From: Lentisphaerae bacterium ADurb.Bin082
GTDB lineage: Bacteria > Verrucomicrobiota > Lentisphaeria > Oligosphaerales > Oligosphaeraceae
Reading direction: 5' to 3'
DNA length: 64,000 nt
NCBI GenBank assembly: GCA_002070945.1
Contig: MWEG01000073.1
Location: 1 to 64,000, forward strand
The notes under the pieces were generated by a model. That model saw only the letters and a list, made by a program, of their open reading frames with translations, was not told the origin of the DNA and ran no database searches. Both the position numbers and the translations under genes were made by a program. Positions 1-64,000 of this stretch are shown piece after piece (position 1 is the stretch's first letter; every line of letters begins with the position of its first letter).

Positions 1-1
1 T

Positions 2-520
2 CGAATCGATTGTATCCGCAACCGCCATGCCGCTTTGCGCGATTTCTTCCAAAACATCCTGAAGGCGCCATACCAGGAAGCTGACGCTGCGGCCTGCCGG
101 GTCGAGCATGCCCTGAATGATGAGATGATGTCGAAACTCGTGCTTCTGGCAGAGGCCATCAGCACGCGGGACGACTGCCGGCAGCTGCGGGCCTACCTGT
201 CCCGGGTCATGCCGGAACTGCGCACTGAAAGCACCACGGGCGCCCCCTTGGTCGCCCTCAGCGAACTCCAGGAAGGCCAGCGCGGCATCGTCGTCAAGGT
301 TGACGACAACCTGCGCGGCATCAAGAAATTCGCAGACCTCGGCCTTGTCCGCGGCAGTCTTCTGCAAATGGAAGGCCATGCTCCCTTTGGCGATCTTTTG
401 CGCATCAAGGTGATGAGCAGCAGCCTGTCTCTGCGTCGCCAGGACGCCGCCCATATCTGGGTACGGCTGACTGACAATCCCGCCGACAGCATGAACACCT
501 CACCCCAAGGCAGCCGATGA
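2..520 (+). CDS. DtxR-family metal-dependent regulator with C-terminal FeoA domain (5' truncated by window edge)
   Basis: The frame is open to the left edge of the window, so this is the C-terminal part of a longer protein. The first residues (RNRHAALRDFFQNIL, then ACRVEHALNDEMMSKL) match the metal-binding and dimerisation region of DtxR/MntR repressors, where the His, Cys/Glu and Glu-His residues bind Fe or Mn. An SH3-like FeoA domain follows over roughly the last 80 residues (LSELQEGQRGIVVKV, LGLVRGS). A DNA-binding wing-helix is expected upstream of the window. The stop codon overlaps the feoB start (ATGA), so the two are translationally coupled. Its probable job is iron-responsive control of feoB, with the FeoA domain either sensing or assisting transport. 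A TTG at position 35 could act as a start, but it lies inside the conserved domain and is unlikely. Confidence 0.8.
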   Translation, partial: RIDCIRNRHAALRDFFQNILKAPYQEADAAACRVEHALNDEMMSKLVLLAEAISTRDDCRQLRAYLSRVMPELRTESTTGAPLVALSELQEGQRGIVVKVDDNLRGIKKFADLGLVRGSLLQMEGHAPFGDLLRIKVMSSSLSLRRQDAAHIWVRLTDNPADSMNTSPQGSR

Positions 521-2670
521 CGACCATGACCTCCTATCGCGTTGCCCTGGCCGGCAATCCAAATAGCGGGAAGACCACTATTTTCAATGCCTTGACCGGC
601 ACTCGCCAGCACGTCGGCAACTATCCTGGCGTCACTGTCGAGCGCAAATCCGGCGTCTGCCGCCTTGACGGCCTGAACATCGAGCTGGTTGACCTGCCCG
701 GCATCTACAGCTTGTCGGCCTCCTCCATTGAGGAGAAGATCGTTTTCCAGGAGCTGCTGTCTACGCGGCTGGACCTGATCGTCAACGTCATTGATGCGGG
801 CAATGTGCAGCGCAACCTGTATCTGACCACCCAGTTGGCAGAACTGGGCATCCCCATGCTCCTGACCTTCAACATGGCTGACGACGCCCGCCGCAATGGC
901 CTCCAATTCAACCTGCCGATGCTGGAAAAGTACTTTGGCGCACCCATCGTCGAAACCGTCGGCTCCCGCGAGGAAGGCATTGACGAGCTGAAAGCCGCCA
1001 TCGCCAAGGCCCTGCGCCAGCTCGCCGCCCCGCCGACGCCGATGCGCTATGACCAGGAGACTGACGACGCCATCCAGGACATCACCGCCGCCATCAGCCA
1101 GCTGCCGCCCCCGCCAGGACAGCCGATTCCGCCGCGCTACTTCGCCATCAAGCTGCTCGAAAACGACCCCGAAGTGAGCGCCCTGCCCACTTTTGCCGAG
1201 GTCTTGCCGCTGGCCGCCTCCTGGCGGGACCGCCTCGCCCTTCGACACGGCCTCAATAGCAACACGCTCATGGCCGACTGCCGCTACGGCATGATTGCCG
1301 GCGCCTGCCGCGAAGCCATCTCCTACAGCCATGAACATCGCCAGCAGCTGTCAGACGCGCTGGACAAGGTGCTGACCAACCGTTTTCTTGGCCTGCCCAT
1401 CTTCCTGCTCATCATGCTGGCGGTCTTCACCTTCACGTTCACTTGCGGAGAGCCGTTCGTCAAGCTCATCGACTTTTTCTTCACGCGACTGGCAGCTGGC
1501 CTAGGCGCACTCTGGCCCGACTCTACTTTGCCGCTGCTCAAGGCCCTGGTGCTGGAGGGCGTCATCGGCGGCGTTGGCGGCGTACTTATGTTCCTGCCTA
1601 ACATCCTGCTGCTGTTTCTGGCAATTGCCTTCCTGGAGGGCACTGGCTACATGTCCAGGGCTGCCTTTGTCATGGACGGCTTCATGCACAAGTTCGGCCT
1701 GCACGGCAAGAGTTTCATTCCCATGCTGCTGGGCTTCGGCTGCACTGTCCCGGCGGTCATGGCCACCCGCACCATCGAATCAGAACGCGACCGCATCACC
1801 ACCATCCTGATTCTTCCCCTTATGAGCTGCAGCGCTCGCCTGACCATCTACCTGCTGTTCATCCCCACCTTCTTTGTCGAACGCTGGCAGCCCATCGTAT
1901 TATGGATCGTCTATCTGCTCGGTGCTGCCATCGCCCTCGGCGGCGCGGTACTGCTGAAGTCAACTCTTTTCAAGGGCGACGACGAAGTCTTTGTCATGGA
2001 ACTGCCCCCCTACCGCCTGCCGACACTCAAGAGCCTGCTCATCCATACGGGCGAACGCGCCATCATGTATCTGCACAAGGCCGGCACCATCATCCTTGCC
2101 GCCTCCATCATCCTCTTCTTCATCAACACGTTCCCGCGCCCGCAAACCTACACCGTGGATTACGAGGCCGAGGCTGCCGACATCGTCGCCAGCAACCTGC
2201 CCTGGGATGAGACCAAAGAGGCTCTCTGCACCCTCAACTCCCAACGCCGCGCCGAAGAGCTGGAATACTCCATCGCCGGCCGGATAGGAAAGAAAATCAA
2301 CCTGGTCATGCGACATGCCGGCTTTGACTGGAAAGCCAGCTCAGCCCTAGTCGGCGCCTTTGCCGCCAAGGAGCTCTTCGTCTCCCAGTTGGCCATCCTC
2401 AACACGGTCAGTGACAGCGATTGCGACGATGCCAACGAAATGCTCCGCGACCGCCTGCGCGCCTCCTACACGCCGCTGCAAGCATTCAGCATCATTCTGT
2501 TCTGCCTGATTTCCATGCCCTGCGTCGCCACGGTCGCCGTGGTCAAGCGCGAAGCCAACTCCTGGCGCCTCGCCATCGCCCAGCTCGCTGCCCTGACTGC
2601 CATGGCTTTCGTCGTTTCGTTCCTGGTCTACCAGGGCGGACTCCTCCTCGGCTTCAGCGGCGGCGTCTGA
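517..2670 (+). CDS. feoB: Ferrous iron transport protein B (FeoB)
   Basis: Inner-membrane Fe(II) transporter of 717 residues, a normal length for the family. The N-terminal G-protein domain shows G1 GNPNSGKTT at residues 13-21, G3 DLPG at 59-62 and G4 NMAD at 119-122. It is followed by a helical spacer and the membrane part with the two FeoB gate regions (EGTGYMSRAAFVMD; LGFGCTVPAVMATRT) and a FeoB C-terminal segment. The ATG overlaps the stop of the preceding DtxR-FeoA gene by four bases, so they form an iron-uptake operon. No separate FeoA or FeoC follows; the FeoA function is probably supplied by the fused domain of the upstream protein. Confidence 0.95.
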   Translation: MTTMTSYRVALAGNPNSGKTTIFNALTGTRQHVGNYPGVTVERKSGVCRLDGLNIELVDLPGIYSLSASSIEEKIVFQELLSTRLDLIVNVIDAGNVQRNLYLTTQLAELGIPMLLTFNMADDARRNGLQFNLPMLEKYFGAPIVETVGSREEGIDELKAAIAKALRQLAAPPTPMRYDQETDDAIQDITAAISQLPPPPGQPIPPRYFAIKLLENDPEVSALPTFAEVLPLAASWRDRLALRHGLNSNTLMADCRYGMIAGACREAISYSHEHRQQLSDALDKVLTNRFLGLPIFLLIMLAVFTFTFTCGEPFVKLIDFFFTRLAAGLGALWPDSTLPLLKALVLEGVIGGVGGVLMFLPNILLLFLAIAFLEGTGYMSRAAFVMDGFMHKFGLHGKSFIPMLLGFGCTVPAVMATRTIESERDRITTILILPLMSCSARLTIYLLFIPTFFVERWQPIVLWIVYLLGAAIALGGAVLLKSTLFKGDDEVFVMELPPYRLPTLKSLLIHTGERAIMYLHKAGTIILAASIILFFINTFPRPQTYTVDYEAEAADIVASNLPWDETKEALCTLNSQRRAEELEYSIAGRIGKKINLVMRHAGFDWKASSALVGAFAAKELFVSQLAILNTVSDSDCDDANEMLRDRLRASYTPLQAFSIILFCLISMPCVATVAVVKREANSWRLAIAQLAALTAMAFVVSFLVYQGGLLLGFSGGV

Positions 2671-2756
2671 GCAAGGCCACGTCTTTGAGCCATGCCGTGC
2701 GAGCGCAGCGCTGTTCGCCTGCCACCATTTATCCACCACCACGTCAGCCTCAGCTC

Positions 2757-4106
2757 ATGTCCGCCTGGCAACCCTATCTCCCCTATAACGCCCTTCTCTG
2801 TCGCTATAACGAAATCGCGACTAAGGGACGCAACCGACGCCTTTTCGAGGAGCATCTGGCCGAGGGCCTGCAACGCGCCCTGGGAGGCGTCGGCCAGCTG
2901 GACTTCCGCTTTCCGCATGGCCGCATCTTCGCGCTCCCCAAGGTGCCCAAGTCTGTCTTTACGCCGGCTGATCTCGACTTGCTCAGGCAGAAAGCGCACC
3001 TGGTTCCCGGCCTGGTCTCGGTCTCGCCCGGCTTCCTACTCAATCCGGACATGGAGGAAATCGAAGACGCCGTATTGCAGCACTTTCCGACTGTCTACGC
3101 GGCCTTTCGCGCTTGTATGCCGCCGTTAGCGCTGACCTACGCCATGCGTGCCCGGCGTTCGGACAAGTCGTTCCCGCTGACCAGCGAACAGATTGAACGC
3201 CACTTTGCGGAACTCCTCCTCCCTGAGCGTCCGGAACTGCGCCTGGATCTGCGCCATGCCAACCTGGTCATGGAGCTGGAAGTCCGCAGCCGCCAGGCCT
3301 TCCTGTCCTTTGAACGCATTGCCGGCGCGGGCGGACTGCCCCCCGGCACTGGCGGCCGCGTCCTGGCCCTGCTTTCCGGCGGCTTTGACTCGCCAGTCGC
3401 TTGTCATCAGATGATGCGCCGCGGTTGCATGGTGGACTTCATCACCTTCCACAGTTCGCCTTATACCCCACCGGCGTATCTGACCAAGGTCTGCACCTTA
3501 GTGCGCAAGCTGAACGAATGTCAACGCCGCGGCCGCCTGGTCGCCGTCAACCTTCTTCCTGCTCAGCTGGCCATCCGCGACCATTGCCGAAGCCGCCATC
3601 GCACCGTGCTCTATCGGCGCTTTATGGTTCGCATCGCCGCCCTGGTCGCCAAGGACTTCAATGCCATGGCCTTAGTGACCGGCGACAACCTCGGTCAAGT
3701 CGCCAGCCAGACTCTGCCAAACATGGCGGCCATCAATGACGCTGCGCCAATCATGGTTCTGCGACCGCTGCTGACGTATGACAAGCTCGACACTCTGGCT
3801 ATTGCCGAACGCATCGGCACCTACGCCATTTCCGTCGAACCAATTCCAGACAGCTGCACCGTATTCGCTCCAGACGACCCGGCCACCGCCGTCGAACTCA
3901 AAGCCATCCTGGACGATGAAGCCAGTCTTGACATCCCCAGCCTGCTCAAGGCCTGCCTGTCTGGCGCCTGCATCATCAACGTCGACTCCATGCGCCAACA
4001 TGACTACTTGAAAATCCACCCGCACGCAGACGACCTGCCAGAAACGCCAGCATCTCAAAATGACCACGTGCAGCCAACAACGGGGGAGCATGACGAAATG
4101 GCTTGA
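2757..4106 (+). CDS. thiI: tRNA 4-thiouridine synthetase ThiI, short form
   Basis: Adenylates U8 of tRNA and transfers sulfur to it; in many bacteria it also serves thiamine synthesis. The 449-residue product has an N-terminal ferredoxin-like/THUMP part (LLCRYNEIATKGRNRRLFEEH), a PP-loop SGGFDSPVA near residue 205, the family signature TGDNLGQVASQTL, and a Cys in PDSCTVFAPDDP near residue 367. There is no C-terminal rhodanese domain, so it belongs to the short ThiI class that needs a separate sulfur donor. The open frame extends upstream into feoB, but that part has no family similarity. The ATG at 2757 starts the typical ThiI N-terminus and was chosen for that reason. Confidence 0.92.
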   Translation: MSAWQPYLPYNALLCRYNEIATKGRNRRLFEEHLAEGLQRALGGVGQLDFRFPHGRIFALPKVPKSVFTPADLDLLRQKAHLVPGLVSVSPGFLLNPDMEEIEDAVLQHFPTVYAAFRACMPPLALTYAMRARRSDKSFPLTSEQIERHFAELLLPERPELRLDLRHANLVMELEVRSRQAFLSFERIAGAGGLPPGTGGRVLALLSGGFDSPVACHQMMRRGCMVDFITFHSSPYTPPAYLTKVCTLVRKLNECQRRGRLVAVNLLPAQLAIRDHCRSRHRTVLYRRFMVRIAALVAKDFNAMALVTGDNLGQVASQTLPNMAAINDAAPIMVLRPLLTYDKLDTLAIAERIGTYAISVEPIPDSCTVFAPDDPATAVELKAILDDEASLDIPSLLKACLSGACIINVDSMRQHDYLKIHPHADDLPETPASQNDHVQPTTGEHDEMA

Positions 4107-4159
4107 GACACCGTGAACGGACAGGCACGGACAGAGCACAACGGAACCCTACATTCCCG

Positions 4160-4325
4160 CTCACCGTCCACTAACGTCCATTAACGTCCACGTCCACTCT
4201 CCACTAATGTCCACTTTTGTCCACAGTCCATCGTCTACTAACGTCCACTAAAGTCCACTAACGTCCATTGTCCACTGTCCATTAAAGCGCCTTACCCTGG
4301 ACGCTTTGCTCCTCAACTTGCCGGA
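4160..4325. repeat. Dispersed GTCCA-rich repeat element, copy 1
   Basis: A degenerate array of GTCCACTAACGTCCATTAA-like units (about 4160-4280) ends in a short inverted repeat (AAAGCGCC...GGACGCTTT), then CTTGCCGGAAC and a conserved AATATCAATG-like end. The same order occurs at 60666-60845. It follows thiI and contains no credible ORF. The unit size is irregular (about 6-14 bp), which excludes a CRISPR array. Confidence 0.75.
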
Positions 4326-4385
4326 ACCCCGAATATCAATGAGTGTTCGGTTACGCTGATTTTCAGCATTTTTGCATTTTCGCGC

Positions 4386-4414
4386 TTGAAACTTCCTTGC
4401 CAGCAGGCTATAAT
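4386..4414 (+). promoter_or_regulatory. Sigma70-type promoter of repeat unit 1
   Basis: TTGAAA at 4386-4391, a 17-base spacer and TATAAT at 4409-4414. This is close to the ideal housekeeping promoter. Predicted transcription starts around 4420, directly at the 5' arm of the following hairpin. Confidence 0.65.
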
Positions 4415-4418
4415 TATA

Positions 4419-4492
4419 AACGACGGCGATTTTGACGTTACGAGCAGGCCACCTTGTTGGTAGCTGGCGTCAGAAATCGCCGTTGTTTTTTT
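4419..4492 (+). ncRNA. Candidate small hairpin RNA, copy 1
   Basis: About 73 nt from the predicted start to the end of a T tract. The 5' arm (4419-4437, AACGACGGCGATTTTGACG) pairs with the 3' arm (4468-4487) through about 19 base pairs with one bulged base. The 30-nt apical region can form a second small stem. The arm is followed directly by seven Ts (4486-4492), as in a factor-independent terminator. No family is recognised. Alternatives are a bare promoter-terminator repeat or a mobile palindromic element. Confidence 0.5.
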
Positions 4493-4516
4493 AGTACACA
4501 GCAGTACGTTTCGCGC

Positions 4517-4545
4517 TTGAAACTTCCTTGCCAGCAGGCTATAAT
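4517..4545 (+). promoter_or_regulatory. Sigma70-type promoter of repeat unit 2
   Basis: TTGAAA at 4517-4522, a 17-base spacer and TATAAT at 4540-4545. It is identical in layout to the promoter of unit 1. Confidence 0.65.
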
Positions 4546-4549
4546 TATA

Positions 4550-4623
4550 AACGACGGCGATTTTGACGTTACGAGCTTGGCCACATGTTGGCTGCTGGCG
4601 TCAGGAGTCGCCGTCGTTTTTTT
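4550..4623 (+). ncRNA. Candidate small hairpin RNA, copy 2
   Basis: Second copy of the hairpin. The 5' arm (4550-4568) is unchanged. The 3' arm (4599-4618, CGTCAGGAGTCGCCGTCGTT) differs from copy 1 at three positions, yet every change keeps a Watson-Crick or G-U pair. The apical loop has diverged (CAGGCCACCTTG versus CTTGGCCACATG). A T tract ends at 4623. Conservation of pairing with loop divergence suggests selection on RNA structure. Confidence 0.5.
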
Positions 4624-4629
4624 AGTACA

Positions 4630-4675
4630 CAGCAGTACGTAGTTCAAGCTTCAGCTTGCCGTACGTTGCCGCCTT
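4630..4675. repeat. Dispersed palindromic repeat (AAGCTTCAGCTTG core), copy 1
   Basis: GTAGTTCAAGCTTCAGCTTG followed by CGTACG. The same sequence occurs in inverse orientation at about 21050-21095, where it also ends next to a CGCGCTTT-like sequence resembling the start of the 131-bp unit. Confidence 0.55.
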
Positions 4676-4739
4676 GGGGAATGATCACAGTGGACATGGT
4701 GGACGTTGTGGACAGCGTAATCCAGGCTCTCTCTCGCCC

Positions 4740-4827
4740 CTCGCCCCTAACGAATTATGAATTATGAATTATGAAATGCGCCTCAGCATTCAACATTCAG
4801 CATTCAGCATTCAGTCCCTCGCCCCTC
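4740..4827. repeat. Heptamer-array element, copy 1 (three GAATTAT units, four CATTCA-type units)
   Basis: Flanked on both sides by CTCGCCCCT. Inside are GAATTAT x3 (4752-4772), the conserved linker AAATGCGCCTCAG, then CATTCAG/CATTCAA heptamers (about 4784-4813). Further copies are at 6148-6255 and, inverted with longer arrays, at 34273-34447. It lies directly after the stop of the first prepilin-like gene. Confidence 0.8.
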
Positions 4828-4850
4828 CAAAAGCCCCGCCGTCGTATTGC

Positions 4851-5642
4851 TTATTTAGTCCGATACCATGCTTTGCCATGTGCTTCCAGTCCTGCGCCGG
4901 TCAGGTACATATCCTGCGGCAAGGCAGTCGGCGTCGTCACTCCGGCAACGTGTCCGTCGGCCCAGAGAATATTGCATGTTTTCCGTCCATGCCTGGCCCA
5001 GGCGGCGCCTTCCGCCGTAGAGCGAGCAAGATTCAGCATGGAATTATGCGGAACCTCAGCCAAATCGGTGTTATAGTTGCCAATCCCGGAATCGCCGGCA
5101 TAGACTTTCTCCGAGGGATTGCGGTACTCGGAAAATCGGACCAGCTTCTTGTTTCCACTCACCATGGCCGACCAGCTGGCAAAGCAATGGCCCAGGGAGA
5201 CGCCGTACATCTGCCCCCAGTACCAACAGCTGTAGTAGGCTCTGGTGACGCCAAGCCGTTCCGGGCAGAAGAATTGATTGTTGCCCATGCCCGCGCTATA
5301 GGTTACGTCAGTGTACTTCAGCCAGGACAAAATAGCCCCATACGAAGCAGAATTGTGGTTCGAGGACAACCTCGTCAATCCCATGGCATACAGACCCTCC
5401 ACGTAGGCATCGCCGCAGACATATCTCATCGTATGCGGCAAAGTCGAATCCTCGTTGTCATCAGCATACAGAAGCACAGAGATACCTACCTGCTTCAAGT
5501 TGCTGACACAGCTGATGGTGCGGGCTTTATCCCTGGCCTTGGACAAGGCCGGCAGCAGCATCGACGCCAGAATCGCGATGATGGCAATCACCACTAGAAG
5601 TTCAATCAACGTAAAGAACACCACTTGCTTCAACGTCTTCAT
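4851..5642 (-). CDS. Prepilin-like (pseudopilin) protein with N-terminal methylation motif, copy 1
   Basis: 263 residues. Residues 9-25 are [17 protein letters not shown], the type IV pilin/type II pseudopilin signal and hydrophobic helix, followed by [24 protein letters not shown]. The C-terminal region contains [17 protein letters not shown], typical of the DUF1559-like prepilin family abundant in Lentisphaerae and Planctomycetes. The residue before the FTLIEL phenylalanine is Phe, not the usual Gly. The ATG at 5642 was chosen over the upstream in-frame start because an AGGAGG box lies seven bases before it and the same start is used by the paralogue at 6273-7067. Its function in these phyla is unknown; it is probably an exported or envelope-anchored protein. 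Confidence 0.85.
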
Positions 5643-5644
5643 TT

Positions 5645-5669
5645 TGCCTCCTTTTCGGCGCCTGCCGAA
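5645..5669 (-). promoter_or_regulatory. Hairpin plus strong RBS before prepilin copy 1
   Basis: On the minus strand TTCGGCAGGCGCCGAA forms a 6-bp stem-loop that ends directly before AAAGGAGGCAAA and the ATG. The same hairpin-RBS unit precedes the second prepilin-like gene, with one loop base changed. Confidence 0.5.
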
Positions 5670-6040
5670 CACTGTGCTCTTTCACCTCAACTTTCGAGAC
5701 TCATTTACCCGGAACCGTTTCGCAGCCATTCCATTAGGGCTATGTTCAGGATCAAGTAACATGCCTATGATAAAGCAAGCGAGCCAACACTACCACAGGA
5801 TGGGCTGCCAAACCCAAAAGAGGCGGCATGAACTTGCTGAAGCGTACTCTAATCGCTTTCTAACAATTATTCAAATTCATTCCGGAACATTTACTCACCA
5901 AGCTTGACCTGGAAGCATCCAGCTTACTTGGAAAAGTTGATCAACTTATGCCCGACCAAGTCATGCTGTTGCTCTGATGCATGCTCTGCGCGCCCACTCC
6001 ATCAGCCTAAATCACGTTATGATTTCCGGAGCAAAAGCAG
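5670..6040. other. Intergenic DNA upstream of prepilin copy 1; no gene seen
   Basis: No ORF with a ribosome binding site or recognisable protein was found. It must contain the promoter of the 4851-5642 gene, but no clear -35/-10 pair stands out. Its base composition is more AT-rich than the flanking genes. Confidence 0.4.
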
Positions 6041-6085
6041 CGGGCCACCTGGTCATGAAAACCAGGCGGCCCGTAATTTTTTTGG
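6041..6085 (+). terminator. Strong factor-independent terminator, possibly bidirectional
   Basis: CGGGCC-A-CCTGGT, a 7-base loop, then ACCAGG-C-GGCCCG form a 12-bp stem with one central mismatch, followed by TAATTTTTTT on the plus strand. On the minus strand the stem is followed by a weaker TTTT, so it may also end the transcript of the 6273-7067 gene. No plus-strand gene for it to terminate is visible. Confidence 0.7.
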
Positions 6086-6147
6086 AATACTCAGGCGGCT
6101 GTGGACGTTGCGGACATAGTGGACGGCGGCGTCCAGGCTACCTCTCG

Positions 6148-6255
6148 CCCCTCGCCCCTAACGAATTATGAATTATGAATTATGAATTATGAAATGCGCC
6201 TCAGCATTCAACATTCAGCATTCAACATTCAGCATTCAGTCCCTCGCCCCTAGAC
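6148..6255. repeat. Heptamer-array element, copy 2 (four GAATTAT units, five CATTCA-type units)
   Basis: Same flanks (CTCGCCCCT) and linker as copy 1, but each heptamer array has gained one unit: GAATTAT x4 at 6163-6190 and CATTCA-type x5 at about 6202-6239. It is placed identically after the second prepilin-like gene, so it was duplicated together with the gene. Confidence 0.8.
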
Positions 6256-6272
6256 AAAGCCCCTCCGTCGTA

Positions 6273-7067
6273 TTACCATTTAGTCCGGTACCATGCTTTG
6301 CCGTGTGCTTCCAGCCCTGCGCCGGTCAAGTACATATCCTGCGGCAAGGCAGTCGGCGTCGTCACTCCGGCGACGTGTCCGTCAGCCCAGAGGATATTGC
6401 AGGTTTTCCGTCCATGCCTGGCCCAAGCGACGCCCTCAGCCGCAGTGCGACCAAGTTGCAGCATGGAATTCTGCGGAACCTCAGCTAAATCGGTGGTATT
6501 GGCGCCCAGCCCGGAATCGCCGGCATAAACTTTCCCGGAGGGATCACGGTAATCAAGAAGTCGCGCCAGCTTCTTCCTGCCGATCGACAGTTCCGTCCAG
6601 CTGGCGAAGCTATGCGCCAGGGAGACGCCGTACATCTGCCCCCAGTACCAGCAGCTGTAGTAGGCCCTGGTGACGCCGAGCCGTTCCGGGCAGAAGAATT
6701 GATTGTTGCCCATGCTGACGCCATAGGTCACGTCAGAGTACTTCAGCCAGGACAGAATAGCCCCATACGAAGTGGAAGCATACTCACTGGACAACTTCGG
6801 CAATCCCAGGGCATACAGGCCTTGCACATAGTCTGAACTGGTGACATATCTCAGGTAATGCGGCAAGGTCGAATCTTCGTTGTCATCAGCATACAGAAGT
6901 AAGGAGATGCCTACCTGCTTCAAGTTGCTGACGCAGCTGATGGTGCGGGCTTTGTCCCTGGCCTTAGACAAGGCCGGCAGCAGCATCGCCGCCAGAATGG
7001 CGATGATGGCAATCACTACTAAAAGTTCAATCAACGTAAAAAACACCACTCGCTTCAACGTCTTCAT
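6273..7067 (-). CDS. Prepilin-like (pseudopilin) protein with N-terminal methylation motif, copy 2
   Basis: 264 residues, a close paralogue of the 4851-5642 product along its whole length. It has the same [19 protein letters not shown] start, the same [19 protein letters not shown] region and the same C-terminal end. Differences concentrate in the central part around residues 75-110 and 160-185. The RBS is AGGAGG seven bases before the ATG. As in copy 1, Phe precedes the FTLIEL segment. Copies 1 and 2 with their flanks form a tandem segmental duplication of about 1.4 kb. The role is not known. Confidence 0.85.
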
Positions 7068-7069
7068 CT

Positions 7070-7094
7070 TGCCTCCTTTTCGGCGCTTGCCGAA
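7070..7094 (-). promoter_or_regulatory. Hairpin plus strong RBS before prepilin copy 2
   Basis: TTCGGCAAGCGCCGAA stem-loop followed by AAAGGAGGCAAG and the ATG. It matches the element upstream of copy 1; the stem is intact and only the loop differs. Confidence 0.5.
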
Positions 7095-7198
7095 CGCTTA
7101 CCCACCTTCACTTCAACCCGTTGCGACTGATTTAAACGAGACTGTTTAACACTTCTTTCTTGCTTGGTACACCCCCCGGCAAAACCGACGCGACCGGG

Positions 7199-10100
7199 TC
7201 ATTGCGCTTTGCGTTTCAAGACCAGCGCCAGGTCGATCAGCTCCTGCTGCAAGGCGGCCAGCCCGTCGATGTCCGCCTGCAAGCCACACTGCTTAACCTC
7301 CTTCAACTTCTCAGCTTCGGCGGCGACGTCATGGCCTTTGGCCTGCGCCTGAGCCAGATAGCGCTCGCATAGCCGCGCCAGCTTAAAGTCAATCGCTCCC
7401 TGGAACCATGCCTCGCAACGCCGCGAGGTGATAATCTGGTCTGAAGCCTCGTCAGAGTAGATGACGCCATAGTCAGCGGTGTTCTTGCCGCCGTCAAATG
7501 AATTGAAGCCATCATAGCCTGCGTGCGAATCAAAATGCCAGTAGGCGCAGACTGCGGTAAAATCGTCAACCCAGTTCTGCCAGTACAGACGGCGGTAGCT
7601 CAGTGGTGCGCCGCCCTTGCTCAAAATATGGTAAATCCAAAACTCGAAGTTCCCGGCCTTCCGCGCCAAGGCCGCCAATTCCGGCTTTCTCTCCAGATGA
7701 GGACGATAGAATTCGATGATGTCCGTATGCTCGGCCAAGCGCCGAAGCAACCCGGACGGGTCGCCGGTCAATTTTGCTCCAAAGTGCGGATTAAGCATAG
7801 TCCGCACCTGCGGGTCAGCCTGCTTAATCGCTTTGACTGCTGCCAGAGCCAGGTGCATGGCACTCTTTGGGTCGTCGGGTTCGCCCTCTGATTCATCTTC
7901 CGGGTTGAAGACGACGCGGTCCAGGCTTATCTGGTACTTGTTTTGGAGATGCGCTTTGAGCTGGGCTACCCATGCGGTGAAACCTTTTTGCCAGGCTGGC
8001 GTGCCGAATTCGAGCTGGCGCTTGCCGTTGTGCATCAGCGATCGCCAGTAGGTGTAGTCAAAGGCAAGGAAGAAGAACAGCTTCAGCGTCGCCGGATTCA
8101 TGCCAGCGGCAAGAGCCTCGTCAATCTGCTGATCCAGGTGGGTGAAGTCAGCACCCCTGATTACGTTGCCGTCCTGATCAAATTGCGGGTAGATGTCAAG
8201 ATTTCTCTGACCCGGCGTACCGCAGTACAGGTAGGTGAAGCCGTAGTCGCGGAAGACCTTGTAGGCTGCGCGATTCTTGACGTAGCAGTAGTTGAAGGTA
8301 TCGACCTCCATTTCACCCAAATCGAGGTCGACGATTTCCAGTTCCAGGCGGAAATGCTGCGGTTCGGCCTGGCAGCAGGTCGGCCGAACCTGCACCAGGG
8401 CCCGATAGACGCCGGTAGTCAGCCCGCTTGTGTCGATTTCCATCCACAGCGGCACAGTGCAGCCAGGCTGGCACCGGAACAGCGCGTTGAGGATCAGCGG
8501 CGCCAGCGGGTCCGGAATAGTTTGGGCCGACTGATCCTGCATCGGCAGGCCTTCCTTGAAGGTCACGTGCGGCGCCAATAGCCCGGCGTCGGTATCAGCA
8601 GCCGGGGCGCGGTTATATCTAATCGGCTTTTCCGGCAGCGGGTCAGGGATTAGCTTGATGCGCGGCAACATGGCGCGGTCGGTCAGGTTGGAAAACGCGA
8701 AGCCGTAGACGACTTTGCCGTTGCGTGCCATCCGCAGGCGGACGGTTTCCAGTGCCTTGACAGTCAACGGCACTGGCAGGTTCGGCGGCGTGTTGGCCCA
8801 GGGTTTTCCAGACCACAGCAGAAATGGCTTTCCGGCCAAGGCAATCTTGGTCAGCGAGTTGCGCAGATTCTGCAAGCCGGCATTGAGGCTGTCCCAGCTG
8901 GCTGGATCATCGCCGCGCTGTTCCAGCTGTTCCTTGAAAGCGGCAAAACGCGGCACCGCCTCGGCCTTCAAGGTCGGCGCGACCGCCATGCCCACCAAAT
9001 CCGCCTCCACCTCCGCAAACTGCTGCGCTAAAAACGCTGCCCGGCCAGCTGGCAGAAGCTTGCCAAAACGCGGCGGGTTCGCGAACACCTGCCCGACCGG
9101 CGCCCAGGTCGACAACCCGCCCGCAGTCGGCCCGCAGCGCGTCACATTAAAGGTGATGCCTGGACTCGCCTTCAGGTCAAGCCCCAGCTCTGCCAGAGGA
9201 ATGGCCAGCTCAATGCTGAACTGCGTCGGCGTGCGCAGTGAACGCGCCTGCGCCTGGGACGCGATATTCATGTCGGTCAAACCAATGTCGCGATGCCGCA
9301 AGACCTGCTTCCAGCCATCGGCGTTGACCAGGTACTGGAAGAACAGCGGTTGGCTAATATCTGGCCGCAGGAAAAATTCAATGCAGTCGTCACTCCAGAT
9401 GTTGTCATTGTCCTTGGCAGCGGTCAATTTATACTCGACGCCTGGCGGCACCGGGCATTTCACCGCTAGGAACAAGGTCTGGCCATCGGTCGCCATGGCG
9501 GCCTTGGCAGCGTGGGTGACGAACTTGTCCTCAACCTTCTCAAAAGCACCGAGGGCTGCTGCTGCCTTGTCCAGGACTGTGAACGGCGCAGTCCATTCCG
9601 CCTCGTTCCAGACCGGCTCGTCGAGATTGCCGTCCACCTTGGGGCCGTTGGCAGCTGTCTTGAGCACGAGATTCGGGTCACTGATGGAGATGCCCGACGC
9701 TGCTGCGGCCGGGATCACGGCGGTCGCGGTCGGGTCGACGACCTGGTCCCAGAGCCGCACGTCGTCCATCAAGCCGGTGAACTGCCGTTCATTCTTATCT
9801 CCTGGGAAAGCGCCGCCCAGGATCATCAAGGGGTAGGCCTCCGGATACGTCCCGGCCAGGTCGGCCAGCGCCAGGGCGCCTGCTGCCTCCTGATAGAGGA
9901 CGCTATCAACCCACAGCTGGCACTTGCCGCCAGATTGCGCAGCCAGGCGCACCGTGTACCACACGCCAGGTCGAAAGTCACGCGGTTCGCCCTCAAGACG
10001 GAAATTTTTCAGTTGGGTCTTGGCATCATCAGTCCTGACGTTGATTTCCACGCCCAGCCGTCCTTCCGGGGTGACATACAGGTCCAGGTACCGCCGACGC

Positions 10101-10453
10101 CAGCTGTGGGCCATATAATAGACCAGGCTGGTCGGCTTGGCAGAGGCCTTGAATTCGACGTCTGTGCGGAACCGCAATTCGAGGGTGAAGGCTGGCCACT
10201 CCATCTCCATCCGGACGACTTGTCGGCGATGCTCGCCAGGCTGGCATTGCAAGGCCGAGCCGCCGCCGTAGCCGCCTTCAACCACAAAGCTGGCAGGCAG
10301 GGTGCGACCGCCGCCGCCCGGCGCGACTGACCGTCCATTGACCGTCTTGAAGCCGGAAGGCTCAAAATCCCAGTGATACACCGGCGCTGGTGCTGCCACG
10401 GCAACGGCCAGACCCGCCAACGCCAGCACAATCGTCAACTGATTTTTCAACAT
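7199..10453 (-). CDS. Secreted multidomain glycoside hydrolase-like protein (LamG + CBM9-like + GH123/DUF4091-like)
   Basis: 1084 residues with a signal peptide (MLKNQLTIVLALAGLAVAVAA). Residues about 25-240 resemble a LamG/concanavalin-like lectin domain (YHWDFE; LMDDVRLWDQ). Residues about 265-470 resemble a CBM9-type domain (KVDGNLDEPVWNEAEW). The C-terminal half resembles GH123/DUF4091 enzymes, with an acidic motif (VVFNPEDESEGEPDD) near residue 850 and the closing segment YGVIYSDEA...WFQGAIDFKLARL. GH123 enzymes are exo-beta-N-acetylgalactosaminidases, but the substrate here cannot be read from sequence. The RBS AGGAGA is nine bases before the ATG. It lies near the GH31 gene and other secreted enzymes, consistent with host or algal polysaccharide degradation. 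Confidence 0.75.
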   Translation of the reverse strand: MLKNQLTIVLALAGLAVAVAAPAPVYHWDFEPSGFKTVNGRSVAPGGGGRTLPASFVVEGGYGGGSALQCQPGEHRRQVVRMEMEWPAFTLELRFRTDVEFKASAKPTSLVYYMAHSWRRRYLDLYVTPEGRLGVEINVRTDDAKTQLKNFRLEGEPRDFRPGVWYTVRLAAQSGGKCQLWVDSVLYQEAAGALALADLAGTYPEAYPLMILGGAFPGDKNERQFTGLMDDVRLWDQVVDPTATAVIPAAAASGISISDPNLVLKTAANGPKVDGNLDEPVWNEAEWTAPFTVLDKAAAALGAFEKVEDKFVTHAAKAAMATDGQTLFLAVKCPVPPGVEYKLTAAKDNDNIWSDDCIEFFLRPDISQPLFFQYLVNADGWKQVLRHRDIGLTDMNIASQAQARSLRTPTQFSIELAIPLAELGLDLKASPGITFNVTRCGPTAGGLSTWAPVGQVFANPPRFGKLLPAGRAAFLAQQFAEVEADLVGMAVAPTLKAEAVPRFAAFKEQLEQRGDDPASWDSLNAGLQNLRNSLTKIALAGKPFLLWSGKPWANTPPNLPVPLTVKALETVRLRMARNGKVVYGFAFSNLTDRAMLPRIKLIPDPLPEKPIRYNRAPAADTDAGLLAPHVTFKEGLPMQDQSAQTIPDPLAPLILNALFRCQPGCTVPLWMEIDTSGLTTGVYRALVQVRPTCCQAEPQHFRLELEIVDLDLGEMEVDTFNYCYVKNRAAYKVFRDYGFTYLYCGTPGQRNLDIYPQFDQDGNVIRGADFTHLDQQIDEALAAGMNPATLKLFFFLAFDYTYWRSLMHNGKRQLEFGTPAWQKGFTAWVAQLKAHLQNKYQISLDRVVFNPEDESEGEPDDPKSAMHLALAAVKAIKQADPQVRTMLNPHFGAKLTGDPSGLLRRLAEHTDIIEFYRPHLERKPELAALARKAGNFEFWIYHILSKGGAPLSYRRLYWQNWVDDFTAVCAYWHFDSHAGYDGFNSFDGGKNTADYGVIYSDEASDQIITSRRCEAWFQGAIDFKLARLCERYLAQAQAKGHDVAAEAEKLKEVKQCGLQADIDGLAALQQELIDLALVLKRKAQ

Positions 10454-10705
10454 GATGCCTGCTCTCCTGGTTGGGTTTGAAGCAACCTCCCCCAGGATGA
10501 AGCCTGGGGATAAGAATGGTTAAGTACCTAAGACGCAGAGGAATGTGGACTTGGTGGACGTGGTGGACGGTGGTTGCCTTAATTTCGCGCTTTCAGCGTT
10601 TCAGCCGCTGCTTGGCTAATTTTCCCCGTACAACACATCCCCAAAAAATCTGCGCTATCTGCGTAATCTGCGGATAAAACAACAGCCCCTCGCCCCTAAA
10701 AAATC
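10454..10705. repeat. Intergenic REP-like palindrome and GTGGAC repeats
   Basis: Holds CCCCCAGGATGAAGCCTGGGG (about 10489-10508), a GTGGACTTGGTGGACGTGG array (about 10543-10567) and an ATCTGCGTAATCTGCGGATA phrase. It contains no ORF of note. Confidence 0.5.
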
Positions 10706-13009
10706 CTACTTCCAAGTCACGCGCACTTCTTCGCACGTCTTCCAAGGGCTGACGGTCACCGTCAAGGCGCCTACGGCCTCATCCCAGGTCCACTCGCGAA
10801 CGTCTTTGTCATTGACCAGGACAGCCTGCGACCGCGCTCCAGTCCTGATGACCAACTTGGCGACGCGCACCTCAGGCCGACCAGGGAAATCGCCCTGGCT
10901 CGGATGAATGACCACTGCGTCGGCGCGACATTCCAGCCGGGTGACAGCCCATTCACCATCGCGATATTTAAGTGACTGCCCGTCATCCTCATAGAGCAGA
11001 AATTCCGTGTTCATTGAGCCCGGGTAGGCCAGGAAGGTCACTTCCTCGGCAAAACCGCGGTCAACATGCGGCTGAACCGCCCAGGTAGGGATGATGGCGC
11101 CCTCTTTGACCAGCAGGCAGCCGCCTCGGTCGACCGGGTATTCGGCCTTGGTGACCAGCGAGCCAGTCAGCGTTCGCCCAGTCCAGAAGTCGATCCAGTT
11201 TCCAGCTGGCAGGCGCAATTCATCTGTATAAGCGGTCACCAGCAGGAAATCACCGAGCATATACTGGGTGCGCACCTCGTCCCAGGCCGGGTCGTCCGGA
11301 TAGACCAAGGACATGGCCCGCATCACCGGCATTCCGGAGCGGGTTGCCTGAGCCGCGGTCGAATAGAGATACGGCAGCAGCCGATAGCGCAGATGGGCAT
11401 AATCACGGAACATCTTCAAGCCTGCTGGCGTCAGCAGCCACGGCTGGCGCCAATAGGCCCAGTTGTTCAGCTGCGCCCAGGTTTGCAAGAAACCAAAATG
11501 GATGCCGCCGGGGCAGAACACGTCCATGTCACAGGAATGATTGGAATGGCCAGAAAAGCCGTGGTTGAGCATGGATGCCAGCGGCTTGGGACCGCCGCCA
11601 GTGTCGCCGGCCCAGGTAGCCACATACTGTTGAATGCCGGTATAGCCGCCAGCTGAATAGACCATGGCGCGCCGGCCAGTATGCTCCTCAAAGCCCTTCG
11701 CCATCTGCTTCCCGTAAATCAGCGGATAAAGATTGTGCATCTGCTCGTCGTTCATGCCGTTGCCCCAGGCGCGGTCAGGATGCTCAATCACCTGGTTTGC
11801 ACCATCCAGCTTGAAAGCACGGGCACCCTGGTCGACAAATTTCTTCAGGTGGTCAAACCACGGCTCCGGCAAGTCAGAGGGCGGCTCAGCCTGGGGCGCT
11901 GCTGGCGGCTCCGACGGCCTTTTCGCCGCTGGACGGAAGTGCTCATCCTTCTCAAAATCGTCATCATCGTCATCCTCGACTGCCGCCGACAGAGCTGCGT
12001 CCTTTGTGGCTGCGCTTTCCAGCTGCTGTTCTTCCAGCACGCTCAAATCGTGATCGCAGCAAAGCCAGAGACTGAGCTTATATCCCAAGCGTTCCAGCGC
12101 CCCGATGAATGTGTGCGACCCAACTGGCGACCAACGCGGAATAAAGAAACGCTCGGGATGCCAGGCTTTCTCCGTGCTGTAGTCATAGTTCTTCGACATC
12201 CAGCCAGGCTCCAGGCCGATGGCGTCACAGGGGATGTCCTCCCGGCGGAATGTGAGAGCCTCATTGATCATGTTAAAGGCATCGACCTGCTGGTTGCAGA
12301 CATACGTCAAGGCGTACGCCCAGATTGGCAGCAGCGCTGGCCGACCGGTGAACGCGGTGTACTCATCCAGCAGCCCGGCATAGCCATCGCCGGTGAAAAC
12401 GTAGAAGTCAGCATCCGACTGCGCAGCCGAGCAGACCAGCTGGCCTGGGTCGGTCTTGCCGACATCGATCTGGTGACGCCAGGTGGTGTTAACCAGCAAG
12501 CCCCAGTTGCGGCTGCTGAGCAACATGGGAATTGGAATGTAGCTCTTGACGTTGCGCACCCAGATTTCGTAGGACTCTCCGCGGCGCATGATATTCTCGC
12601 GGCTGACGTCGCCCAGACCGTACAAACGTTCACCCGGCGCCAGTTGCCAGGCCAGGCGAAAACCGCTGCCAATCAGCGACGTTTCCGCCTGGTGCGCCAG
12701 GCTTTCGCCAGCTGCGTTGAACAGGCCAAACCGGCCATCGGCTCGACTGATTTCCAGCTGGGCGTCCGCCGTGACAATGCGCACGGCCTGGTCGGATTCG
12801 GAAACCGTGAAAGCAGATTTCGCCGACTGCGGAAGGTAAATGCGATAGCGATTGAGAGCAGACTCTGTCCACGCCCCGCTGGCGCTGAAACGGAGGCGAA
12901 ACAGCCGCATTGTCAAAACGTCGACCCGGAGACGAAGTTGGTTGCGGAGGTCAAACACCAGGTTGTGACGCTCCAGGGGAGCTGCGTCAGGGAGAGAATT
13001 GAAGCTCAT
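10706..13009 (-). CDS. Glycoside hydrolase family 31 (alpha-glucosidase/alpha-xylosidase type)
   Basis: 767 residues. It has the GH31 N-terminal beta-domain (GERLYGLGDVS), a catalytic barrel with RAFKLDGANQV carrying the likely nucleophile Asp, a WAGDTGG motif like the GH31 WSGDN region, the helix LLPYLYSTAAQATRSGMPVMRAM, and C-terminal beta domains ending in the DUF5110-like part. There is no signal peptide, so it is probably cytoplasmic. An acidic and Pro-rich insertion (about residues 325-385, with a six-Asp run) lies inside the barrel and is unusual. A weak AAGG box precedes the ATG. Substrate specificity is not determined. Confidence 0.87.
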   Translation of the reverse strand: MSFNSLPDAAPLERHNLVFDLRNQLRLRVDVLTMRLFRLRFSASGAWTESALNRYRIYLPQSAKSAFTVSESDQAVRIVTADAQLEISRADGRFGLFNAAGESLAHQAETSLIGSGFRLAWQLAPGERLYGLGDVSRENIMRRGESYEIWVRNVKSYIPIPMLLSSRNWGLLVNTTWRHQIDVGKTDPGQLVCSAAQSDADFYVFTGDGYAGLLDEYTAFTGRPALLPIWAYALTYVCNQQVDAFNMINEALTFRREDIPCDAIGLEPGWMSKNYDYSTEKAWHPERFFIPRWSPVGSHTFIGALERLGYKLSLWLCCDHDLSVLEEQQLESAATKDAALSAAVEDDDDDDFEKDEHFRPAAKRPSEPPAAPQAEPPSDLPEPWFDHLKKFVDQGARAFKLDGANQVIEHPDRAWGNGMNDEQMHNLYPLIYGKQMAKGFEEHTGRRAMVYSAGGYTGIQQYVATWAGDTGGGPKPLASMLNHGFSGHSNHSCDMDVFCPGGIHFGFLQTWAQLNNWAYWRQPWLLTPAGLKMFRDYAHLRYRLLPYLYSTAAQATRSGMPVMRAMSLVYPDDPAWDEVRTQYMLGDFLLVTAYTDELRLPAGNWIDFWTGRTLTGSLVTKAEYPVDRGGCLLVKEGAIIPTWAVQPHVDRGFAEEVTFLAYPGSMNTEFLLYEDDGQSLKYRDGEWAVTRLECRADAVVIHPSQGDFPGRPEVRVAKLVIRTGARSQAVLVNDKDVREWTWDEAVGALTVTVSPWKTCEEVRVTWK

Positions 13010-13150
13010 GCCATGCCTTTCTTGGTCAATAGACGCTCTGTGCCGTCATCCAAATCAGAAGTCCCTGGCAGGTCGATCCACAGGAACGCCATCCATGCCA
13101 GCGCCGTCCGCCCGCCGATTTTCCGTCAACCCACCCAAAAAAGTCAGTTT

Positions 13151-13178
13151 ATTATACCTGTGTTCTCTTGATTTGCAA
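13151..13178 (-). promoter_or_regulatory. Promoter for the GH31 gene
   Basis: On the minus strand TTGCAA (13178-13173), a 16-base spacer and TATAAT (13156-13151). It points towards the GH31 start with a leader of about 135 bases and overlaps the divergent plus-strand promoter. Confidence 0.55.
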
Positions 13179-13195
13179 CGCAATCCGGCTATGAT
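13168..13195 (+). promoter_or_regulatory. Divergent promoter for the SGNH hydrolase gene
   Basis: TTGATT (13168-13173), a 16-base spacer and TATGAT (13190-13195). It overlaps the -35 region of the minus-strand promoter, so RNA polymerase binding in the two directions is probably mutually exclusive. Confidence 0.4.
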
Positions 13196-13271
13196 AAACG
13201 TGTTAGCTTTTGCGGTCATGCCCCTCAACCCTGCTTTAAACGTCCCCTACCCCCAACCCCAGGCTTATTGC

Positions 13272-14186
13272 ATGAACACCTTGCGCAACATCGTCTTCTT
13301 GATTTCCTTTCTAGCCGCAGCCGCCTTTTGCCAGCCAGTCTCCGAACTGAAGGTGCTGGCCATTGGCAACAGTTTTTCCCGCAATGCGTTCCTTTACTTA
13401 CAGGACATCATTGACGCGCACGGCAAGGCCAAGGCGACCCTGGGCAATGCGACCATTGGCGGCTGTTCCCTCGAACGGCACTGGAACGAACACCTGAAAT
13501 CCCAGCAGAATCCCGAGCACAAGCCCTATTCCTACAAAGGCAAGAAAATCGCTCTCCAGGATTTTCTGGCGGCGGAAAAATGGGATGTGGTGACGCTCCA
13601 GCAGAACAGCGCCAACAGTTTCAAGCCGGAGACCTTCCAGCCCTGGGCAGACCATCTCGCCGCTCTGATTCGGCAACATGCCCCCCAGGCCAAAATCCAT
13701 ATCCACCGCACCTGGGCCTATCGGCCTGACCACCGCCTTTTCCGCCCCGGCTCCAAAATCACCCCGGAGGATATGCACAAACAGAGCGGCGAGGCGTATC
13801 GTCAACTCGCTGAACATCTGCAAGCGCCCCTGATCCCGGCTGGCGACGCTATGTGGCTGGCCTACCACACTCAAGCCGTCAAACCAGTCCTACACGACCC
13901 TGATTTCGACTATAAAAACCCAACTTACCCCCAGTTGCCGAAAGAGGACGGCGCCTTGCACGTCGGCTACACCTGGCGCAAAAACGCCAAAACCGGCGCC
14001 AGGGAGCTGAAGCTTGACGGCATTCATGCCAACAAGCGCGGCTGCTATCTGCTCGGCTGCGTCTGGTATGCCTTCCTCTTCCAGCAAGACCTCGCCGACC
14101 TCAAGTACGCCCCTGCTGAAATCACGCCCGAAGACGCCCAGTTCCTGCGTGACGTCGCCCAGAAAACAGTCCAAGCCAATCGCTGA
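13272..14186 (+). CDS. Secreted SGNH/GDSL hydrolase, DUF4886-like
   Basis: 304 residues. The ATG at 13272 gives a clear signal peptide (MNTLRNIVFLISFLAAAAFC); the longer open frame upstream has no such feature. The nucleophile region is AIGNSFS at residues 30-36, and the C-terminal catalytic pair is LDGIH near residue 250 (D-x-x-H). VTLQQNSAN and IPAGDAMWLAY match DUF4886 proteins. Family members are esterases or sialic-acid-type deacetylases of sugar polymers, so removal of acyl groups from a polysaccharide before hydrolysis is a reasonable inference. It is divergently transcribed from GH31. No good RBS is visible. Confidence 0.8.
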   Translation: MNTLRNIVFLISFLAAAAFCQPVSELKVLAIGNSFSRNAFLYLQDIIDAHGKAKATLGNATIGGCSLERHWNEHLKSQQNPEHKPYSYKGKKIALQDFLAAEKWDVVTLQQNSANSFKPETFQPWADHLAALIRQHAPQAKIHIHRTWAYRPDHRLFRPGSKITPEDMHKQSGEAYRQLAEHLQAPLIPAGDAMWLAYHTQAVKPVLHDPDFDYKNPTYPQLPKEDGALHVGYTWRKNAKTGARELKLDGIHANKRGCYLLGCVWYAFLFQQDLADLKYAPAEITPEDAQFLRDVAQKTVQANR

Positions 14187-14441
14187 ACGCCATAAGGTGG
14201 AATAACCGTCAACAACCTATTATTTTAACCGCCAAGACGCCAAGAACGCCAAGGAGAGCACAAAGATTTTTGTTAATGTGCGAAGTTTTGTAATGAATGC
14301 TTGTAAACCTTCAGATAGGCGGTGGGATTGAACACTTGCGATGGCTACGATTCCTGCGTGTGCTGTCAAGTATCGCTTCTGAAGCCACATATTGCCGATT
14401 TCATAGTGAGTTGATTATCAGTCAATTCGCGCATGTATTCT
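14187..14441. other. Intergenic DNA with CGCCAAGA-type short repeat
   Basis: Contains an AACCGCCAAGACGCCAAGAA phrase (about 14226-14255) of the kind scattered in many environmental genomes. No gene or convincing terminator was seen. Confidence 0.35.
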
Positions 14442-14545
14442 GCGCCGTAGGCGCTTAACCATGCTTAACCCCAGGCTTCAGCCTGGGGGTAGGCGTACCC
14501 CAAAAGTGGTGCCCAGTAGGGGCACTACCGGACGTCTAACAAACA
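14442..14545. repeat. REP-like dispersed repeat, copy 1
   Basis: Begins CGTAGGCGCTTAACCATGCTTAA and contains the palindrome CCCCAGGCTTCAGCCTGGGG, then TACCCC and GGGGCACTACCG. A second copy with the same order lies at 21132-21240 upstream of another secreted protein gene. Confidence 0.75.
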
Positions 14546-14619
14546 GAACCACTGCGCCAAACCTCCCTTTCTGTCACAAGTTCTCGCACATTACCAGATT
14601 TTTAGGTTTTACCGTGCAG

Positions 14620-14730
14620 CAAGGACAGCCTCGGAGAGGCGCAACCATAAGTAACCCCAGGTGAAGCGAAGCGGAACCTGGGGTAAAGTCCCCCCCCAAG
14701 CTTGAGCCTCGGAGAGGCGACACATAAGCG
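14620..14730. repeat. Pair of GCCTCGGAGAGGCG palindromes around a CCCCAGG...CCTGGGG hairpin
   Basis: GCCTCGGAGAGGC followed by CATAAG occurs at about 14628 and 14706. Between them, CCCCAGGTGAAGCGAAGCGG with CCTGGGG forms a longer inverted repeat. These are REP-like palindromes related to copy 1 nearby. Confidence 0.6.
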
Positions 14731-14809
14731 CTGCTTTGAAGAAAATCTTTCCCGAAAAACGAGAAGTCGACGGATAGTAGTATAACCATCCAACCCCAGG
14801 AGCGCAGGC

Positions 14810-15808
14810 ATGAGACCCTTGAAAATCGCCATTGTCGGCACTGGCAACGTCGCTGCCAACAACTACCTTCCTTTTCTCTCGCGGCAGGAACACGTCTCCC
14901 TCTCCTATTTGTCCCGCACCAAGTCCAAGGCCATAGCCTGCCAGCAGAAATTTGGCGGCAAGGTCTGCGATTCCCCGGCTGAATTGATGGCTGACGAGCC
15001 GGACACGGTACTGATTCTGACTAACGAAGACCAGCGCTATGACGTCGCCTGCCAGCTGCTGGAGTTCAAGCCTAAGCGCTTATTCATGGAAAAACCGCTG
15101 CACGCCCGCCTCGGCCAGGCGCAGGTCACGGAAAATGACTTCTTTGAAGCCCGTGAATTGATGCGCAAGGCCGAGCAGCAAGGCGTTGAGACGGCGATGA
15201 TGTTCAACTACCGCTTCTTTGAGGTCAGCGCCAAGCTCCGCGAGGTGCTCGCCGGGCGCAATACCGGCCCCTTGCGCCAAGCGACGCTTTATGTCAATTA
15301 TGCCTGCTGGAGCCATTGCCTTGACCTTCTCCAGCATTTTGGCGGTGACGTGACCACTGTCCAGGCTCTCAACGGCACTGTCAGCTACGGCAGCGGTCGC
15401 CAGCAGGGGACAGACCTGGCTGCCGCCTTCCTGATGGCCAACGGCGCCACCGGCACCGTGCTCGGCACTTCCGGCTCAGCCTTCAAATTGTCCCTCTATC
15501 ACCTTATCCTGAATTTCGAACACGCCATGATCGTCATTGACGACCTTGATTCTCGCCTAGAGGTGAACTTCGACAACACCAACTACCGCGAATCATATAG
15601 CTTGCAGCCAAACTTCTCCCGCTGGAACCAGTACGCTTCCTCCTTTGAAAAGGCTCTCGCGGCCTATTTGCAAAGCCTGGAGCAGAACGCACCGCCCCCG
15701 GTACCCGGCCGGGCTGGCCTGGCTGAGCTGCAGCTTGAAGCAGCGCTGCGCCGCTCAGCCCGCCTGCAAGCCGCCGTCAATGTCCAACAAGACTTCCCAA
15801 TGCCATGA
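14810..15808 (+). CDS. Gfo/Idh/MocA-family NAD(P)-dependent oxidoreductase
   Basis: 332 residues. The N-terminal Rossmann motif KIAIVGTGNVAANNY and the EKP motif (LFMEKPL) near residue 92 define the family. The C-terminal domain carries FNYRFF and the usual beta-sheet region. These enzymes oxidise or reduce sugars, inositols or sugar acids with NAD(P). The AGGAG box six to nine bases before ATG supports the start. It is followed 69 bases later by an alcohol dehydrogenase gene, so the two likely act together on a sugar derived from the secreted hydrolases nearby. Confidence 0.85.
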   Translation: MRPLKIAIVGTGNVAANNYLPFLSRQEHVSLSYLSRTKSKAIACQQKFGGKVCDSPAELMADEPDTVLILTNEDQRYDVACQLLEFKPKRLFMEKPLHARLGQAQVTENDFFEARELMRKAEQQGVETAMMFNYRFFEVSAKLREVLAGRNTGPLRQATLYVNYACWSHCLDLLQHFGGDVTTVQALNGTVSYGSGRQQGTDLAAAFLMANGATGTVLGTSGSAFKLSLYHLILNFEHAMIVIDDLDSRLEVNFDNTNYRESYSLQPNFSRWNQYASSFEKALAAYLQSLEQNAPPPVPGRAGLAELQLEAALRRSARLQAAVNVQQDFPMP

Positions 15809-15877
15809 GCATGGCCAGGCAACCGCAGCAATGACCTAAATCCGACCGACGCCATATCAACCCAAGGAAACCCAAGC

Positions 15878-16879
15878 ATGAAGTCTGTAAAACTCTGCGG
15901 CAATAGTGTTGCCGCCATTGCCGAAGTCCCAGAGCCGACGCCGCAGCCCCACGAAGTCGTCATCCAGACGGCTGTTTCCGCACTTTGCGGCAGTGAACTG
16001 AATGGATACCGCAACGCTGGTTCTGCCAAGGGCAATTCCGGCCACGAGGCTGCTGGCGTTGTGTTGCGCGTCGGCAGTGCGGTCTCCACTCTCCAGCCGG
16101 GGCAGCGAGTCGGCGTCAGCGCCATCTCTGGCTGCGGCGCCTGCGGCTATTGTGCGCGTGGCCAGTACACCTGGTGCCCGAAGCGCCGGTTTTACGGCAG
16201 CATGCACGCCGAACAATTCGTCACTGCCGCCAACGCCTGCCATGTCCTGCCCGATGACGTGGATTGGAAAACCGGCGTACTCATTTCGGGCGACGGCATG
16301 GGCGTTCCCTTCCATACCTCCACGAAAATCATTCGCCCTGACACTACCACCATTGCCGTATTCGGCACTGGCCCCATCGGCCTGGGCAGCATTCTGCTGC
16401 AAGCCTTTCTTGGGAAAAAGGTCATTGCCGTCGACGTCTCAGCTCCGCGCCTGGAGCTGGCCACTCGCCTAGGCGCAGCAGCGACCTTCAATCCCAACAA
16501 CACCGATGTCGTTGCCGCTATCCGCGATTATACCGGCGGATTCGGCGCTGACCTCTGCATCGAAGCTGCTGGCAGGCCGGAAACAGCCTTGAACTGCTTT
16601 GCAGCGGTCAAAACCGGCGGCCAGGTGATTTTCAATGGCGAGCAGGGAACCGCCAACCTGTCCATCAGCGAGCAATTCATCCGCCGCGACATCACTGCCA
16701 CCGGCTCATGGTTCTATCACTTCGCTGAATTTCACGATATGCTCCGGCTGTTCCGGAGCGGACTGCCAGTCTCGTCATTGATTACAGACGTCTATCCCCT
16801 GGACGACGTCAACACCGCCTTTGCTGACTTCGCCGCCGGCAAGACCGGCAAAGCCGTCATCAGCTACGGGTTAGCATGA
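15878..16879 (+). CDS. Zinc-containing alcohol/sorbitol dehydrogenase family protein (MDR)
   Basis: 333 residues. It has GHEAAG for the catalytic zinc site, a structural-zinc lobe (GCGACGYCARGQYTWC) with four Cys, and the nucleotide-binding motif FGTGPIGLGSI. This is typical of medium-chain dehydrogenases acting on sugar alcohols, threonine or similar polyols. AAGGAA precedes the ATG. It is probably co-transcribed with the Gfo/Idh/MocA gene. The substrate is not evident. Confidence 0.87.
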   Translation: MKSVKLCGNSVAAIAEVPEPTPQPHEVVIQTAVSALCGSELNGYRNAGSAKGNSGHEAAGVVLRVGSAVSTLQPGQRVGVSAISGCGACGYCARGQYTWCPKRRFYGSMHAEQFVTAANACHVLPDDVDWKTGVLISGDGMGVPFHTSTKIIRPDTTTIAVFGTGPIGLGSILLQAFLGKKVIAVDVSAPRLELATRLGAAATFNPNNTDVVAAIRDYTGGFGADLCIEAAGRPETALNCFAAVKTGGQVIFNGEQGTANLSISEQFIRRDITATGSWFYHFAEFHDMLRLFRSGLPVSSLITDVYPLDDVNTAFADFAAGKTGKAVISYGLA

Positions 16880-16909
16880 AGTCGCCCGAAAAGCCAATGC
16901 CTATTATTC

Positions 16910-17041
16910 CTATTTTTTCTTCTCACAGGTCGTTTTTTCGCCCCGGGCATGATGATAGGCTTTACAGGCTTTGCAGTCTCCGTGTCGCGGGCACCCCGGC
17001 CAAGTGCAGGGGCAATCAGCCTTGATCTTCTTCTCGCTCAT
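16910..17041 (-). CDS. Small Cys-rich protein (43 aa), putative metal-binding
   Basis: 43 residues with six Cys and three His: CPCTWPGCPRHGDCKACKAY, then HHARGEKTTC. The layout resembles small uncharacterised C-P-C...C-x-x-H-G-x-C-x-x-C...H...C proteins found in many anaerobes, which probably bind zinc or an iron-sulfur cluster. A GAGGAG box lies seven bases before the ATG, and the ORF fills an otherwise empty gap between two plus-strand genes. The short length and lack of neighbours on the same strand leave some doubt, but the Cys pattern with a good RBS is convincing. Confidence 0.7.
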   Translation of the reverse strand: MSEKKIKADCPCTWPGCPRHGDCKACKAYHHARGEKTTCEKKK

Positions 17042-17249
17042 TTCAGGTCTCCTCTTCTAAGTTAAGTTCGCTGCACAGCCAAAACCCCAAGGAGGCAGCG
17101 CGAACCAACAGCAAAAGTACTCTAACTGTCATTAATCTGCTTTTCAAGTTCATGCCAAGATATTACACGGAAATAATCTGCCAAGCGGCGGTTCGCCGTC
17201 TCAATGCGTCACTGGCAGTCTGCTCGTGTCTATCCAAGGAGAAATTCTG

Positions 17250-19835
17250 ATGAAACATTCCAGCCACTACCTCGGCCTGTTAGCCTTGAGTACCCTGTCA
17301 CTCTATGCTCAACCCGCAAAACCGACCGCAACTGCGCCAGCAATCCCGCCACGCCTGTTGATCAGCGCGGAAAAAGCTGAGCAATGGCAAGGCGGCAACC
17401 AGGACCGCGAAATCGTCGCGGAGGGCGAAACAGCGTCCATCCGCTGGGCTCATGGCGATAGCAACACCTTAGAGTACAGGGACTGCCCGAGCGACTGGAC
17501 AGGCGAGCAGAACGTACTGGACTTCTGGTTGCACAGCGAAAAGGCCACTGACAGCAGATTCATCATCTACATCGGCTCAGAGAATCCCGAATTGCCAGGC
17601 ATGGACTACTACAGCACCAGCATTAGGCTGAATTTCACTGGTTGGCGCCATTATCAGCTGCCATTAAAGGAGTTGAGTGTATCCCGCACTCCCCTGGGCT
17701 TTGACAAGATCACCAGCTTCCGCATGCACGCTTCTGGCTGGAACAACACGCCCCACCCTGAGGCCGTGGTCCGCGTCGGCGACATCCGGCTCGTGTACAT
17801 GCCGCCGGTCAAGGGACCGCGCCTGAGTGACGAGGACTTCTTCGCAGCGCTGGACCTGGACCGTCCTGGCCTGGAAACGGTCAAGACGGCTGTCGCCGCC
17901 GCCGACTTCGCGGCCGCACGCGGTGCGCTGCTGCGCTACTACGTGGAGCGACAAAACCCGCGCTACTACCGCAGCTGGGCCGACCGACCGCCCGAAGAGC
18001 AGCGCCCAGCCTCCTACGACACCCGCGCCGCTGACAGGGTCGTCGCCCACTTGCTCCGCAGCTGCGGCGTGGACCATCAATTTGGCGAGCGCATTGACTG
18101 GTCCATCAATCCGACCAAAATCCAGTACAAGGAATGGACCTGGCAGCTCAGCCGCCATCCCTTCTGGCGCACGCTGGTGGATGCGTACTGGCAGACCGGC
18201 AAGGAAATTTACGGCAAGGAATTCGTCGACCAGATGACGGCATGGGTCGAAGACAATCCAGTGCCTCTGAACAGCTCAGGGAACACTGCCGGTTCACGCT
18301 GGCGGACGATTGAGGCCGGCATCCGCACCGGCGGCGTCTGGCAGGACTGCTTCTTCCGCATGTTGGGTTCGCCGGTCTTCACTGCCGATGCGGTCACCAC
18401 CATGCTCAAATCCTTCTGCGAACACGCACGACACCTCCGCGCCCACCCGACCAGCAACAACTGGCTGGCCATGGAAATGAACGGCCTCTTCCACATCAGC
18501 GCACTCTTCCCCGAATTCCGCGAAGCCGCCGAATGGCAGAGTTATTCGGCAGGGCGACTCTACGAGGAAATGGAAGTGCAAGTCTATCCCGACGGCGCAC
18601 AAGTCGAGCTGGCAACCGGCTACCACGGCGTCAGCCTCATCAACTTCCTGGGCGCCTATAACATCGCCAAGCACAACAACATCGAGCTGCCAGGCGACTA
18701 CATGCAGCGCATGGAACGCCAGTACGCCTACTACATGTACATCATGATGCCGGACGGCCGCATGCCAGCTCTCAACGACGCAGGCTGGGGCAATGTCCGG
18801 AGGTCCCTGGCCACTGGCTTCACTCACTTCCCTGAACGCACGGACTTCCAGTACCTGGCCACTAATGGCAGCGAAGGCACCAAGCCGACTTTCACCTCAT
18901 ACTGGATGCCCTACGCCGGCTGGGCTATCATGCGCAGCGGCTGGGAAGCCGAGGACCTCTACATGATCTTTGAAGTCGGCCCCTTTGGCGCCGGCCACCA
19001 GCACGAGGACAAGTTGTCCATGATTGTCTCCGCCTACGGTCGGCGGCTCCTTACCGAGGCCGGTATCTACGCCTACGACAGCTCGGCCTGGCGGCGCTAT
19101 GTTCTCTCCGCCCGCGCCCATAATCTTGTCATGGTTGACGGCATGGAGCAGCACCGCCGCGGCAAGCCTGAATACAACCTGAGCAGCGAACCCATGAACA
19201 ACCGCTGGCTCACCAACGACCTCTTTGATTTCGCCGAAGGCTGGTACAACGAGGGTTTCGGCTCGGAACGCGACCAGACCGTCACCCACTACCGCGCCGT
19301 ACTCTTCCTCAAGCCCGAGTGCTGGCTGGTCTGGGACCTCTTCAGCCCAGCCGATGACAGCGAACACCGCTATGACACGGTCTTCCACCTCAATAATCAG
19401 GACGCCGCTCTCGACGAAAAGTCCCTCACCGTTGTTGGCGCTGATCCCGACGTGGCCAATTTGGCCATCGTGCCCCTGCGCCGCGAAGGTCTTACGGTCG
19501 ACATCATCAAGGGGCAGACTGAACCCGAGGTGCAAGGATGGGTAGCCAATTCCACCCGCGATGAAGACGTGTCACCCGTGCCTACGCCCATCTACCACCG
19601 CCAGGCCGTCGGCCAGTGGCTCGAACCGTGGCTGCTCTACCCCTTGCGGGCCAACGAAAAGTCACCGGTCAGCGCCATCGAATTTGATCGGCAGGCGAAC
19701 TCTTGCAGCATCACTCTCGTGGATGGGCGCAGAATCGTCGCCGCCGTCACTATTGGCAAGGACGCTATCGGCGAAGTCAGCCTCAAGACTTTCGACGCCA
19801 ACGGCGCCCTCGTCAAAACCGCGGTTGCGAAGTAA
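17250..19835 (+). CDS. Secreted heparinase II/III-family polysaccharide lyase
   Basis: 861 residues from the ATG at 17250. That start was chosen over an in-frame GTG at 17226 because AAGGAG lies eight bases before it and it begins the signal peptide (MKHSSHYLGLLALSTLSLYA). An N-terminal beta-sandwich (about residues 30-190) precedes an (alpha/alpha) toroid with TSNNWLAMEMNGL and ELATGYHGVSLINF. The C-terminal heparinase II/III-like sheet contains GPFGAGHQHEDKLSM and SARAHNLVMVDG, where His and Tyr residues of the family act. It probably cleaves acidic polysaccharides (glycosaminoglycan, alginate or ulvan-like); the substrate is not determinable. Confidence 0.87.
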   Translation: MKHSSHYLGLLALSTLSLYAQPAKPTATAPAIPPRLLISAEKAEQWQGGNQDREIVAEGETASIRWAHGDSNTLEYRDCPSDWTGEQNVLDFWLHSEKATDSRFIIYIGSENPELPGMDYYSTSIRLNFTGWRHYQLPLKELSVSRTPLGFDKITSFRMHASGWNNTPHPEAVVRVGDIRLVYMPPVKGPRLSDEDFFAALDLDRPGLETVKTAVAAADFAAARGALLRYYVERQNPRYYRSWADRPPEEQRPASYDTRAADRVVAHLLRSCGVDHQFGERIDWSINPTKIQYKEWTWQLSRHPFWRTLVDAYWQTGKEIYGKEFVDQMTAWVEDNPVPLNSSGNTAGSRWRTIEAGIRTGGVWQDCFFRMLGSPVFTADAVTTMLKSFCEHARHLRAHPTSNNWLAMEMNGLFHISALFPEFREAAEWQSYSAGRLYEEMEVQVYPDGAQVELATGYHGVSLINFLGAYNIAKHNNIELPGDYMQRMERQYAYYMYIMMPDGRMPALNDAGWGNVRRSLATGFTHFPERTDFQYLATNGSEGTKPTFTSYWMPYAGWAIMRSGWEAEDLYMIFEVGPFGAGHQHEDKLSMIVSAYGRRLLTEAGIYAYDSSAWRRYVLSARAHNLVMVDGMEQHRRGKPEYNLSSEPMNNRWLTNDLFDFAEGWYNEGFGSERDQTVTHYRAVLFLKPECWLVWDLFSPADDSEHRYDTVFHLNNQDAALDEKSLTVVGADPDVANLAIVPLRREGLTVDIIKGQTEPEVQGWVANSTRDEDVSPVPTPIYHRQAVGQWLEPWLLYPLRANEKSPVSAIEFDRQANSCSITLVDGRRIVAAVTIGKDAIGEVSLKTFDANGALVKTAVAK

Positions 19836-19869
19836 GCGACCGCTGAGCTGTCCTCTGCCGCCTGCAAGC

Positions 19870-20325
19870 TCAGAAGAATGGCGCTGTTCCTGTGCTCACT
19901 GCCAGCACTGCGCCGATCCAGGAGCTGGCTGCCAGGATTGCCCCCAGGGGCACCCGAGCCACTTCGGCGCGGCTTTTCCCGATGCTCTGAATCCAAACCC
20001 ACAATCCGGCTATCAGCATCACGACCGGGAGCATGGGAGCGCCAGTCAAATTCCCTGCTGCAAACATCATTTTCACACTGCCGGCGCCGCACCAGCCGCG
20101 CCAATAGAACGGCAGCAGCCAAAGCGCGCCAAGCACGCCTCCAAGCAGAGCCTCGAAAAAACCCTGCCAGCCGCCAGAAACCAGACTACAGGCCATCAAC
20201 ACTGCGGCGCCGCCCATAGTCAGGCTGTTAGGCAGCCGCCGATAGTGATAATCAAACCAGCCAAGCGCCAAAAGCCAAACCGTGGCGCCGGCAAGCAAGG
20301 GTATCCCAGAATGGTTGACAGGCAT
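19870..20325 (-). CDS. Prepilin peptidase (A24 family) homologue lacking the second catalytic Asp
   Basis: 151 residues, the size of short CpaA/TadV-type enzymes, with about five membrane helices. The first catalytic site is present (WFDYHYRRLPN, Asp in an early loop). The second, normally GxGDxK, reads GAGSVKM, so Ser replaces the catalytic Asp. AAGGAA upstream of the ATG supports the start. The prepilin-like genes at 4851 and 6273 would be natural substrates if it were active. It is either a non-canonical or inactive paralogue, or an enzyme whose Asp lies elsewhere. A structured RNA lies upstream on the same strand. Confidence 0.75.
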   Translation of the reverse strand: MPVNHSGIPLLAGATVWLLALGWFDYHYRRLPNSLTMGGAAVLMACSLVSGGWQGFFEALLGGVLGALWLLPFYWRGWCGAGSVKMMFAAGNLTGAPMLPVVMLIAGLWVWIQSIGKSRAEVARVPLGAILAASSWIGAVLAVSTGTAPFF

Positions 20326-20428
20326 GACAAAGGTTCCTTATTTGCCTCGGCGCAACGAAGCGAATCACCGAAACAATCGACAGCACCATGAGAAAAGCTC
20401 CCAGCCAGACAGGCACAGTTGCGGACAT
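20252..20428 (-). CDS. Possible small single-span membrane protein (58 aa)
   Basis: MSATVPVWLGAFLMVLSIVS begins a hydrophobic helix, followed by a Cys-containing tail (CHACQPFWDTLAC). It overlaps the prepilin-peptidase start by 74 bases in another frame. The only RBS-like sequence is a G run directly before the ATG. It could be a short leader peptide or spurious. Confidence 0.2.
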   Translation of the reverse strand: MSATVPVWLGAFLMVLSIVSVIRFVAPRQIRNLCHACQPFWDTLACRRHGLAFGAWLV

Positions 20429-20621
20429 TCCCCCCTGTGGATCAGCCGCCTGTATATATGCCGGCAGACGAAAGCCTGTGACATGGATGCAATGATTGAA
20501 AGGGGCTGAAGTGCCCAGCCGGGTACCACAAACCCGCGCTATCACACCCTGTTTTCCAGACGCCTGAAGCTGACCCGGTTCCAGTCTGGCCCGAGACGTC
20601 GGCAAGAGCTATGAAAAAGGC

Positions 20622-20665
20622 AAAAAAAAAGCCGGACGCACTCTGACAATACGCTCAGAGGTCCG
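20622..20665 (-). terminator. Factor-independent terminator of the structured RNA
   Basis: On the minus strand CGGAC-CTCTGA, an 8-base loop, then TCAGAG-TGC-GTCCG form an 11-bp stem with a small internal bulge, followed by GGC and nine Ts. Its 5' arm overlaps segment B of the alternative long-range helix. Confidence 0.75.
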
Positions 20666-20830
20666 ACCAAGAACCTGCCACACATATGCCCGAAGTGCGT
20701 CCAGCAAGATGTGTGTAAACACCATCTTACCGGATACATTCCGGCTTCATGTGCGGCAAAGTGAAGACAGAGTTTGGTCGGTTCTGAGCGTAATTGCCGA
20801 AAAATATGCGGTTTAAAAGAGCAAAGACGC
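20622..20830 (-). ncRNA. Structured RNA with alternative terminator/antiterminator pairing (riboswitch-like)
   Basis: Read on the minus strand. Segment A (20791-20774) pairs with segment B (20670-20651) through 9+8 base pairs, closing a multibranch region. That region contains an AAGATG...CATCTT hairpin, a CCGGA...TCCGG hairpin and a GCCGCACAT/ATGTGTGGC helix. Segment B can instead pair with the next sequence (20646-20633) to form a terminator followed by nine Ts. This is the layout of a cis-acting attenuator. A possible promoter (TTGCAA, 17 bases, TAGAGT) lies just upstream. No known riboswitch class was recognised. The next genes on this strand are the small ORF and the prepilin-peptidase homologue. 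Confidence 0.5.
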
Positions 20831-20839
20831 TGTCCAAAG

Positions 20840-21047
20840 AACTGGCATCGCTTTACTCTATCACAGCTGGCCAAGCTTTGCAAACAGATGACCGAACAAT
20901 CGTGCGGCAATCAGGCAGTCGGTCACCGATAGATACTCGGGGTTCCGACGAGTAGCGGTCTCCGGAAAGGGGCGAGGGACGAGAGTGAGCTTGGACTACG
21001 CTGTCCGCCATTGTCCATCGCGTTTGTCGACGCGCCGCGGCAGAAAC
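20840..21047. other. Intergenic DNA; no gene seen
   Basis: Contains the possible promoter region of the minus-strand RNA and a GGGGCGAGGGACGAGAG phrase related to the flanks of the heptamer-array elements (about 20969-20985). No ORF with support. Confidence 0.35.
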
Positions 21048-21131
21048 GCTAAAAGCGCGAAACATACTGCAAGCTGAAGCTTGAACTACATACGATGCCG
21101 CCGCCGTCCACCATGTCCACAACGTCCACAT
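21048..21131. repeat. Dispersed palindromic repeat (AAGCTTCAGCTTG core), copy 2, plus GTCCAC repeats
   Basis: Inverse orientation of the 4630-4675 element (GCAAGCTGAAGCTTGAACTA), next to AAAAGCGCGAAACATACTGC. It is followed by CCACCATGTCCACAACGTCC (21107-21126). Confidence 0.55.
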
Positions 21132-21240
21132 CTCTTTGTGCCGCAGGCGTTTAACCATGCTTAACCCCTGGCTTCAGCCTGGGGGAAGGCATATCCCAAA
21201 ACTGGTTCCTTGTAGAGGCACTACGGTTAGCGCTGAAAAC
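21132..21240. repeat. REP-like dispersed repeat, copy 2
   Basis: GCAGGCGTTTAACCATGCTTAA, then CCCCTGGCTTCAGCCTGGGGG and AGGCACTACGG. It matches the 14442-14545 copy in order and spacing. Confidence 0.75.
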
Positions 21241-21465
21241 ATACTGCAGAAATGCCGTTATCAACGGCGGAGCGATTGCCTGCCGCCGGTGATTTTCCAT
21301 GCATCCAGTGGAAATTCGACTCAAGCGATGTTATTTTTACGCTTGCCACTGCCTCGTAACTGCCCAACGCACGGCGGCAGGCAGACAGGCTTGCCCCTGC
21401 CGCTGCGCCGAATGTTTCTCCACAGCCTTGAGACGACTCTATTCACCTCGCGACGAAGGATTCCC

Positions 21466-23643
21466 ATGCGCAACCACGTTTTTCTTCTTGGGCTTATTCT
21501 GCTCTGCCTGTCCTTGCCAGCACAAGATGCCGGCCTTCCGGATGAGCCATGGTTTGACCACGTCACCACGCCCAGCGTTGTCCCCGTGTCCAAAATACAG
21601 GACTTCTGCCTTGAAGCCCATCGCCTTCTGGCGGCCAAGGCCTCGGCTGCCACGCTGGGTCAGCTTGCCCCTGTCGACCAAACGCCGCGCGTGCTCTTCC
21701 TGAGCATCGGCGGCGAGGAATGGCCGGCACGTACCTACTTCGGCGCCGGCTTCTCCTTCCGCGCTGCCTGGGAGAGCGTCGTCGACATCATGCTGGCCAA
21801 TGAACCGCTCTACGGCGAAAAGACCGCCGCCCAGGCCAAAGGCATGATTGAAACAGCCATCAAGGAAAAGCGGCCCGTTCCGGCAGCCCTGACCGCCCGC
21901 CAGCAGAATCCACTGGCCTGGAAATGGCTGCGGCTTGACATCGTCCAAGCAGCCCTGCCAATCGCGAATTTTTCCGTGGAGCATTCCCGGCTTGCCCTGA
22001 CCAGCCTCGTCGGCCTGGCCTTCGTCCCTCAGCTTGGTTTTGCCTTCACCCCGGAGCAGCTGACCGGCCGCTGCCTGCTGGAGTCGACCCGCCATTTGGA
22101 CAAACAGCAGGTCGGCAACTTGATTTCCGAAACCTTCAATTGGAATGCCTTGAAAGCCTGGCAGCAGATCAGCGGCATTGATTCAGGCCACCGAGTCTGC
22201 CTTTTCGAAACCGACAGCTACTATTGCGATGGCAAAAGCGTCGTGCGACTGTTCCGGGGGCATCCCATCGCCAAGACGATGACCGCAGCGGATTGCCTGG
22301 AAGCCGCCGCCAGCGCCGGCGCTAAAATCGCCGCTGCATTGCATCCGCGAACTGGCGTCATGCAAGCGCCTTTCCCAGAATGGGTGAGCAGCGCCGCCCA
22401 GGACGCCGAAGCCCTGGACGCGCAGGCGGAAATTGCATTCGCCCTGGCCCGCCTGGCGCACGTGGCCAACAACCCACAAATGGCCGCAGCCGCCAAGCTG
22501 GCCATGCAGCCCGTGCTGGCGGCCGGACTGCGCTTCGGCCCCCAAAGAGCCTACGGCGCCATCGTGGAAGCCGAAGAATTACCCCCTGAAAGCCCCCTGG
22601 CGCCCCGTCGCGTCGCTCACCTGCGCACCAATGCCATGGCCTGCCTGGCGCTGGCTGAACTAGAGCAGGCGACCGGCGACCGACGCCAGCGAGGAACGCT
22701 CATCGCCCTGGCTGACCAGTTGAAACGCCAGGCTCTGCCCGGCGGAGGATTCATCTTCACGGTCATGCCGCAATCAGGACAGCTGGTCGACAGCAGCAGC
22801 CTCAGCCTGCATGGCAAGGCCGAAGCAGAAGCCTTGGCGACCCTGGCCCTGCTGCGGGCAGGCACCCTGGCCACCAGGAGCGACTTGCTGAACCTTGCTG
22901 ACCAGAACTTAGAGTATCTGCTGGCACGGGTCAGCAAAATGCCCTTGGAAAGCCTCCCTAATACGCCCTGGCTAGTCGAGGTGCTGAGCCTGCACGTTCT
23001 TCGTAACCAGGAATTCGCCAGCCAGATGGACCGTCTGGGCTTTGCCGCCAGCGTCGATGTCGAGACAAAGCCGCTGTATCCGGACATGTATGGCTCTGTG
23101 CGACTCTGGCCCAGCGCTACTGTCTCTGCTGAGCGCGCCTGGCTGCTGGCCAGTCTGTCGAAATGGTTCCGCACCGGCGGCGAGACCAAGAAGGCCTCTG
23201 ATTTCATGGCAGCAGCAGCGCCGCCGCTAGTCTTCCAGATGCAGGCCCGCATGGTTCCAGCCAGCTGTTCCGGACTGCCGCGGCCAGGACACTACGTCGA
23301 TTTTTTCCGCGACCATCTTGAAGACTTTGGCTTTGACCTCTCCGGCCAGGCGACCCAGATCATCAGCCTGACCACCCTATTCCAGGAACTCCAGGACGGC
23401 TATGACGGCGCCTTCCCTGGCCTTGACAAGGTCACGGAGCAGCTGGCCGCCGCCCAGGAAAGCCTTGGCAAGCATCCGCTGGTTCTCTCCCCGGAACTGG
23501 TTCGCACCCAAGTCGACGCCACCCGCGTTTCCCGCGATTTGACTGGCGACATCACCGGCGGCGCCACCAAAACCGTCATCAAGACCCCAAAGCCTGCTAA
23601 GTCGCGCTCTGGCGGCGTCATGCCCAAAAAGCGCCGTCAATAA
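21466..23643 (+). CDS. Secreted helical-repeat protein of unknown function
   Basis: 725 residues from the ATG at 21466, chosen because GAAGGA precedes it and it begins a signal peptide (MRNHVFLLGLILLCLSLPAQ). The long upstream open frame runs through a REP-like repeat and is not coding. The first ~200 residues (RTYFGAGFSFRAAWESVVD) form a mixed domain of no recognised family. Residues about 290-620 show repeated helical pairs (RTNAMACLALAELEQATGD; LHGKAEAEALATLALLRAG), suggestive of an (alpha/alpha) toroid as in many carbohydrate-active enzymes. The C-terminal tail is Lys/Arg-rich. The gene lies between polysaccharide-active enzymes, so a role in glycan processing is plausible but unproven. 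Confidence 0.75.
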   Translation: MRNHVFLLGLILLCLSLPAQDAGLPDEPWFDHVTTPSVVPVSKIQDFCLEAHRLLAAKASAATLGQLAPVDQTPRVLFLSIGGEEWPARTYFGAGFSFRAAWESVVDIMLANEPLYGEKTAAQAKGMIETAIKEKRPVPAALTARQQNPLAWKWLRLDIVQAALPIANFSVEHSRLALTSLVGLAFVPQLGFAFTPEQLTGRCLLESTRHLDKQQVGNLISETFNWNALKAWQQISGIDSGHRVCLFETDSYYCDGKSVVRLFRGHPIAKTMTAADCLEAAASAGAKIAAALHPRTGVMQAPFPEWVSSAAQDAEALDAQAEIAFALARLAHVANNPQMAAAAKLAMQPVLAAGLRFGPQRAYGAIVEAEELPPESPLAPRRVAHLRTNAMACLALAELEQATGDRRQRGTLIALADQLKRQALPGGGFIFTVMPQSGQLVDSSSLSLHGKAEAEALATLALLRAGTLATRSDLLNLADQNLEYLLARVSKMPLESLPNTPWLVEVLSLHVLRNQEFASQMDRLGFAASVDVETKPLYPDMYGSVRLWPSATVSAERAWLLASLSKWFRTGGETKKASDFMAAAAPPLVFQMQARMVPASCSGLPRPGHYVDFFRDHLEDFGFDLSGQATQIISLTTLFQELQDGYDGAFPGLDKVTEQLAAAQESLGKHPLVLSPELVRTQVDATRVSRDLTGDITGGATKTVIKTPKPAKSRSGGVMPKKRRQ

Positions 23644-23654
23644 GCGCCGCCGGC

Positions 23655-25973
23655 TCACGGGGTCAGCCTTGGCAGCACGTCTAAGACTTCCCTAGGACCG
23701 AGTTCAAAGAGGATGAAGCCGGGTGCCTGTGCCTGCCGGGCAACGGCGATCTGCCGAGCCAACTCCTCGGCGGATAGCCGCTGCGATGACGCCCCGATTC
23801 CGGGGACCAGCCGATTGACGCCGCCAAGCTGCTGGCTCTGACGCTGTAAGTCGCCGGCAAAAAGGGCGCTGGACGGGCGGTAGTTCATCGGACAAACAAA
23901 GTCGATGATGCCATTCCGGCACCATGGAACCCAGTCCTGCCCAACAGCCGTGCGGGCGTTCTGCCAATCAGGGTACACGGCCGCAGACACCGCGATGCCG
24001 GGACGGGCCGCGCGCACTGCCGACGCGGTCTCCGCTGTCAACGAGGAAATCTGCTGACGCCGAAATTGCTCCCAGCGCAGCCGGTCCGGCCCGGGACGCA
24101 GCACGGCGTCCGGCCAGGCGCTGAGCAAATGTCCGTCAGCGGCAAAGGCTTTTCGGCAATTCGGGCAGAAGCAGGAATCTGATTGCGGAAAGCGGATAAG
24201 GTCGAGATGGACGCCGTCCAACGCATAGAGCCTGGCTATTTCTGCGGTCATGCGCGTCACTAGGGCGCGGTTTTCCGGATGACTTGGGCACAGCCATCCC
24301 AGCGGCTCCTGTCGGGCATTGACTTGCAGTCGGCCTTGCTGTCGCCAGGTTCTGAGCTGGATTGCCGGTGCGTCCTCCACTCCCAGGCATGACACCCAGG
24401 CGTGCAGCTGGATGCCATAGCGTCGGCAAGCTGTCAGGCACGGCGCTACCCAGTCCGTCCCGCCGGATGGCACCAGGCGGCTGGGATAGGTGGCAACAGC
24501 CGGCGACAGGAAATTCGGGAAGATGGCGTTGATGCCGGATTGGGCGAGAATGGACACGGTTTCCTCCCAGGATTTCCCTGGCAGGCCCTGCGGTCGCCGC
24601 ATCCACCCGGCCCGGAATTCCCCGGGGCGTGCGGCAGTGGCTGGAGTCTCCGCGCCCAGTAGGATTTCCTGGCAGTTGCGGGCGTCATCGCCGACAGCCG
24701 TGAAATTGGCGCTGGCCAGCGCCTGTCTCGCCCTGGCCAGCGCCAAGGCGGCGGCATGCGGGCGTTGACTGGCCGGGGCAAAGGCATACGCGATTTCGGC
24801 CCGTCGCAGCAATGCGGCTGCGCCCTGGCGGTCGGCTTCAGGCACAATACGGTCAGCCAGGGCAGCCATGACGCGACTTCCGGCTCTCGGATCCTGGTGC
24901 AAGTAAACGTGCGTCATCCAAAAGCCCTGGGCTGACTCCACGATGGCCGGCCAGCCGGTCGCGGCCCCGGAGCTGTCCAACCACCAGGCGGCCACGGCCA
25001 GTGAAGAAGGAAAAGCAGCCGGATTGACGGCGACAAAGGCCGTCGACTGCTGTCGGAAAGGCGCTGCGCCCGGCAGGCGGCCCTGGTCGGGCTGCACAGC
25101 TGCCAGGCCTCCCGGCGTCTGCGCCGCTCGGGCGAATTTGCCACTGGGGAAGCCCATCTGCACGGTCAGCGGCGGCGGCAAAGTGTAAAACACTGCGGCT
25201 TTACCACCGCGCCTAAGATAGCTGACCACGGTGCTGACTTGCGGCGAGCCGGCCGCCTCCGGCGTTGGAAAAAACAGCATGCGGTATGGCAGCAGCAGGG
25301 ACAGCGTACTGTCGGCCTCCTCAAACACGGCTGGATATATCCCCTGTTCATACAGCGCTTCGCCGAGATGACGGGCATACGAATAGGACTCGGCGGCAGC
25401 CGCCTTGTCGCTGCCGCTGCGCAAAACCGCGATGCTGAGATTGGGCCGCATGAATTCAATTTCAGCGGCATAGATGGCCAGGTTGCCGCTGCCGCCCCGC
25501 CACGCTGCCAGTCGCAGCATCGTGCTTAGCTGCCAGGAGCCAGGAGCGCCTTCCGGCATGAAGCGCGTCTTGGGAAGGATGATTTCCTCCCAGCGGCCTG
25601 ATGCCGACGGCGCGAACTCGGCGGCGTACCAGGTGTTGCCAGCCCGGATGTAGGCATTGTATTGGCTGGCCAGGCCGGGATTGAGGACATACAGTCGCAG
25701 CCTGAGAGCCGCCATCTGGGAAAGGTCGAGATGGAGTGGAATGTCCCAGAATGCGCGCGGTGAACCATCCGGCGTAAAGGCGGCCGGGAATTCAAGCCCG
25801 GCGACTCGCATCGTGGCCATGCTGGCAGCACCGCTGGGACGACAACTGCCGACAGCACGCGACAAGTCAATCGTCTGCCCCTGGCTGTTCAGGCAGAAAG
25901 CTGTCATGGCTGACGCCAGGCAGAGGGCGTAAAACATACGGGCGGCATGCTTGCTCGAAGGATGTCTGGACAC
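23655..25973 (-). CDS. Secreted glycosyl hydrolase-like protein, GHL10/DUF187 family
   Basis: 772 residues with an N-terminal signal region (FYALCLASAMTAFCLNSQG). The N-terminal part is a beta-sandwich-like region and a Rossmann-like segment. From about residue 455 the GHL10 barrel is clear: FRAGWMRRP, SGINAIFPNFLS, GIQLHAWVSCLG, then DGVHLDLIRFPQ and a CFCPNCRKAF insertion that may bind a metal, ending with IIDFVCPMNYRP. The family is related to GH10/GH13-type barrels; substrates are poorly known. The start is a GTG with AGGAA upstream. It converges with the 21466-23643 gene with an 11-base gap. Confidence 0.8.
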   Translation of the reverse strand: MSRHPSSKHAARMFYALCLASAMTAFCLNSQGQTIDLSRAVGSCRPSGAASMATMRVAGLEFPAAFTPDGSPRAFWDIPLHLDLSQMAALRLRLYVLNPGLASQYNAYIRAGNTWYAAEFAPSASGRWEEIILPKTRFMPEGAPGSWQLSTMLRLAAWRGGSGNLAIYAAEIEFMRPNLSIAVLRSGSDKAAAAESYSYARHLGEALYEQGIYPAVFEEADSTLSLLLPYRMLFFPTPEAAGSPQVSTVVSYLRRGGKAAVFYTLPPPLTVQMGFPSGKFARAAQTPGGLAAVQPDQGRLPGAAPFRQQSTAFVAVNPAAFPSSLAVAAWWLDSSGAATGWPAIVESAQGFWMTHVYLHQDPRAGSRVMAALADRIVPEADRQGAAALLRRAEIAYAFAPASQRPHAAALALARARQALASANFTAVGDDARNCQEILLGAETPATAARPGEFRAGWMRRPQGLPGKSWEETVSILAQSGINAIFPNFLSPAVATYPSRLVPSGGTDWVAPCLTACRRYGIQLHAWVSCLGVEDAPAIQLRTWRQQGRLQVNARQEPLGWLCPSHPENRALVTRMTAEIARLYALDGVHLDLIRFPQSDSCFCPNCRKAFAADGHLLSAWPDAVLRPGPDRLRWEQFRRQQISSLTAETASAVRAARPGIAVSAAVYPDWQNARTAVGQDWVPWCRNGIIDFVCPMNYRPSSALFAGDLQRQSQQLGGVNRLVPGIGASSQRLSAEELARQIAVARQAQAPGFILFELGPREVLDVLPRLTP

Positions 25974-26050
25974 GGGTTGTTCCTATTTGATTATAGTTGA
26001 TGGTGATGAAGAGGAAAGACGGCTGGCTGGCGCAGTTAGGCTTCTTTCGC

Positions 26051-27184
26051 CTATCCGCCCCGGGCAGCCGTCTGCCGGAGGAGCGGCAGGGCCGTTTCCG
26101 CCCAGCGCCGCCAGGTATACTGCCGGGCGTGCGCCTGTCCTTGCTCGCGAAGTTCGCTTTGGCGGGAGGGCGACGCCATCACCTGGCGCATGGCTGTTGC
26201 CAAGGCGTCGGCATCACCGACTGGCGCAGATACTCCGGCGCCGCCGGCCGCTTCGGCAACGGCCGGGTGATCGCTATGAATGACCACAGTCCCGGCCGCC
26301 ATCGCTTCCAGCACCGGCAAGCCAAATCCCTCGCACAACGACGGAAAGACGAAAGCGACGGCATGCTGATAGAGCGCTGGCAGAACCTCTGCCGCGACCG
26401 ACCCCAGCCAGACCACCTGGTTCGACGGCATCCAATTTCTGATCCGGTCAACGACCGCGCCGCACTTCCAGGCGGCGCGACCGGCAATGACCAGCCGCGC
26501 CGCTGGCGTCCCTGGCTGCCGCGCAAAAGCGTCAAGCAGGATGTCAATGCCTTTTTTCGGCTCCAGGTTGCCCACGAAAAGCCAATACGGCTCTCCTTCC
26601 GAGAAAGGAAGGAAGGCAGGCCATGAACTCGGCGCCGAAAAGCGCTCGCTGTCAACGCCAAGCGGCGACACCACAATCCGGGCGGAGGGAATGCCCCACA
26701 GCGCCCGCAGGCGGTCAGCGCCGTGGTGGGTGGACACCAGGTTGACGGCGGCATTTTTAATGCTGTGCGGCAGCAGCAGGCGTATATGCGCGGCATTGCG
26801 CCAAGAACATAGCCGGGGATGGTCTATGGCAATGACATCATGGACATTGAGCAGGTAAGGCACAGGACAGCGCCAAGGCGCGGTGTACGCCCCGGCATGC
26901 AGTGCCGAAATCCGACGCTGCCGCAGCAGGCGGGGCAAGCAGAGTTGCTGCCAAGCGATCCGAAGGGTTCTCCCAGCCTTGAACGGCGGACAAGCAAACA
27001 CCGGCGCCTGCCGTTCCGCCGCCAGGCGGGCAAGGCCGTCGTCCCCGGTGATGATCGCCGCTTCTCCCGGGCGCCATAGTTCCAGCAGCGCAGCGGCCTG
27101 CTCCCGCACAGCGTTCTGTACCCCCGTAAAAGGCGGCTGGACTACGGAGGCGTCAAAGGCGATGGCTGGTGATTCACAGGACAT
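26051..27184 (-). CDS. Glycosyltransferase family 4
   Basis: 377 residues. The C-terminal GT-B domain has LFVGNLEPKKGIDILLDAF, RLVIAGRAAWKC and the EX7E-type motif (FVFPSLCEGFGLPVLEAMA), all typical of GT4 retaining transferases using nucleotide sugars. The N-terminal acceptor domain contains PPFTGVQNAVREQA. There is no membrane segment, so it is probably peripheral to the inner membrane. It is separate from the larger polysaccharide cluster at 45-55 kb, and its product is not identifiable. Confidence 0.87.
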   Translation of the reverse strand: MSCESPAIAFDASVVQPPFTGVQNAVREQAAALLELWRPGEAAIITGDDGLARLAAERQAPVFACPPFKAGRTLRIAWQQLCLPRLLRQRRISALHAGAYTAPWRCPVPYLLNVHDVIAIDHPRLCSWRNAAHIRLLLPHSIKNAAVNLVSTHHGADRLRALWGIPSARIVVSPLGVDSERFSAPSSWPAFLPFSEGEPYWLFVGNLEPKKGIDILLDAFARQPGTPAARLVIAGRAAWKCGAVVDRIRNWMPSNQVVWLGSVAAEVLPALYQHAVAFVFPSLCEGFGLPVLEAMAAGTVVIHSDHPAVAEAAGGAGVSAPVGDADALATAMRQVMASPSRQSELREQGQAHARQYTWRRWAETALPLLRQTAARGG

Positions 27185-27253
27185 GCAATGTTTCCCGTTC
27201 CGGCATGAGCGTCATCGTGTCGATGTCTCCTGGGGCTGGCTCGCCGCCCGGCG

Positions 27254-27586
27254 TCAAGGCAACGCCGGGGACGGCAACGGCGGATTAATCGCCCAGTACT
27301 CATACGCTGGCGTCTCGTAGGGATGAGCCCGGAGCAGCGCCTGCAACACAGCGGCCAGGCAGGCTTCCTCGCACACCATTTCAACCCGCAACTCTTCCAG
27401 GATTTCCAGGCGATTCAGCTCGCCCTTGGCTGGCCGGCTGCCGGCTAAAGGCCGGAACTGGCCGCAGCCGGAAACCTGCCAGCAGCAATGGTCGTAAGAC
27501 CCAATCCGGCCGGCGCCAGCCGAGAACATGGCCGCCTTGACGCGCTCCGCATCCTCCGGCGGAACAAAAAATGCAATTTTATACAT
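27254..27586 (-). CDS. Small YqfO/NIF3 insert-like (CutA/PII-fold) protein
   Basis: 110 residues beginning MYKIAFFVPPEDAERVKAAM and containing GAGRIGSYDHCCWQ and AHPYETPAYEYW. These match the PII/CutA-like domain inserted in NIF3-family proteins, here as a stand-alone protein. The full NIF3 metal-centre part is absent. The molecular function is unknown. It is divergently transcribed from the GHMP kinase gene across a 162-base AT-rich gap that must hold both promoters. Confidence 0.75.
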   Translation of the reverse strand: MYKIAFFVPPEDAERVKAAMFSAGAGRIGSYDHCCWQVSGCGQFRPLAGSRPAKGELNRLEILEELRVEMVCEEACLAAVLQALLRAHPYETPAYEYWAINPPLPSPALP

Positions 27587-27748
27587 CCTCTGCGGTTGCC
27601 TTTCCTCTGCTCTACCTGGTCAAGCTGCCTCTGTCAAGTCGGCTTTTCACGGGGCAACGGGTTGTTAAGACGTCATACATGAATTATTTTATTAGTTTTA
27701 TACAAAATTACCAACCATCAACACGAAATAAGATGCTGAGGTCTTGGC

Positions 27749-28750
27749 ATGATACTGCGAATTCAGACTTACGGCCGGGCTGGTCTGCTGGGCAATCCGT
27801 CGGACGGATACTATGGCAAGACGATCGCCCTGGCTCTGAAGGCGTTTCCGGTCACGGTGACCATCTATGAAAGTCCGGAAATCCACATCGCCCCGAACGT
27901 GGAGGACAACAGCGACTACCCCAGCTTAGAGGCGATGGTCCAGGAAATCGACCGTTTTGGCTACTATGGCGGAATCCGCCTGGTGAAGGCCACCTGCCGG
28001 CAATTCTTCAAGCACTGCCAGGAACACGGCATCGCCATTCCGGAGCGCAATTTCACCCTGCGCTACCAGTCTACGGTGCCGCAGCTGGTCGGCTTGGGCG
28101 GCTCCAGCGCCATCTGCACAGCGGCCTTCAAAGCCTTGCTCTCCTTCTACGAAATCAAATCCATTCCCCTGGAAATCATGCCGACTTTATGCTGGCAGGC
28201 GGAAGACGAACTCGGCATCAACTGCGGCATGCAAGACCGGGTCATCCAAATTTACAACGGCCTGGTCTACATGAATTTCGAAGAAAAATTCTTCACTGCA
28301 CACCGACACGGCCGCTATGAACGCCTGGACCCTGCCCTGCTGCCGCCGCTGTATTTGGCCTACGACCCCAACCGAGCCGAATTCTCTGGCAACTATCACA
28401 AAAAGCTGCGAGTCCTATATGATGCCAAAAAGCAGGACTTATCAGCTGCCATGCGGGAATTCGCTGATATCGCCGAGCAGGGCCGGCAAGCCCTGCTTGA
28501 CCGCAACCACGCCTTGCTGGCAACCCTGATCAATGCCAATTTTGACCTGCGCTGCCGCGTTTTACCTGTATCGGAGATGAACGCCCGGATGGTTTACCAG
28601 GCGCGCAAATCCGGCGCCTCGGCCAAATTCACTGGCAGCGGCGGCGCCATCATCGGCACCTACGATTCCGAGGAAATGTACGACAATCTGCAGCGCGACC
28701 TGGAAGAGATCGGCTGCGCCGTGGTGAAAGTCACCGTGGCGACTGATTAA
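27749..28750 (+). CDS. GHMP-family sugar kinase (glucuronokinase/heptose-kinase-like)
   Basis: 333 residues. RAGLLGNPSDGYYGKTIA near the start matches glucuronokinase-type GHMP kinases. The ATP-binding motif 2 is QLVGLGGSSAICTAA near residue 110, and the third motif region is GASAKFTGSGGAIIGTY near the C-terminus. It should phosphorylate the anomeric hydroxyl of a sugar or sugar acid. AGGT lies seven bases before the ATG. It could be a D-glucuronate-1-kinase, useful in a genome rich in polysaccharide lyases and heparinases, but the related manno-heptose kinases cannot be excluded. Confidence 0.8.
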   Translation: MILRIQTYGRAGLLGNPSDGYYGKTIALALKAFPVTVTIYESPEIHIAPNVEDNSDYPSLEAMVQEIDRFGYYGGIRLVKATCRQFFKHCQEHGIAIPERNFTLRYQSTVPQLVGLGGSSAICTAAFKALLSFYEIKSIPLEIMPTLCWQAEDELGINCGMQDRVIQIYNGLVYMNFEEKFFTAHRHGRYERLDPALLPPLYLAYDPNRAEFSGNYHKKLRVLYDAKKQDLSAAMREFADIAEQGRQALLDRNHALLATLINANFDLRCRVLPVSEMNARMVYQARKSGASAKFTGSGGAIIGTYDSEEMYDNLQRDLEEIGCAVVKVTVATD

Positions 28751-28821
28751 ACCAGAACGAAAAGGGCTGCGGCGGCCAAAAACAAGAATATGCCGAGACG
28801 ACGAACTGCTCGAAGGACTTC

Positions 28822-31800
28822 ATGACTGACTCGACGGAACAAGCAAACCAGACCTTGGCGGCAGGAACGCTGGTCAACGGCTATCGCATTGAGCGGGAGC
28901 TTGGCCGCGGCGCCATGTCGGTCGTCTATCTGGCTCAACAGCTTGATCTGCAACGCCCGGTGGCGCTGAAGGTGCTGGCCGCAGACTTGGCGGCGGACAA
29001 GGAATACGTGACCCGCTTCTTCAATGAGGCCCGAGCTGCGGCGGCCTTGTCTCACCCGAACATCATCCAAGCCTATGACGCTGGCGTGGCCGAAGGCGAC
29101 CTCTACTATTTCTGCATGGAATTCGTGGAAGGTGAAACGCTGCTCGAACGCATTGAGCGGGAGGAGCGCCTGCCTTTAGACGAAAGCCTGAAAATTGCCA
29201 GGGAAATAGCCGACGCCCTGAACTTCGGATACCAGCGCTACAAATTCACTCATGGCGACATCAAGCCAGACAATATCATGATCAACCTCCAAGGGCAGGC
29301 CAAGCTGGCTGACTTCGGTTTGGCCAAGGTCGAAGGACACGACTATGACGGTTCGGAGGTCATGCTGACTCCCCTTTACGCTCCGCCGGAGCTGATCCGG
29401 GGCGAGCGCCGTCCTGGCGATTGCCGGGGGGACATCTATGCCTTTGGCGCGACGCTGTATCACATCATCGCCGGGTCGCCGCCGTTTCCGGGAACCCATG
29501 CCCATAGCGTCATGGATCGTCATTTGCATGAAAACCCCGAACCGCTGCGCCTGCGTTATCCGAAAGCGCCCCTGGGCCTGTCTGACCTGGTCAGCCGCAT
29601 GTTAGCCAAGGATCCGGAACGCCGACCACAGGACTGGGAGGAGGTGCTGGCCGGTCTCCGGCAATGCCAGCAATATCTGGCCAACCTGGCTTCCTCCAAT
29701 GGCGGCGGCCACGTCAAAAAGCCTTTCCTCATCAAGCCGAGCGCAGCAGCCGAGGGTTCAGCCGCCATTCCACCCCGGCCGATTTCCCTGGCCGGCAGCG
29801 TCGGCAAAATGCGGTCTTTGACCTGGATGCTGATTCTGATCGGCCTGGTCTGCTGCCTGGCTTTGGCCGCCCTGGCGGCAGTCATAACCAAAAACAAGCG
29901 GAAAGCAGCGCCGCCCCCGGTGGTGATTCAACTGGTCCCGCCGCCTGAACAGCCTGCGAACGGAACGTTGACAGCAAATGCTGCCCAGCCTGACGACACA
30001 GTCGAGTCGGTCGATGACAACGTCCCGACCTACAACGCAACACCGGAAACCGCAGCTGAGCCGCCCCCAAAGCTGCCGACAGCAGACCATCAGGCCGAAC
30101 CGACCGCACCGCCTGAACCTGCCAACGCCGCTGCATCGGCCGACACGGCCGACGTAACCGACAGACAGCCAGCCACGCCGGCGCCCCCGGCGTTCCAGCT
30201 GCGTCCGCCGATGACGGCAATCGCCCTGCCCCGCCATCAACACCAGCGCGACCAGGAAGTCTGGATTGATGCCGCCCAATGCCTGGGCCGCCTGCAGTAC
30301 GACCTCAGCCAAAACACCCCGGTCGAACCGATGATGCAAGCTGTCCAGGAATGGCTTTCCAGCCACCAACAGGGCAATGAGGCCGTCGTTTTCATGCGCT
30401 TCATCCACGATGTCGCCTTGCCCGCCCTAGAGGAATTGAAGGCCAAACTCGTCCAGAACAAGGACACCCTCATTGGCTCTTCCATGCAGACGCGCCGGAA
30501 ACAGACGGTCGTCATCCACGACATCACCTTTGTCAGCATCGAGGTTGACGCCATGCTTGCTGGCGACCGGGGCAGATACCGTCAGTCTCTGCGTTGGAAT
30601 CAGGCCAGGCACGAAGGCATTGTCGAAGACTTGTGTCGACTTTTGTACCTGCGTCCTGGTGCTTCTCTGGCCGACTTGCGGCCTCTGCTTGCCTACATGG
30701 CTTTCACTGGCCGTCCTCAGGAAATCAGCCGGCTCCTGCAAGCGCATCCAGAGTCCCCGGAACGCCGGCATTGGGAAATGCTTCCCAAAATGGAAGCCTG
30801 GGCCGGCAAAACTGAGGCGGATGGGCTCAGGGCCTGGCAACGCCTGCAACAAGCCTGCCTTGATGGCAACCCCACGGCTGCCTATTCCCTGGCGCTCCGG
30901 CTGCGCAAGGGCAGCACGACTATCGCTGGCTTATACCGTGAACAGCTCGACGACCTGCTCAATCGCTGTCGGCCTTTTGTTCCCGAGCAGCAAGGCGGCG
31001 AGCTGCTTCGCCAGGCGCAGGCGGCTATCCAGATGGATCAATATACCGATGCCTTGGCGCCCCTGCTTCTGGCCCAAGCCCGCTTTGGACTGGCCGACTT
31101 TCCCGAGAAAAGCGGTTTGTCCCAGCGGCTGCGCTCGCTCCTGGCGAAGCTGCCAGCCGAGTCCTGGCTAGGCGAAGCGGAGCTTACGCAGATGAGCTTG
31201 GTGCCCTTTGTTTTTCAGCGCCGTCCCGCGCCCTGGCCAGCCTGGGCCGCCATCGCCTGCCGGGAAGCAGCGAATAGCGAACGACGCGGCCTCCGCGAAA
31301 ATCCTGGCCTGGCTCAAATGGCGGAATGGTCACAGCTGGAAATGGGCGAATGGACAGGTCCCCTGGCCAAACTGGAAAAGAAGCAGCTGTCTATCAGCGG
31401 CTTAGAGGATCCAATCCAGAGACTGGCGGCCATCTTCGGCGCCGGGCTGCTACAGGAAAGATTCGGCGCCAACTTGCGCCAAGCGGAAAACACCCTTGGC
31501 CAGCTGGCGACCGCCGCCAAACAGATTGACAATGCGCGTTCCCTGGAAGCGATGACCCTGCCTGTCCGATACGCCCTGCTCACGCGAGTGAATGGCCGCC
31601 GCCAGCCGCAAGACCACGTACTCCAGACGCCCGGCCCGCTCCCAGCTGGCAACGCCAACGCCCTCCGAACATTCCTTCTGCTGACCGTGACTACTTTCCT
31701 GGAAGCCGACGACCAAGACGCCATCAAGGCCTTCCGGCAGGCGCTGAAAACCGAAGCGGCGGCTCACGGCGACCAGAATCCCTGGCCGTTCCAGCAGCTG

Positions 31801-32481
31801 TCCACAGCCTTGCAGAAGCTTGACAAGCCGAGCCAGGAAGTCGATATCATGTCCTCCCCGCCTGGTAGCGAATTGTCCATCGCCTGGCTGCGTTTGCGTC
31901 TGGCCAGTTCTGGCCAGGCTCGCCTGTCCAGTTCCAGCGACCAGCCCTTCATGGAGCTGGTCGAAGCGGACGCTGCTGGCTGGCCGCTGGATGGCGGCGA
32001 GCTGGTCTATACCTGGCTGCTGCGGCGCTGCGCTGACTTGATTGCCGTCGGCGATCTCGAAGGCGCCTGCCAAAAAGTGGAATGGTGCCTGTCCCTGCCC
32101 TACAGCTGCCTATTCCCATATTACGCCCGGCTCCATTTTCTGAAAGCCGGAATCTGCCTTCTGGGCGGCAGTCGAGGCGCCCTGGAAACAGCGGCCGTCT
32201 GCGCCCATGCGGCAACCGTCGCCTCTGAAACGGAAAAATGGTTTCTCGCCGCCATCGCCAAGCGGGACGCTCCTGACGCTGCCTTGGCTCGCTTGTCGGC
32301 AGACCATCCTGCCCAGTACTGGTGTCACTGGCTGGCCGTCTGCCTTGCTGCGGGCGATTTTCCCGGCAGCGTCGACAGCCGGCTCGCCGCCATGGGGCCG
32401 CACGCCTTAACCCTGGCGGAAAAGCGCCTTCACAACGCCCTTGGCGCCTTCCTGCACGCCATCAACACCAACACACCGTAG
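28822..32481 (+). CDS. Transmembrane Ser/Thr protein kinase with large C-terminal domain
   Basis: 1219 residues. The kinase domain (about 15-290) has the P-loop LGRGAMSVVYLA, VALKVL lysine, HGDIKPDN catalytic loop near residue 144, DFG near 164 and APPEL. The usual HRD is HGD, so this is a non-RD kinase that needs no activation-loop arginine. A single membrane helix (about 333-353) is followed by a Pro/Ala-rich linker (370-460) and a roughly 750-residue helical, TPR-like extracytoplasmic part of no recognised family. It is located just upstream of mcsA-mcsB-clpC, with 40 bases between its stop and the mcsA start, so co-transcription and stress-related signalling are possible. Confidence 0.87.
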   Translation: MTDSTEQANQTLAAGTLVNGYRIERELGRGAMSVVYLAQQLDLQRPVALKVLAADLAADKEYVTRFFNEARAAAALSHPNIIQAYDAGVAEGDLYYFCMEFVEGETLLERIEREERLPLDESLKIAREIADALNFGYQRYKFTHGDIKPDNIMINLQGQAKLADFGLAKVEGHDYDGSEVMLTPLYAPPELIRGERRPGDCRGDIYAFGATLYHIIAGSPPFPGTHAHSVMDRHLHENPEPLRLRYPKAPLGLSDLVSRMLAKDPERRPQDWEEVLAGLRQCQQYLANLASSNGGGHVKKPFLIKPSAAAEGSAAIPPRPISLAGSVGKMRSLTWMLILIGLVCCLALAALAAVITKNKRKAAPPPVVIQLVPPPEQPANGTLTANAAQPDDTVESVDDNVPTYNATPETAAEPPPKLPTADHQAEPTAPPEPANAAASADTADVTDRQPATPAPPAFQLRPPMTAIALPRHQHQRDQEVWIDAAQCLGRLQYDLSQNTPVEPMMQAVQEWLSSHQQGNEAVVFMRFIHDVALPALEELKAKLVQNKDTLIGSSMQTRRKQTVVIHDITFVSIEVDAMLAGDRGRYRQSLRWNQARHEGIVEDLCRLLYLRPGASLADLRPLLAYMAFTGRPQEISRLLQAHPESPERRHWEMLPKMEAWAGKTEADGLRAWQRLQQACLDGNPTAAYSLALRLRKGSTTIAGLYREQLDDLLNRCRPFVPEQQGGELLRQAQAAIQMDQYTDALAPLLLAQARFGLADFPEKSGLSQRLRSLLAKLPAESWLGEAELTQMSLVPFVFQRRPAPWPAWAAIACREAANSERRGLRENPGLAQMAEWSQLEMGEWTGPLAKLEKKQLSISGLEDPIQRLAAIFGAGLLQERFGANLRQAENTLGQLATAAKQIDNARSLEAMTLPVRYALLTRVNGRRQPQDHVLQTPGPLPAGNANALRTFLLLTVTTFLEADDQDAIKAFRQALKTEAAAHGDQNPWPFQQLSTALQKLDKPSQEVDIMSSPPGSELSIAWLRLRLASSGQARLSSSSDQPFMELVEADAAGWPLDGGELVYTWLLRRCADLIAVGDLEGACQKVEWCLSLPYSCLFPYYARLHFLKAGICLLGGSRGALETAAVCAHAATVASETEKWFLAAIAKRDAPDAALARLSADHPAQYWCHWLAVCLAAGDFPGSVDSRLAAMGPHALTLAEKRLHNALGAFLHAINTNTP

Positions 32482-32521
32482 TCCAAGCTCGCCCTCTCCG
32501 CCTAATCCGAGGAACATCGAC

Positions 32522-33055
32522 ATGTTATGCGACCATTGTCATAAACGTGAAGCCAGCATCTTCATCCGAGAACATGGCCCGAGCGGCCAGCATTCGCTCA
32601 ACCTCTGCCAAAAATGCGCTATGCGGCAATTCCTGGACGCGCAAAGCGGGCACTTGCACGATTTTCTCGGCAACATCAGCAAATTGCTCTCCCACGTAGA
32701 TGATTCCGACGCGGAGAAGCTGCTTTTGGCTCTGCAGGGTGCTTCCGGCAAGACGCCGCCCTGTCCGCATTGCAATCGCCGCGAATCCGAGTTGGAAGAA
32801 ACTTGGGAGCTCGGTTGCGCCGAATGCGCGACGAATTTCCAGGCTTTGATCGACCTCCGCTTGCATGCCCTGGGCAAGGTTTGGCCACCCACTGAAGCCA
32901 GGCCTCAGCCCTCCACCCAACTGGCTGTTGACACGAAAAAGGAAATCGCCCGGTTGACTGCGGAACTTCGCCAAGCGGTGCGCCGGGAAGAGTATGAGCG
33001 GGCGGCTCTGCTGCGTGACCAGCTGAAGGCTCTGAAGGCGGAAGATAAGGGCTGA
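32522..33055 (+). CDS. mcsA: McsA-like protein (arginine-kinase activator, UvrB/UvrC motif protein)
   Basis: 177 residues from the ATG at 32522, with GAGGAA upstream; an earlier in-frame start lies inside the preceding kinase gene. Four Cys pairs (CDHC at 3-6, CQKC near 30, CPHC near 80, CAEC near 100) form two zinc sites. A UVR coiled-coil motif (about 138-173) ends the protein (EIARLTAELRQAVRREEYER). In Firmicutes McsA activates the arginine kinase McsB and links it to ClpC. The adjacent mcsB and nearby clpC give the same context here. It is four bases from mcsB. Confidence 0.85.
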   Translation: MLCDHCHKREASIFIREHGPSGQHSLNLCQKCAMRQFLDAQSGHLHDFLGNISKLLSHVDDSDAEKLLLALQGASGKTPPCPHCNRRESELEETWELGCAECATNFQALIDLRLHALGKVWPPTEARPQPSTQLAVDTKKEIARLTAELRQAVRREEYERAALLRDQLKALKAEDKG

Positions 33056-33058
33056 ACC

Positions 33059-34141
33059 ATGCAAGGCAACTGGCTCAACGAATTTGCGTGTCGCCGCCCG
33101 CTCTGGTTGCCTGTCGACGACCTGTCTCCGCGCATGGTCCTCGCCAGCCGGGTCAGCATTTCCCGGAACCTGCGCGGCATGCTGTTCACCCCCTTCGCCG
33201 GCCAGGAGAAAACCGCCGAGACCGTCTGCCACATCCTGCATTCGGAAATCTCCCGGCTTCCAGGATGGGACGATGTGACCGAACTAGAGCCGCGCCTGAT
33301 GCCTCCCGACCATCGGGCTTTTCTGCGCGAACGTGGATTGTTCCGGGACTCCTTCTGCCAAATTGCGCATGACGGACTGGCCATGCTGCGCAAGGACGAA
33401 CAAGGCTGCTGCTTTTGCAACGACCGCGACCACCTGCGCGTGATGTATTGGTCTAACAGATTGGAGCTGAACAAATTGCAGAATTCATGCCAACAATTTG
33501 TCGACGCGCTCGCCAAACGGCTTGATTTTTGCGAAAACGACTATTACGGGTATCTCTGCCGGGATGTGGATTTATGTGGCGCCGGTGTCTTCATGGAGGT
33601 GCTGCTGCACTTGCCGGCCCTGGTCCTGGTGGAGGCGAACCGCCGGAAAGTGCTGGCGCAGATCACCGATGCTGTCAAGGAATCCGGCAACTTCCTGGAG
33701 GCGCCATCAACTCCTGATCTTGGCGCCGTCTGCATTCTGCGCAGTGGCCACCTTTCCCGCGAAGCCGCCGTCGCCGCGCCAGCCCTGCTGGCCAAGGTGG
33801 CGGAACAAGCCTGCGAATGCGAGTTGAATGAACGCCGCCGCCTGGCCCGCTTGAACCCGGTAGATTTGTATGACTTAGTCAGCCGTGCGCGCGGATTGGC
33901 TCGCAGTGCCTATAAAATGAGCGAGAGCGAAATGCGCAACTGCCTGTCAGCTATATGGTTGGGCAGAGAATACGGCCTTTTTCGCCAGACTGGAACGAGC
34001 AGTGTCCAAGAGCTTTTCGGCAACGCAGGATCAGCAACCATCAGAATGCTCCACCCAGAGGGCATCCAGGGCCAGGAATGGACGGAAGACCTCTGCGCAC
34101 AACTGCGCATCGATATGCTGCGCCAGAACCTGGACCTTTGA
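33059..34141 (+). CDS. mcsB: McsB-like protein arginine kinase homologue with altered catalytic motifs
   Basis: 360 residues, normal McsB length, with conserved N-terminal MVLASRVSISRN, HLRVMYW, HLPALVLVEANR and the C-terminal pArg-binding-type region (LSAIWLGREYG). Motifs needed for catalysis in Bacillus McsB, as recalled, differ. The loop corresponding to GYLTSCPTNxGTG reads GYLCRDVDLCGAG, the NEEDH motif reads NDRDH (residues 121-125), and the second loop with GEGS-like sequence reads FLEAPS. The R-L-R-N pattern is also altered (RVSISRN). This suggests a catalytically dead or divergent kinase that keeps the fold. It directly follows mcsA, and clpC comes after a repeat region. The alignment is by eye and needs a profile check. 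Confidence 0.78.
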   Translation: MQGNWLNEFACRRPLWLPVDDLSPRMVLASRVSISRNLRGMLFTPFAGQEKTAETVCHILHSEISRLPGWDDVTELEPRLMPPDHRAFLRERGLFRDSFCQIAHDGLAMLRKDEQGCCFCNDRDHLRVMYWSNRLELNKLQNSCQQFVDALAKRLDFCENDYYGYLCRDVDLCGAGVFMEVLLHLPALVLVEANRRKVLAQITDAVKESGNFLEAPSTPDLGAVCILRSGHLSREAAVAAPALLAKVAEQACECELNERRRLARLNPVDLYDLVSRARGLARSAYKMSESEMRNCLSAIWLGREYGLFRQTGTSSVQELFGNAGSATIRMLHPEGIQGQEWTEDLCAQLRIDMLRQNLDL

Positions 34142-34272
34142 CCAGCAGCCCAAAACACACGCCATTACAAGGGCGTCGAGCCTAACTTGCCAGCGCCTGA
34201 GCCGTCGGCGACCACCTTGTCAGCTCACCTTGAAAAGGGACACCAGAAGGAACCCCTGATATTGGTGACGGT

Positions 34273-34447
34273 CAAAGAATAGGGGCGAGAAGCAGAATGC
34301 TGAATGCAGAATGCTGAATGCAGAATGCTGAATGCAGAATGCTGAATGCTGAATGCTGAATGCTGAATGCTGAATGCTGAATGCTGAATGCTGAGGCGCA
34401 TTTATCATTCATCATTCATCATTCATCATTCGTTAAGGGCGAGGGGC
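34273..34447. repeat. Heptamer-array element, copy 3 (inverted, expanded)
   Basis: AGGGGCGAG, then GAATGCA/GAATGCT heptamers repeated about 14 times (34291-34394), the linker GAGGCGCATTT, and ATCATTC x4 (about 34403-34431), closing with GTTAAGGGCGAGGGG. It is the inverse of the 4740 and 6148 elements with a longer array and a different second heptamer. Confidence 0.8.
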
Positions 34448-34499
34448 ATGATGCGAACCGGAGTCCTCGTCCCAAAGGCACTTTTCAGCGCCGCCGTGA

Positions 34500-34529
34500 T
34501 TGGCCAAAAGCCGGTTTAGGAATTATATT
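34500..34529 (+). promoter_or_regulatory. Possible clpC promoter
   Basis: TTGGCC (34500-34505), an 18-base spacer and TATATT (34524-34529), about 146 bases before the clpC start. It is weaker than consensus. No CIRCE or CtsR-type operator is visible near it. Confidence 0.35.
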
Positions 34530-34674
34530 TATAGGGTTGGGTTTGTCAAGCTGTCTTTGTCATGGCAGGCTTGGCAAATGCAGATGGAGCAGCTGGGAAG
34601 CGCGGTGCCAGCCGGGTCGGTTCAACCGGGTGCGGCGCTGAGGGGTTCCCAGAGGAAAATATGGAGGAGAAGCT

Positions 34675-37386
34675 ATGTCGGAACACGATGAAATACTGAA
34701 GAAATTCACGCCTCAGGCACAGCAGGTGCTGGCCTTGGCGCGCAAGGAAGCGCGCAACATGGGCAACGAGACCCTGGGAACCGAGCATCTTCTGCTCGGC
34801 CTCATCCAGCTTGGACGCGGCGTGGCTGTTGCCATCCTGCGGAAAATGGGCCTCAACCTCGACCTGGTGCGCCGCGAAATCGAACTCAACGGCAAAGGTC
34901 CGAGCCAGGACTTGAAAGAAGCCGGCGACATGCCGATATCGCCGCGGGTACGGCGCGTCTACGCACTGGCTGACAAGGAGGCCAGGGCGTTGAACTACAA
35001 TTTCATCGGCACGGAGCATCTGCTCCTGGCCCTGATGAGCGAGTCGCAATGCCGGGCAGCGAAAATCATGTACGCGCTCGGCGTCGACGTCGAGCAGGTT
35101 CGCCAGGAAATCATGCGGCAGCTGGATCCGAACTACCTGCCGCCGCCGCCATTGTCGGACGATGGCTCGCCCCCGTCCGACAGCAGGGCAGATTCCCCCG
35201 AGGCCCGCCAGGGCGGCGACGATCAGTCCAACTCCCGGGAAACGCCTTCCGCCACTGCGCCCGCTGAGCGGATGCCCGCCCTCAAGACCTTTGGCCGCAA
35301 TTTGAGCGATCTGGCAGCGGCAGGACGCCTTGACCCCGTCATCGGACGCCTCCAGGAAATCGAACGGGTCATCCAAATCCTGTGCCGTCGCACCAAGAAC
35401 AATCCGGTTCTGATCGGCGAGGCCGGCGTCGGCAAGACCGCCATTGTAGAAGGCCTGGCTCAGGCCATCCATGACCAGAGAGTGCCGGAACTGCTGCGCA
35501 ACCGCATCGTCATCGCCCTGGACATGACTTTGCTCGTTGCCGGCACCAAGTACCGCGGTCAATTTGAAGAACGCCTGAAAGCCGTGATGGAGGAAATCCG
35601 GCAGTCTGGGCGGGTCATCTTGTTCCTGGACGAGCTGCACATCATCGTCGGCGCAGGCGGCGCTGAAGGTGCCATGGACGCGGCCAACATCCTGAAGCCA
35701 GCCCTGTCCCGCGGCGAAATTCAGTGCGTTGGGGCGACTACCCTCAATGAATACCGCAAGAACATTGAAAAAGACACCGCCCTGGAGCGGCGCTTCCAGA
35801 CCGTCATGGTTCACCCGCCCTCCTCGGCCGACACCGTCGCCATCCTGCGTGGACTGGCGCCCCGCTACGAGGAATTCCATCATGTCAAATACAGCGACGA
35901 GGCGCTGACCGGCGCCGTCACCCTGTCAGAACGCTATGTGCCGGCTCGCTATCTGCCTGACAAGGCCATCGACGTGATTGACGAAGCCGGCGCCAGGATA
36001 CACCTGGCGGAGTCGAGCCGTCCGCAAGCCATCACCGACTTGGAGGACGAGCTGGCCGAAGTCAACCGGCAGAAAGTCGACGCCGTCAAAAATCAGCTTT
36101 TTGAGGCGGCTGCAAGCCTGCGCGACCGGGAACAGAGCCTGAAGCGGGAAATCGCCGATGCCCAGGCGGCTTGGAAAAAAGAGCGCGAGCAAGTCGTGCA
36201 TGTCATCACCGGCGATGAAATCCGCACCGTGGTCGCAAGCATGACTGGCATCCCCCTGGCCCGGATGGAGGAAGGGGAGACAGAACGGCTGCTGAACATG
36301 GAAGACGAAATCAGCCGGCAGGTCATCGGCCAGCCAGACGCTATTCGCACCATCAGCCGGGCGCTGCGGCGTTCGCGGGCAGAGCTCAAAGACCCGCGGC
36401 GACCGATTGGCTCCTTCATCTTCTTGGGGCCGACCGGCGTCGGCAAGACCTTCCTGGCCAAGGCGCTGGCCGAATTTATGTTCGGCGACCCCGAAGCCCT
36501 GATCCGCCTGGACATGTCGGAATACATGGAGAAATTCAATGTCAGCCGGCTGGTCGGCTCTCCGCCCGGCTACGTTGGCTACGATGAAGGCGGCCAACTG
36601 ACCGAACGGGTGCGGCGACGGCCCTATTCCGTCGTGCTGTTTGATGAAATCGAAAAGGCTCATCCAGACGTCAGCAACATGCTGTTGCAGATTCTTGAGG
36701 AAGGACAGCTGACTGACAGCCTGGGAAATCAAGTCAACTTCCGGAACACCATCGTAGTCATGACCTCAAACCTGGGTGCCGAACAGCTCGGAAAGCCCAT
36801 GTCCCTCGGATTCAGCGCCGGCGGCGAAATCATGTCTGACGACGATTACGCCAAAATGTGCGAGCGCTTGCAGGAAAGCGCCAAAAAGCATTTCCGGCCG
36901 GAATTTCTCAACCGGGTTGACGAGATTGTCGTGTTCCGTCAGCTCGGCCCTGACGAGCTGGCCCAGATCATCCACTTGGAGCTTGACAAGATTTCCGAGC
37001 GTCTGCGCGCCAAAGGCGGTGTTCTGCGCCTGACCGACGCCGCTGAAAAACTGCTGCTTGAGCGCGGCTACAAGCCTGAGTTCGGCGCCCGTCAGTTGCG
37101 TCGTACCGTAGAGCAGATGCTGGAAGACCCCTTGGCTGAAGAATTGCTGCGCCATCCTCCGCCGCCCTCCTTCCTCGCCAAAGCTGACGTGAACGAGGCC
37201 GGAGACGCCATCGTCATCGCCATCACCGCCAGCGCTGCGTCATCCACTAAAGCCCAAGATGCGGCGGCATGCAGCGACGACGATGACCAGGTTGATCCGT
37301 TGCTGCCGCCCCCAGAACCGAAAGTCTCCCTCACCACGACTAGTCCGGCCACCGTCAGAAACAACCGGAAACGCAAAGGCGATTGA
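34675..37386 (+). CDS. clpC: ATP-dependent Clp protease ATP-binding subunit ClpC
   Basis: 903-residue AAA+ unfoldase. Two Clp_N repeats at the N-terminus ([28 protein letters not shown]). The first AAA domain has Walker A GEAGVGKT near residue 249 and [24 protein letters not shown]-type M domain follows (about 430-500: [34 protein letters not shown]). The second AAA domain has GPTGVGKT near 585 and [12 protein letters not shown], then a D2-small domain with an extended acidic C-terminal tail. GGAGGAG precedes the ATG. In Firmicutes ClpC with ClpP degrades arginine-phosphorylated proteins; the nearby mcsA and mcsB-like genes fit, although the kinase looks altered. ClpP is not in this window. 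Confidence 0.93.
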
Positions 37387-37529
37387 CAGGACGGCGGCTT
37401 GACGGCGAGCCGCCTCCGGAGCGGGTCACGTCTTTGTGCGACGCGATTCCAGCTGCCAGGCCATGAGCCAAGCGCTCACGGCCTGGTGCCGCCCCCCGGG
37501 CGCGAAACCGGCTGACAGGATACGATTGC

Positions 37530-38294
37530 ATGGCAACCCAGGCGCAATTCATCATTCAGGGCAGCGACGACGACCAGACCGCAGCGGCGCTCTTCCAGAG
37601 ACATCGCGCCTGGCAGCCTGCCTGCCTGCCAGCCACCGTTGGCGGCGAAGGCTGCGATTGCGTACTGGAGGGCTGCGCTGGAACGCTGTTCACCCTAGCG
37701 GAAGACGGCGCGGGCAAGGTGAAGCTGCTGCCAGCGCCGAAAGCGGAAATCAGCGTCAACGGCACCCCCTGCCCGGCGCATGGCCAGCTTCTCCGCAGCG
37801 GGGACAAGGTGGCGGCCAGAACCGCGAAGCTGCATTTCTACACTGTCCGCAAGCAGGCAAAACCTTCGCTGTCCAGCCTGTTCCTGGCGCGCCTGAGCAA
37901 AACCCTGGTGGTGCTTTTCGTGTTGGCCCAGCTCTGGGTGCTTTTCATCCTGCCCAGCCAGATTCGCGACAACCGTTTCTGGGAACGCGCCATCGCCAAA
38001 CAACGAATCAGCAGCCTGCTTGACCAGCTGCGGCGGGACGTCAGCAAGCTGGAAGTGCCCGAAGCCGGTCAAAAGGCGCTGCAAGCAGCCCTATTGGCTG
38101 AATTAGATGCCCGAGTGCGTTACCTGCGCCAGCATGAAGACCGCATGAGGCGCTCCCAGCGCCGCGCCATGCAAGAAGACCTGCAAGAAATTCAACGTCT
38201 CACCGGGCGGTTGTCAGCCGGACAGATCATGCAGCCCCTGCCGCCCTTGCAAACCGACCAGGCCGTCCAGGCAATTGTCGGCGAACGTCATTGA
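37530..38294 (+). CDS. Hypothetical membrane-anchored protein with FHA-like N-terminal region
   Basis: 254 residues. The first ~110 residues are beta-rich with a GTLFTLAEDG...AEISVNGTPCPAHGQLL segment similar in style to an FHA domain, but the usual FHA residues are not clear. A membrane helix (about 135-153, LVVLFVLAQLWVLFILPSQ) precedes a roughly 100-residue basic coiled-coil tail. If it were FHA-like, a phosphothreonine partner such as the 28822-32481 kinase would be a candidate. It lies between clpC and the hldA-kds operon. No family could be named. Confidence 0.7.
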   Translation: MATQAQFIIQGSDDDQTAAALFQRHRAWQPACLPATVGGEGCDCVLEGCAGTLFTLAEDGAGKVKLLPAPKAEISVNGTPCPAHGQLLRSGDKVAARTAKLHFYTVRKQAKPSLSSLFLARLSKTLVVLFVLAQLWVLFILPSQIRDNRFWERAIAKQRISSLLDQLRRDVSKLEVPEAGQKALQAALLAELDARVRYLRQHEDRMRRSQRRAMQEDLQEIQRLTGRLSAGQIMQPLPPLQTDQAVQAIVGERH

Positions 38295-38336
38295 ACCTCA
38301 AGACACGACCAGCATCCGGAAGGAGAACATACCGCC

Positions 38337-39350
38337 ATGCCAGGTGGCCAGTTGTCACGCTACGTCCCGCTCTTCAAGCAAGCCCGCGTCGCAGTTCTCG
38401 GCGATCTCATGCTCGACCGCTATGTCTGGGGACGTGCGACCAGGATTTCCCAGGAGGCTCCGGTTCCAGTGGTGGCGGTGCAGCGCCAGAGTGCCGTTCC
38501 TGGCGGCGCTGCCAACGTCGCCCGCAACTTGCGCACTCTCGGCGCCGCCGTCGATGTCTTTGGCGTCATTGGCGACGACCTGGAAGGCCAGGAACTGCTG
38601 CGCCGCCTCGCCGAGGCCGAGGCCGATGTCAGTGGCGTCGAAGTTGATTCCTCCCGCCCAACAACGGTCAAGACGCGCGTCTTGGCGGGAAACCAACAGG
38701 TGGTTCGCATCGACTACGAGCAGACCCGCGAGATTGCCTCCGAACTCCGCCGCCGACTCCTCAACAGCCTGGAAAAGCAGCTGCGCTCAGGCGCAGTGCA
38801 GGCTCTCATCTTAGAGGACTATGCCAAGGGTCTTTTCGGTCGACAGTTCATGCGCCAGGCGATTGCGCTGGCGCAATCCTGCCAAGTCATGGTCGCCCTG
38901 GATCCGCACCCCTCCAACAATTTCAGGGCCAGCGGCTTATGCCTGATGACCCCGAATCGGGCCGAGGCCTTTGCTTTGGCCAAGGTTCCCTACCAGGGCG
39001 GCAGTGGCGACCCGCGTTCCGACCGCGCCTTGCTCCGTGCTGGCCATCGCCTGCGCCAGACCTGGGCACCCGAGCATCTTCTCATAACCCTGGGTGCTGA
39101 CGGCATGGCGCTGTTTTCAGGGGATGACTCCCTGCCCGCCCACATCCCCACCAAGGCTAAGCAGGTTTTTGATGTCTCCGGTGCTGGCGACACTGTCATG
39201 GCGACCATGGTTCTGGCCATGCTGGCCGGCGCCTCGCTGCCAGAAGCGGCGGAAATCGCCAACCACGCGGCCGGCGTCGTCGTCGGCCTGGTCGGCACTG
39301 CCGCCATTGACGCTGACACCCTGATCGCGTCTATCGACAGCCCCACCTAA
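38337..39350 (+). CDS. hldA: D-glycero-beta-D-manno-heptose-7-phosphate kinase domain protein (HldA/RfaE1-type)
   Basis: 337-residue PfkB-family kinase with VLGDLMLDRYVWG near the start, PGGAANVARNLRTLG, the RIDYEQ region and the terminal DVSGAGDTVMATMVLAML motif with the catalytic Asp. It lacks the adenylyltransferase domain of bifunctional HldE. It phosphorylates heptose-7-phosphate for LPS inner core ADP-heptose. It heads a run of Kdo/LPS genes, which supports the assignment, but other sugar kinases share these motifs. Confidence 0.8.
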   Translation: MPGGQLSRYVPLFKQARVAVLGDLMLDRYVWGRATRISQEAPVPVVAVQRQSAVPGGAANVARNLRTLGAAVDVFGVIGDDLEGQELLRRLAEAEADVSGVEVDSSRPTTVKTRVLAGNQQVVRIDYEQTREIASELRRRLLNSLEKQLRSGAVQALILEDYAKGLFGRQFMRQAIALAQSCQVMVALDPHPSNNFRASGLCLMTPNRAEAFALAKVPYQGGSGDPRSDRALLRAGHRLRQTWAPEHLLITLGADGMALFSGDDSLPAHIPTKAKQVFDVSGAGDTVMATMVLAMLAGASLPEAAEIANHAAGVVVGLVGTAAIDADTLIASIDSPT

Positions 39351-39433
39351 CCTGTCTGATGTCGCAGAAATACCGATCCAAGCAAGCAGAAATCACCACA
39401 CACATTTTCTAAGAGCAACCAGGAGAAGAAGTC

Positions 39434-40189
39434 ATGACCGAACGGACGATTGCGGTGATACCGGCACGCTACGGCAGCACGCGCTTTCCCGGCAAGCCGC
39501 TGGCGCTGATCGGCGGCAAGCCGATGATCCAATGGTGTTATGAATCCGTCCGGAAATGCCCGCTCTTTGCCGAAGTACTGGTGGCTACCGACGATGAGCG
39601 AATACGGGCGGCAGTCGCTGATTTCGGCGGCCAGGCCGTGATGACGTCCAGCACGCACCAGACTGGAACCGACCGCATCGCCGAAGCGATCATTGGCCGT
39701 GACGCGGACCTGATCGTCAACGTGCAAGGTGACGAGCCGCTGATGTCAGCAGCTGTGCTGACGCAGCTGGTCAACCGCATGCGTGAAACTGGCGCTGAGA
39801 TGGGGACCGCTGCCGTGCCCTTCTCGAAAACCGACCGCGACCCGGCTGACCCGAACGCCGTCAAGGTGGTGCTTGACCAGCGTGGCTTTGCGCTCTATTT
39901 CAGCCGTTCACTCATTCCTTTCCCCCGCTCAGGCGGCACGGCTGTCGAGCCGCTTCTGCATTGGGGGCTGTATGCGTACCGTCGCGACTTCTTGGAACAA
40001 TTCATCACTTGGGAGCGCGGTGCTTTAGAGGGCTGCGAGATGCTGGAACAGCTCCGCGCCCTGGAACATGGCGCATGCATCTTAGTCATGGTAACGGAAG
40101 AAAGCAGCGCCGGAGTCGATGTCCCAGCCGACATCCAGCTGATTGAAAAGCAATTGCGTCAACGCGGCATGCTCGTCGACGGCCGTTGA
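39434..40189 (+). CDS. kdsB: 3-deoxy-manno-octulosonate cytidylyltransferase (CMP-Kdo synthetase)
   Basis: 251 residues. IPARYGSTRFPGKPLALIGGKP is the CMP-Kdo synthetase signature; VNVQGDEPLM carries the metal-binding Asp, and RVxE-type residues follow. It activates Kdo as CMP-Kdo for lipid A transfer. AGGAG with close spacing precedes the ATG. It is followed 39 bases downstream by kdsA, consistent with one Kdo operon. The length matches the family. Confidence 0.93.
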   Translation: MTERTIAVIPARYGSTRFPGKPLALIGGKPMIQWCYESVRKCPLFAEVLVATDDERIRAAVADFGGQAVMTSSTHQTGTDRIAEAIIGRDADLIVNVQGDEPLMSAAVLTQLVNRMRETGAEMGTAAVPFSKTDRDPADPNAVKVVLDQRGFALYFSRSLIPFPRSGGTAVEPLLHWGLYAYRRDFLEQFITWERGALEGCEMLEQLRALEHGACILVMVTEESSAGVDVPADIQLIEKQLRQRGMLVDGR

Positions 40190-40228
40190 TGACAGCCACA
40201 GCGTCACTATACTAAGGAGATGAAAAAC

Positions 40229-41059
40229 ATGGGACGTGTCTTTGCCCTAAGCCCGGACATCAACATCGGCCCTGGCCAGGTGCCGGTCATCATCGCCGGG
40301 CCTTGCGTCATCGAATCCGACGATATCTGCCGACGAATCGCCGGCGCCGCCCTTGCCGCCTGCCAAAAGCTCGGGCTGCCATACATCTTCAAGTCCTCTT
40401 TTGACAAAGCCAACCGCACCAGCATCAAGGGCTTTCGCGGCTTGGGCATGGAGAACGGCCTGCGCACCCTGGCCATGATCAAGCGCGAATTCGGCTGCCC
40501 AGTCATCACTGACGTGCATGCCCCCGAACAATGCGCTGCTGTCGCTGAAGTCGTTGACATCTTGCAGATCCCGGCTTTCCTCTGTCGCCAGACTGACCTG
40601 CTCCTCGCGGCTGGCTCTACTGGCAAGCCGGTGAACATCAAGAAAGGCCAGTTCCTCGCCCCTGAGGACATGCTTCCCGTGGCCCAGAAAGTGGCTTCCA
40701 CCGGCAATGAGCGAATCATGCTGACTGAGCGCGGCGCCAGTTTCGGCTACCATAACTTAGTCGTTGACATGCGCGGCCTGGTGATTATGAGCGAGCTGGG
40801 CTGGCCAGTCATCTTTGACGCCACCCACGCCGTGCAGATTCCAGGCGGCCTGGGCACCAGCTCCGGCGGCAACCGCGCCTTCGTCGCCCCACTGGCCCGA
40901 GCAGCAGCGGCCGTCGGCATCCAGGGACTTTTCTTGGAAACCCACCCCGACCCAGACAACGCCCGCTCTGACGGACCCAATTCCCTGCCCCTGGAAGAAC
41001 TCCCCAAACTGCTCAAAACTATCAAGGAAATCCATGGACTGGTCAATCAAAGTGCATGA
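40229..41059 (+). CDS. kdsA: 3-deoxy-8-phosphooctulonate synthase (Kdo-8-phosphate synthase)
   Basis: 276 residues from ATG 40229. An ATG at 40220 is also in frame, but AAGGAG abuts it directly with no spacing. From 40229 the spacing is nine bases, so that start is preferred. KSSFDKANRTSIKGFRG, DVHAPEQ and DATHAVQIPGG are conserved in KdsA. It condenses arabinose-5-phosphate with phosphoenolpyruvate. The stop overlaps the kdsC start by 26 bases. A separate kdsD (arabinose-5-phosphate isomerase) is not in the window. Confidence 0.93.
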   Translation: MGRVFALSPDINIGPGQVPVIIAGPCVIESDDICRRIAGAALAACQKLGLPYIFKSSFDKANRTSIKGFRGLGMENGLRTLAMIKREFGCPVITDVHAPEQCAAVAEVVDILQIPAFLCRQTDLLLAAGSTGKPVNIKKGQFLAPEDMLPVAQKVASTGNERIMLTERGASFGYHNLVVDMRGLVIMSELGWPVIFDATHAVQIPGGLGTSSGGNRAFVAPLARAAAAVGIQGLFLETHPDPDNARSDGPNSLPLEELPKLLKTIKEIHGLVNQSA

Positions 41060-41555
41060 TATCAAGGTCGTGGTCATGGATATCGACGGCGTACTGACCG
41101 ACGGCAGAATCGGCTATGGCCTCGGACATGACCAGGAAATCAAATTTTTCGATGTGCACGACGGTACTGGCATTACCCTGGCTCGTCGAGCTGGCTTGCG
41201 AGCCGGCGTTATCAGCGGGCGTTCCAGCCTGGCTAACCAGCGCCGGGCGAGCGAGCTGAAGCTCGACTTCATCTTCGAAGATGTCCACGCCAAGGCCGAT
41301 GGCCTGCTGCGGCTGTGCGCCGACCTCGACGTGACGCCACGCCAATGCCTGTACATCGGCGACGACCTGATCGACATCCCGCCAATGCGCCTGGCCGGCA
41401 TCAGCGCGGCTGTTGGCGATGCCTCGGCCGAAGTCATCAACATGGCCGACTGGGTGGCGACCAGGCCGGGAGGCCGCGGCGCAGTCCGGGAAATCCTGGA
41501 GCGGCTGCTTCGTTTGCAGGGTCATTGGGAACAATTGCTGAAACGCTATGTTTAA
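41034..41555 (+). CDS. kdsC: Kdo-8-phosphate phosphatase
   Basis: 173-residue HAD-family phosphatase, the usual KdsC size. VVVMDIDGVLTDGRIGYG carries the nucleophile and acid Asp, VISGRSS follows as motif II, and YIGDDLIDIPPM is motif IV. It removes phosphate from Kdo-8-phosphate. The ATG at 41034 was chosen because AAGGAA is just upstream and the extended open frame before it lies inside kdsA. It overlaps kdsA, so translation is coupled. Confidence 0.9.
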   Translation: MDWSIKVHDIKVVVMDIDGVLTDGRIGYGLGHDQEIKFFDVHDGTGITLARRAGLRAGVISGRSSLANQRRASELKLDFIFEDVHAKADGLLRLCADLDVTPRQCLYIGDDLIDIPPMRLAGISAAVGDASAEVINMADWVATRPGGRGAVREILERLLRLQGHWEQLLKRYV

Positions 41556-41648
41556 ACGAACAGGGCGTTCGAAAGGCCCAACCGGCGGGTGCGTCCGCAA
41601 CAGCCTGCCCTTCCTTCTGGGCGCAACCGTAAAGTCGGTGGAGATTCG

Positions 41649-42236
41649 ATGATGACCGCAATGGCCCGCGCCACATCCATGTCCATTCCAGGCAGCGCCA
41701 GCTGGCGACTGGGCGTTGCCGTGTCGCTTCTTTTCTGGCTACTGGCAAGCTTCCCAGCCACCGGGCGGTCCAGAGCGGTATTTGGCAACAGCAACATTTC
41801 GGTAAGCGGCTTCCAAACCCGGGGATTGAACGAGGAAGGGGCGGTGGAATGGGAACTATTTGGCCAGCAAGCCACTGTCAAGGGAACAATGACCGAACTG
41901 GAGACATTCAAGATTCTCCTGATGCAGCAAGCCGACCGGCAGTTCGAGCTGACTTCCCCGCACTGTCGATATAATCACAATTTGGCCGAAGTCAAAAGCG
42001 ATGCGCCCGTGTACCTCACCAGCGACGGCATTGCCATCAGCGGCCTCGGCTATGACGTCTTTCTCGACCGCAAAGTCGTGCTGATCCGGTCAACAGTGCA
42101 TATTGTCCTGAAAGGGCGCAAAAACAGCCTCCGCAGAGCGCTCGCGGGCGGCGAGAAGAAACCGGAACAGGACGCGGCGTCCAAGCCGTCACAGTCCGCT
42201 CCGCTGGAAAACCACTCATCTCCGACCAGAAAATGA
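41649..42236 (+). CDS. lptC: LptC-like LPS export periplasmic protein
   Basis: 195 residues. A single N-terminal membrane anchor (about 17-35, GVAVSLLFWLLASFPATG) precedes a beta-rich domain (ISVSGFQTRGLNEEGAVEW) resembling LptC/OstA-fold proteins. Similarity to known LptC is low; placement directly before LptA-like and LptB genes is the main support. GGAG precedes the ATG at 41649, and another ATG at 41652 is equally possible. A Lys/Pro-rich C-terminal tail of ~25 residues is an extension. Confidence 0.7.
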   Translation: MMTAMARATSMSIPGSASWRLGVAVSLLFWLLASFPATGRSRAVFGNSNISVSGFQTRGLNEEGAVEWELFGQQATVKGTMTELETFKILLMQQADRQFELTSPHCRYNHNLAEVKSDAPVYLTSDGIAISGLGYDVFLDRKVVLIRSTVHIVLKGRKNSLRRALAGGEKKPEQDAASKPSQSAPLENHSSPTRK

Positions 42237-42325
42237 CGCCAACGAATTGCATTGCCATCATGACGGGCTATTATCTCTGCCAGCGGCGACAACACCATAG
42301 CCACCACGCGAAGGACATGACACCC

Positions 42326-43039
42326 ATGCATACGAAACATCTGACCGCCCTCCTGACCTTCACCCTACTCCTGGGCTTGAGCTTAGGCTGGACGACGACG
42401 GCCGCCGAGCCGGCACCCAGCCAAAAGCCGGCCAATGCAAACGCCAACGCTGAAAAAACAGAAAAGGCGGAAACAGCCGCTGCTGACGAGGTTGAGGAAG
42501 AAACCGATGAAATGAACATCACGGCCGAGCGGATGGAAATGCAGCTCGAACAGCATCGCATTGAGTTGTCTGGCAATGTCCTCATTGAAGACAGCACCAT
42601 GAAGCTGACCGCCCAAAAAATGACTGTGTTCCTTGACAATGACAACAAGATGAAGCATATTGAAGCAGAAGGCGGCGTTACGGTTCGGAAGCTTGACACG
42701 AGCGAGAGCGCTGTCGGCGACCGCGGCTCCTACGACGCCGAGGCCGACGTCATCGTCCTGACCGGGAACTGCACGATTCTGCAAGGCAAGAACGCCATGA
42801 AGGGCGACAAGGTGGTCTACGACAGGAAAAACCAGAACATCAGCCTGCATGGCGCCACGGTCACCATCCCCTTGAAAAAAGGGGGCGACAAAAGCGGCAA
42901 AGGAGGAATGGGAAGCCTGTTCGGAGGCGGCAAGACTGAAGACAAAAAGCCTTCCGGACAAGATGCCAAGCCAGGTGCCAAGACAACGACGGCACCAGAC
43001 CAAAAACCCGCAGAAGCACAGAAAGGCGATGGCAAGTAA
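42326..43039 (+). CDS. lptA: LptA/OstA-family LPS export protein
   Basis: 237 residues. AAGGA ten bases before the ATG at 42326 decides the start, rather than the ATG at 42317. A signal peptide (HLTALLTFTLLLGLSLGW) and an acidic Glu/Lys-rich linker precede the OstA-like beta-jellyroll (about 65-190: NITAERMEMQLEQHRIELSG; GNCTILQGKNAMKGDKVVYD), the family bridge across the periplasm. The C-terminal ~50 residues are Lys/Gly/Pro-rich and low-complexity. Its stop codon overlaps the lptB start by one base (TAATG). Confidence 0.8.
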   Translation: MHTKHLTALLTFTLLLGLSLGWTTTAAEPAPSQKPANANANAEKTEKAETAAADEVEEETDEMNITAERMEMQLEQHRIELSGNVLIEDSTMKLTAQKMTVFLDNDNKMKHIEAEGGVTVRKLDTSESAVGDRGSYDAEADVIVLTGNCTILQGKNAMKGDKVVYDRKNQNISLHGATVTIPLKKGGDKSGKGGMGSLFGGGKTEDKKPSGQDAKPGAKTTTAPDQKPAEAQKGDGK

Positions 43040-43776
43040 TGGCTGACAAGGGCGATATCCTGCTGCAAGCGAAAGACCTGGTCAAAATCTATCAGAACCG
43101 CTGTGTGGTCAACAAAGTCTCCCTGCATGTGAAACCAGGCGAAGTCGTGGGGCTGCTCGGTCCCAACGGCGCCGGTAAAACCACTACTTTCTATATGATT
43201 GTCGGCCTGATCAAACCCAACGGCGGGCACATTGAATTTCGTGGTCGGGACGTGTCGAGCCTGGCCATGTTCGAGCGCGCCCGCCTGGGCATGGGCTACT
43301 TGGCCCAGGAACCCTCCGTGTTCAGCAAGCTAACGGTTGAGGAAAACATCATGTCCATCCTGGAGGCGCTGGCCATGAGCCGGAAGGAACGCACGGAGCG
43401 CCGTGAAGAGCTGCTCAACGAGCTGCAATTAGGTCATCTTCGCAGCCAGAAGGCCTTGACTCTCAGCGGTGGCGAACGACGACGCCTGGAAATCACTAGG
43501 GCGCTGGCCACCAACCCCAGCTTCATCATGCTTGACGAGCCGTTTGGCGGCGTTGATCCGATCAGCGTGTTCGAAGTACAGAAAATCGTGGCCAACCTGC
43601 GCGACCGCGGCCTGGGAGTCCTGATCACAGACCATAACGTGCGCGAAACCCTGGCCATTGTCGACCGCGCCTACCTGATCTGCAACGGCGAAATCCTTTT
43701 CACCGGAGACAGCGCAGCCTTGATCAATGACGAAAAAGCCAGGCAAGTCTACCTGGGGCCGAGCTTTAATCCTTGA
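43039..43776 (+). CDS. lptB: LPS export ABC transporter ATP-binding protein LptB
   Basis: 245 residues. Walker A GPNGAGKTTTFYMIVGL, the LptB-specific YLAQEPSVFSKLTVEENI, ABC signature LSGGERRRLEITRALA, Walker B FIMLDEPFGGVDP, and the switch His (ITDHNVRETL). It powers LPS extraction by LptFG. The start overlaps the lptA stop. It is the strongest member of the lptC-lptA-lptB string. LptF and LptG are not in the window. Confidence 0.95.
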   Translation: MADKGDILLQAKDLVKIYQNRCVVNKVSLHVKPGEVVGLLGPNGAGKTTTFYMIVGLIKPNGGHIEFRGRDVSSLAMFERARLGMGYLAQEPSVFSKLTVEENIMSILEALAMSRKERTERREELLNELQLGHLRSQKALTLSGGERRRLEITRALATNPSFIMLDEPFGGVDPISVFEVQKIVANLRDRGLGVLITDHNVRETLAIVDRAYLICNGEILFTGDSAALINDEKARQVYLGPSFNP

Positions 43777-43829
43777 AAAGAGAGGAAAGCTCAGAACCGA
43801 CTCGCCTGTATAACCAAAGGAGGTTCATT

Positions 43830-44246
43830 ATGGAAGTCATCATCAGCGCCAAACAGTATGAAACCAACGAGGCGTTAAAGGCTCAGGCCGAGGAGCTGGC
43901 AGCCAAGCTGGCGGAATCCTATAAAAACCAAAAACTCACTTCAATCCGATTTGTATTCTCTGTGGAGCGTAATTGGCAGATTGCCGACGCGCTTCTGAAC
44001 GCCAAGAATTTGACCCTGCGCGCCACTGCCCGCACCAGCGACATGCGGATTTCCCTGGCCAATGTCATCGACAAGCTGGATAAGCAGATGCGGCGCTACC
44101 TGGAACGCATCCAGGACAATTCCATCAAGGCCGACCCGATTGCCAAGCAGAAAATGTGGACCTCGGCTGAACTCCGGGAAGCCGGCGATGACGACGACCT
44201 GGAGGCGGGCTACTACGACCGTGCGGAAACAGCCGCCCAGCCCTGA
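43830..44246 (+). CDS. hpf: Ribosome hibernation promoting factor / RaiA family
   Basis: 138 residues from the ATG at 43830, where a very strong AAAGGAGG box lies six bases upstream; the longer open frame begins inside lptB. EVIISAKQYETNEALK, ADALLNAKNLTLRATAR and IDKLDKQMRRYLERIQD match the S30AE domain that binds the ribosome A/P sites in stationary phase. It is the short form without a long C-terminal dimerisation domain; the ~25-residue tail is acidic. Placing hpf after lptB is common in other bacteria. A terminator follows at 44266. Confidence 0.85.
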   Translation: MEVIISAKQYETNEALKAQAEELAAKLAESYKNQKLTSIRFVFSVERNWQIADALLNAKNLTLRATARTSDMRISLANVIDKLDKQMRRYLERIQDNSIKADPIAKQKMWTSAELREAGDDDDLEAGYYDRAETAAQP

Positions 44247-44265
44247 AGAGGCCTCTGTATACCTG

Positions 44266-44301
44266 GCCTGCCGCTGGCTCTAAAACAGCGGCAGGCTGCT
44301 T
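44266..44301 (+). terminator. Terminator after hpf
   Basis: GCCTGCCGCTG, nine-base loop, CAGCGGCAGGC: a perfect 11-bp stem, then TGCTTTCG. The T tract is short. It probably ends the kds-lpt-hpf transcript. Confidence 0.55.
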
Positions 44302-44358
44302 TCGCTCCCGCCTGCCAGCCCTGGCGCCCACACGCTCCAACCAGCAAAAAAAACAGCC

Positions 44359-44922
44359 ATGAACATCGACATTGTCAAGCCGGCGGAGCCGCCGGCGCGT
44401 CGGCCGACCTGGGATGAATATTTTCTGAAGCTTGCCATGTTGGCTTCTGAACGGGCGACCTGCCCCCGCATGCATTGCGGCTGCGTCCTGGTGAGAGACC
44501 GCTATGTACTCTCAACCGGCTACAACGGCTCCCTGCCCGGCACGCCGCATTGCACTACGCACGGGTGCCTGGTCGTGAACAACCATTGCGTCCGAACGAA
44601 TCATGCCGAGATCAACGCCATCTGCCAAGCGACCCGGCATGGCATCACCCTGACCGGCGGAACAGCATACGTCACTAACATGCCCTGCACCCATTGCGCC
44701 AAAGCGCTGATCGCAGCCGGCATCGTCCGCGTAGTGATTTTTTCCGACTATCATGACACGTTGGCCGAAAGGTTTTTCCAGGAGGCCGGCGTTGAGCTGG
44801 AACGCCATCATATACCGGATTTGACCATTCATTACGATTTGGCCAAATACAGCTCAGCCGTCGCTGCCGCCCGCCGGCCGTGCGCTGACTCGCCGGAGCC
44901 GTCGCCACCTGCTGAGCGTTGA
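44359..44922 (+). CDS. dCMP deaminase (cytidine/deoxycytidylate deaminase family)
   Basis: 187 residues. TWDEYFLKLAMLASERATCPR matches ComEB/dCMP deaminases, and the zinc site is HAEINA plus PCTHC. It makes dUMP from dCMP for thymidylate synthesis. It is upstream of, and convergent with, the 44973 gene. The C-terminal extension of about 25 residues is Pro/Ala-rich. Confidence 0.87.
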   Translation: MNIDIVKPAEPPARRPTWDEYFLKLAMLASERATCPRMHCGCVLVRDRYVLSTGYNGSLPGTPHCTTHGCLVVNNHCVRTNHAEINAICQATRHGITLTGGTAYVTNMPCTHCAKALIAAGIVRVVIFSDYHDTLAERFFQEAGVELERHHIPDLTIHYDLAKYSSAVAAARRPCADSPEPSPPAER

Positions 44923-44972
44923 CGGTGCGCCAGCTGCCTGCGCCGCCTTATCGCCCTGGGCAGGACAGACTC

Positions 44973-45881
44973 TCATCCCAGCGCGGGAGGTTCTCCGGCC
45001 TTGCTGACTACGGCGCCCGCTTGACGACGGCGCTTTTCCCTCCAGGCCAGCTCGCCATCGCCATACTTCTTCCAGCGGCGGTCGCACTGCGCCTGCACCC
45101 GGGCGACTTCCGCCTGACGGCGCGATAACGACCAATCCGGCCGCGCTTCGGCGTAGGCTTTAAGAAAATCGGCTGGCAGCGGAGACTGGCCGGAACCGTC
45201 CAACAGCATCAGGTTGTAGCAGAATTGGGCGAGATTGCGGCGCTGGCGCTGAAATGGCGGTAAAAACGGCCAGTGGCGCGTACGGTCGTTGTCCAAAAAA
45301 TACAAGTGCCCAGCCTGGGTATCGACGCAGGCATTGCGCGGCAGAAAGTCGCCATGCACAAAATGGTCGAGATGAAAGCGGGCGAGTCTTTCTGCTGTGA
45401 AAGCCAACAGCTCTTGCTGCTCGCCCTTCCCTGTTGCGCGGACAAGGCATTCCTCCAGCGTCGGCAGGGTCACTTCCCGGCTGACATACAATTCGCGCGG
45501 GTATCCCCATCGTCCGCGGCAGCGTGCGCCCAGCACAGGGGTTGGGCAATGGTGTCCACGGGCGGCCATGGCCGCTGTCACCTTCAGGATATATACGCCG
45601 CGGGACGGCAGCAGAGTCCACTTTAGCCAGCTGAACACTTCCCGATTCCGCACGGCGCCATCATTGCGCCCCCTCATCAATTTGACGTATACGGCGCCTA
45701 AAGCAGTTTCCCGGCGGCTGACGGTACGGCAAGGCGCTTCCAGGACAATCGTCTGCTGCGGCGCCTGCAACCAGGTTTCCAAATCAGCCAGCTCGGGGAG
45801 CTGTTGCCATTCGTCCAGAACCCAGCCTTTCCAGCCGTTCTGGCGATACGGCGCAAAAGTCATTTCCTCAGTCGCTCCCAT
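44973..45881 (-). CDS. LPS core/Kdo kinase-like protein (WaaP/KdkA/InaA family)
   Basis: 302 residues. The protein-kinase-like fold shows VKLMRGRNDG in the N-lobe region, LARFHLDHFVHGDFLPRNACVD for the catalytic loop, and YFLDNDRTR for the metal-binding Asp. Family members phosphorylate Kdo or heptose in the LPS inner core. The start at 45881 comes six bases after the stop of the upstream pyruvyl transferase gene; an internal ATG (45863) with GAGGAA directly before it is an alternative. The location at the end of the polysaccharide cluster fits LPS decoration. The substrate is inferred from family only. Confidence 0.8.
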   Translation of the reverse strand: MGATEEMTFAPYRQNGWKGWVLDEWQQLPELADLETWLQAPQQTIVLEAPCRTVSRRETALGAVYVKLMRGRNDGAVRNREVFSWLKWTLLPSRGVYILKVTAAMAARGHHCPTPVLGARCRGRWGYPRELYVSREVTLPTLEECLVRATGKGEQQELLAFTAERLARFHLDHFVHGDFLPRNACVDTQAGHLYFLDNDRTRHWPFLPPFQRQRRNLAQFCYNLMLLDGSGQSPLPADFLKAYAEARPDWSLSRRQAEVARVQAQCDRRWKKYGDGELAWREKRRRQAGAVVSKAGEPPALG

Positions 45882-45887
45882 GCGTCG

Positions 45888-47108
45888 TTATCCCATTCCT
45901 TTCGCCGTTGCGGCGACAGCCTTTTGGACGGCTGCCGCCGCCTCCCGCAGGCGCTGCTCCAGGCGGTTGTGCACTACCTGGCTGAGTTGCCGGAAATCTT
46001 CCCTTGGTGCCTGCAGGGCTGCTTCCGCCGCCGCCGTCAGCTGTTCCTGGTCGCAATCCTCCACGCAGCCGACGGGTCGTTGGCCGAATTCAGCCAGGAA
46101 ATTGTCAACTTTGCTGCCGCGGGAAATACCCAGAAAAGGGGTATGGGCATTGGCGGCGAGCACCAGCAGGTGAAGTCGGCTGCTGATGACTAGGCGGCAG
46201 CGCCCGGCCACTGCCTGGATGACTTCCGGCTCTGGGCAATTTTCCAGCAGGCGAGTCTTCTCCCTAAGGCGCATGCCAGCGCTGAACGTGCGCATCCAGG
46301 CCAGGTCGGTAACTGGATTCATCGGCATGAACAGCAGGCGTCGATGGTTATCGGCCGCCAATATCCGGTCAAAAGCGGAACTCAGCGCGACCGGGTCGGC
46401 CGGCGGCTGTTGCGAGGAGATGCAGACGCCAATGATAGCCTGAGACTGCCATGCCCCGACAACGGCCGGCAACCGCTCTTCCCCGGCGCTGCGCAGACAA
46501 ATGGCGCTGTCAGCCCCGACCGTAGCCCCGTCATAGCCAATCCGACATAATTGTTCGTGCGACGGCCGATCGCGGACAACTACGGCGTCACAGCCTCGCA
46601 GCGCCCTCGCCAGCTTGGCCTCGATGCGGCGCGAAAGCAAATCCTCATAGGCGCCGACCGCGTCGAAATGGCCGCCGGTCAACCGCGACGCCGCTTGCAG
46701 AAGAGCCAGCCGCCGCCCGCGAGCCTGATAAAACGCAGGATTAAGCTGCTCGTTCATGCCGACGTTCCAGACCACGGTTCTGACTCCAGCCCGCTGCGCC
46801 CGCAGAAGCAGGCGCACCGCCACGGCGGGATAATCCGAAAGGCCGGTCGCACCAGCCCATGCAAAAAGGTCAAAGTCGCGGAGCGCAGCCGTAAATTCTC
46901 GAAACGACTTTTCGCCGTCAAACCCGAACAGGGGCATCCCCTCAACCTGGAGTTGGGCGGCGGTCGCCTCTGGCCGGGCCGTGCTGACAGCCAAGGCGGC
47001 ATCCGGGAACATCTCCCGAAAGCAGCCAACCGTGCAGGCAATGATGGCTTCGTCGCCGACATTGTCGCACCCAAGAGGGATTCCACCCAGTAAAATTCGC
47101 ATTCCCAT
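45888..47108 (-). CDS. Polysaccharide pyruvyl transferase family protein
   Basis: 406 residues. It begins with RILLGGIPLGCDNVGDEAI, a typical N-terminus of the CsaB/WcaK family, with VVVRDRPSHEQL near residue 190 and VISSRLHLLVLAANAHTPFL in the C-terminal part. These enzymes add ketal pyruvate from phosphoenolpyruvate to a sugar in surface polysaccharides. It lies head-to-tail with the kinase-like gene. An adjacent XRE regulator gene is 20 bases upstream. Confidence 0.85.
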   Translation of the reverse strand: MGMRILLGGIPLGCDNVGDEAIIACTVGCFREMFPDAALAVSTARPEATAAQLQVEGMPLFGFDGEKSFREFTAALRDFDLFAWAGATGLSDYPAVAVRLLLRAQRAGVRTVVWNVGMNEQLNPAFYQARGRRLALLQAASRLTGGHFDAVGAYEDLLSRRIEAKLARALRGCDAVVVRDRPSHEQLCRIGYDGATVGADSAICLRSAGEERLPAVVGAWQSQAIIGVCISSQQPPADPVALSSAFDRILAADNHRRLLFMPMNPVTDLAWMRTFSAGMRLREKTRLLENCPEPEVIQAVAGRCRLVISSRLHLLVLAANAHTPFLGISRGSKVDNFLAEFGQRPVGCVEDCDQEQLTAAAEAALQAPREDFRQLSQVVHNRLEQRLREAAAAVQKAVAATAKGMG

Positions 47109-47128
47109 AGCGTTTTGTTCGACAACGT

Positions 47129-47533
47129 CTACAACGAGTCAATCAGAATTTTGCTGATATAGCCCAGCACCTCCTTGCGGGCATCCGGCGTCAGCAGTCG
47201 GAAATCGGTCAGCAGCTTCTTCTCCCACTGATCCTTGGCGCTGAATTCCAAATCAGCGATTTCATAGAAAAAGCCGGTCTTGTCTTCCACATAGCCGCTG
47301 ATCAACTGCCGATGCAAGTCAATAGGAACATGACGGACGGTCAGATATTCCAGGATCTTGTTCATCTGCACGCGGTTTGGCATGCTGATGCCACAGAGGA
47401 ATTTGGACACATACTGCGAAGTCACGCCCAAAACCTCCGCCAATTCGGCATTCCGAATCCCATGCCGATTGAGAATACGCTTGAGCAAAGCAGGGAATTT
47501 CTTGGATTCGGCACTCTCCTTCCTGTCTTTCAT
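47129..47533 (-). CDS. XRE-family transcriptional regulator
   Basis: 134 residues. A helix-turn-helix is visible at about residues 25-55 (NAELAEVLGVTSQYVSKFLCG), with the typical Arg/Met-rich recognition helix. The C-terminal ~70 residues are helical and of unknown function. GGAGG with a good spacer precedes the ATG, which overlaps the stop of the upstream O-antigen ligase gene by four bases. It is embedded in the polysaccharide operon, so it may control this cluster. Confidence 0.85.
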   Translation of the reverse strand: MKDRKESAESKKFPALLKRILNRHGIRNAELAEVLGVTSQYVSKFLCGISMPNRVQMNKILEYLTVRHVPIDLHRQLISGYVEDKTGFFYEIADLEFSAKDQWEKKLLTDFRLLTPDARKEVLGYISKILIDSL

Positions 47534-48909
47534 GTAATGTTTCCTCCTGTTTTGGTCTTAAGTGCAACAGCTGGCAACCGAAGCCGTGCGCGCCTATTCT
47601 CACGATAAATGGTCGACATGGCGGCGATAATGGCAAAAAACGTCATCAGCTCGTAAAAGGATGGCGACTGCTTCAGCACCCACTCCAGCACAGACTGGCC
47701 GTAGTTGTTGAGCAGCCCGCCAGCGATGGCAACCGGCAGATAGGCAATCGCGCTGTTCCGATAGTAAAATATATTGCACAAGTTGAGCGCGAAAAAATAA
47801 AGAAAAAACACCAATAGGACGCCCATGCCCCACCAGCCGCACTCTGCCGCCGCCATCAGGTAAATCGTCTCCACCAGCCCGTCCTTATAGTCCTCATGGT
47901 AAATTGCCCCGATCCGATGTTCAGCATATTCGTATGGCGGATTGATTTTTATGCCCCAGTTGTTGATGCCGACGCCAAGGATTTTGTCGTTGGCCATGTT
48001 GCATGCGGCAACGGCCAAGTGCTTCCTCATGCCGCCAGACGCCTCCGGCGCATACAGAAAACGGTCGATGATCGTCCCACCCATTTTGGCTATTCCAACA
48101 ATTCCGACCAGAAAAAGCACAAACACAATCCTGATTTTCCGTTCATCCCAGCGTTGAATCAGCACTCTTGCCGCGACGGGCAGGCATCCGAACGGGAAAA
48201 AAAAGATTGCTCCTCGCGACAAAGTCGAGAAGACGCAGCCGGTGGCGGCCATGAAAGCCGCCGGGTACAGGAAACGGCTCCACCGCCTGTCCTGGCGCTG
48301 TCCCAGCCAATGTGCCAGAAACACCGGCGCCGACATTCCATAAAACATCGCCATGCTGTTCTGGTGCGCAAACGGCCCAGAAGTTTGAAAAACCCCGGTG
48401 ACATATTTCTGCCAGAGCACCACGAGCAGGGAAACAATAGCTGACAAAGCCAGCCCGCGCAGAATCGCCTCCACGTCCCGCGTATGCAGGACATAATTGT
48501 AAACCACCAGAAAACAAACCCACATCCACATCATTTTCCAAAGTTCATAGAATCCGTACAAGAGGCTGTCAGCATTGACCAGCGAAATCACTCCGGCCAA
48601 AAAATACAGCCCGTACGCCCACCATCCTGGCGGCAGCCAGGTGATGCGCCCTCGCCTAAGCAGAAAAATCGCCGCCAGCAGGGCGAGTGCGAAAAGGTCG
48701 CTGATCGTGGTCTCGATCCCCCGCGCCGTGCCGCGATAGAGCGGATCCGGGAAAAAATTGAGAGTCACCCATACCGAGAAGGCGATAGAAAAGGCGTGCA
48801 TTGTCGCCATCAATCGCACCCGCCTGGGGTGGCTGAGCAGCCATGCCGTCAGCAAAGGCAACCCCATCAGCAGGGCGCCGAAAAAGATGATGTACTTGAC
48901 CGCTGGCAA
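47530..48909 (-). CDS. O-antigen ligase/polymerase-like membrane protein (Wzy/WaaL superfamily)
   Basis: 459 residues with about ten to twelve membrane helices and the family pattern of a large periplasmic loop in the C-terminal half (KILGVGINNWGIKINPPYEY). The start is a TTG at 48909. It is supported by AAGGAGG at nine bases and by the absence of ATG in the hydrophobic N-terminus. It would polymerise or ligate the polysaccharide made by this cluster. Wzy and WaaL cannot be separated by sequence alone. Confidence 0.8.
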   Translation of the reverse strand: MPAVKYIIFFGALLMGLPLLTAWLLSHPRRVRLMATMHAFSIAFSVWVTLNFFPDPLYRGTARGIETTISDLFALALLAAIFLLRRGRITWLPPGWWAYGLYFLAGVISLVNADSLLYGFYELWKMMWMWVCFLVVYNYVLHTRDVEAILRGLALSAIVSLLVVLWQKYVTGVFQTSGPFAHQNSMAMFYGMSAPVFLAHWLGQRQDRRWSRFLYPAAFMAATGCVFSTLSRGAIFFFPFGCLPVAARVLIQRWDERKIRIVFVLFLVGIVGIAKMGGTIIDRFLYAPEASGGMRKHLAVAACNMANDKILGVGINNWGIKINPPYEYAEHRIGAIYHEDYKDGLVETIYLMAAAECGWWGMGVLLVFFLYFFALNLCNIFYYRNSAIAYLPVAIAGGLLNNYGQSVLEWVLKQSPSFYELMTFFAIIAAMSTIYRENRRARLRLPAVALKTKTGGNIT

Positions 48910-48948
48910 AAGGTTTTTCCTCCTTGCTTGCCGTTGATGTGACCGCCG

Positions 48949-50019
48949 TCAATCCCGGTTTGACCAGAACGTGATTGGCGCAAGCACCATGTTGAGAAGC
49001 TGTCCAGTGGGGAACAGCTTGCGGATAAAGACGTTGTACTCGCTGAAAGCGTCTTTGGGGACATAGACGATGTCGTTGGGCATCAGCCCTGGATTGGGAA
49101 GCTTGCCGTGCAGGACATCGTCGATGTTGACCCGGTACAGGATCGGGTCGTTCATCCCGCCGCGAATGACAATGACGTTCTTCCAGTACTCATCCTTCAG
49201 GCCGTTCGCCCTGACAACCGCCTCCAGCAATCCCATGTTTTCATACCATACGATAAACTGAGGCAGGTGGACCTCGCCCATGACACCGACCAGGCGGTTG
49301 GCACGGCTGCTGATGTACACGTAGTCTCCAGGATGAATGTGGATGTTGTGCAGAGGGTCGCCCTCCAGGACGCGCTCGAAGTCCACCGGCAGCCGTTCAC
49401 CATCGCGGACAATGAACGACGACGAGAAGTCAGCCAGCTCAAAGCCCTGGCCATTGAATATCGAGGTCGGCGTGCCATTGCCCATGGCGAGAAAATCGGC
49501 CAGGCGGATGCGGTTGTTGACCGGATACATGCCCGGCTCGTTAACCTTGCCTGCGATGGTAGCCGTCTGACTGTTGATCGAGCGTGGGATCACGGCCACC
49601 TTGGGATTGCGGATGTACTCGCTGTAACGCTTCTCCAATTCCTCGACCATCTCTGGAAGAGTCTTGCCCAGCAAGTTGCAGGTGCCCACCAGCATCAGGG
49701 CAATCTGACCATCCGGAGTGACGACCACGTCCTGGGCTTCCAGCTCGGGATTCTCATACACTTTAATGGTAAAAACGTCGCCGGAATGAGTCCGATATAT
49801 TGGATAAGACTGGTCATGAAGGCTTTGCAGCCAAGCCAGCTCCCGCGCCCGCTCTTCTTCCGATTTGACCGAAATATCGGCGACGCTGGCGACCGGGGGC
49901 AGCGGCGGATACTCGTCAGCCTTCTTGCAGCCACTAACGCAGGCCAGCACCGTCAACGCCGAAGCCAGGACAATAGCCGCGTGACGCCGACGACTACAAT
50001 TTGTTGAAAAAAATGACAT
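48949..50019 (-). CDS. Polysaccharide export lipoprotein (Wza family)
   Basis: 356 residues. A lipoprotein signal with lipobox (VLACVSGCKK) attaches it to the outer membrane. The polysaccharide biosynthesis/export domain contains FTIKVYENPELEAQDVVVTPDG and is followed by two SLBB-type repeats (ATIAGKVNEPGMYPV; VGVMGEVHLPQFIV). It forms the outer-membrane channel for capsule or exopolysaccharide. It sits next to the Wzc-like gene, as is usual. Confidence 0.9.
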   Translation of the reverse strand: MSFFSTNCSRRRHAAIVLASALTVLACVSGCKKADEYPPLPPVASVADISVKSEEERARELAWLQSLHDQSYPIYRTHSGDVFTIKVYENPELEAQDVVVTPDGQIALMLVGTCNLLGKTLPEMVEELEKRYSEYIRNPKVAVIPRSINSQTATIAGKVNEPGMYPVNNRIRLADFLAMGNGTPTSIFNGQGFELADFSSSFIVRDGERLPVDFERVLEGDPLHNIHIHPGDYVYISSRANRLVGVMGEVHLPQFIVWYENMGLLEAVVRANGLKDEYWKNVIVIRGGMNDPILYRVNIDDVLHGKLPNPGLMPNDIVYVPKDAFSEYNVFIRKLFPTGQLLNMVLAPITFWSNRD

Positions 50020-50111
50020 GGTTTTCTTTCCTGTCGCTATAGAGAGAGAGCATTAGGTTAAAACAAGCCCGGCCACCCACCGGCACAACAAATGACGGTC
50101 GGTGCCGACCA

Positions 50112-52127
50112 TTAAGCCTGCAAAAGATTCCAATATTTTTTTCGAACATGGGTAAGAACACAACCGACGCGGTGTCCTGCCAGGCGCACGTCGTCTCCGA
50201 GCACCACCACGGCGCTTTGCTTGTCCCGGCCGAACGTCGTCAGCAGAACCGTATAGTCCGCCAGCTGGCAGAGCTGATCAAAAATCGGGTCATGGAGCTT
50301 GCCCTTGCCGTCCCGCTCGAAGATGAACATGGAGAAATGCGGCTCCAGGGTCTTGAGGTCTGCGCTGAGCAAATCAAGCTCGGCCTGGCTCAAGACCAGG
50401 CTGTTGCTGCAATGAAACACGCCGTGATTGCCGCGCTTTTCGATGGCGATCAGTGCGTCGTCCAACTCGCTGGGCTGAGGCGTCGGCGACTTTAAGTACT
50501 CTTTGGTCGACTTTGTCGACGCTGAGAACGACAGCCAGAACGCCTGGATGCCGTTGATGCCGAAATTCTGGTTCCAGTTGACCCTGACTTCCTGTTTCAT
50601 GGCGTTTGGGGACAGTTCAGCTAGGAAAATCACCCGGCCCTGGCCAAGATAGCTGCGCATGTTCATGAAAACACGTTGCAGGGACGCTTCCGTCTCCTTG
50701 GCGTCGACCACGCCCCGGGCGGGGAACATGCCCAAAAAATTCACATTGCCGCCCAAGTTGAAATTCTTTGGGCTTCGGAGCCGCCCAAAGGCGAAATCCC
50801 ATCCGAAGAACAGCGCCAGCAGCAGCCCAGCTGCCAGGCAGCCAGTGCCCACCGATGCCGTCGCCAATCCGGAAAGGTTGCCGGTCGGGCACGTTGATGG
50901 CGCGGCATATTCCAGCACTGACAGGTCTGGGACAGCCGAATTCAACAGCATCTCCATGTCATTGATGGTTAAATCGAGCTGGTTAAGCGTTGTCCTCAAC
51001 GTCTCTATGTTGCGCTGATTTTCCAGGTAGCTGCCCAGCGTCTTCAGGTGTTCCGGGACCAGCTTCTGCAGATCGCCCACCCGCTTGGCCTTGAACTCAT
51101 TGACTTTGAGCAGGCCAGCCAGCTGGACTTCGGCCTTGTTCTTGTTTTCCTCCAAAACCGTACGCACATGGTTGAGAGTGTAGACCACTTCGTCTGGCTT
51201 GATCTCATCGCTGACCGTTTCCGCCATTTTCTGTCTGGCGCTGGCCAATTCACTGGCCAAGGCAATCACCCGGGGATTGGAGTCGGTAAACTTCAACCTC
51301 ATGGCGTCAAGCGTCGACTGCATGGAGTCGAGGGCAGACGTGTCTGTAGTTCTAATCCTCCGCAGGTACGGCACTTCTGCCGGGACGGTGGACATCAGGC
51401 GTTCCGCTTCGGCGATCACGGCTTGCAGCTGCACAATCTCGGTGCGGCCAGCCTCAATCTCCCCCATGACCTGCACAATCTCGCTGCTCAGGCGGTTCAA
51501 CTCCTGCTCCGGGTTGAAAAAAGTGTCGGACGACGTCAACAGGATTTTAGACGCCTCCAATTCCGTCAGTCTGGCTTCCAGCCTGAGCCGCCTCTGCTGG
51601 CGCTGGTCCAGCATGCCTCTCAGGGTGCTGTTCTGCATTTCAATATACGCTGCCAGCACCACATCCACAACGGAGTTGGCGACCTCTGCTGCCAAGTGAG
51701 GATTATTGTAGTTGGCGCGGATGACAATGATGTTGGACTTGTTCTTATGCATTTCCACGGTCACCAAAGACGCAAGCTCGACCGCCTGCGCCGGCGCCAG
51801 GTTCAACCGCTTCGCCACTTCCTGAAGATGCATGGCGCTGCTGGCAAATTCCGCTATCACCTTGGTGTCCATTTGCTTGTAGAAGCTCGGCACCCTGTCG
51901 GAGCGGATTTGATGAAACAGCCGTGCCTGGCTCTGCCAGCACCGCATGGATTTCCTCTGAATGGTGCGCAGGGCAACAAACAGGGCGGCTGAAATAACCA
52001 CCGCGACTAAAAGAAAAAACCACAACCGGCGTTTGACCCTCAACAGGAACACGCGCCAATCATAGCGGGCAAAGGGACTTATCCAAACTTCGCTCGCGGC
52101 GTTACGGGCTAAATTCAAGTCTTCCAT
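50112..52127 (-). CDS. Wzc/GumC-like chain-length determinant with degenerate BY-kinase domain
   Basis: 671 residues from the ATG at 52127, two bases after the upstream stop. A TTG at 52148 is in frame but inside the upstream gene. The Wzz domain has membrane helices near 34-54 (FFLLVAVVISAALFVALRT) and 416-441, with a coiled-coil-rich periplasmic region between. The cytoplasmic C-terminus resembles a BY-kinase in layout (ADYTVLLTTFG; GCVLTHVRKKYW) but has no Walker A, A' or B motif: the P-loop region reads VIFLAELSPNAMKQ. It should control chain length with Wza, but phosphotransfer looks lost. Confidence 0.85.
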   Translation of the reverse strand: MEDLNLARNAASEVWISPFARYDWRVFLLRVKRRLWFFLLVAVVISAALFVALRTIQRKSMRCWQSQARLFHQIRSDRVPSFYKQMDTKVIAEFASSAMHLQEVAKRLNLAPAQAVELASLVTVEMHKNKSNIIVIRANYNNPHLAAEVANSVVDVVLAAYIEMQNSTLRGMLDQRQQRRLRLEARLTELEASKILLTSSDTFFNPEQELNRLSSEIVQVMGEIEAGRTEIVQLQAVIAEAERLMSTVPAEVPYLRRIRTTDTSALDSMQSTLDAMRLKFTDSNPRVIALASELASARQKMAETVSDEIKPDEVVYTLNHVRTVLEENKNKAEVQLAGLLKVNEFKAKRVGDLQKLVPEHLKTLGSYLENQRNIETLRTTLNQLDLTINDMEMLLNSAVPDLSVLEYAAPSTCPTGNLSGLATASVGTGCLAAGLLLALFFGWDFAFGRLRSPKNFNLGGNVNFLGMFPARGVVDAKETEASLQRVFMNMRSYLGQGRVIFLAELSPNAMKQEVRVNWNQNFGINGIQAFWLSFSASTKSTKEYLKSPTPQPSELDDALIAIEKRGNHGVFHCSNSLVLSQAELDLLSADLKTLEPHFSMFIFERDGKGKLHDPIFDQLCQLADYTVLLTTFGRDKQSAVVVLGDDVRLAGHRVGCVLTHVRKKYWNLLQA

Positions 52128-52129
52128 AA

Positions 52130-53243
52130 TTAATTGAACCGTTTCCAAAGGGTGAGAAAATGCACGACTTCCTGGGGGTTGGCTGTCTCGCCAGCAAACA
52201 GGCGATCCAACCTAACCAACAGCCAATACTGTGGCGGCATGGCGCAACCGGCACCCCCCACCCCCACTAAACCATAAACAACATTGAGAAGATAATTTTT
52301 CCACCAGACGCCCCCTCGCATCTCGGCGCTGGCCAGCTGTCCCAGCAAATCCAGGCTTTCGGCCTTCGGCACGCGGCAGGCCAGGCAGGCGGTCAAGACT
52401 TGCCGCCACAGGGTACGCAGGCAGGCAGCCAATCCAGAAGCGTCGCCAGCGACGTCTCTAGAGGGATGTGCCTTGAACGCCACTGCCGCCTCATAGCATT
52501 CACACAGGCTGCGACTGGCTGTGGAATCGCCCAGCCGCTCTGCCACGGCTGGCAGGCGGCGGCGGCGGATGCTCAGGTCAAAGTCATATTGGCCAGCGGC
52601 TATGAGCAAGGCGTCGCCACAGCCCAAGGCGCACTTGTGCAGATTGCGCCAGACAAAATCACGCTCCTCCGGCCCGGTCGGGCCAGCTCCAGCCAGAAGC
52701 TGGCTGGCCTGCAGGAGGCCAGAGCCGCGGTTCATGTGCAGGCGCATCCCCTCTAAAATCGGCAGGGCAGATGGCGGCACCAACGGAATTTTCTCGACGA
52801 CATCCTCCACCGCAAAAACATAGCAATGCCCCCGACGGAGTTCCTGGTACATCAGGGTGGTTGGCAGCCCAGGGAGTCGGGAGACTTCACGCGCCGGCGC
52901 GATATCCATGTCAATGCCAAGCCTGTTTGACCAGGATTCGGCCAAGGGTCCTAGGCGGCTGTCGAGCCGACGTCGTCGGCGGCGTCCGGCATTGCGCGTA
53001 AACACAAAGAAGTCCATGTCGTTGTAGAGACTGACCGGCTGTCCGGGGGTCACCACGGCGCCGCCTTCGCCTCGGCCATAGCCGCCCCCCCAGAACCAGG
53101 GCAGCCAGGCCGAACTCGGACGCCCATCCGCTAACCTCGCGCCCCAGCTCCGTGACGACCTGTCGCACCAGCGCGTCAGCCTCACGGTTGCGGCTCAAGG
53201 TAAACGAACGCATTCCAAGCCCCCTGGTTAGCACCTCAGTCAT
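52130..53243 (-). CDS. MNT-like nucleotidyltransferase, frameshifted at a seven-G tract
   Basis: As written, the main frame covers 52130-53185. The true N-terminus (MTEVLTRGLGMRSFTLSRN, residues encoded from 53243) is in another frame, and the two meet at a run of seven G on the coding strand (53085-53091 on the plus strand as C). Removing one G restores LGGGYGRGEGG followed by NDMDFFVF, the GG...G...D-x-D pattern of minimal nucleotidyltransferases. The second Asp motif is GIDMDI. The length would be about 370 residues. It could be a phase-variable gene, a pseudogene or an assembly error. Its neighbours are polysaccharide genes. The substrate is unknown. Confidence 0.65.
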
Positions 53244-53269
53244 CGCAACACCCAAGAACAAAAAGCACC

Positions 53270-54718
53270 TTAACCCTCTTGGCTGCCGCAGGGAGCGGCT
53301 GCTTCCTGCGACGAAAATTCTTCGTTCAAGCACAGGCCCTGGCCGGCAAAGCTGAGCCATTCCGCCGATGGATAAAACGCCTGAATCGAAGCGAACAAAC
53401 GGTTGATGGCCGTTTTCCACAAACACCCCAGCGCCAGCCAAAAACTGCGGTTGTAACGATAATAACGGTCGTCCAGCTTCTGTTGCAGCACATCGACCGA
53501 CCCAGCCCGCGTGTCGGAAAAACAAAACACCCCTGGGCAGTAGTTGGACTCGAGAGCATCGGGATTGCGCCCGATCGACTCGCCGACCAGGACGAGTTCG
53601 CCGCTGAAAACGAAAAACAAAAGCGGATACTTGTCCAGCATAAGTTTATAAAAGTATAGATTGGAGCGTTTCCAGGGGTCGAGTTGATAGCAGGGGTATT
53701 GGCGCAGGCGGCCGCTGACGCTCTGAAAATCGCGTGGGACCGCCTTGATCCGCGCCAGGGTCCAAAACAGCAGGCGCCACGGGGTCAGCCACAGCAGCAG
53801 CAAGATGGCCAGCAGAATGTCCACAGCCCAGCGCAAGCCGGCGCCCCGCCGGAAGGAACGCACTCCCATGAACAGGCAGTCGGCGCCCAAATGCAGGACT
53901 GTATTGCTCTCTGGCTCGATGATGCGGTCGCGGCAGACGATCTTGTCCCGAATTTCAAGGTCGCTGCCGACGTAGGTGTGGTCAATGACAATGGCATTGC
54001 GCAACGTGGTTCGGCGGTCAACCATGACTCGGTCGCCGAGGATTACCGCGCCTTCCAGCTTCACTTCGTCAATCAGGCGGACGTGGTTGCCGATGATGGC
54101 TGGCGAGCTGACCGTGCAGCTGGGAGGAAAGACGACGTTCATGCCCGTATAGATGCCGGCCTCGACATGATACCCAGGCACCGGGAAAAAAGCGTTCTCT
54201 GCCTGCATGACCGCCTGGCAGCATTTGAAGTAGTCGACATAAGTCGACAGCGGCAACACGGGCAGCATCGAGGCATGGCACTTCTCTGGCGTGAACCAGT
54301 ACAGGCCATGGGCGAGGTCAGCGTCTCCAGGCTGCTCTTGTCCGGGTGCCAAGTCCTCGATGCAAACCGTGCGGTAGTCGCAGAATGGAAAGACGAGCCC
54401 GTTGAAGCACAGGACGTCCTCCGTCCCCAGAAAGGCGGCCTGGCGTTTTCTGATGGCTTGGAATGTCATCTGCTGACTCGCGCCCCGGTAAATGACCTTG
54501 ACCGACCAGCGGCTGCCATCTCCGAGCCTGGCGGCCGCTTCCTCGGAATAATCGCTGTCCAGAATCAGAAATTCATGGATATGCAGGCAGCTGCATAATT
54601 CAATGTAGTATTCCACCAGCGGCTTGTTTGCAATCGGCAGCAACGGCGCCGGTATGCCCTGGAAGCCTTCGCTCAGGCCAGCGCTGTCAATGCCGTTGAA
54701 ACACATCATGGCCTTCAT
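53270..54718 (-). CDS. Fusion of NTP-transferase-like, hexapeptide-repeat and degenerate sugar-transferase domains
   Basis: 482 residues. The N-terminus resembles sugar-nucleotide pyrophosphorylases (PLLPIANKPLVEYYIEL) but lacks the GxGTR loop. A left-handed beta-helix segment follows near 200-280 (SPAIIGNHVRLIDEVKLEGA). A membrane-helical hairpin (about 300-323) and a stretch matching bacterial sugar transferases come next. That stretch reads DKYPLLFFVFSGELVLVGES where active enzymes have DELPQLFNVLxGDMSLVGPR, so the Asp-Glu dyad and PRP are lost. It may be a scaffold or regulator for the active sugar transferase encoded next door (54782-55504). Confidence 0.7.
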   Translation of the reverse strand: MKAMMCFNGIDSAGLSEGFQGIPAPLLPIANKPLVEYYIELCSCLHIHEFLILDSDYSEEAAARLGDGSRWSVKVIYRGASQQMTFQAIRKRQAAFLGTEDVLCFNGLVFPFCDYRTVCIEDLAPGQEQPGDADLAHGLYWFTPEKCHASMLPVLPLSTYVDYFKCCQAVMQAENAFFPVPGYHVEAGIYTGMNVVFPPSCTVSSPAIIGNHVRLIDEVKLEGAVILGDRVMVDRRTTLRNAIVIDHTYVGSDLEIRDKIVCRDRIIEPESNTVLHLGADCLFMGVRSFRRGAGLRWAVDILLAILLLLWLTPWRLLFWTLARIKAVPRDFQSVSGRLRQYPCYQLDPWKRSNLYFYKLMLDKYPLLFFVFSGELVLVGESIGRNPDALESNYCPGVFCFSDTRAGSVDVLQQKLDDRYYRYNRSFWLALGCLWKTAINRLFASIQAFYPSAEWLSFAGQGLCLNEEFSSQEAAAPCGSQEG

Positions 54719-54781
54719 GGCAGAAACATCCTTTTCCTGAATGCGCTCGCCGCAATGGCGGCCTCTGACCTTTAATCCTGC

Positions 54782-55504
54782 CTAATAAGCTCCACGCCCC
54801 GTAAAGACAGCCGGGATGGTCTTCAACAAAATCTTGAAGTCCTGCCAGAACCCCTGGCTCATGATATATTCCTTGTCAAGCTGCACCTGCTCCTTGAAAG
54901 GAATGTCGCTACGCCCGGAAACCTGCCAAATGCACGTGATTCCCGGCAGCACGTGCAGACGCTTGCGGTCTTCAATCGTGTACAAGCTGACCTCCTCGGG
55001 AAGCGGCGGCCGCGGCCCAACCAGGCTCATGTCCCCAGCCAAAACATTGAAAAGCTGGGGCAGCTCATCAATGCTGTATTTGCGGATGAAACGGCCAATC
55101 CTCGTCACCCGAGGGTCAGAGTGCATCTTGAAAATCACCCCGTCGCTCGACTGGTTGGAAGCCTGCAAGCTTGCCTTCCGCTGGTCAGCATTTTCATACA
55201 TGGAACGAAATTTGTAGAAGTTGAAATGGTGACCGTCCTTGCCGACGCGTACCTGGCGGTAGATGATCCGGCCGCCGTCTTCCAGCACAATGAGAATGGC
55301 GACCGCAACCATCAGGGGCGACACAATCACCAGGGCGGCCAGAGACACCACGATGTCAAAGAAACGCTTGCAGACCTGCGCTCCCCGGACGGTCAATTTC
55401 CAGGCCAGGATTTTTCTGCTCAGGTGACGTCGCGTCCTCCGTCTATAGATGGAGGCGACGATCTGCCGGCGCTGTCTATCTTGGAGAAAATCAGACTTCT
55501 TCAT
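54782..55504 (-). CDS. Initiating polyprenyl-phosphate sugar-1-phosphate transferase (PglC/WcaJ family)
   Basis: 240 residues. A hydrophobic hairpin (about 49-73, FFDIVVSLAALVIVSPLMV), KFRSMYENAD, then SIDELPQLFNVLAGDMSLVG and PRPPLPEEV contain the Asp-Glu catalytic dyad and PRP motif. It transfers a sugar phosphate to undecaprenyl phosphate, starting synthesis of the repeat unit. This is the monotopic short form without the large N-terminal WcaJ extension. It is probably the entry enzyme of the polysaccharide made by this cluster. Confidence 0.92.
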   Translation of the reverse strand: MKKSDFLQDRQRRQIVASIYRRRTRRHLSRKILAWKLTVRGAQVCKRFFDIVVSLAALVIVSPLMVAVAILIVLEDGGRIIYRQVRVGKDGHHFNFYKFRSMYENADQRKASLQASNQSSDGVIFKMHSDPRVTRIGRFIRKYSIDELPQLFNVLAGDMSLVGPRPPLPEEVSLYTIEDRKRLHVLPGITCIWQVSGRSDIPFKEQVQLDKEYIMSQGFWQDFKILLKTIPAVFTGRGAY

Positions 55505-55531
55505 CGCTGACCCTGCCCGTGGCCGTTGGAC

Positions 55532-55858
55532 TCAATGAGCGGCTTCGCCGATGAACTGCTCCCGAAGTTCAGCCAGCTGCTGCAAAAGATGCTGCGCCTC
55601 GTCGCCGCCGCCCCTGAACAGCTTCTCCAGGTCCCGGGCAACCTCGTAAAACGGCTGTGCGCCAATATTGGCCGATGCGCCTTTCAGAGCATGCGCCGCT
55701 GCCGCCGCCCGCTGGCGGTCGCCAGCAGCGGCAGCAGCTTCAATGATCGCGCAATTCTCGTTGAGCGCCTCGCCGTACGCGACGATCAGCATGGCGATCG
55801 TCTCGGCGTCGTCGATTTCAAGGTTGGCGACAATATATTTTTCTATTTCTGCTTTCAT
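55532..55858 (-). CDS. HPt (histidine phosphotransfer) domain protein
   Basis: 108 residues from the ATG at 55858. The upstream extension overlaps the REC-phosphatase gene and has no domain. AAHALKGASANIGAQPFYEVA shows the phosphorylated His of an HPt helical bundle. It could pass phosphate from a hybrid kinase to the REC domain encoded just upstream on the same strand. No kinase for it lies in the window. Confidence 0.8.
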   Translation of the reverse strand: MKAEIEKYIVANLEIDDAETIAMLIVAYGEALNENCAIIEAAAAAGDRQRAAAAAHALKGASANIGAQPFYEVARDLEKLFRGGGDEAQHLLQQLAELREQFIGEAAH

Positions 55859-55901
55859 CTGCACTTTCAAATGTTGGTTTCCCCTCAGGCTCCAGCCGCC
55901 G

Positions 55902-57563
55902 TCACGACGCCCAGGGCTTTTCCGCCTTGATGACAAATTCCGTCTGATTGAGGCCCTTGAAATGCTTGCGCATGATGCTGGTTGCTATCGTCCTGATGAT
56001 CGCCAGGCCGCGGCCTGAGCTGGTCAACGTCCGATTGCACTGCTCCAGGACTTCCGCAGCGTTCTCTGGTATGTTCAGCTTTTCCTCCACCGCCCTGGAC
56101 CGTCGATCAAGGATCGTCGCCAGGACCATCTCGGGGGGTTCGATCTTGACCACGACTAGGATGCCTGACTGCACGCTGGCGTGAGTTTCTCCATCATGCT
56201 CCACCACGTTGTTCAAAAATTCGCTCAGCAAAAGCTCGACCCGCGTCGTCAGCTCGTCATCTCCGGTCCGCTCTTGCACGAACACGCCGAATTGCTCGAC
56301 GCATCGGCTGACCTCGACCGTGCTTAGGTTGATCAGCCTAAGCATGACTGCCGGCGGTTCGCCGTCGCCCGTGCTTGGCGACAGTATGCATTCTGGATTC
56401 TTGCGCACTTCTGCGACGCAGACGTCGTCCTTGGGAAAGCTGTAGCCGATCTGCTCCAGGGCGCTGCACAGGAGAAACGGCGTGGGAATCACGTTAGTCT
56501 GTTCGGTGAAAGCGCCCAGAAGATCCAGCATGACCTGCTTGTCCACCGCCTCTTCGGCTTCATTCTGCAAGTCGGTCAAGCCGTCCGTGTACAGAATGAA
56601 AACATCATCGTCATCAAAATCGCATTCGACATTGTCTTCGGCCAAATACGTTTTTTTGGGGAACCACCCGATTGGGAAGCCGCCTCGGCCTTGGGCATCG
56701 ACTTCGAAAGCCCGCCCCTCCCTCCGGGAGCAACGAATAATGCCGGGATGGCCGGCGTTCTGGAAAACAAGATGGTTTCGGCGAAAATCGAAAATGGCCA
56801 CCAGGCAAGTCATGTGATTTTCGCCGCGCAGGTTATTGTTGAAAAACACGCCCAGCCGGTTCAGGACCTCATGCGGCTCCAAAGCCTGGGACGACGACGA
56901 ATTGTGCTGCACCTTCAGGTACGACTGAATGGCGCTCATGTACAACGCGGCCTGCACCCCATGGCCGACGATGTCGCCGAGGAACACCAAGTGGCGTCCA
57001 TCCTCTAGGGCGATAATGTCAAAGACGTCGCCTGAGACCCGGAAGCACGGCTCGTGCAAATACGTCGACAACAGGTCGCCGTTGAGCGAACACCACGGGG
57101 GCAGCAAGACGCGCTGAACCTCGCGGGCCAGCCCCAGCTCAAAGTCGAGATGGCGATAGAACTTGGCTGCTTCCTGCTCCTCCCGGTAGAAGGTCACAGC
57201 ATGCTCGATCTTGTCCTTTAACTGCTGTTTCTTGAAGGTCTTGTTCAGATAGTAGGAATAGCGGTCGTCAGCAATCCGGCTGATCAAGCGGCTGTCAATG
57301 TCATCCATCAGCGACGTCAAAAAAATGATCGGCAGCTTAGGATTCACGTCGCGAATCAGCTTGCGCAGCTCAAATCCGTCAATCGCACCAAGCATGATGT
57401 CAAGAAGAATAACGTCAAACGGACGCTTCTTGATTTCCTCCAGGGCATCCAGCGCGTTGTCACAGGTGACCAACGTGCAATTCTCGTCCTTCAGGCAAGA
57501 CTGCAACAGAACCAGGGTGAATTTCTCGTCGTCAACCGCGAGTATTTGATAGGTTGGAACCAC
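55902..57563 (-). CDS. Response regulator with PP2C (SpoIIE-type) phosphatase and HATPase domain
   Basis: About 553 residues. The GTG at 57563 has GGAGA eight bases upstream and is preferred over a TTG at 57602 with no RBS. A REC domain (about 1-120) has LAVDDEKF and VILLDIMLG. A coiled-coil linker leads to an RsbU/SpoIIE-type PP2C phosphatase (about 165-380: VSGDVFDIIALEDGRHLVF; FILYTDGLTDL), then an RsbW-like HATPase (LLSEFLNNVVEHDGE; SGRGLAIIRTI). Combined phosphatase and anti-sigma-like kinase activity is a partner-switching layout. The STAS protein at 59331 is a likely target. Confidence 0.87.
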   Translation of the reverse strand: MVPTYQILAVDDEKFTLVLLQSCLKDENCTLVTCDNALDALEEIKKRPFDVILLDIMLGAIDGFELRKLIRDVNPKLPIIFLTSLMDDIDSRLISRIADDRYSYYLNKTFKKQQLKDKIEHAVTFYREEQEAAKFYRHLDFELGLAREVQRVLLPPWCSLNGDLLSTYLHEPCFRVSGDVFDIIALEDGRHLVFLGDIVGHGVQAALYMSAIQSYLKVQHNSSSSQALEPHEVLNRLGVFFNNNLRGENHMTCLVAIFDFRRNHLVFQNAGHPGIIRCSRREGRAFEVDAQGRGGFPIGWFPKKTYLAEDNVECDFDDDDVFILYTDGLTDLQNEAEEAVDKQVMLDLLGAFTEQTNVIPTPFLLCSALEQIGYSFPKDDVCVAEVRKNPECILSPSTGDGEPPAVMLRLINLSTVEVSRCVEQFGVFVQERTGDDELTTRVELLLSEFLNNVVEHDGETHASVQSGILVVVKIEPPEMVLATILDRRSRAVEEKLNIPENAAEVLEQCNRTLTSSGRGLAIIRTIATSIMRKHFKGLNQTEFVIKAEKPWAS

Positions 57564-57602
57564 AGGTGCCGTCTCCAGGGGCTCGACCGTTGCCAGTATC
57601 AA

Positions 57603-58056
57603 CGTTTTTTATCTGCATAAAATAATCCATTTCCAACGATAGTCAACCAAAAGGTTGCGATTTTTCTTAACAAAGTTGCATTTTTTTCGCCGTAGGCGTA
57701 TACATGTTAATAAAAAGCAGCCAAAAAATATAGTTTAGTTTCGCCACGGCCAGGAAAGAGCCGCAGACCTTTCCTCATCCTCGCGCTCCCCTGTCTGTCC
57801 CTTGTTGCTCCAAAGCCGCACGGCTCCAATGGCATAACTGCACTGCTGCTTCGTCATCGCTGCAAAAACGCCCCAGCAGGGAGAAAATTTCAAAAAATGC
57901 ATTACATTGACAGGCTAAAATCACGTCCAGACGTCTCCCTGACAACGCCAGCCCCTGCTTGAGGCCATACCGAATAATGCCCCGTCCTGTATTTTCCCGC
58001 ATTGGCTGACCTCTGCCAGGCTCTTCTCACCGCTAAAACAAGACGATGCAGCTTTC
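57603..58056. other. Intergenic region; one doubtful small ORF
   Basis: AT-rich stretch (57600-57740) that must carry the promoter of the REC-phosphatase gene, then a possible small minus-strand ORF. No terminator or repeat of note. Confidence 0.35.
57775..58002 (-). CDS. Possible small protein (75 aa), unknown
   Basis: 75-residue ORF, ATG with an AGAGG-like box eight bases upstream. The middle is Cys-containing (LACQCNAFFEIF) and a Glu/Ala-rich helix (SDDEAAVQLCHW) follows. No family seen. It fills a gap but could be spurious in GC-rich DNA. Confidence 0.3.
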   Translation of the reverse strand: MRENTGRGIIRYGLKQGLALSGRRLDVILACQCNAFFEIFSLLGRFCSDDEAAVQLCHWSRAALEQQGTDRGARG

Positions 58057-59229
58057 ATGGGCAATCCACTTCAAATCTTCCTGTTCATGGACGCCCTCGG
58101 TTGGCAAGTCGCGGAAAAACACGCCTTTTTATCCGATTTGCTGCCCTATCGCCAGGCCGTTGACATGCAGTTCGGCTATTCATGCACAGCCCTGCCAACG
58201 ATTCTGACTGGACAGCGCCCAGACGTGCATCGCCACCTGAGCTTCTTTTATCATGACCCCGAACATTCCCCCTTCGGGCTGTTCAGCTATCTTAATCTCG
58301 TGCTGAAGCCAAAGTCCTTCTGGCAGCGCGGCCGCGTCAGACACCACCTGTCCCGCCTGACGCAGGCCATGCTTGGCTACACCGGCTACTTTCAACTGTA
58401 CAGCGTCCCGTTCGACCGCCTGCCCTTTTTCAACTACTGCGAAAAGCGCGACATCTTTGCCCCCGGCGGCCTGGCGCCAGTGCCCAACCTGCATGACGTC
58501 CTGCTCGCCTCTGGCCTGAACTTCCATCTGTCCGATTGGAGGCAGCCCGAAGCAGCCAACTTGGCCGCCGCGCGCGCCCAGGCGGCTGCTCCAAACATGC
58601 GCTTCCTCTTCATCTATACCGCCAACCTGGACGGGCTGCTCCACCAGCACATCAACCATGATGACGTCATCCGCCGCCAGCTGGACGCCTACAGCGACGA
58701 ATGCCGCGCCCTCCTCAGCATCGCCCAGGAGCATCACGACCCGGTCTGCCTGACAATCATCTCCGACCACGGCATGACCCCCCTGCGCGGCACGGTCGAC
58801 CTCCAGGCAGACATTGACAAGCTCAAGCTCCGCTTCGGCGTCGACTACAGCGCCTGCTATGATTCCACCATGGCCCGATTCTGGTTCCTCAATCCCGCCG
58901 TCCGCCCTGCCATCATCGACGCCTTGACCCCGGCGCCTGGACGCTGGCTCAGCCAGGAGGACATGCGCCGCTATGGCATCGCCTTCCCAGACCACCAGTT
59001 CGGCGAAGCCTTTTTCCTGCTTGACAACGGCTTCCAGATCATACCTTCTGACATGGGCCTGAAACCCCTGCCTGGAATGCACGGCTACGCCCCCGAAGAA
59101 GCAGAGTCGCAAGCCGCCATCCTCAGCACCCACCCCTTCGATGACTGCCCCGTCCTCGCGGTAGAGGACCTCTTCACACTGATGGTGAAACGCATTGAGA
59201 AGCTGAAAAAACACGCCCGCCATTCTTGA
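58057..59229 (+). CDS. Alkaline-phosphatase-superfamily protein (phosphodiesterase/nucleotide pyrophosphatase-like)
   Basis: 390 residues, no signal peptide. LFMDALGW near the start supplies the first metal Asp. FGYSCTALPTILTG carries the likely Thr nucleophile, and LTIISDHGMTPL and GMHGYAP carry the metal His and Asp residues. These mark the type I phosphodiesterase/sulfatase-like fold. It may cleave a phosphodiester or phosphoglycerol-type group, possibly linked to surface polysaccharide. It lies between the REC-phosphatase and STAS genes. The substrate is not known. Confidence 0.75.
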   Translation: MGNPLQIFLFMDALGWQVAEKHAFLSDLLPYRQAVDMQFGYSCTALPTILTGQRPDVHRHLSFFYHDPEHSPFGLFSYLNLVLKPKSFWQRGRVRHHLSRLTQAMLGYTGYFQLYSVPFDRLPFFNYCEKRDIFAPGGLAPVPNLHDVLLASGLNFHLSDWRQPEAANLAAARAQAAAPNMRFLFIYTANLDGLLHQHINHDDVIRRQLDAYSDECRALLSIAQEHHDPVCLTIISDHGMTPLRGTVDLQADIDKLKLRFGVDYSACYDSTMARFWFLNPAVRPAIIDALTPAPGRWLSQEDMRRYGIAFPDHQFGEAFFLLDNGFQIIPSDMGLKPLPGMHGYAPEEAESQAAILSTHPFDDCPVLAVEDLFTLMVKRIEKLKKHARHS

Positions 59230-59330
59230 CTTTCATCCTTTCGCAATGGATAGTAATGACTTAACCGATTGATGGCACGGCAGAAGCCTGCCGCCTACGT
59301 TGACAGGACGCCTATGAGGAGACTTAATTT

Positions 59331-59666
59331 ATGGATCTGCAACTGAAAAAAGTCAACAACGTGCCGGTCGTGGAAGTCACAGGCCGCCTGACCGCCGACT
59401 GCGCAGACCGGTACAAGCAAACCCTGACCGATGTCATCGCCGAAAACAACCGCATCGTCATCGACTTGGAAAAACTCGAATACATCGACAGCACCGGCCT
59501 AGGCGCCATGGTGTTCATCCTGCAACGCAACTTCGACAATGGCGGCGACATCAAAATCGCCAAGTTGCAGGGCAAGGCCAGAATCGTCTTCGACATCACC
59601 AAGGCATACAAAATCTTCGACATCTTCGACACCGTCGAAGAAGCCGTCGCGGCTTTGCAAAAATAG
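59331..59666 (+). CDS. STAS-domain anti-sigma factor antagonist
   Basis: 111 residues. The STAS fold is clear, with IDLEKLEYIDSTGLGAMVF carrying the phosphorylatable Ser in the DSTGL motif. GAGGAG nine bases before the ATG supports the start. In partner switching the unphosphorylated form binds an RsbW-type kinase; the HATPase domain at 55902-57563 is a natural partner. It is followed after 33 bases by a GT2 glycosyltransferase. Confidence 0.9.
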   Translation: MDLQLKKVNNVPVVEVTGRLTADCADRYKQTLTDVIAENNRIVIDLEKLEYIDSTGLGAMVFILQRNFDNGGDIKIAKLQGKARIVFDITKAYKIFDIFDTVEEAVAALQK

Positions 59667-59699
59667 TCGCCCGGCCCCTCCCGGGAGGACTAGCTACCA

Positions 59700-60560
59700 A
59701 TGCCCGCGCTCTCGATAGTCATCAGATCACACAATGACCGGATTTTCATCGAGCGGATCTTGGACGGACTGCGTCGGCAGACGCGAACCGACTTCGAGGT
59801 CATCTTCTGCGACGACAACTCAACCGACGGCACAGCCGAAGTCATCGCCAAATGGCCTGACGCGCTCCAGCTCCCGCCCGAGGAAGGCGGCTACGTCCCA
59901 GGCAAAGTCCTTAACCGCGCAGTTCGCGCCGCGCGCGGCGACATCGTGGTCTTTAACAATGCCGACGCCATCATCACCCATGACCAGTGGCTGGCAAACC
60001 TGACCCGACCTTTCGACGACCCAGCCGTCGCCGCCACCTTTGCCCGCCAAGACCCGCGCCCAGACGCCTGGCCCATGGTGCAACGAGACCATGCCCGAGC
60101 TTTCGGCGACGGGTGCATCGCAGCTGGCTGGAGGCACTTCTTTTCCCTTGCCAGCGCCGCTGCACGACGGCACCTTCTTCTTGAACAACCTTTCGACGAA
60201 CGCCTGCAATACTCCGAAGACATCGAATGGAGCTGGCGCCTGAAGCACCAGGGCTGGAAAATGTTCTATGCCCCAGATGCAGTCGTCGAGCATTCACACA
60301 ACTACGAGCCAGCCGCGCTCTGGAAACGCTTCTATAATGAAGGCCTCGCCGATGCGCACATTTTTTGCGATTCGCCTAACCTCCTGCGCGCATCCCGCCG
60401 CTGGCTGGCTGAAACCGCCCGCGATTACGCCTTTTGCCTACGACAAGGAAGCTGGGGAGGCCTGCTGTCAGCGCCAGCATACCGATTCCGCCAAAAATTC
60501 GCCCACTACTGCGGCCTGCGCGACTTTGCCCAGGGAAAAGCGGCGGCCAGACGCGGATGA
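59700..60560 (+). CDS. Glycosyltransferase family 2
   Basis: 286 residues. The GT-A fold shows LSIVIRSHNDRIFIERIL, the IFCDDNSTDGT motif and, in place of DxD, VVFNNADAIIT. A catalytic-type acid pair (SEDIEWSWRL) and WKMFYAPDAVVEHSHN follow. It adds a sugar to a surface glycan. GGGAGGA precedes the ATG. It is encoded close to the STAS gene, possibly co-transcribed. Confidence 0.87.
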   Translation: MPALSIVIRSHNDRIFIERILDGLRRQTRTDFEVIFCDDNSTDGTAEVIAKWPDALQLPPEEGGYVPGKVLNRAVRAARGDIVVFNNADAIITHDQWLANLTRPFDDPAVAATFARQDPRPDAWPMVQRDHARAFGDGCIAAGWRHFFSLASAAARRHLLLEQPFDERLQYSEDIEWSWRLKHQGWKMFYAPDAVVEHSHNYEPAALWKRFYNEGLADAHIFCDSPNLLRASRRWLAETARDYAFCLRQGSWGGLLSAPAYRFRQKFAHYCGLRDFAQGKAAARRG

Positions 60561-60665
60561 AGCCAACGCTAAGAATAATTAAGCGCCTATATTGCAAAAA
60601 GATATGACCAGCATCGCCATATACCCGCGCCGCCCAAAAGCCTGTAGAAAACACGTACCTTCGCT

Positions 60666-60845
60666 CTCCTGTCCATTAAAGTCCACTTCAGTCCACGTCC
60701 ACTCTCCACGAATGTCCACTTCTGTCCATCGTCCATCGTCTACTAATGTCCATCAAAGTCCACTAACGTCCATTGTCCACCGTCCACCAAAGCGCCTTGC
60801 CCAGAGCGCTTGGCACCGCAGCTTGCCGGAACTCCAAGTATCAAT
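60666..60845. repeat. Dispersed GTCCA-rich repeat element, copy 2
   Basis: Irregular GTCCATTAAAGTCCACTTCA-like units (about 60670-60790), then AAAGCGCCTTGCCCAGAGCGC and CTTGCCGGAACTCCAAGTAT. Same order as the element at 4160-4325, which lies after thiI. It is an intergenic spacer upstream of the nusA leader. Confidence 0.75.
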
Positions 60846-60889
60846 GTTAAACCGATTGCCTGGTTCTTGACATTTTTGCGTACGTCGAC

Positions 60890-60917
60890 TTGTTTTAGCT
60901 GGCAACGGTTTTATATT
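60890..60917 (+). promoter_or_regulatory. Possible nusA leader promoter
   Basis: TTGTTT (60890-60895), 16-base spacer, TATATT (60912-60917). A TTGACA at 60867 is present but lacks a good -10 at the right distance. The implied leader begins near 60924. Confidence 0.35.
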
Positions 60918-61019
60918 GAATGGACGCAACCTAACAAAGCGCACGGTGTAGGCCAAACCGCCCCCCGCGGTAGGGAAAAACACCCAAGGGAGAGTCGAGT
61001 CAGCTTGTTTTCACGAGAC

Positions 61020-61058
61020 ACTTCCCCCGCTGGTAACACAGTGCGAGGGAAGTTTTTT
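61020..61058 (+). terminator. Factor-independent terminator in the nusA leader (attenuator candidate)
   Basis: ACTTCCC with CGC and GCG inner pairs and GGGAAGT, followed by six Ts (61053-61058). It is 74 bases before the nusA ATG and about 135 bases after the likely transcription start, so it would stop transcription of nusA-infB unless overcome. Confidence 0.6.
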
Positions 61059-61131
61059 GTATCCATGAGGAATTAAGCCTGCACCAGCCGAGAAGGCGCA
61101 TGCCGATTTTCCAGAGCGAGGTGATATCATT

Positions 61132-62592
61132 ATGAAAAACGACAATAGCGATCTGCTCAATACCCTGGATGATCTCTGCCGTACACGCAGCATTGACCGT
61201 GAAACCTTGCTTGTGCTGATCGAAGAATCGCTCCTCTCCGCAGCCCGCAAGGCCATGAGCAAAACCCGGGACGTGACCGTCCATATCGACCGGAAGACCG
61301 GGGCCATCAAATGCTGGGCCAAGCTCTTCGTCGTCAACGTGGTCGAAAACCCCGAAGAGGAAATTTCCCTGGACGACGTCCGCAACGGCTGCCCAAAACG
61401 CAAAGGCAGCCAACGCGCCGGCTGCGTCTGCGGCCGCCGCACATGTCCCAAAGCTCCGGCTGCCAAGGACGCCAAGTCCGGGAAGACGACGGCTCAAGCC
61501 CTGAAGGCCGACGACGCCAAGCATGCCAGCGATGACGACAAACGCTGCCCCGTGGAAGAAAGATACTGCGAAGCACAACCCGGCGATGAAATCAGCTGGG
61601 AAGTGACCCCTAAAGACTTTGGACGCATCGCAGCCCAGAACGCCAAGCAAGTCATCATGCAGCGCCTGCGCCAAGTCGAAAAATACAACATCTGCGAAAT
61701 GTTCCAAGAACAGCTCAACCAACTGGTCACCGGCATTGTCAAACGCGTTGACTACGGCGAAGTCCTGGTCAGCTTCAGCGCGCCGGACGGCTCCGGCAAC
61801 ATGGCCGAAGGCGCCATCCGCCGCGAAGACCGCATCCCAGGCGAAGAATACGACGAGGGCGACATGATCACCGCCCTGTTGACGGAAATCAACGCTGACA
61901 AGCCAGGCCCAAGCCTGTATGTGTCACGCTCACACCCTGACCTGGTCACCCGCCTCTTCGAACGCGAAGTGTCGGAAATCGCGGAAAAACTGGTGGAAAT
62001 CAAAGCCGTCGCCAGAGAGCCGGGCTTCCGCAGCAAAATCGCGGTGGCCTCCACTGAGCAACGGGTTGACCCGGTCGGCGCCTGCGTCGGCCAGCGCGGA
62101 ATCAGGGTGCGCACCGTCGTGCGCGAACTCGGCGGAGAAAAAGTCGACATCATCCTGTGGGACCCCGATGTGGCGACGTTTGTGGCCAATGCCCTCAAGC
62201 CGGCCCGCCTCAGCAAGATTGACATTGACGAAGAACGCCACACCGTCCGCGTCGAGGTCCCCGAAGACCAACTGTCGCTGTCCATCGGCAAAAAAGGCCA
62301 GAACGCCCGGCTGGCATCCAAGCTGACCGGCTGGCGGATTGACATCCAACCTGCCGCCACGCCGGAAGACGACAGGCAGGAGGATTTCGAGGAGCGCGTC
62401 CGCCGGGCCATTGAAGCCATGGCTAAGATCGAAGACATCGGCCCGGAAGCGGCCAAGATTCTGGTCCAGTCCGGCATCAACAGCCTGGAGGGAATCATCG
62501 CGGCGGAAGCGGCCAGCATCTCCGCCTTGCCCGGCATGGACGCCGAACGCGCGGCGGCCATCATCGCCGCCGCCCGCGCCGCCTTGGGCTGA
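61132..62592 (+). CDS. nusA: Transcription termination/antitermination factor NusA with Cys-rich insertion
   Basis: 486 residues. N-terminal domain (1-85, 150-175: VTPKDFGRIAAQNAKQVIMQ), S1 domain (about 185-255: VTGIVKRVDYGEVLVSFSA), two KH domains (VGACVGQRGIRVRTVV; SLSIGKKGQNARLASKL), and a C-terminal helix-hairpin repeat (IEDIGPEAAKILVQSGI). It binds RNA polymerase. About 60 residues (86-149), with six Cys (87, 98, 100, 105, 139, 146), are inserted in the N-terminal domain, replacing the short linker before the GDEI.WEVTP segment. There is no rimP upstream. infB follows as usual. GAGGTG precedes the ATG. Confidence 0.9.
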   Translation: MKNDNSDLLNTLDDLCRTRSIDRETLLVLIEESLLSAARKAMSKTRDVTVHIDRKTGAIKCWAKLFVVNVVENPEEEISLDDVRNGCPKRKGSQRAGCVCGRRTCPKAPAAKDAKSGKTTAQALKADDAKHASDDDKRCPVEERYCEAQPGDEISWEVTPKDFGRIAAQNAKQVIMQRLRQVEKYNICEMFQEQLNQLVTGIVKRVDYGEVLVSFSAPDGSGNMAEGAIRREDRIPGEEYDEGDMITALLTEINADKPGPSLYVSRSHPDLVTRLFEREVSEIAEKLVEIKAVAREPGFRSKIAVASTEQRVDPVGACVGQRGIRVRTVVRELGGEKVDIILWDPDVATFVANALKPARLSKIDIDEERHTVRVEVPEDQLSLSIGKKGQNARLASKLTGWRIDIQPAATPEDDRQEDFEERVRRAIEAMAKIEDIGPEAAKILVQSGINSLEGIIAAEAASISALPGMDAERAAAIIAAARAALG

Positions 62593-62756
62593 CAAGGCGA
62601 CGCTCACCCCCAAGCCACCGTCCAACCGCCCGTCAGCCTTGCATTCATCATGATTGAAGCTGACCTTGACATACTCCGCTTTCAGACCAGGTTTACCTTG
62701 ACACTGGAAGCTTGAAACCGCACGCCGAAAGCGTTCAATTCGGAGGCCTGACATCC

Positions 62757-64000
62757 ATGAGTGACCGCATTAGAGTATATGAACTGGCCAGGGAACTCGG
62801 TCTGTCCAACAAGGAGCTGCTGGCTATCCTGGAACGGGAAGGCTACGGCGTGACTAATCATGCCAACTCTTTGGACGTCGAGGTCGGCGACCTGATCCGA
62901 GACCTGGTCGTCGCCGATCGCCAGCGCAAAGAAGAAGCCAAGAAGAAAATCGCGGGCAAGCCCGCTGCCGCGCCGGTCGACCGCGCCGCAAAAAGCTCTG
63001 CCGCCAAGGACGCTAAGGAAACGAAAGGCGCCAAAGAAACGAAGACGGCAAGCAGCAAAACGACGCCAGCCAAGCCGGAAAAAAAGTCGGCGCCAGCCAA
63101 GGAAGACAAACCCGAGGCCAGCCCGGCAGTCGAAAAGCCCGACGAGGCGCCGCTGACCGAGCTGCACCTGAAGACCCCGATCACGGTGCGCGACCTGGCT
63201 GAGGGCCTGCGCAAAAAACCGCATGAGCTGATCAGCCTGATGATGACCATGAATATTTTCGGTGCCATCAACCAGGTCCTCGACATTGAATTGGTGGAGA
63301 AAATCTGCGAGCGGCATAATGTGAAGTTCGTGCGCGAAAGCCGCGAAAAGCCGGCAGAGCGCATCGTCAAGGGCAAAGCCGACGAGACGCCCAAGACGCC
63401 TCGCGAGCGCGACCTGGTTCCGCGGCCGCCGGTGGTGGTGTTCATGGGCCATGTCGACCACGGCAAGACCTCCCTGCAAGACTATATCCGCCACACCCAC
63501 GTGACTTCCGGCGAAGCCGGCGGCATCACCCAGCACATCGGCGCCAGCGTGGCCGTTGTCGGCGACAAAACCATCACCTTCCTCGACACCCCTGGCCACG
63601 AGGCTTTCACCGCCATGCGAGCCCGCGGCGCCAACGCCACTGACATTGCCGTCCTGGTGGTGGCCGCTGATGACGGCGTCATGCCGCAGACCATCGAAGC
63701 CATCAATCACGCCAAGGCCGCTGACGTGCCCATCGTCGTGGCCATGAACAAAATGGATCTCCCAGCCGCTGATCCCGAAAAAGTCCTGCGCGGCCTCTCC
63801 GAACACGGTGTCGTGTCCGAAGACTGGGGCGGCCAAGTGGCTGTGATGCCCGTGTCCGCCCTCACTGGCGAAGGCGTCAACGACCTTTTAGAGCGCATCC
63901 TGCTGGAAGCCGAAATGCTCGACTTGACGGCAGAGCCCAAGGCGCCGTTCGAGGGCCTGGTGATTGAGGCGCAAATGGAAAGCGGCATGGGGCCGATCGC
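62757..64000 (+). CDS. infB: Translation initiation factor IF-2 (3' end outside window)
   Basis: Starts with ATG after GGAGG at ten bases. The N-terminal IF2-N subdomain ([21 protein letters not shown]) is followed by a Lys/Ala/Glu-rich linker (about 60-125), a second IF2-N-like segment ([16 protein letters not shown]), and the G domain with G1 GHVDHGKT at residues 231-238, DTPGHEAF as G3 and NKMD as G4. It continues to the window edge. It delivers initiator tRNA to the ribosome. It follows nusA by about 164 bases. Confidence 0.93.

Follow-up and report, generated by a model that had tools for sequence, protein, structure and literature searches.

Between thiI on one side and an opposite-strand DUF1559 prepilin-like gene on the other, the stretch of 64,000 nucleotides analysed here (the window) carries two head-to-tail units, 4378-4508 and 4509-4639, with a spacing of 131 bp and 92% identity, as seen by reading the sequence and with a repeat finder (Table 1). 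Their TTGAAA-17-TATAAT elements were the top two in 6 kb in a promoter scan, and none of 500 Markov shuffles of the 70 nt upstream equalled them. A stem of about 19 bp has its 5' end 5-6 nt past each -10 box, which is the expected transcription start, and it is closed by a run of seven Ts (4486-4492 in unit A, 4617-4623 in unit B). The folding energies were -36.5 and -39.2 kcal/mol, with none of 200 shuffles as good. A preliminary description, made from the letters of the window, had reported the tandem units with these promoters, stems and T runs, and repeat finder, promoter scan and folding each confirmed it.

Table 1. Positions of the tandem units in the window and of the elements within them.
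Feature	Position	Strand	Remarks
Unit A promoter, TTGAAA-N17-TATAAT	4386..4414	+	11/12 consensus matches; 0/500 Markov shuffles as good
Unit A predicted small RNA, one long hairpin ending in seven Ts	4420..4492	+	z -6.7; model R2 70.4 bits
Unit A conserved core, loop type A	4435..4470	+	GTTACGAG 4437-4444, CTGG 4464-4467; alignment A5; 17 copies in 10 genomes
Unit B promoter, TTGAAA-N17-TATAAT	4517..4545	+	11/12 consensus matches; Markov shuffle test
Unit B predicted small RNA, one long hairpin ending in seven Ts	4551..4623	+	z -6.7; model R2 60.3 bits
Unit B conserved core, loop type B	4566..4601	+	GTTACGAG 4568-4575, CTGG 4595-4598; alignment A5
Tandem duplication of the 131-bp promoter-hairpin-terminator unit	4378..4639	+	all 11 differences within 4446-4484

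Eight of the 11 differences between the 131-bp units fall in the loop and three in the 3' arm (4474 A/G, 4476 A/G, 4484 T/C). Pairing is kept at all three of the latter, as had been claimed. However, this argument should be interpreted with some caution, since the pair counts of the six closest copies, taken alone, exceed those of shuffles by little (36 of 500 in a weak test). The best reading of the two units is that they are genes for independently transcribed, self-terminating hairpin RNAs of about 70 nt, where transcription is predicted from the promoter and terminator signals.

The surroundings contain further repeats. A run of 10-bp GTCCACTAAC-like repeats at 4152-4302 lies between thiI and the RNA units, and similar runs are found at the thiI locus of a close relative (L008). 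Adjoining unit B is a small palindromic repeat, GTACGTAGTTCAAGCTTCAGCTTGCCGTACGT (4632-4668), with related copies at 21070 on the other strand and in another relative (L007). The neighbouring prepilin-like (DUF1559) genes at 4753-5672 and 6164-7067 are each followed by the same AATTATGAATTATGAATTATGAA and CATTCAGCATTCAG repeats, and the pair looks like a segmental duplication.

Extent and anatomy of the hairpin family

In the source genome (5.1 Mb in 126 contigs) the window pair are the only copies. A nucleotide search of 99 relatives added copies in two further genera of the same bacterial family (G010 and G017); the named relatives fetched with ThiI were Lentisphaerae, Victivallales, Oligosphaeraceae and Verrucomicrobia MAGs. 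A covariance model built from six copies (R1) reached further families, and a second model (R2), built from 17 copies, finds these 17, scoring between 40.7 and 70.4 bits, in 10 of the 198 genomes of the class. Since the model was built from these members, they necessarily score high, and fairer tests are the earlier R1 scan and the clear gap between the lowest member and the next match, at 26.7 bits (G026). The latter lies in coding-like sequence without a terminator hairpin and was set aside as a chance match; looser matches in three more class genomes (G169, G111 and G090, 21-23 bits) were assumed to be due to chance. A wider covariance-model search had been proposed in the preliminary description, with many copies that had randomly lost the stem named as the mark of an inert repeat; the source genome holds just two copies, and stemless debris was absent.

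Phylum-wide scans beyond the class Lentisphaeria gave no copies, and their single weak match (G384) is without the core. Viral contigs, PLSDB plasmids and INPHARED phages also gave none, the plasmid and phage searches being blastn with the window copy as sole query, and the pattern matches in the viral collection (L055-L074) were coding coincidences in which the hairpin is absent. No Rfam 15 family matched the hairpins at curated thresholds, tRNAs near other copies being the only matches, and permissive Rfam scans placed only chance-level matches on the hairpins. This bears out the preliminary statement that no known family is recognised. Acido-Lenti-1 (RF01687), a candidate RNA reported from Lentisphaerae (PMC2864571), was considered and rejected, with no match at E up to 10 for the window or up to 5 for the other members. 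The hairpins very probably form a real RNA family, one with no match in Rfam or the literature searched and apparently undescribed. So far it is restricted to the class Lentisphaeria, where it is patchily distributed over several lineages. Non-coding RNAs of this class have hardly been studied, and the family adds a usable covariance model that Rfam is missing.

The best-conserved part of the RNA, which the preliminary description had not singled out, is an internal-loop region within a core of about 36 nt, with conserved inner bases 5'-GUUACGAG and 3'-CUGG. In alignment A5 the segments GUU-A-CGAG (with one A to G change) and CUGG are nearly invariant across 17 of 17 sequences, and the region is closed by an R-C-G / C-G-Y stem end. 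Inward of it lie an invariant AG/CU, a variable asymmetric stretch, a 3-bp stem that varies (CCA/UGG, CUA/UAG, GCA/UGC, CCG/CGG) and a short apical loop, usually CN1-2UGU, that changes little. Such a small core with near-invariant loop bases is a compact object for study.

The outer stem behaves differently. For most genus pairs the 5' arms are identical at only 0-7 of 14 positions and yet remain paired, with folds of about -22 to -42 kcal/mol. Over the 17 sequences 94% of cells are paired, against 84% in shuffles, six pairs are altered on both sides, and double-changed cells number 17 against 3.3. Covariation reaches 0.39 compared with 0.18 in shuffles, none of 500 shuffles is as high, and the signal is lost when the partner is slid by 1-3 columns. 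The two A-U and G-C pairs bordering the internal loop are the same in every copy and are therefore uninformative on pairing. Taken together, the strong part of the evidence for a maintained stem comes from distant relatives, whereas the window's own changes argue for it weakly.

Two loop types are found in the window, type A (...GCAGGCCACCTTGTTGG) and type B (...GCTTGGCCACATGTTGG). Genome G017, from another genus, has the same tandem A-B pair with a different promoter arrangement. The types therefore either predate the present 131-bp duplication or have had their flanks homogenised, and their recurrence argues against random drift. The preliminary description proposed that variable loops recognise different targets. 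Our results support the part of this idea that concerns the existence of two loop types, but the conservation of GUUACGAG/CUGG favors a common partner.

Transcription signals and genomic settings

Outside two loci (G125 and G174), every one of the 11 units that stand first in an array or have their own promoter shows a -10-like element whose end lies 18-22 nt upstream of the core, and the best sigma70-like pairs found at that spacing differ in sequence between genera. Some promoter matches, those of G017 and G080, are no better than shuffles when taken one by one, and in G125 and G174 a promoter-like match is absent. Almost every locus other than G174, which is without one, has a U-tract after its last hairpin. 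There may be one, two or three units at a locus, with one to three copies per genome: two promoters with two hairpins in the window and in G192, one promoter with two hairpins in G017 and G076, and three hairpins in G174. Because their inner units have no promoter, the G017 and G076 arrays look like single two-hairpin transcripts. The family thus shows what is expected of self-terminated trans-acting small RNAs, namely an own promoter at the right distance and a paired structure with covariation. The preliminary proposal of two transcribed, structure-constrained RNAs is strengthened by the promoter spacing in other genera, the covarying stems and the lack of stemless debris, with transcription itself remaining a prediction.

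The genes beside the copies are unrelated to one another and include an IclR regulator, a beta-lactamase-like protein, an efflux porin, a type IIG-like restriction enzyme, an MFS transporter and a prepilin. A type III toxin-antitoxin RNA, which would have a toxin gene directly downstream of the repeats, was rejected on this ground, as no shared or toxin-like neighbour was seen. One hairpin directly follows a tRNA-Leu (G125), one lies ahead of a same-strand prepilin-like gene (G080), and three tandem hairpins lie in the rtcA leader between rtcR and rtcAB, with rtcR divergent (G174, L082 777-5071). At the thiI site of two close relatives (L007 and L008) the units are absent, and in G017 a copy has been duplicated together with about 130 bp of flank. 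In two species of one genus (G124 and G125; L080 5609, L081 5561) synteny begins exactly at the hairpin, and the upstream genes are wholly different.

Two loci lie in prophage sequence. In G076 two hairpins stand antisense between Mu-type genes F and G; the terminase of this prophage shares 40% identity with that of Pseudomonas phage B3. In G154, which belongs to another family, all that survives of a decayed Mu/B3-like prophage (L111 104-1845) is the end of F, at 65% identity, and a piece of the protease, at 62%; the hairpin there is placed as in G076, with promoter and stem intact. Both genomes thus have the hairpin antisense and adjoining gene F and the protease in related Mu/B3-like prophages. 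Of the 198 genomes, 30 have homologues of F, namely four of the 10 carriers and 26 of the 188 non-carriers. The presence of F is thus a poor guide to that of the RNA, which belongs to a single phage lineage rather than to Mu-like phages generally. No relatives came up when IMG/VR was searched with the protease and terminase proteins of the prophage. The family spans chromosomes and Mu-like prophages and is repeated in arrays, and it is best read as having spread partly by phages.

Candidate modes of action

We propose that the units encode trans-acting hairpin RNAs that engage a conserved partner, probably a protein, at the internal loop and serve as decoy or scaffold, a reading to which we give a probability of roughly 0.45 and which draws on sequence comparison. 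Two lines of reasoning lead to it. First, the loop is conserved while the outer stem evolves freely, modules form arrays and no neighbour is common to the loci, which together suggest an RNA acting in trans with a conserved partner. Secondly, near-invariant unpaired bases occupy both strands of the internal loop and one to three modules stand at each locus without a shared neighbour, so that trans binding of a conserved protein would be the most likely mode; a protein may also be the simplest partner. The outer stem would then be scaffold and terminator alone, and the centre (the asymmetric internal-loop region 5'-GUUACGAG / 3'-CUGG, the 3-bp stem and the small loop) would be read by a partner common to the carriers. 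At least one Mu/B3-like prophage lineage carries the unit as a moron would be carried, antisense between two head genes, and such carriage would account for some of the patchiness of the distribution. The identity of the partner would tell whether an RNA decoy is being spread by the phages of these bacteria.

Protein-titrating small RNAs of the CsrB type likewise act in trans and repeat hairpin modules on one transcript. Unlike them, the present family is without an array of GGA loops and has one to three much longer hairpins, and its partner is a predicted one. A likeness also exists to bacterial Y RNAs of the YrlA type, which go with Ro60/Rsr and are often found in rtcBA operons; a long stem formed by the ends, a conserved internal-loop region and a U-tail are common to both. 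However, the hairpin family is without a tRNA-like module or cloverleaf-like part, and no Rfam Y RNA matches it. The resemblance of GUUACGAG/CUGG to the Ro-binding site is a loose one. Salmonella-type rtc operons encode Y RNAs (PMC7790460), and the position of the G174 hairpins between rtcR and rtcAB raised the question of membership. This was rejected, as a search for TROVE/Ro60 genes (PF05731) gave nothing in the 10 carriers and weak matches in three non-carriers, one of them above the cut-off.

The main rival is a regulator acting by base pairing, in which GUUACGAG and the apical loop would be antisense seeds for mRNAs or another RNA. Unpaired conserved segments of 7-8 nt, an own promoter and a U-tailed terminator are usual in trans-acting small RNAs, the two loop types recur in G017, and GUUACGA complements UCGUAAC of 16S rRNA (about 1495-1501 in E. 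coli), extended to an 11-nt match there in one member. Seeds would not need both internal-loop strands to be conserved, however. In most members shuffles yield 16S matches as long as the longest real one, and the complementarity of GUUACGA and of the type A and B loops to 16S rRNA is not significant; we hold this reading to be somewhat unlikely.

That the hairpin is a cis-acting element, a terminator or leader into which a site for a ligand or protein is built, agrees with the rtcAB leader of G174 (divergent from rtcR), the hairpin immediately after tRNA-Leu and the one upstream of the same-strand prepilin-like gene. In the window, though, the units are followed by a convergent gene (4851-5672, minus), the prophage hairpins are antisense to their neighbours, and no downstream gene is held in common. 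As most copies have start and stop signals of their own, nothing is left for cis regulation, and we consider this mode quite unlikely.

The patchy distribution, the unit missing at the thiI site of L007 and L008, the G017 duplication with its flank and the G124/G125 synteny that starts at the hairpin could all be produced by what is mainly a DNA element, such as a recombination or transposition site folding as single-stranded DNA, whose resemblance to a promoter and terminator is incidental. This is improbable, given that promoter placement and U-tracts recur on unrelated sequences, that genomes hold one to three copies without a common recombinase alongside, and that the element was not found in viral contigs or, by blastn with the window copy alone, in PLSDB and INPHARED.

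RNA anti-CRISPRs (Racrs) are short RNAs in phage genomes that form solitary structured units; those published (PMC10651486) mimic repeats and stand alone in viral genomes. The G076 and G154 prophage copies, with their own promoter and terminator and a moron-like position, resemble them. A Racr-like function, or another phage counter-defence decoy, is nevertheless very improbable: many copies are chromosomal and most lie outside recognisable prophages, the core exceeds a repeat in length, and neither model nor pattern scans across the class found a CRISPR array whose repeat has the motif.

Finally, it seems far-fetched that a phage-shuttled RNA family acts on the translation machinery, with hairpins that might unfold on the decoding centre or direct something to it. 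GUUACGA and the type A apical ACCUUGUU are complementary to the 16S rRNA strand beside the decoding site, and the type B GGCUGCUGGC is complementary to the 530-loop strand.
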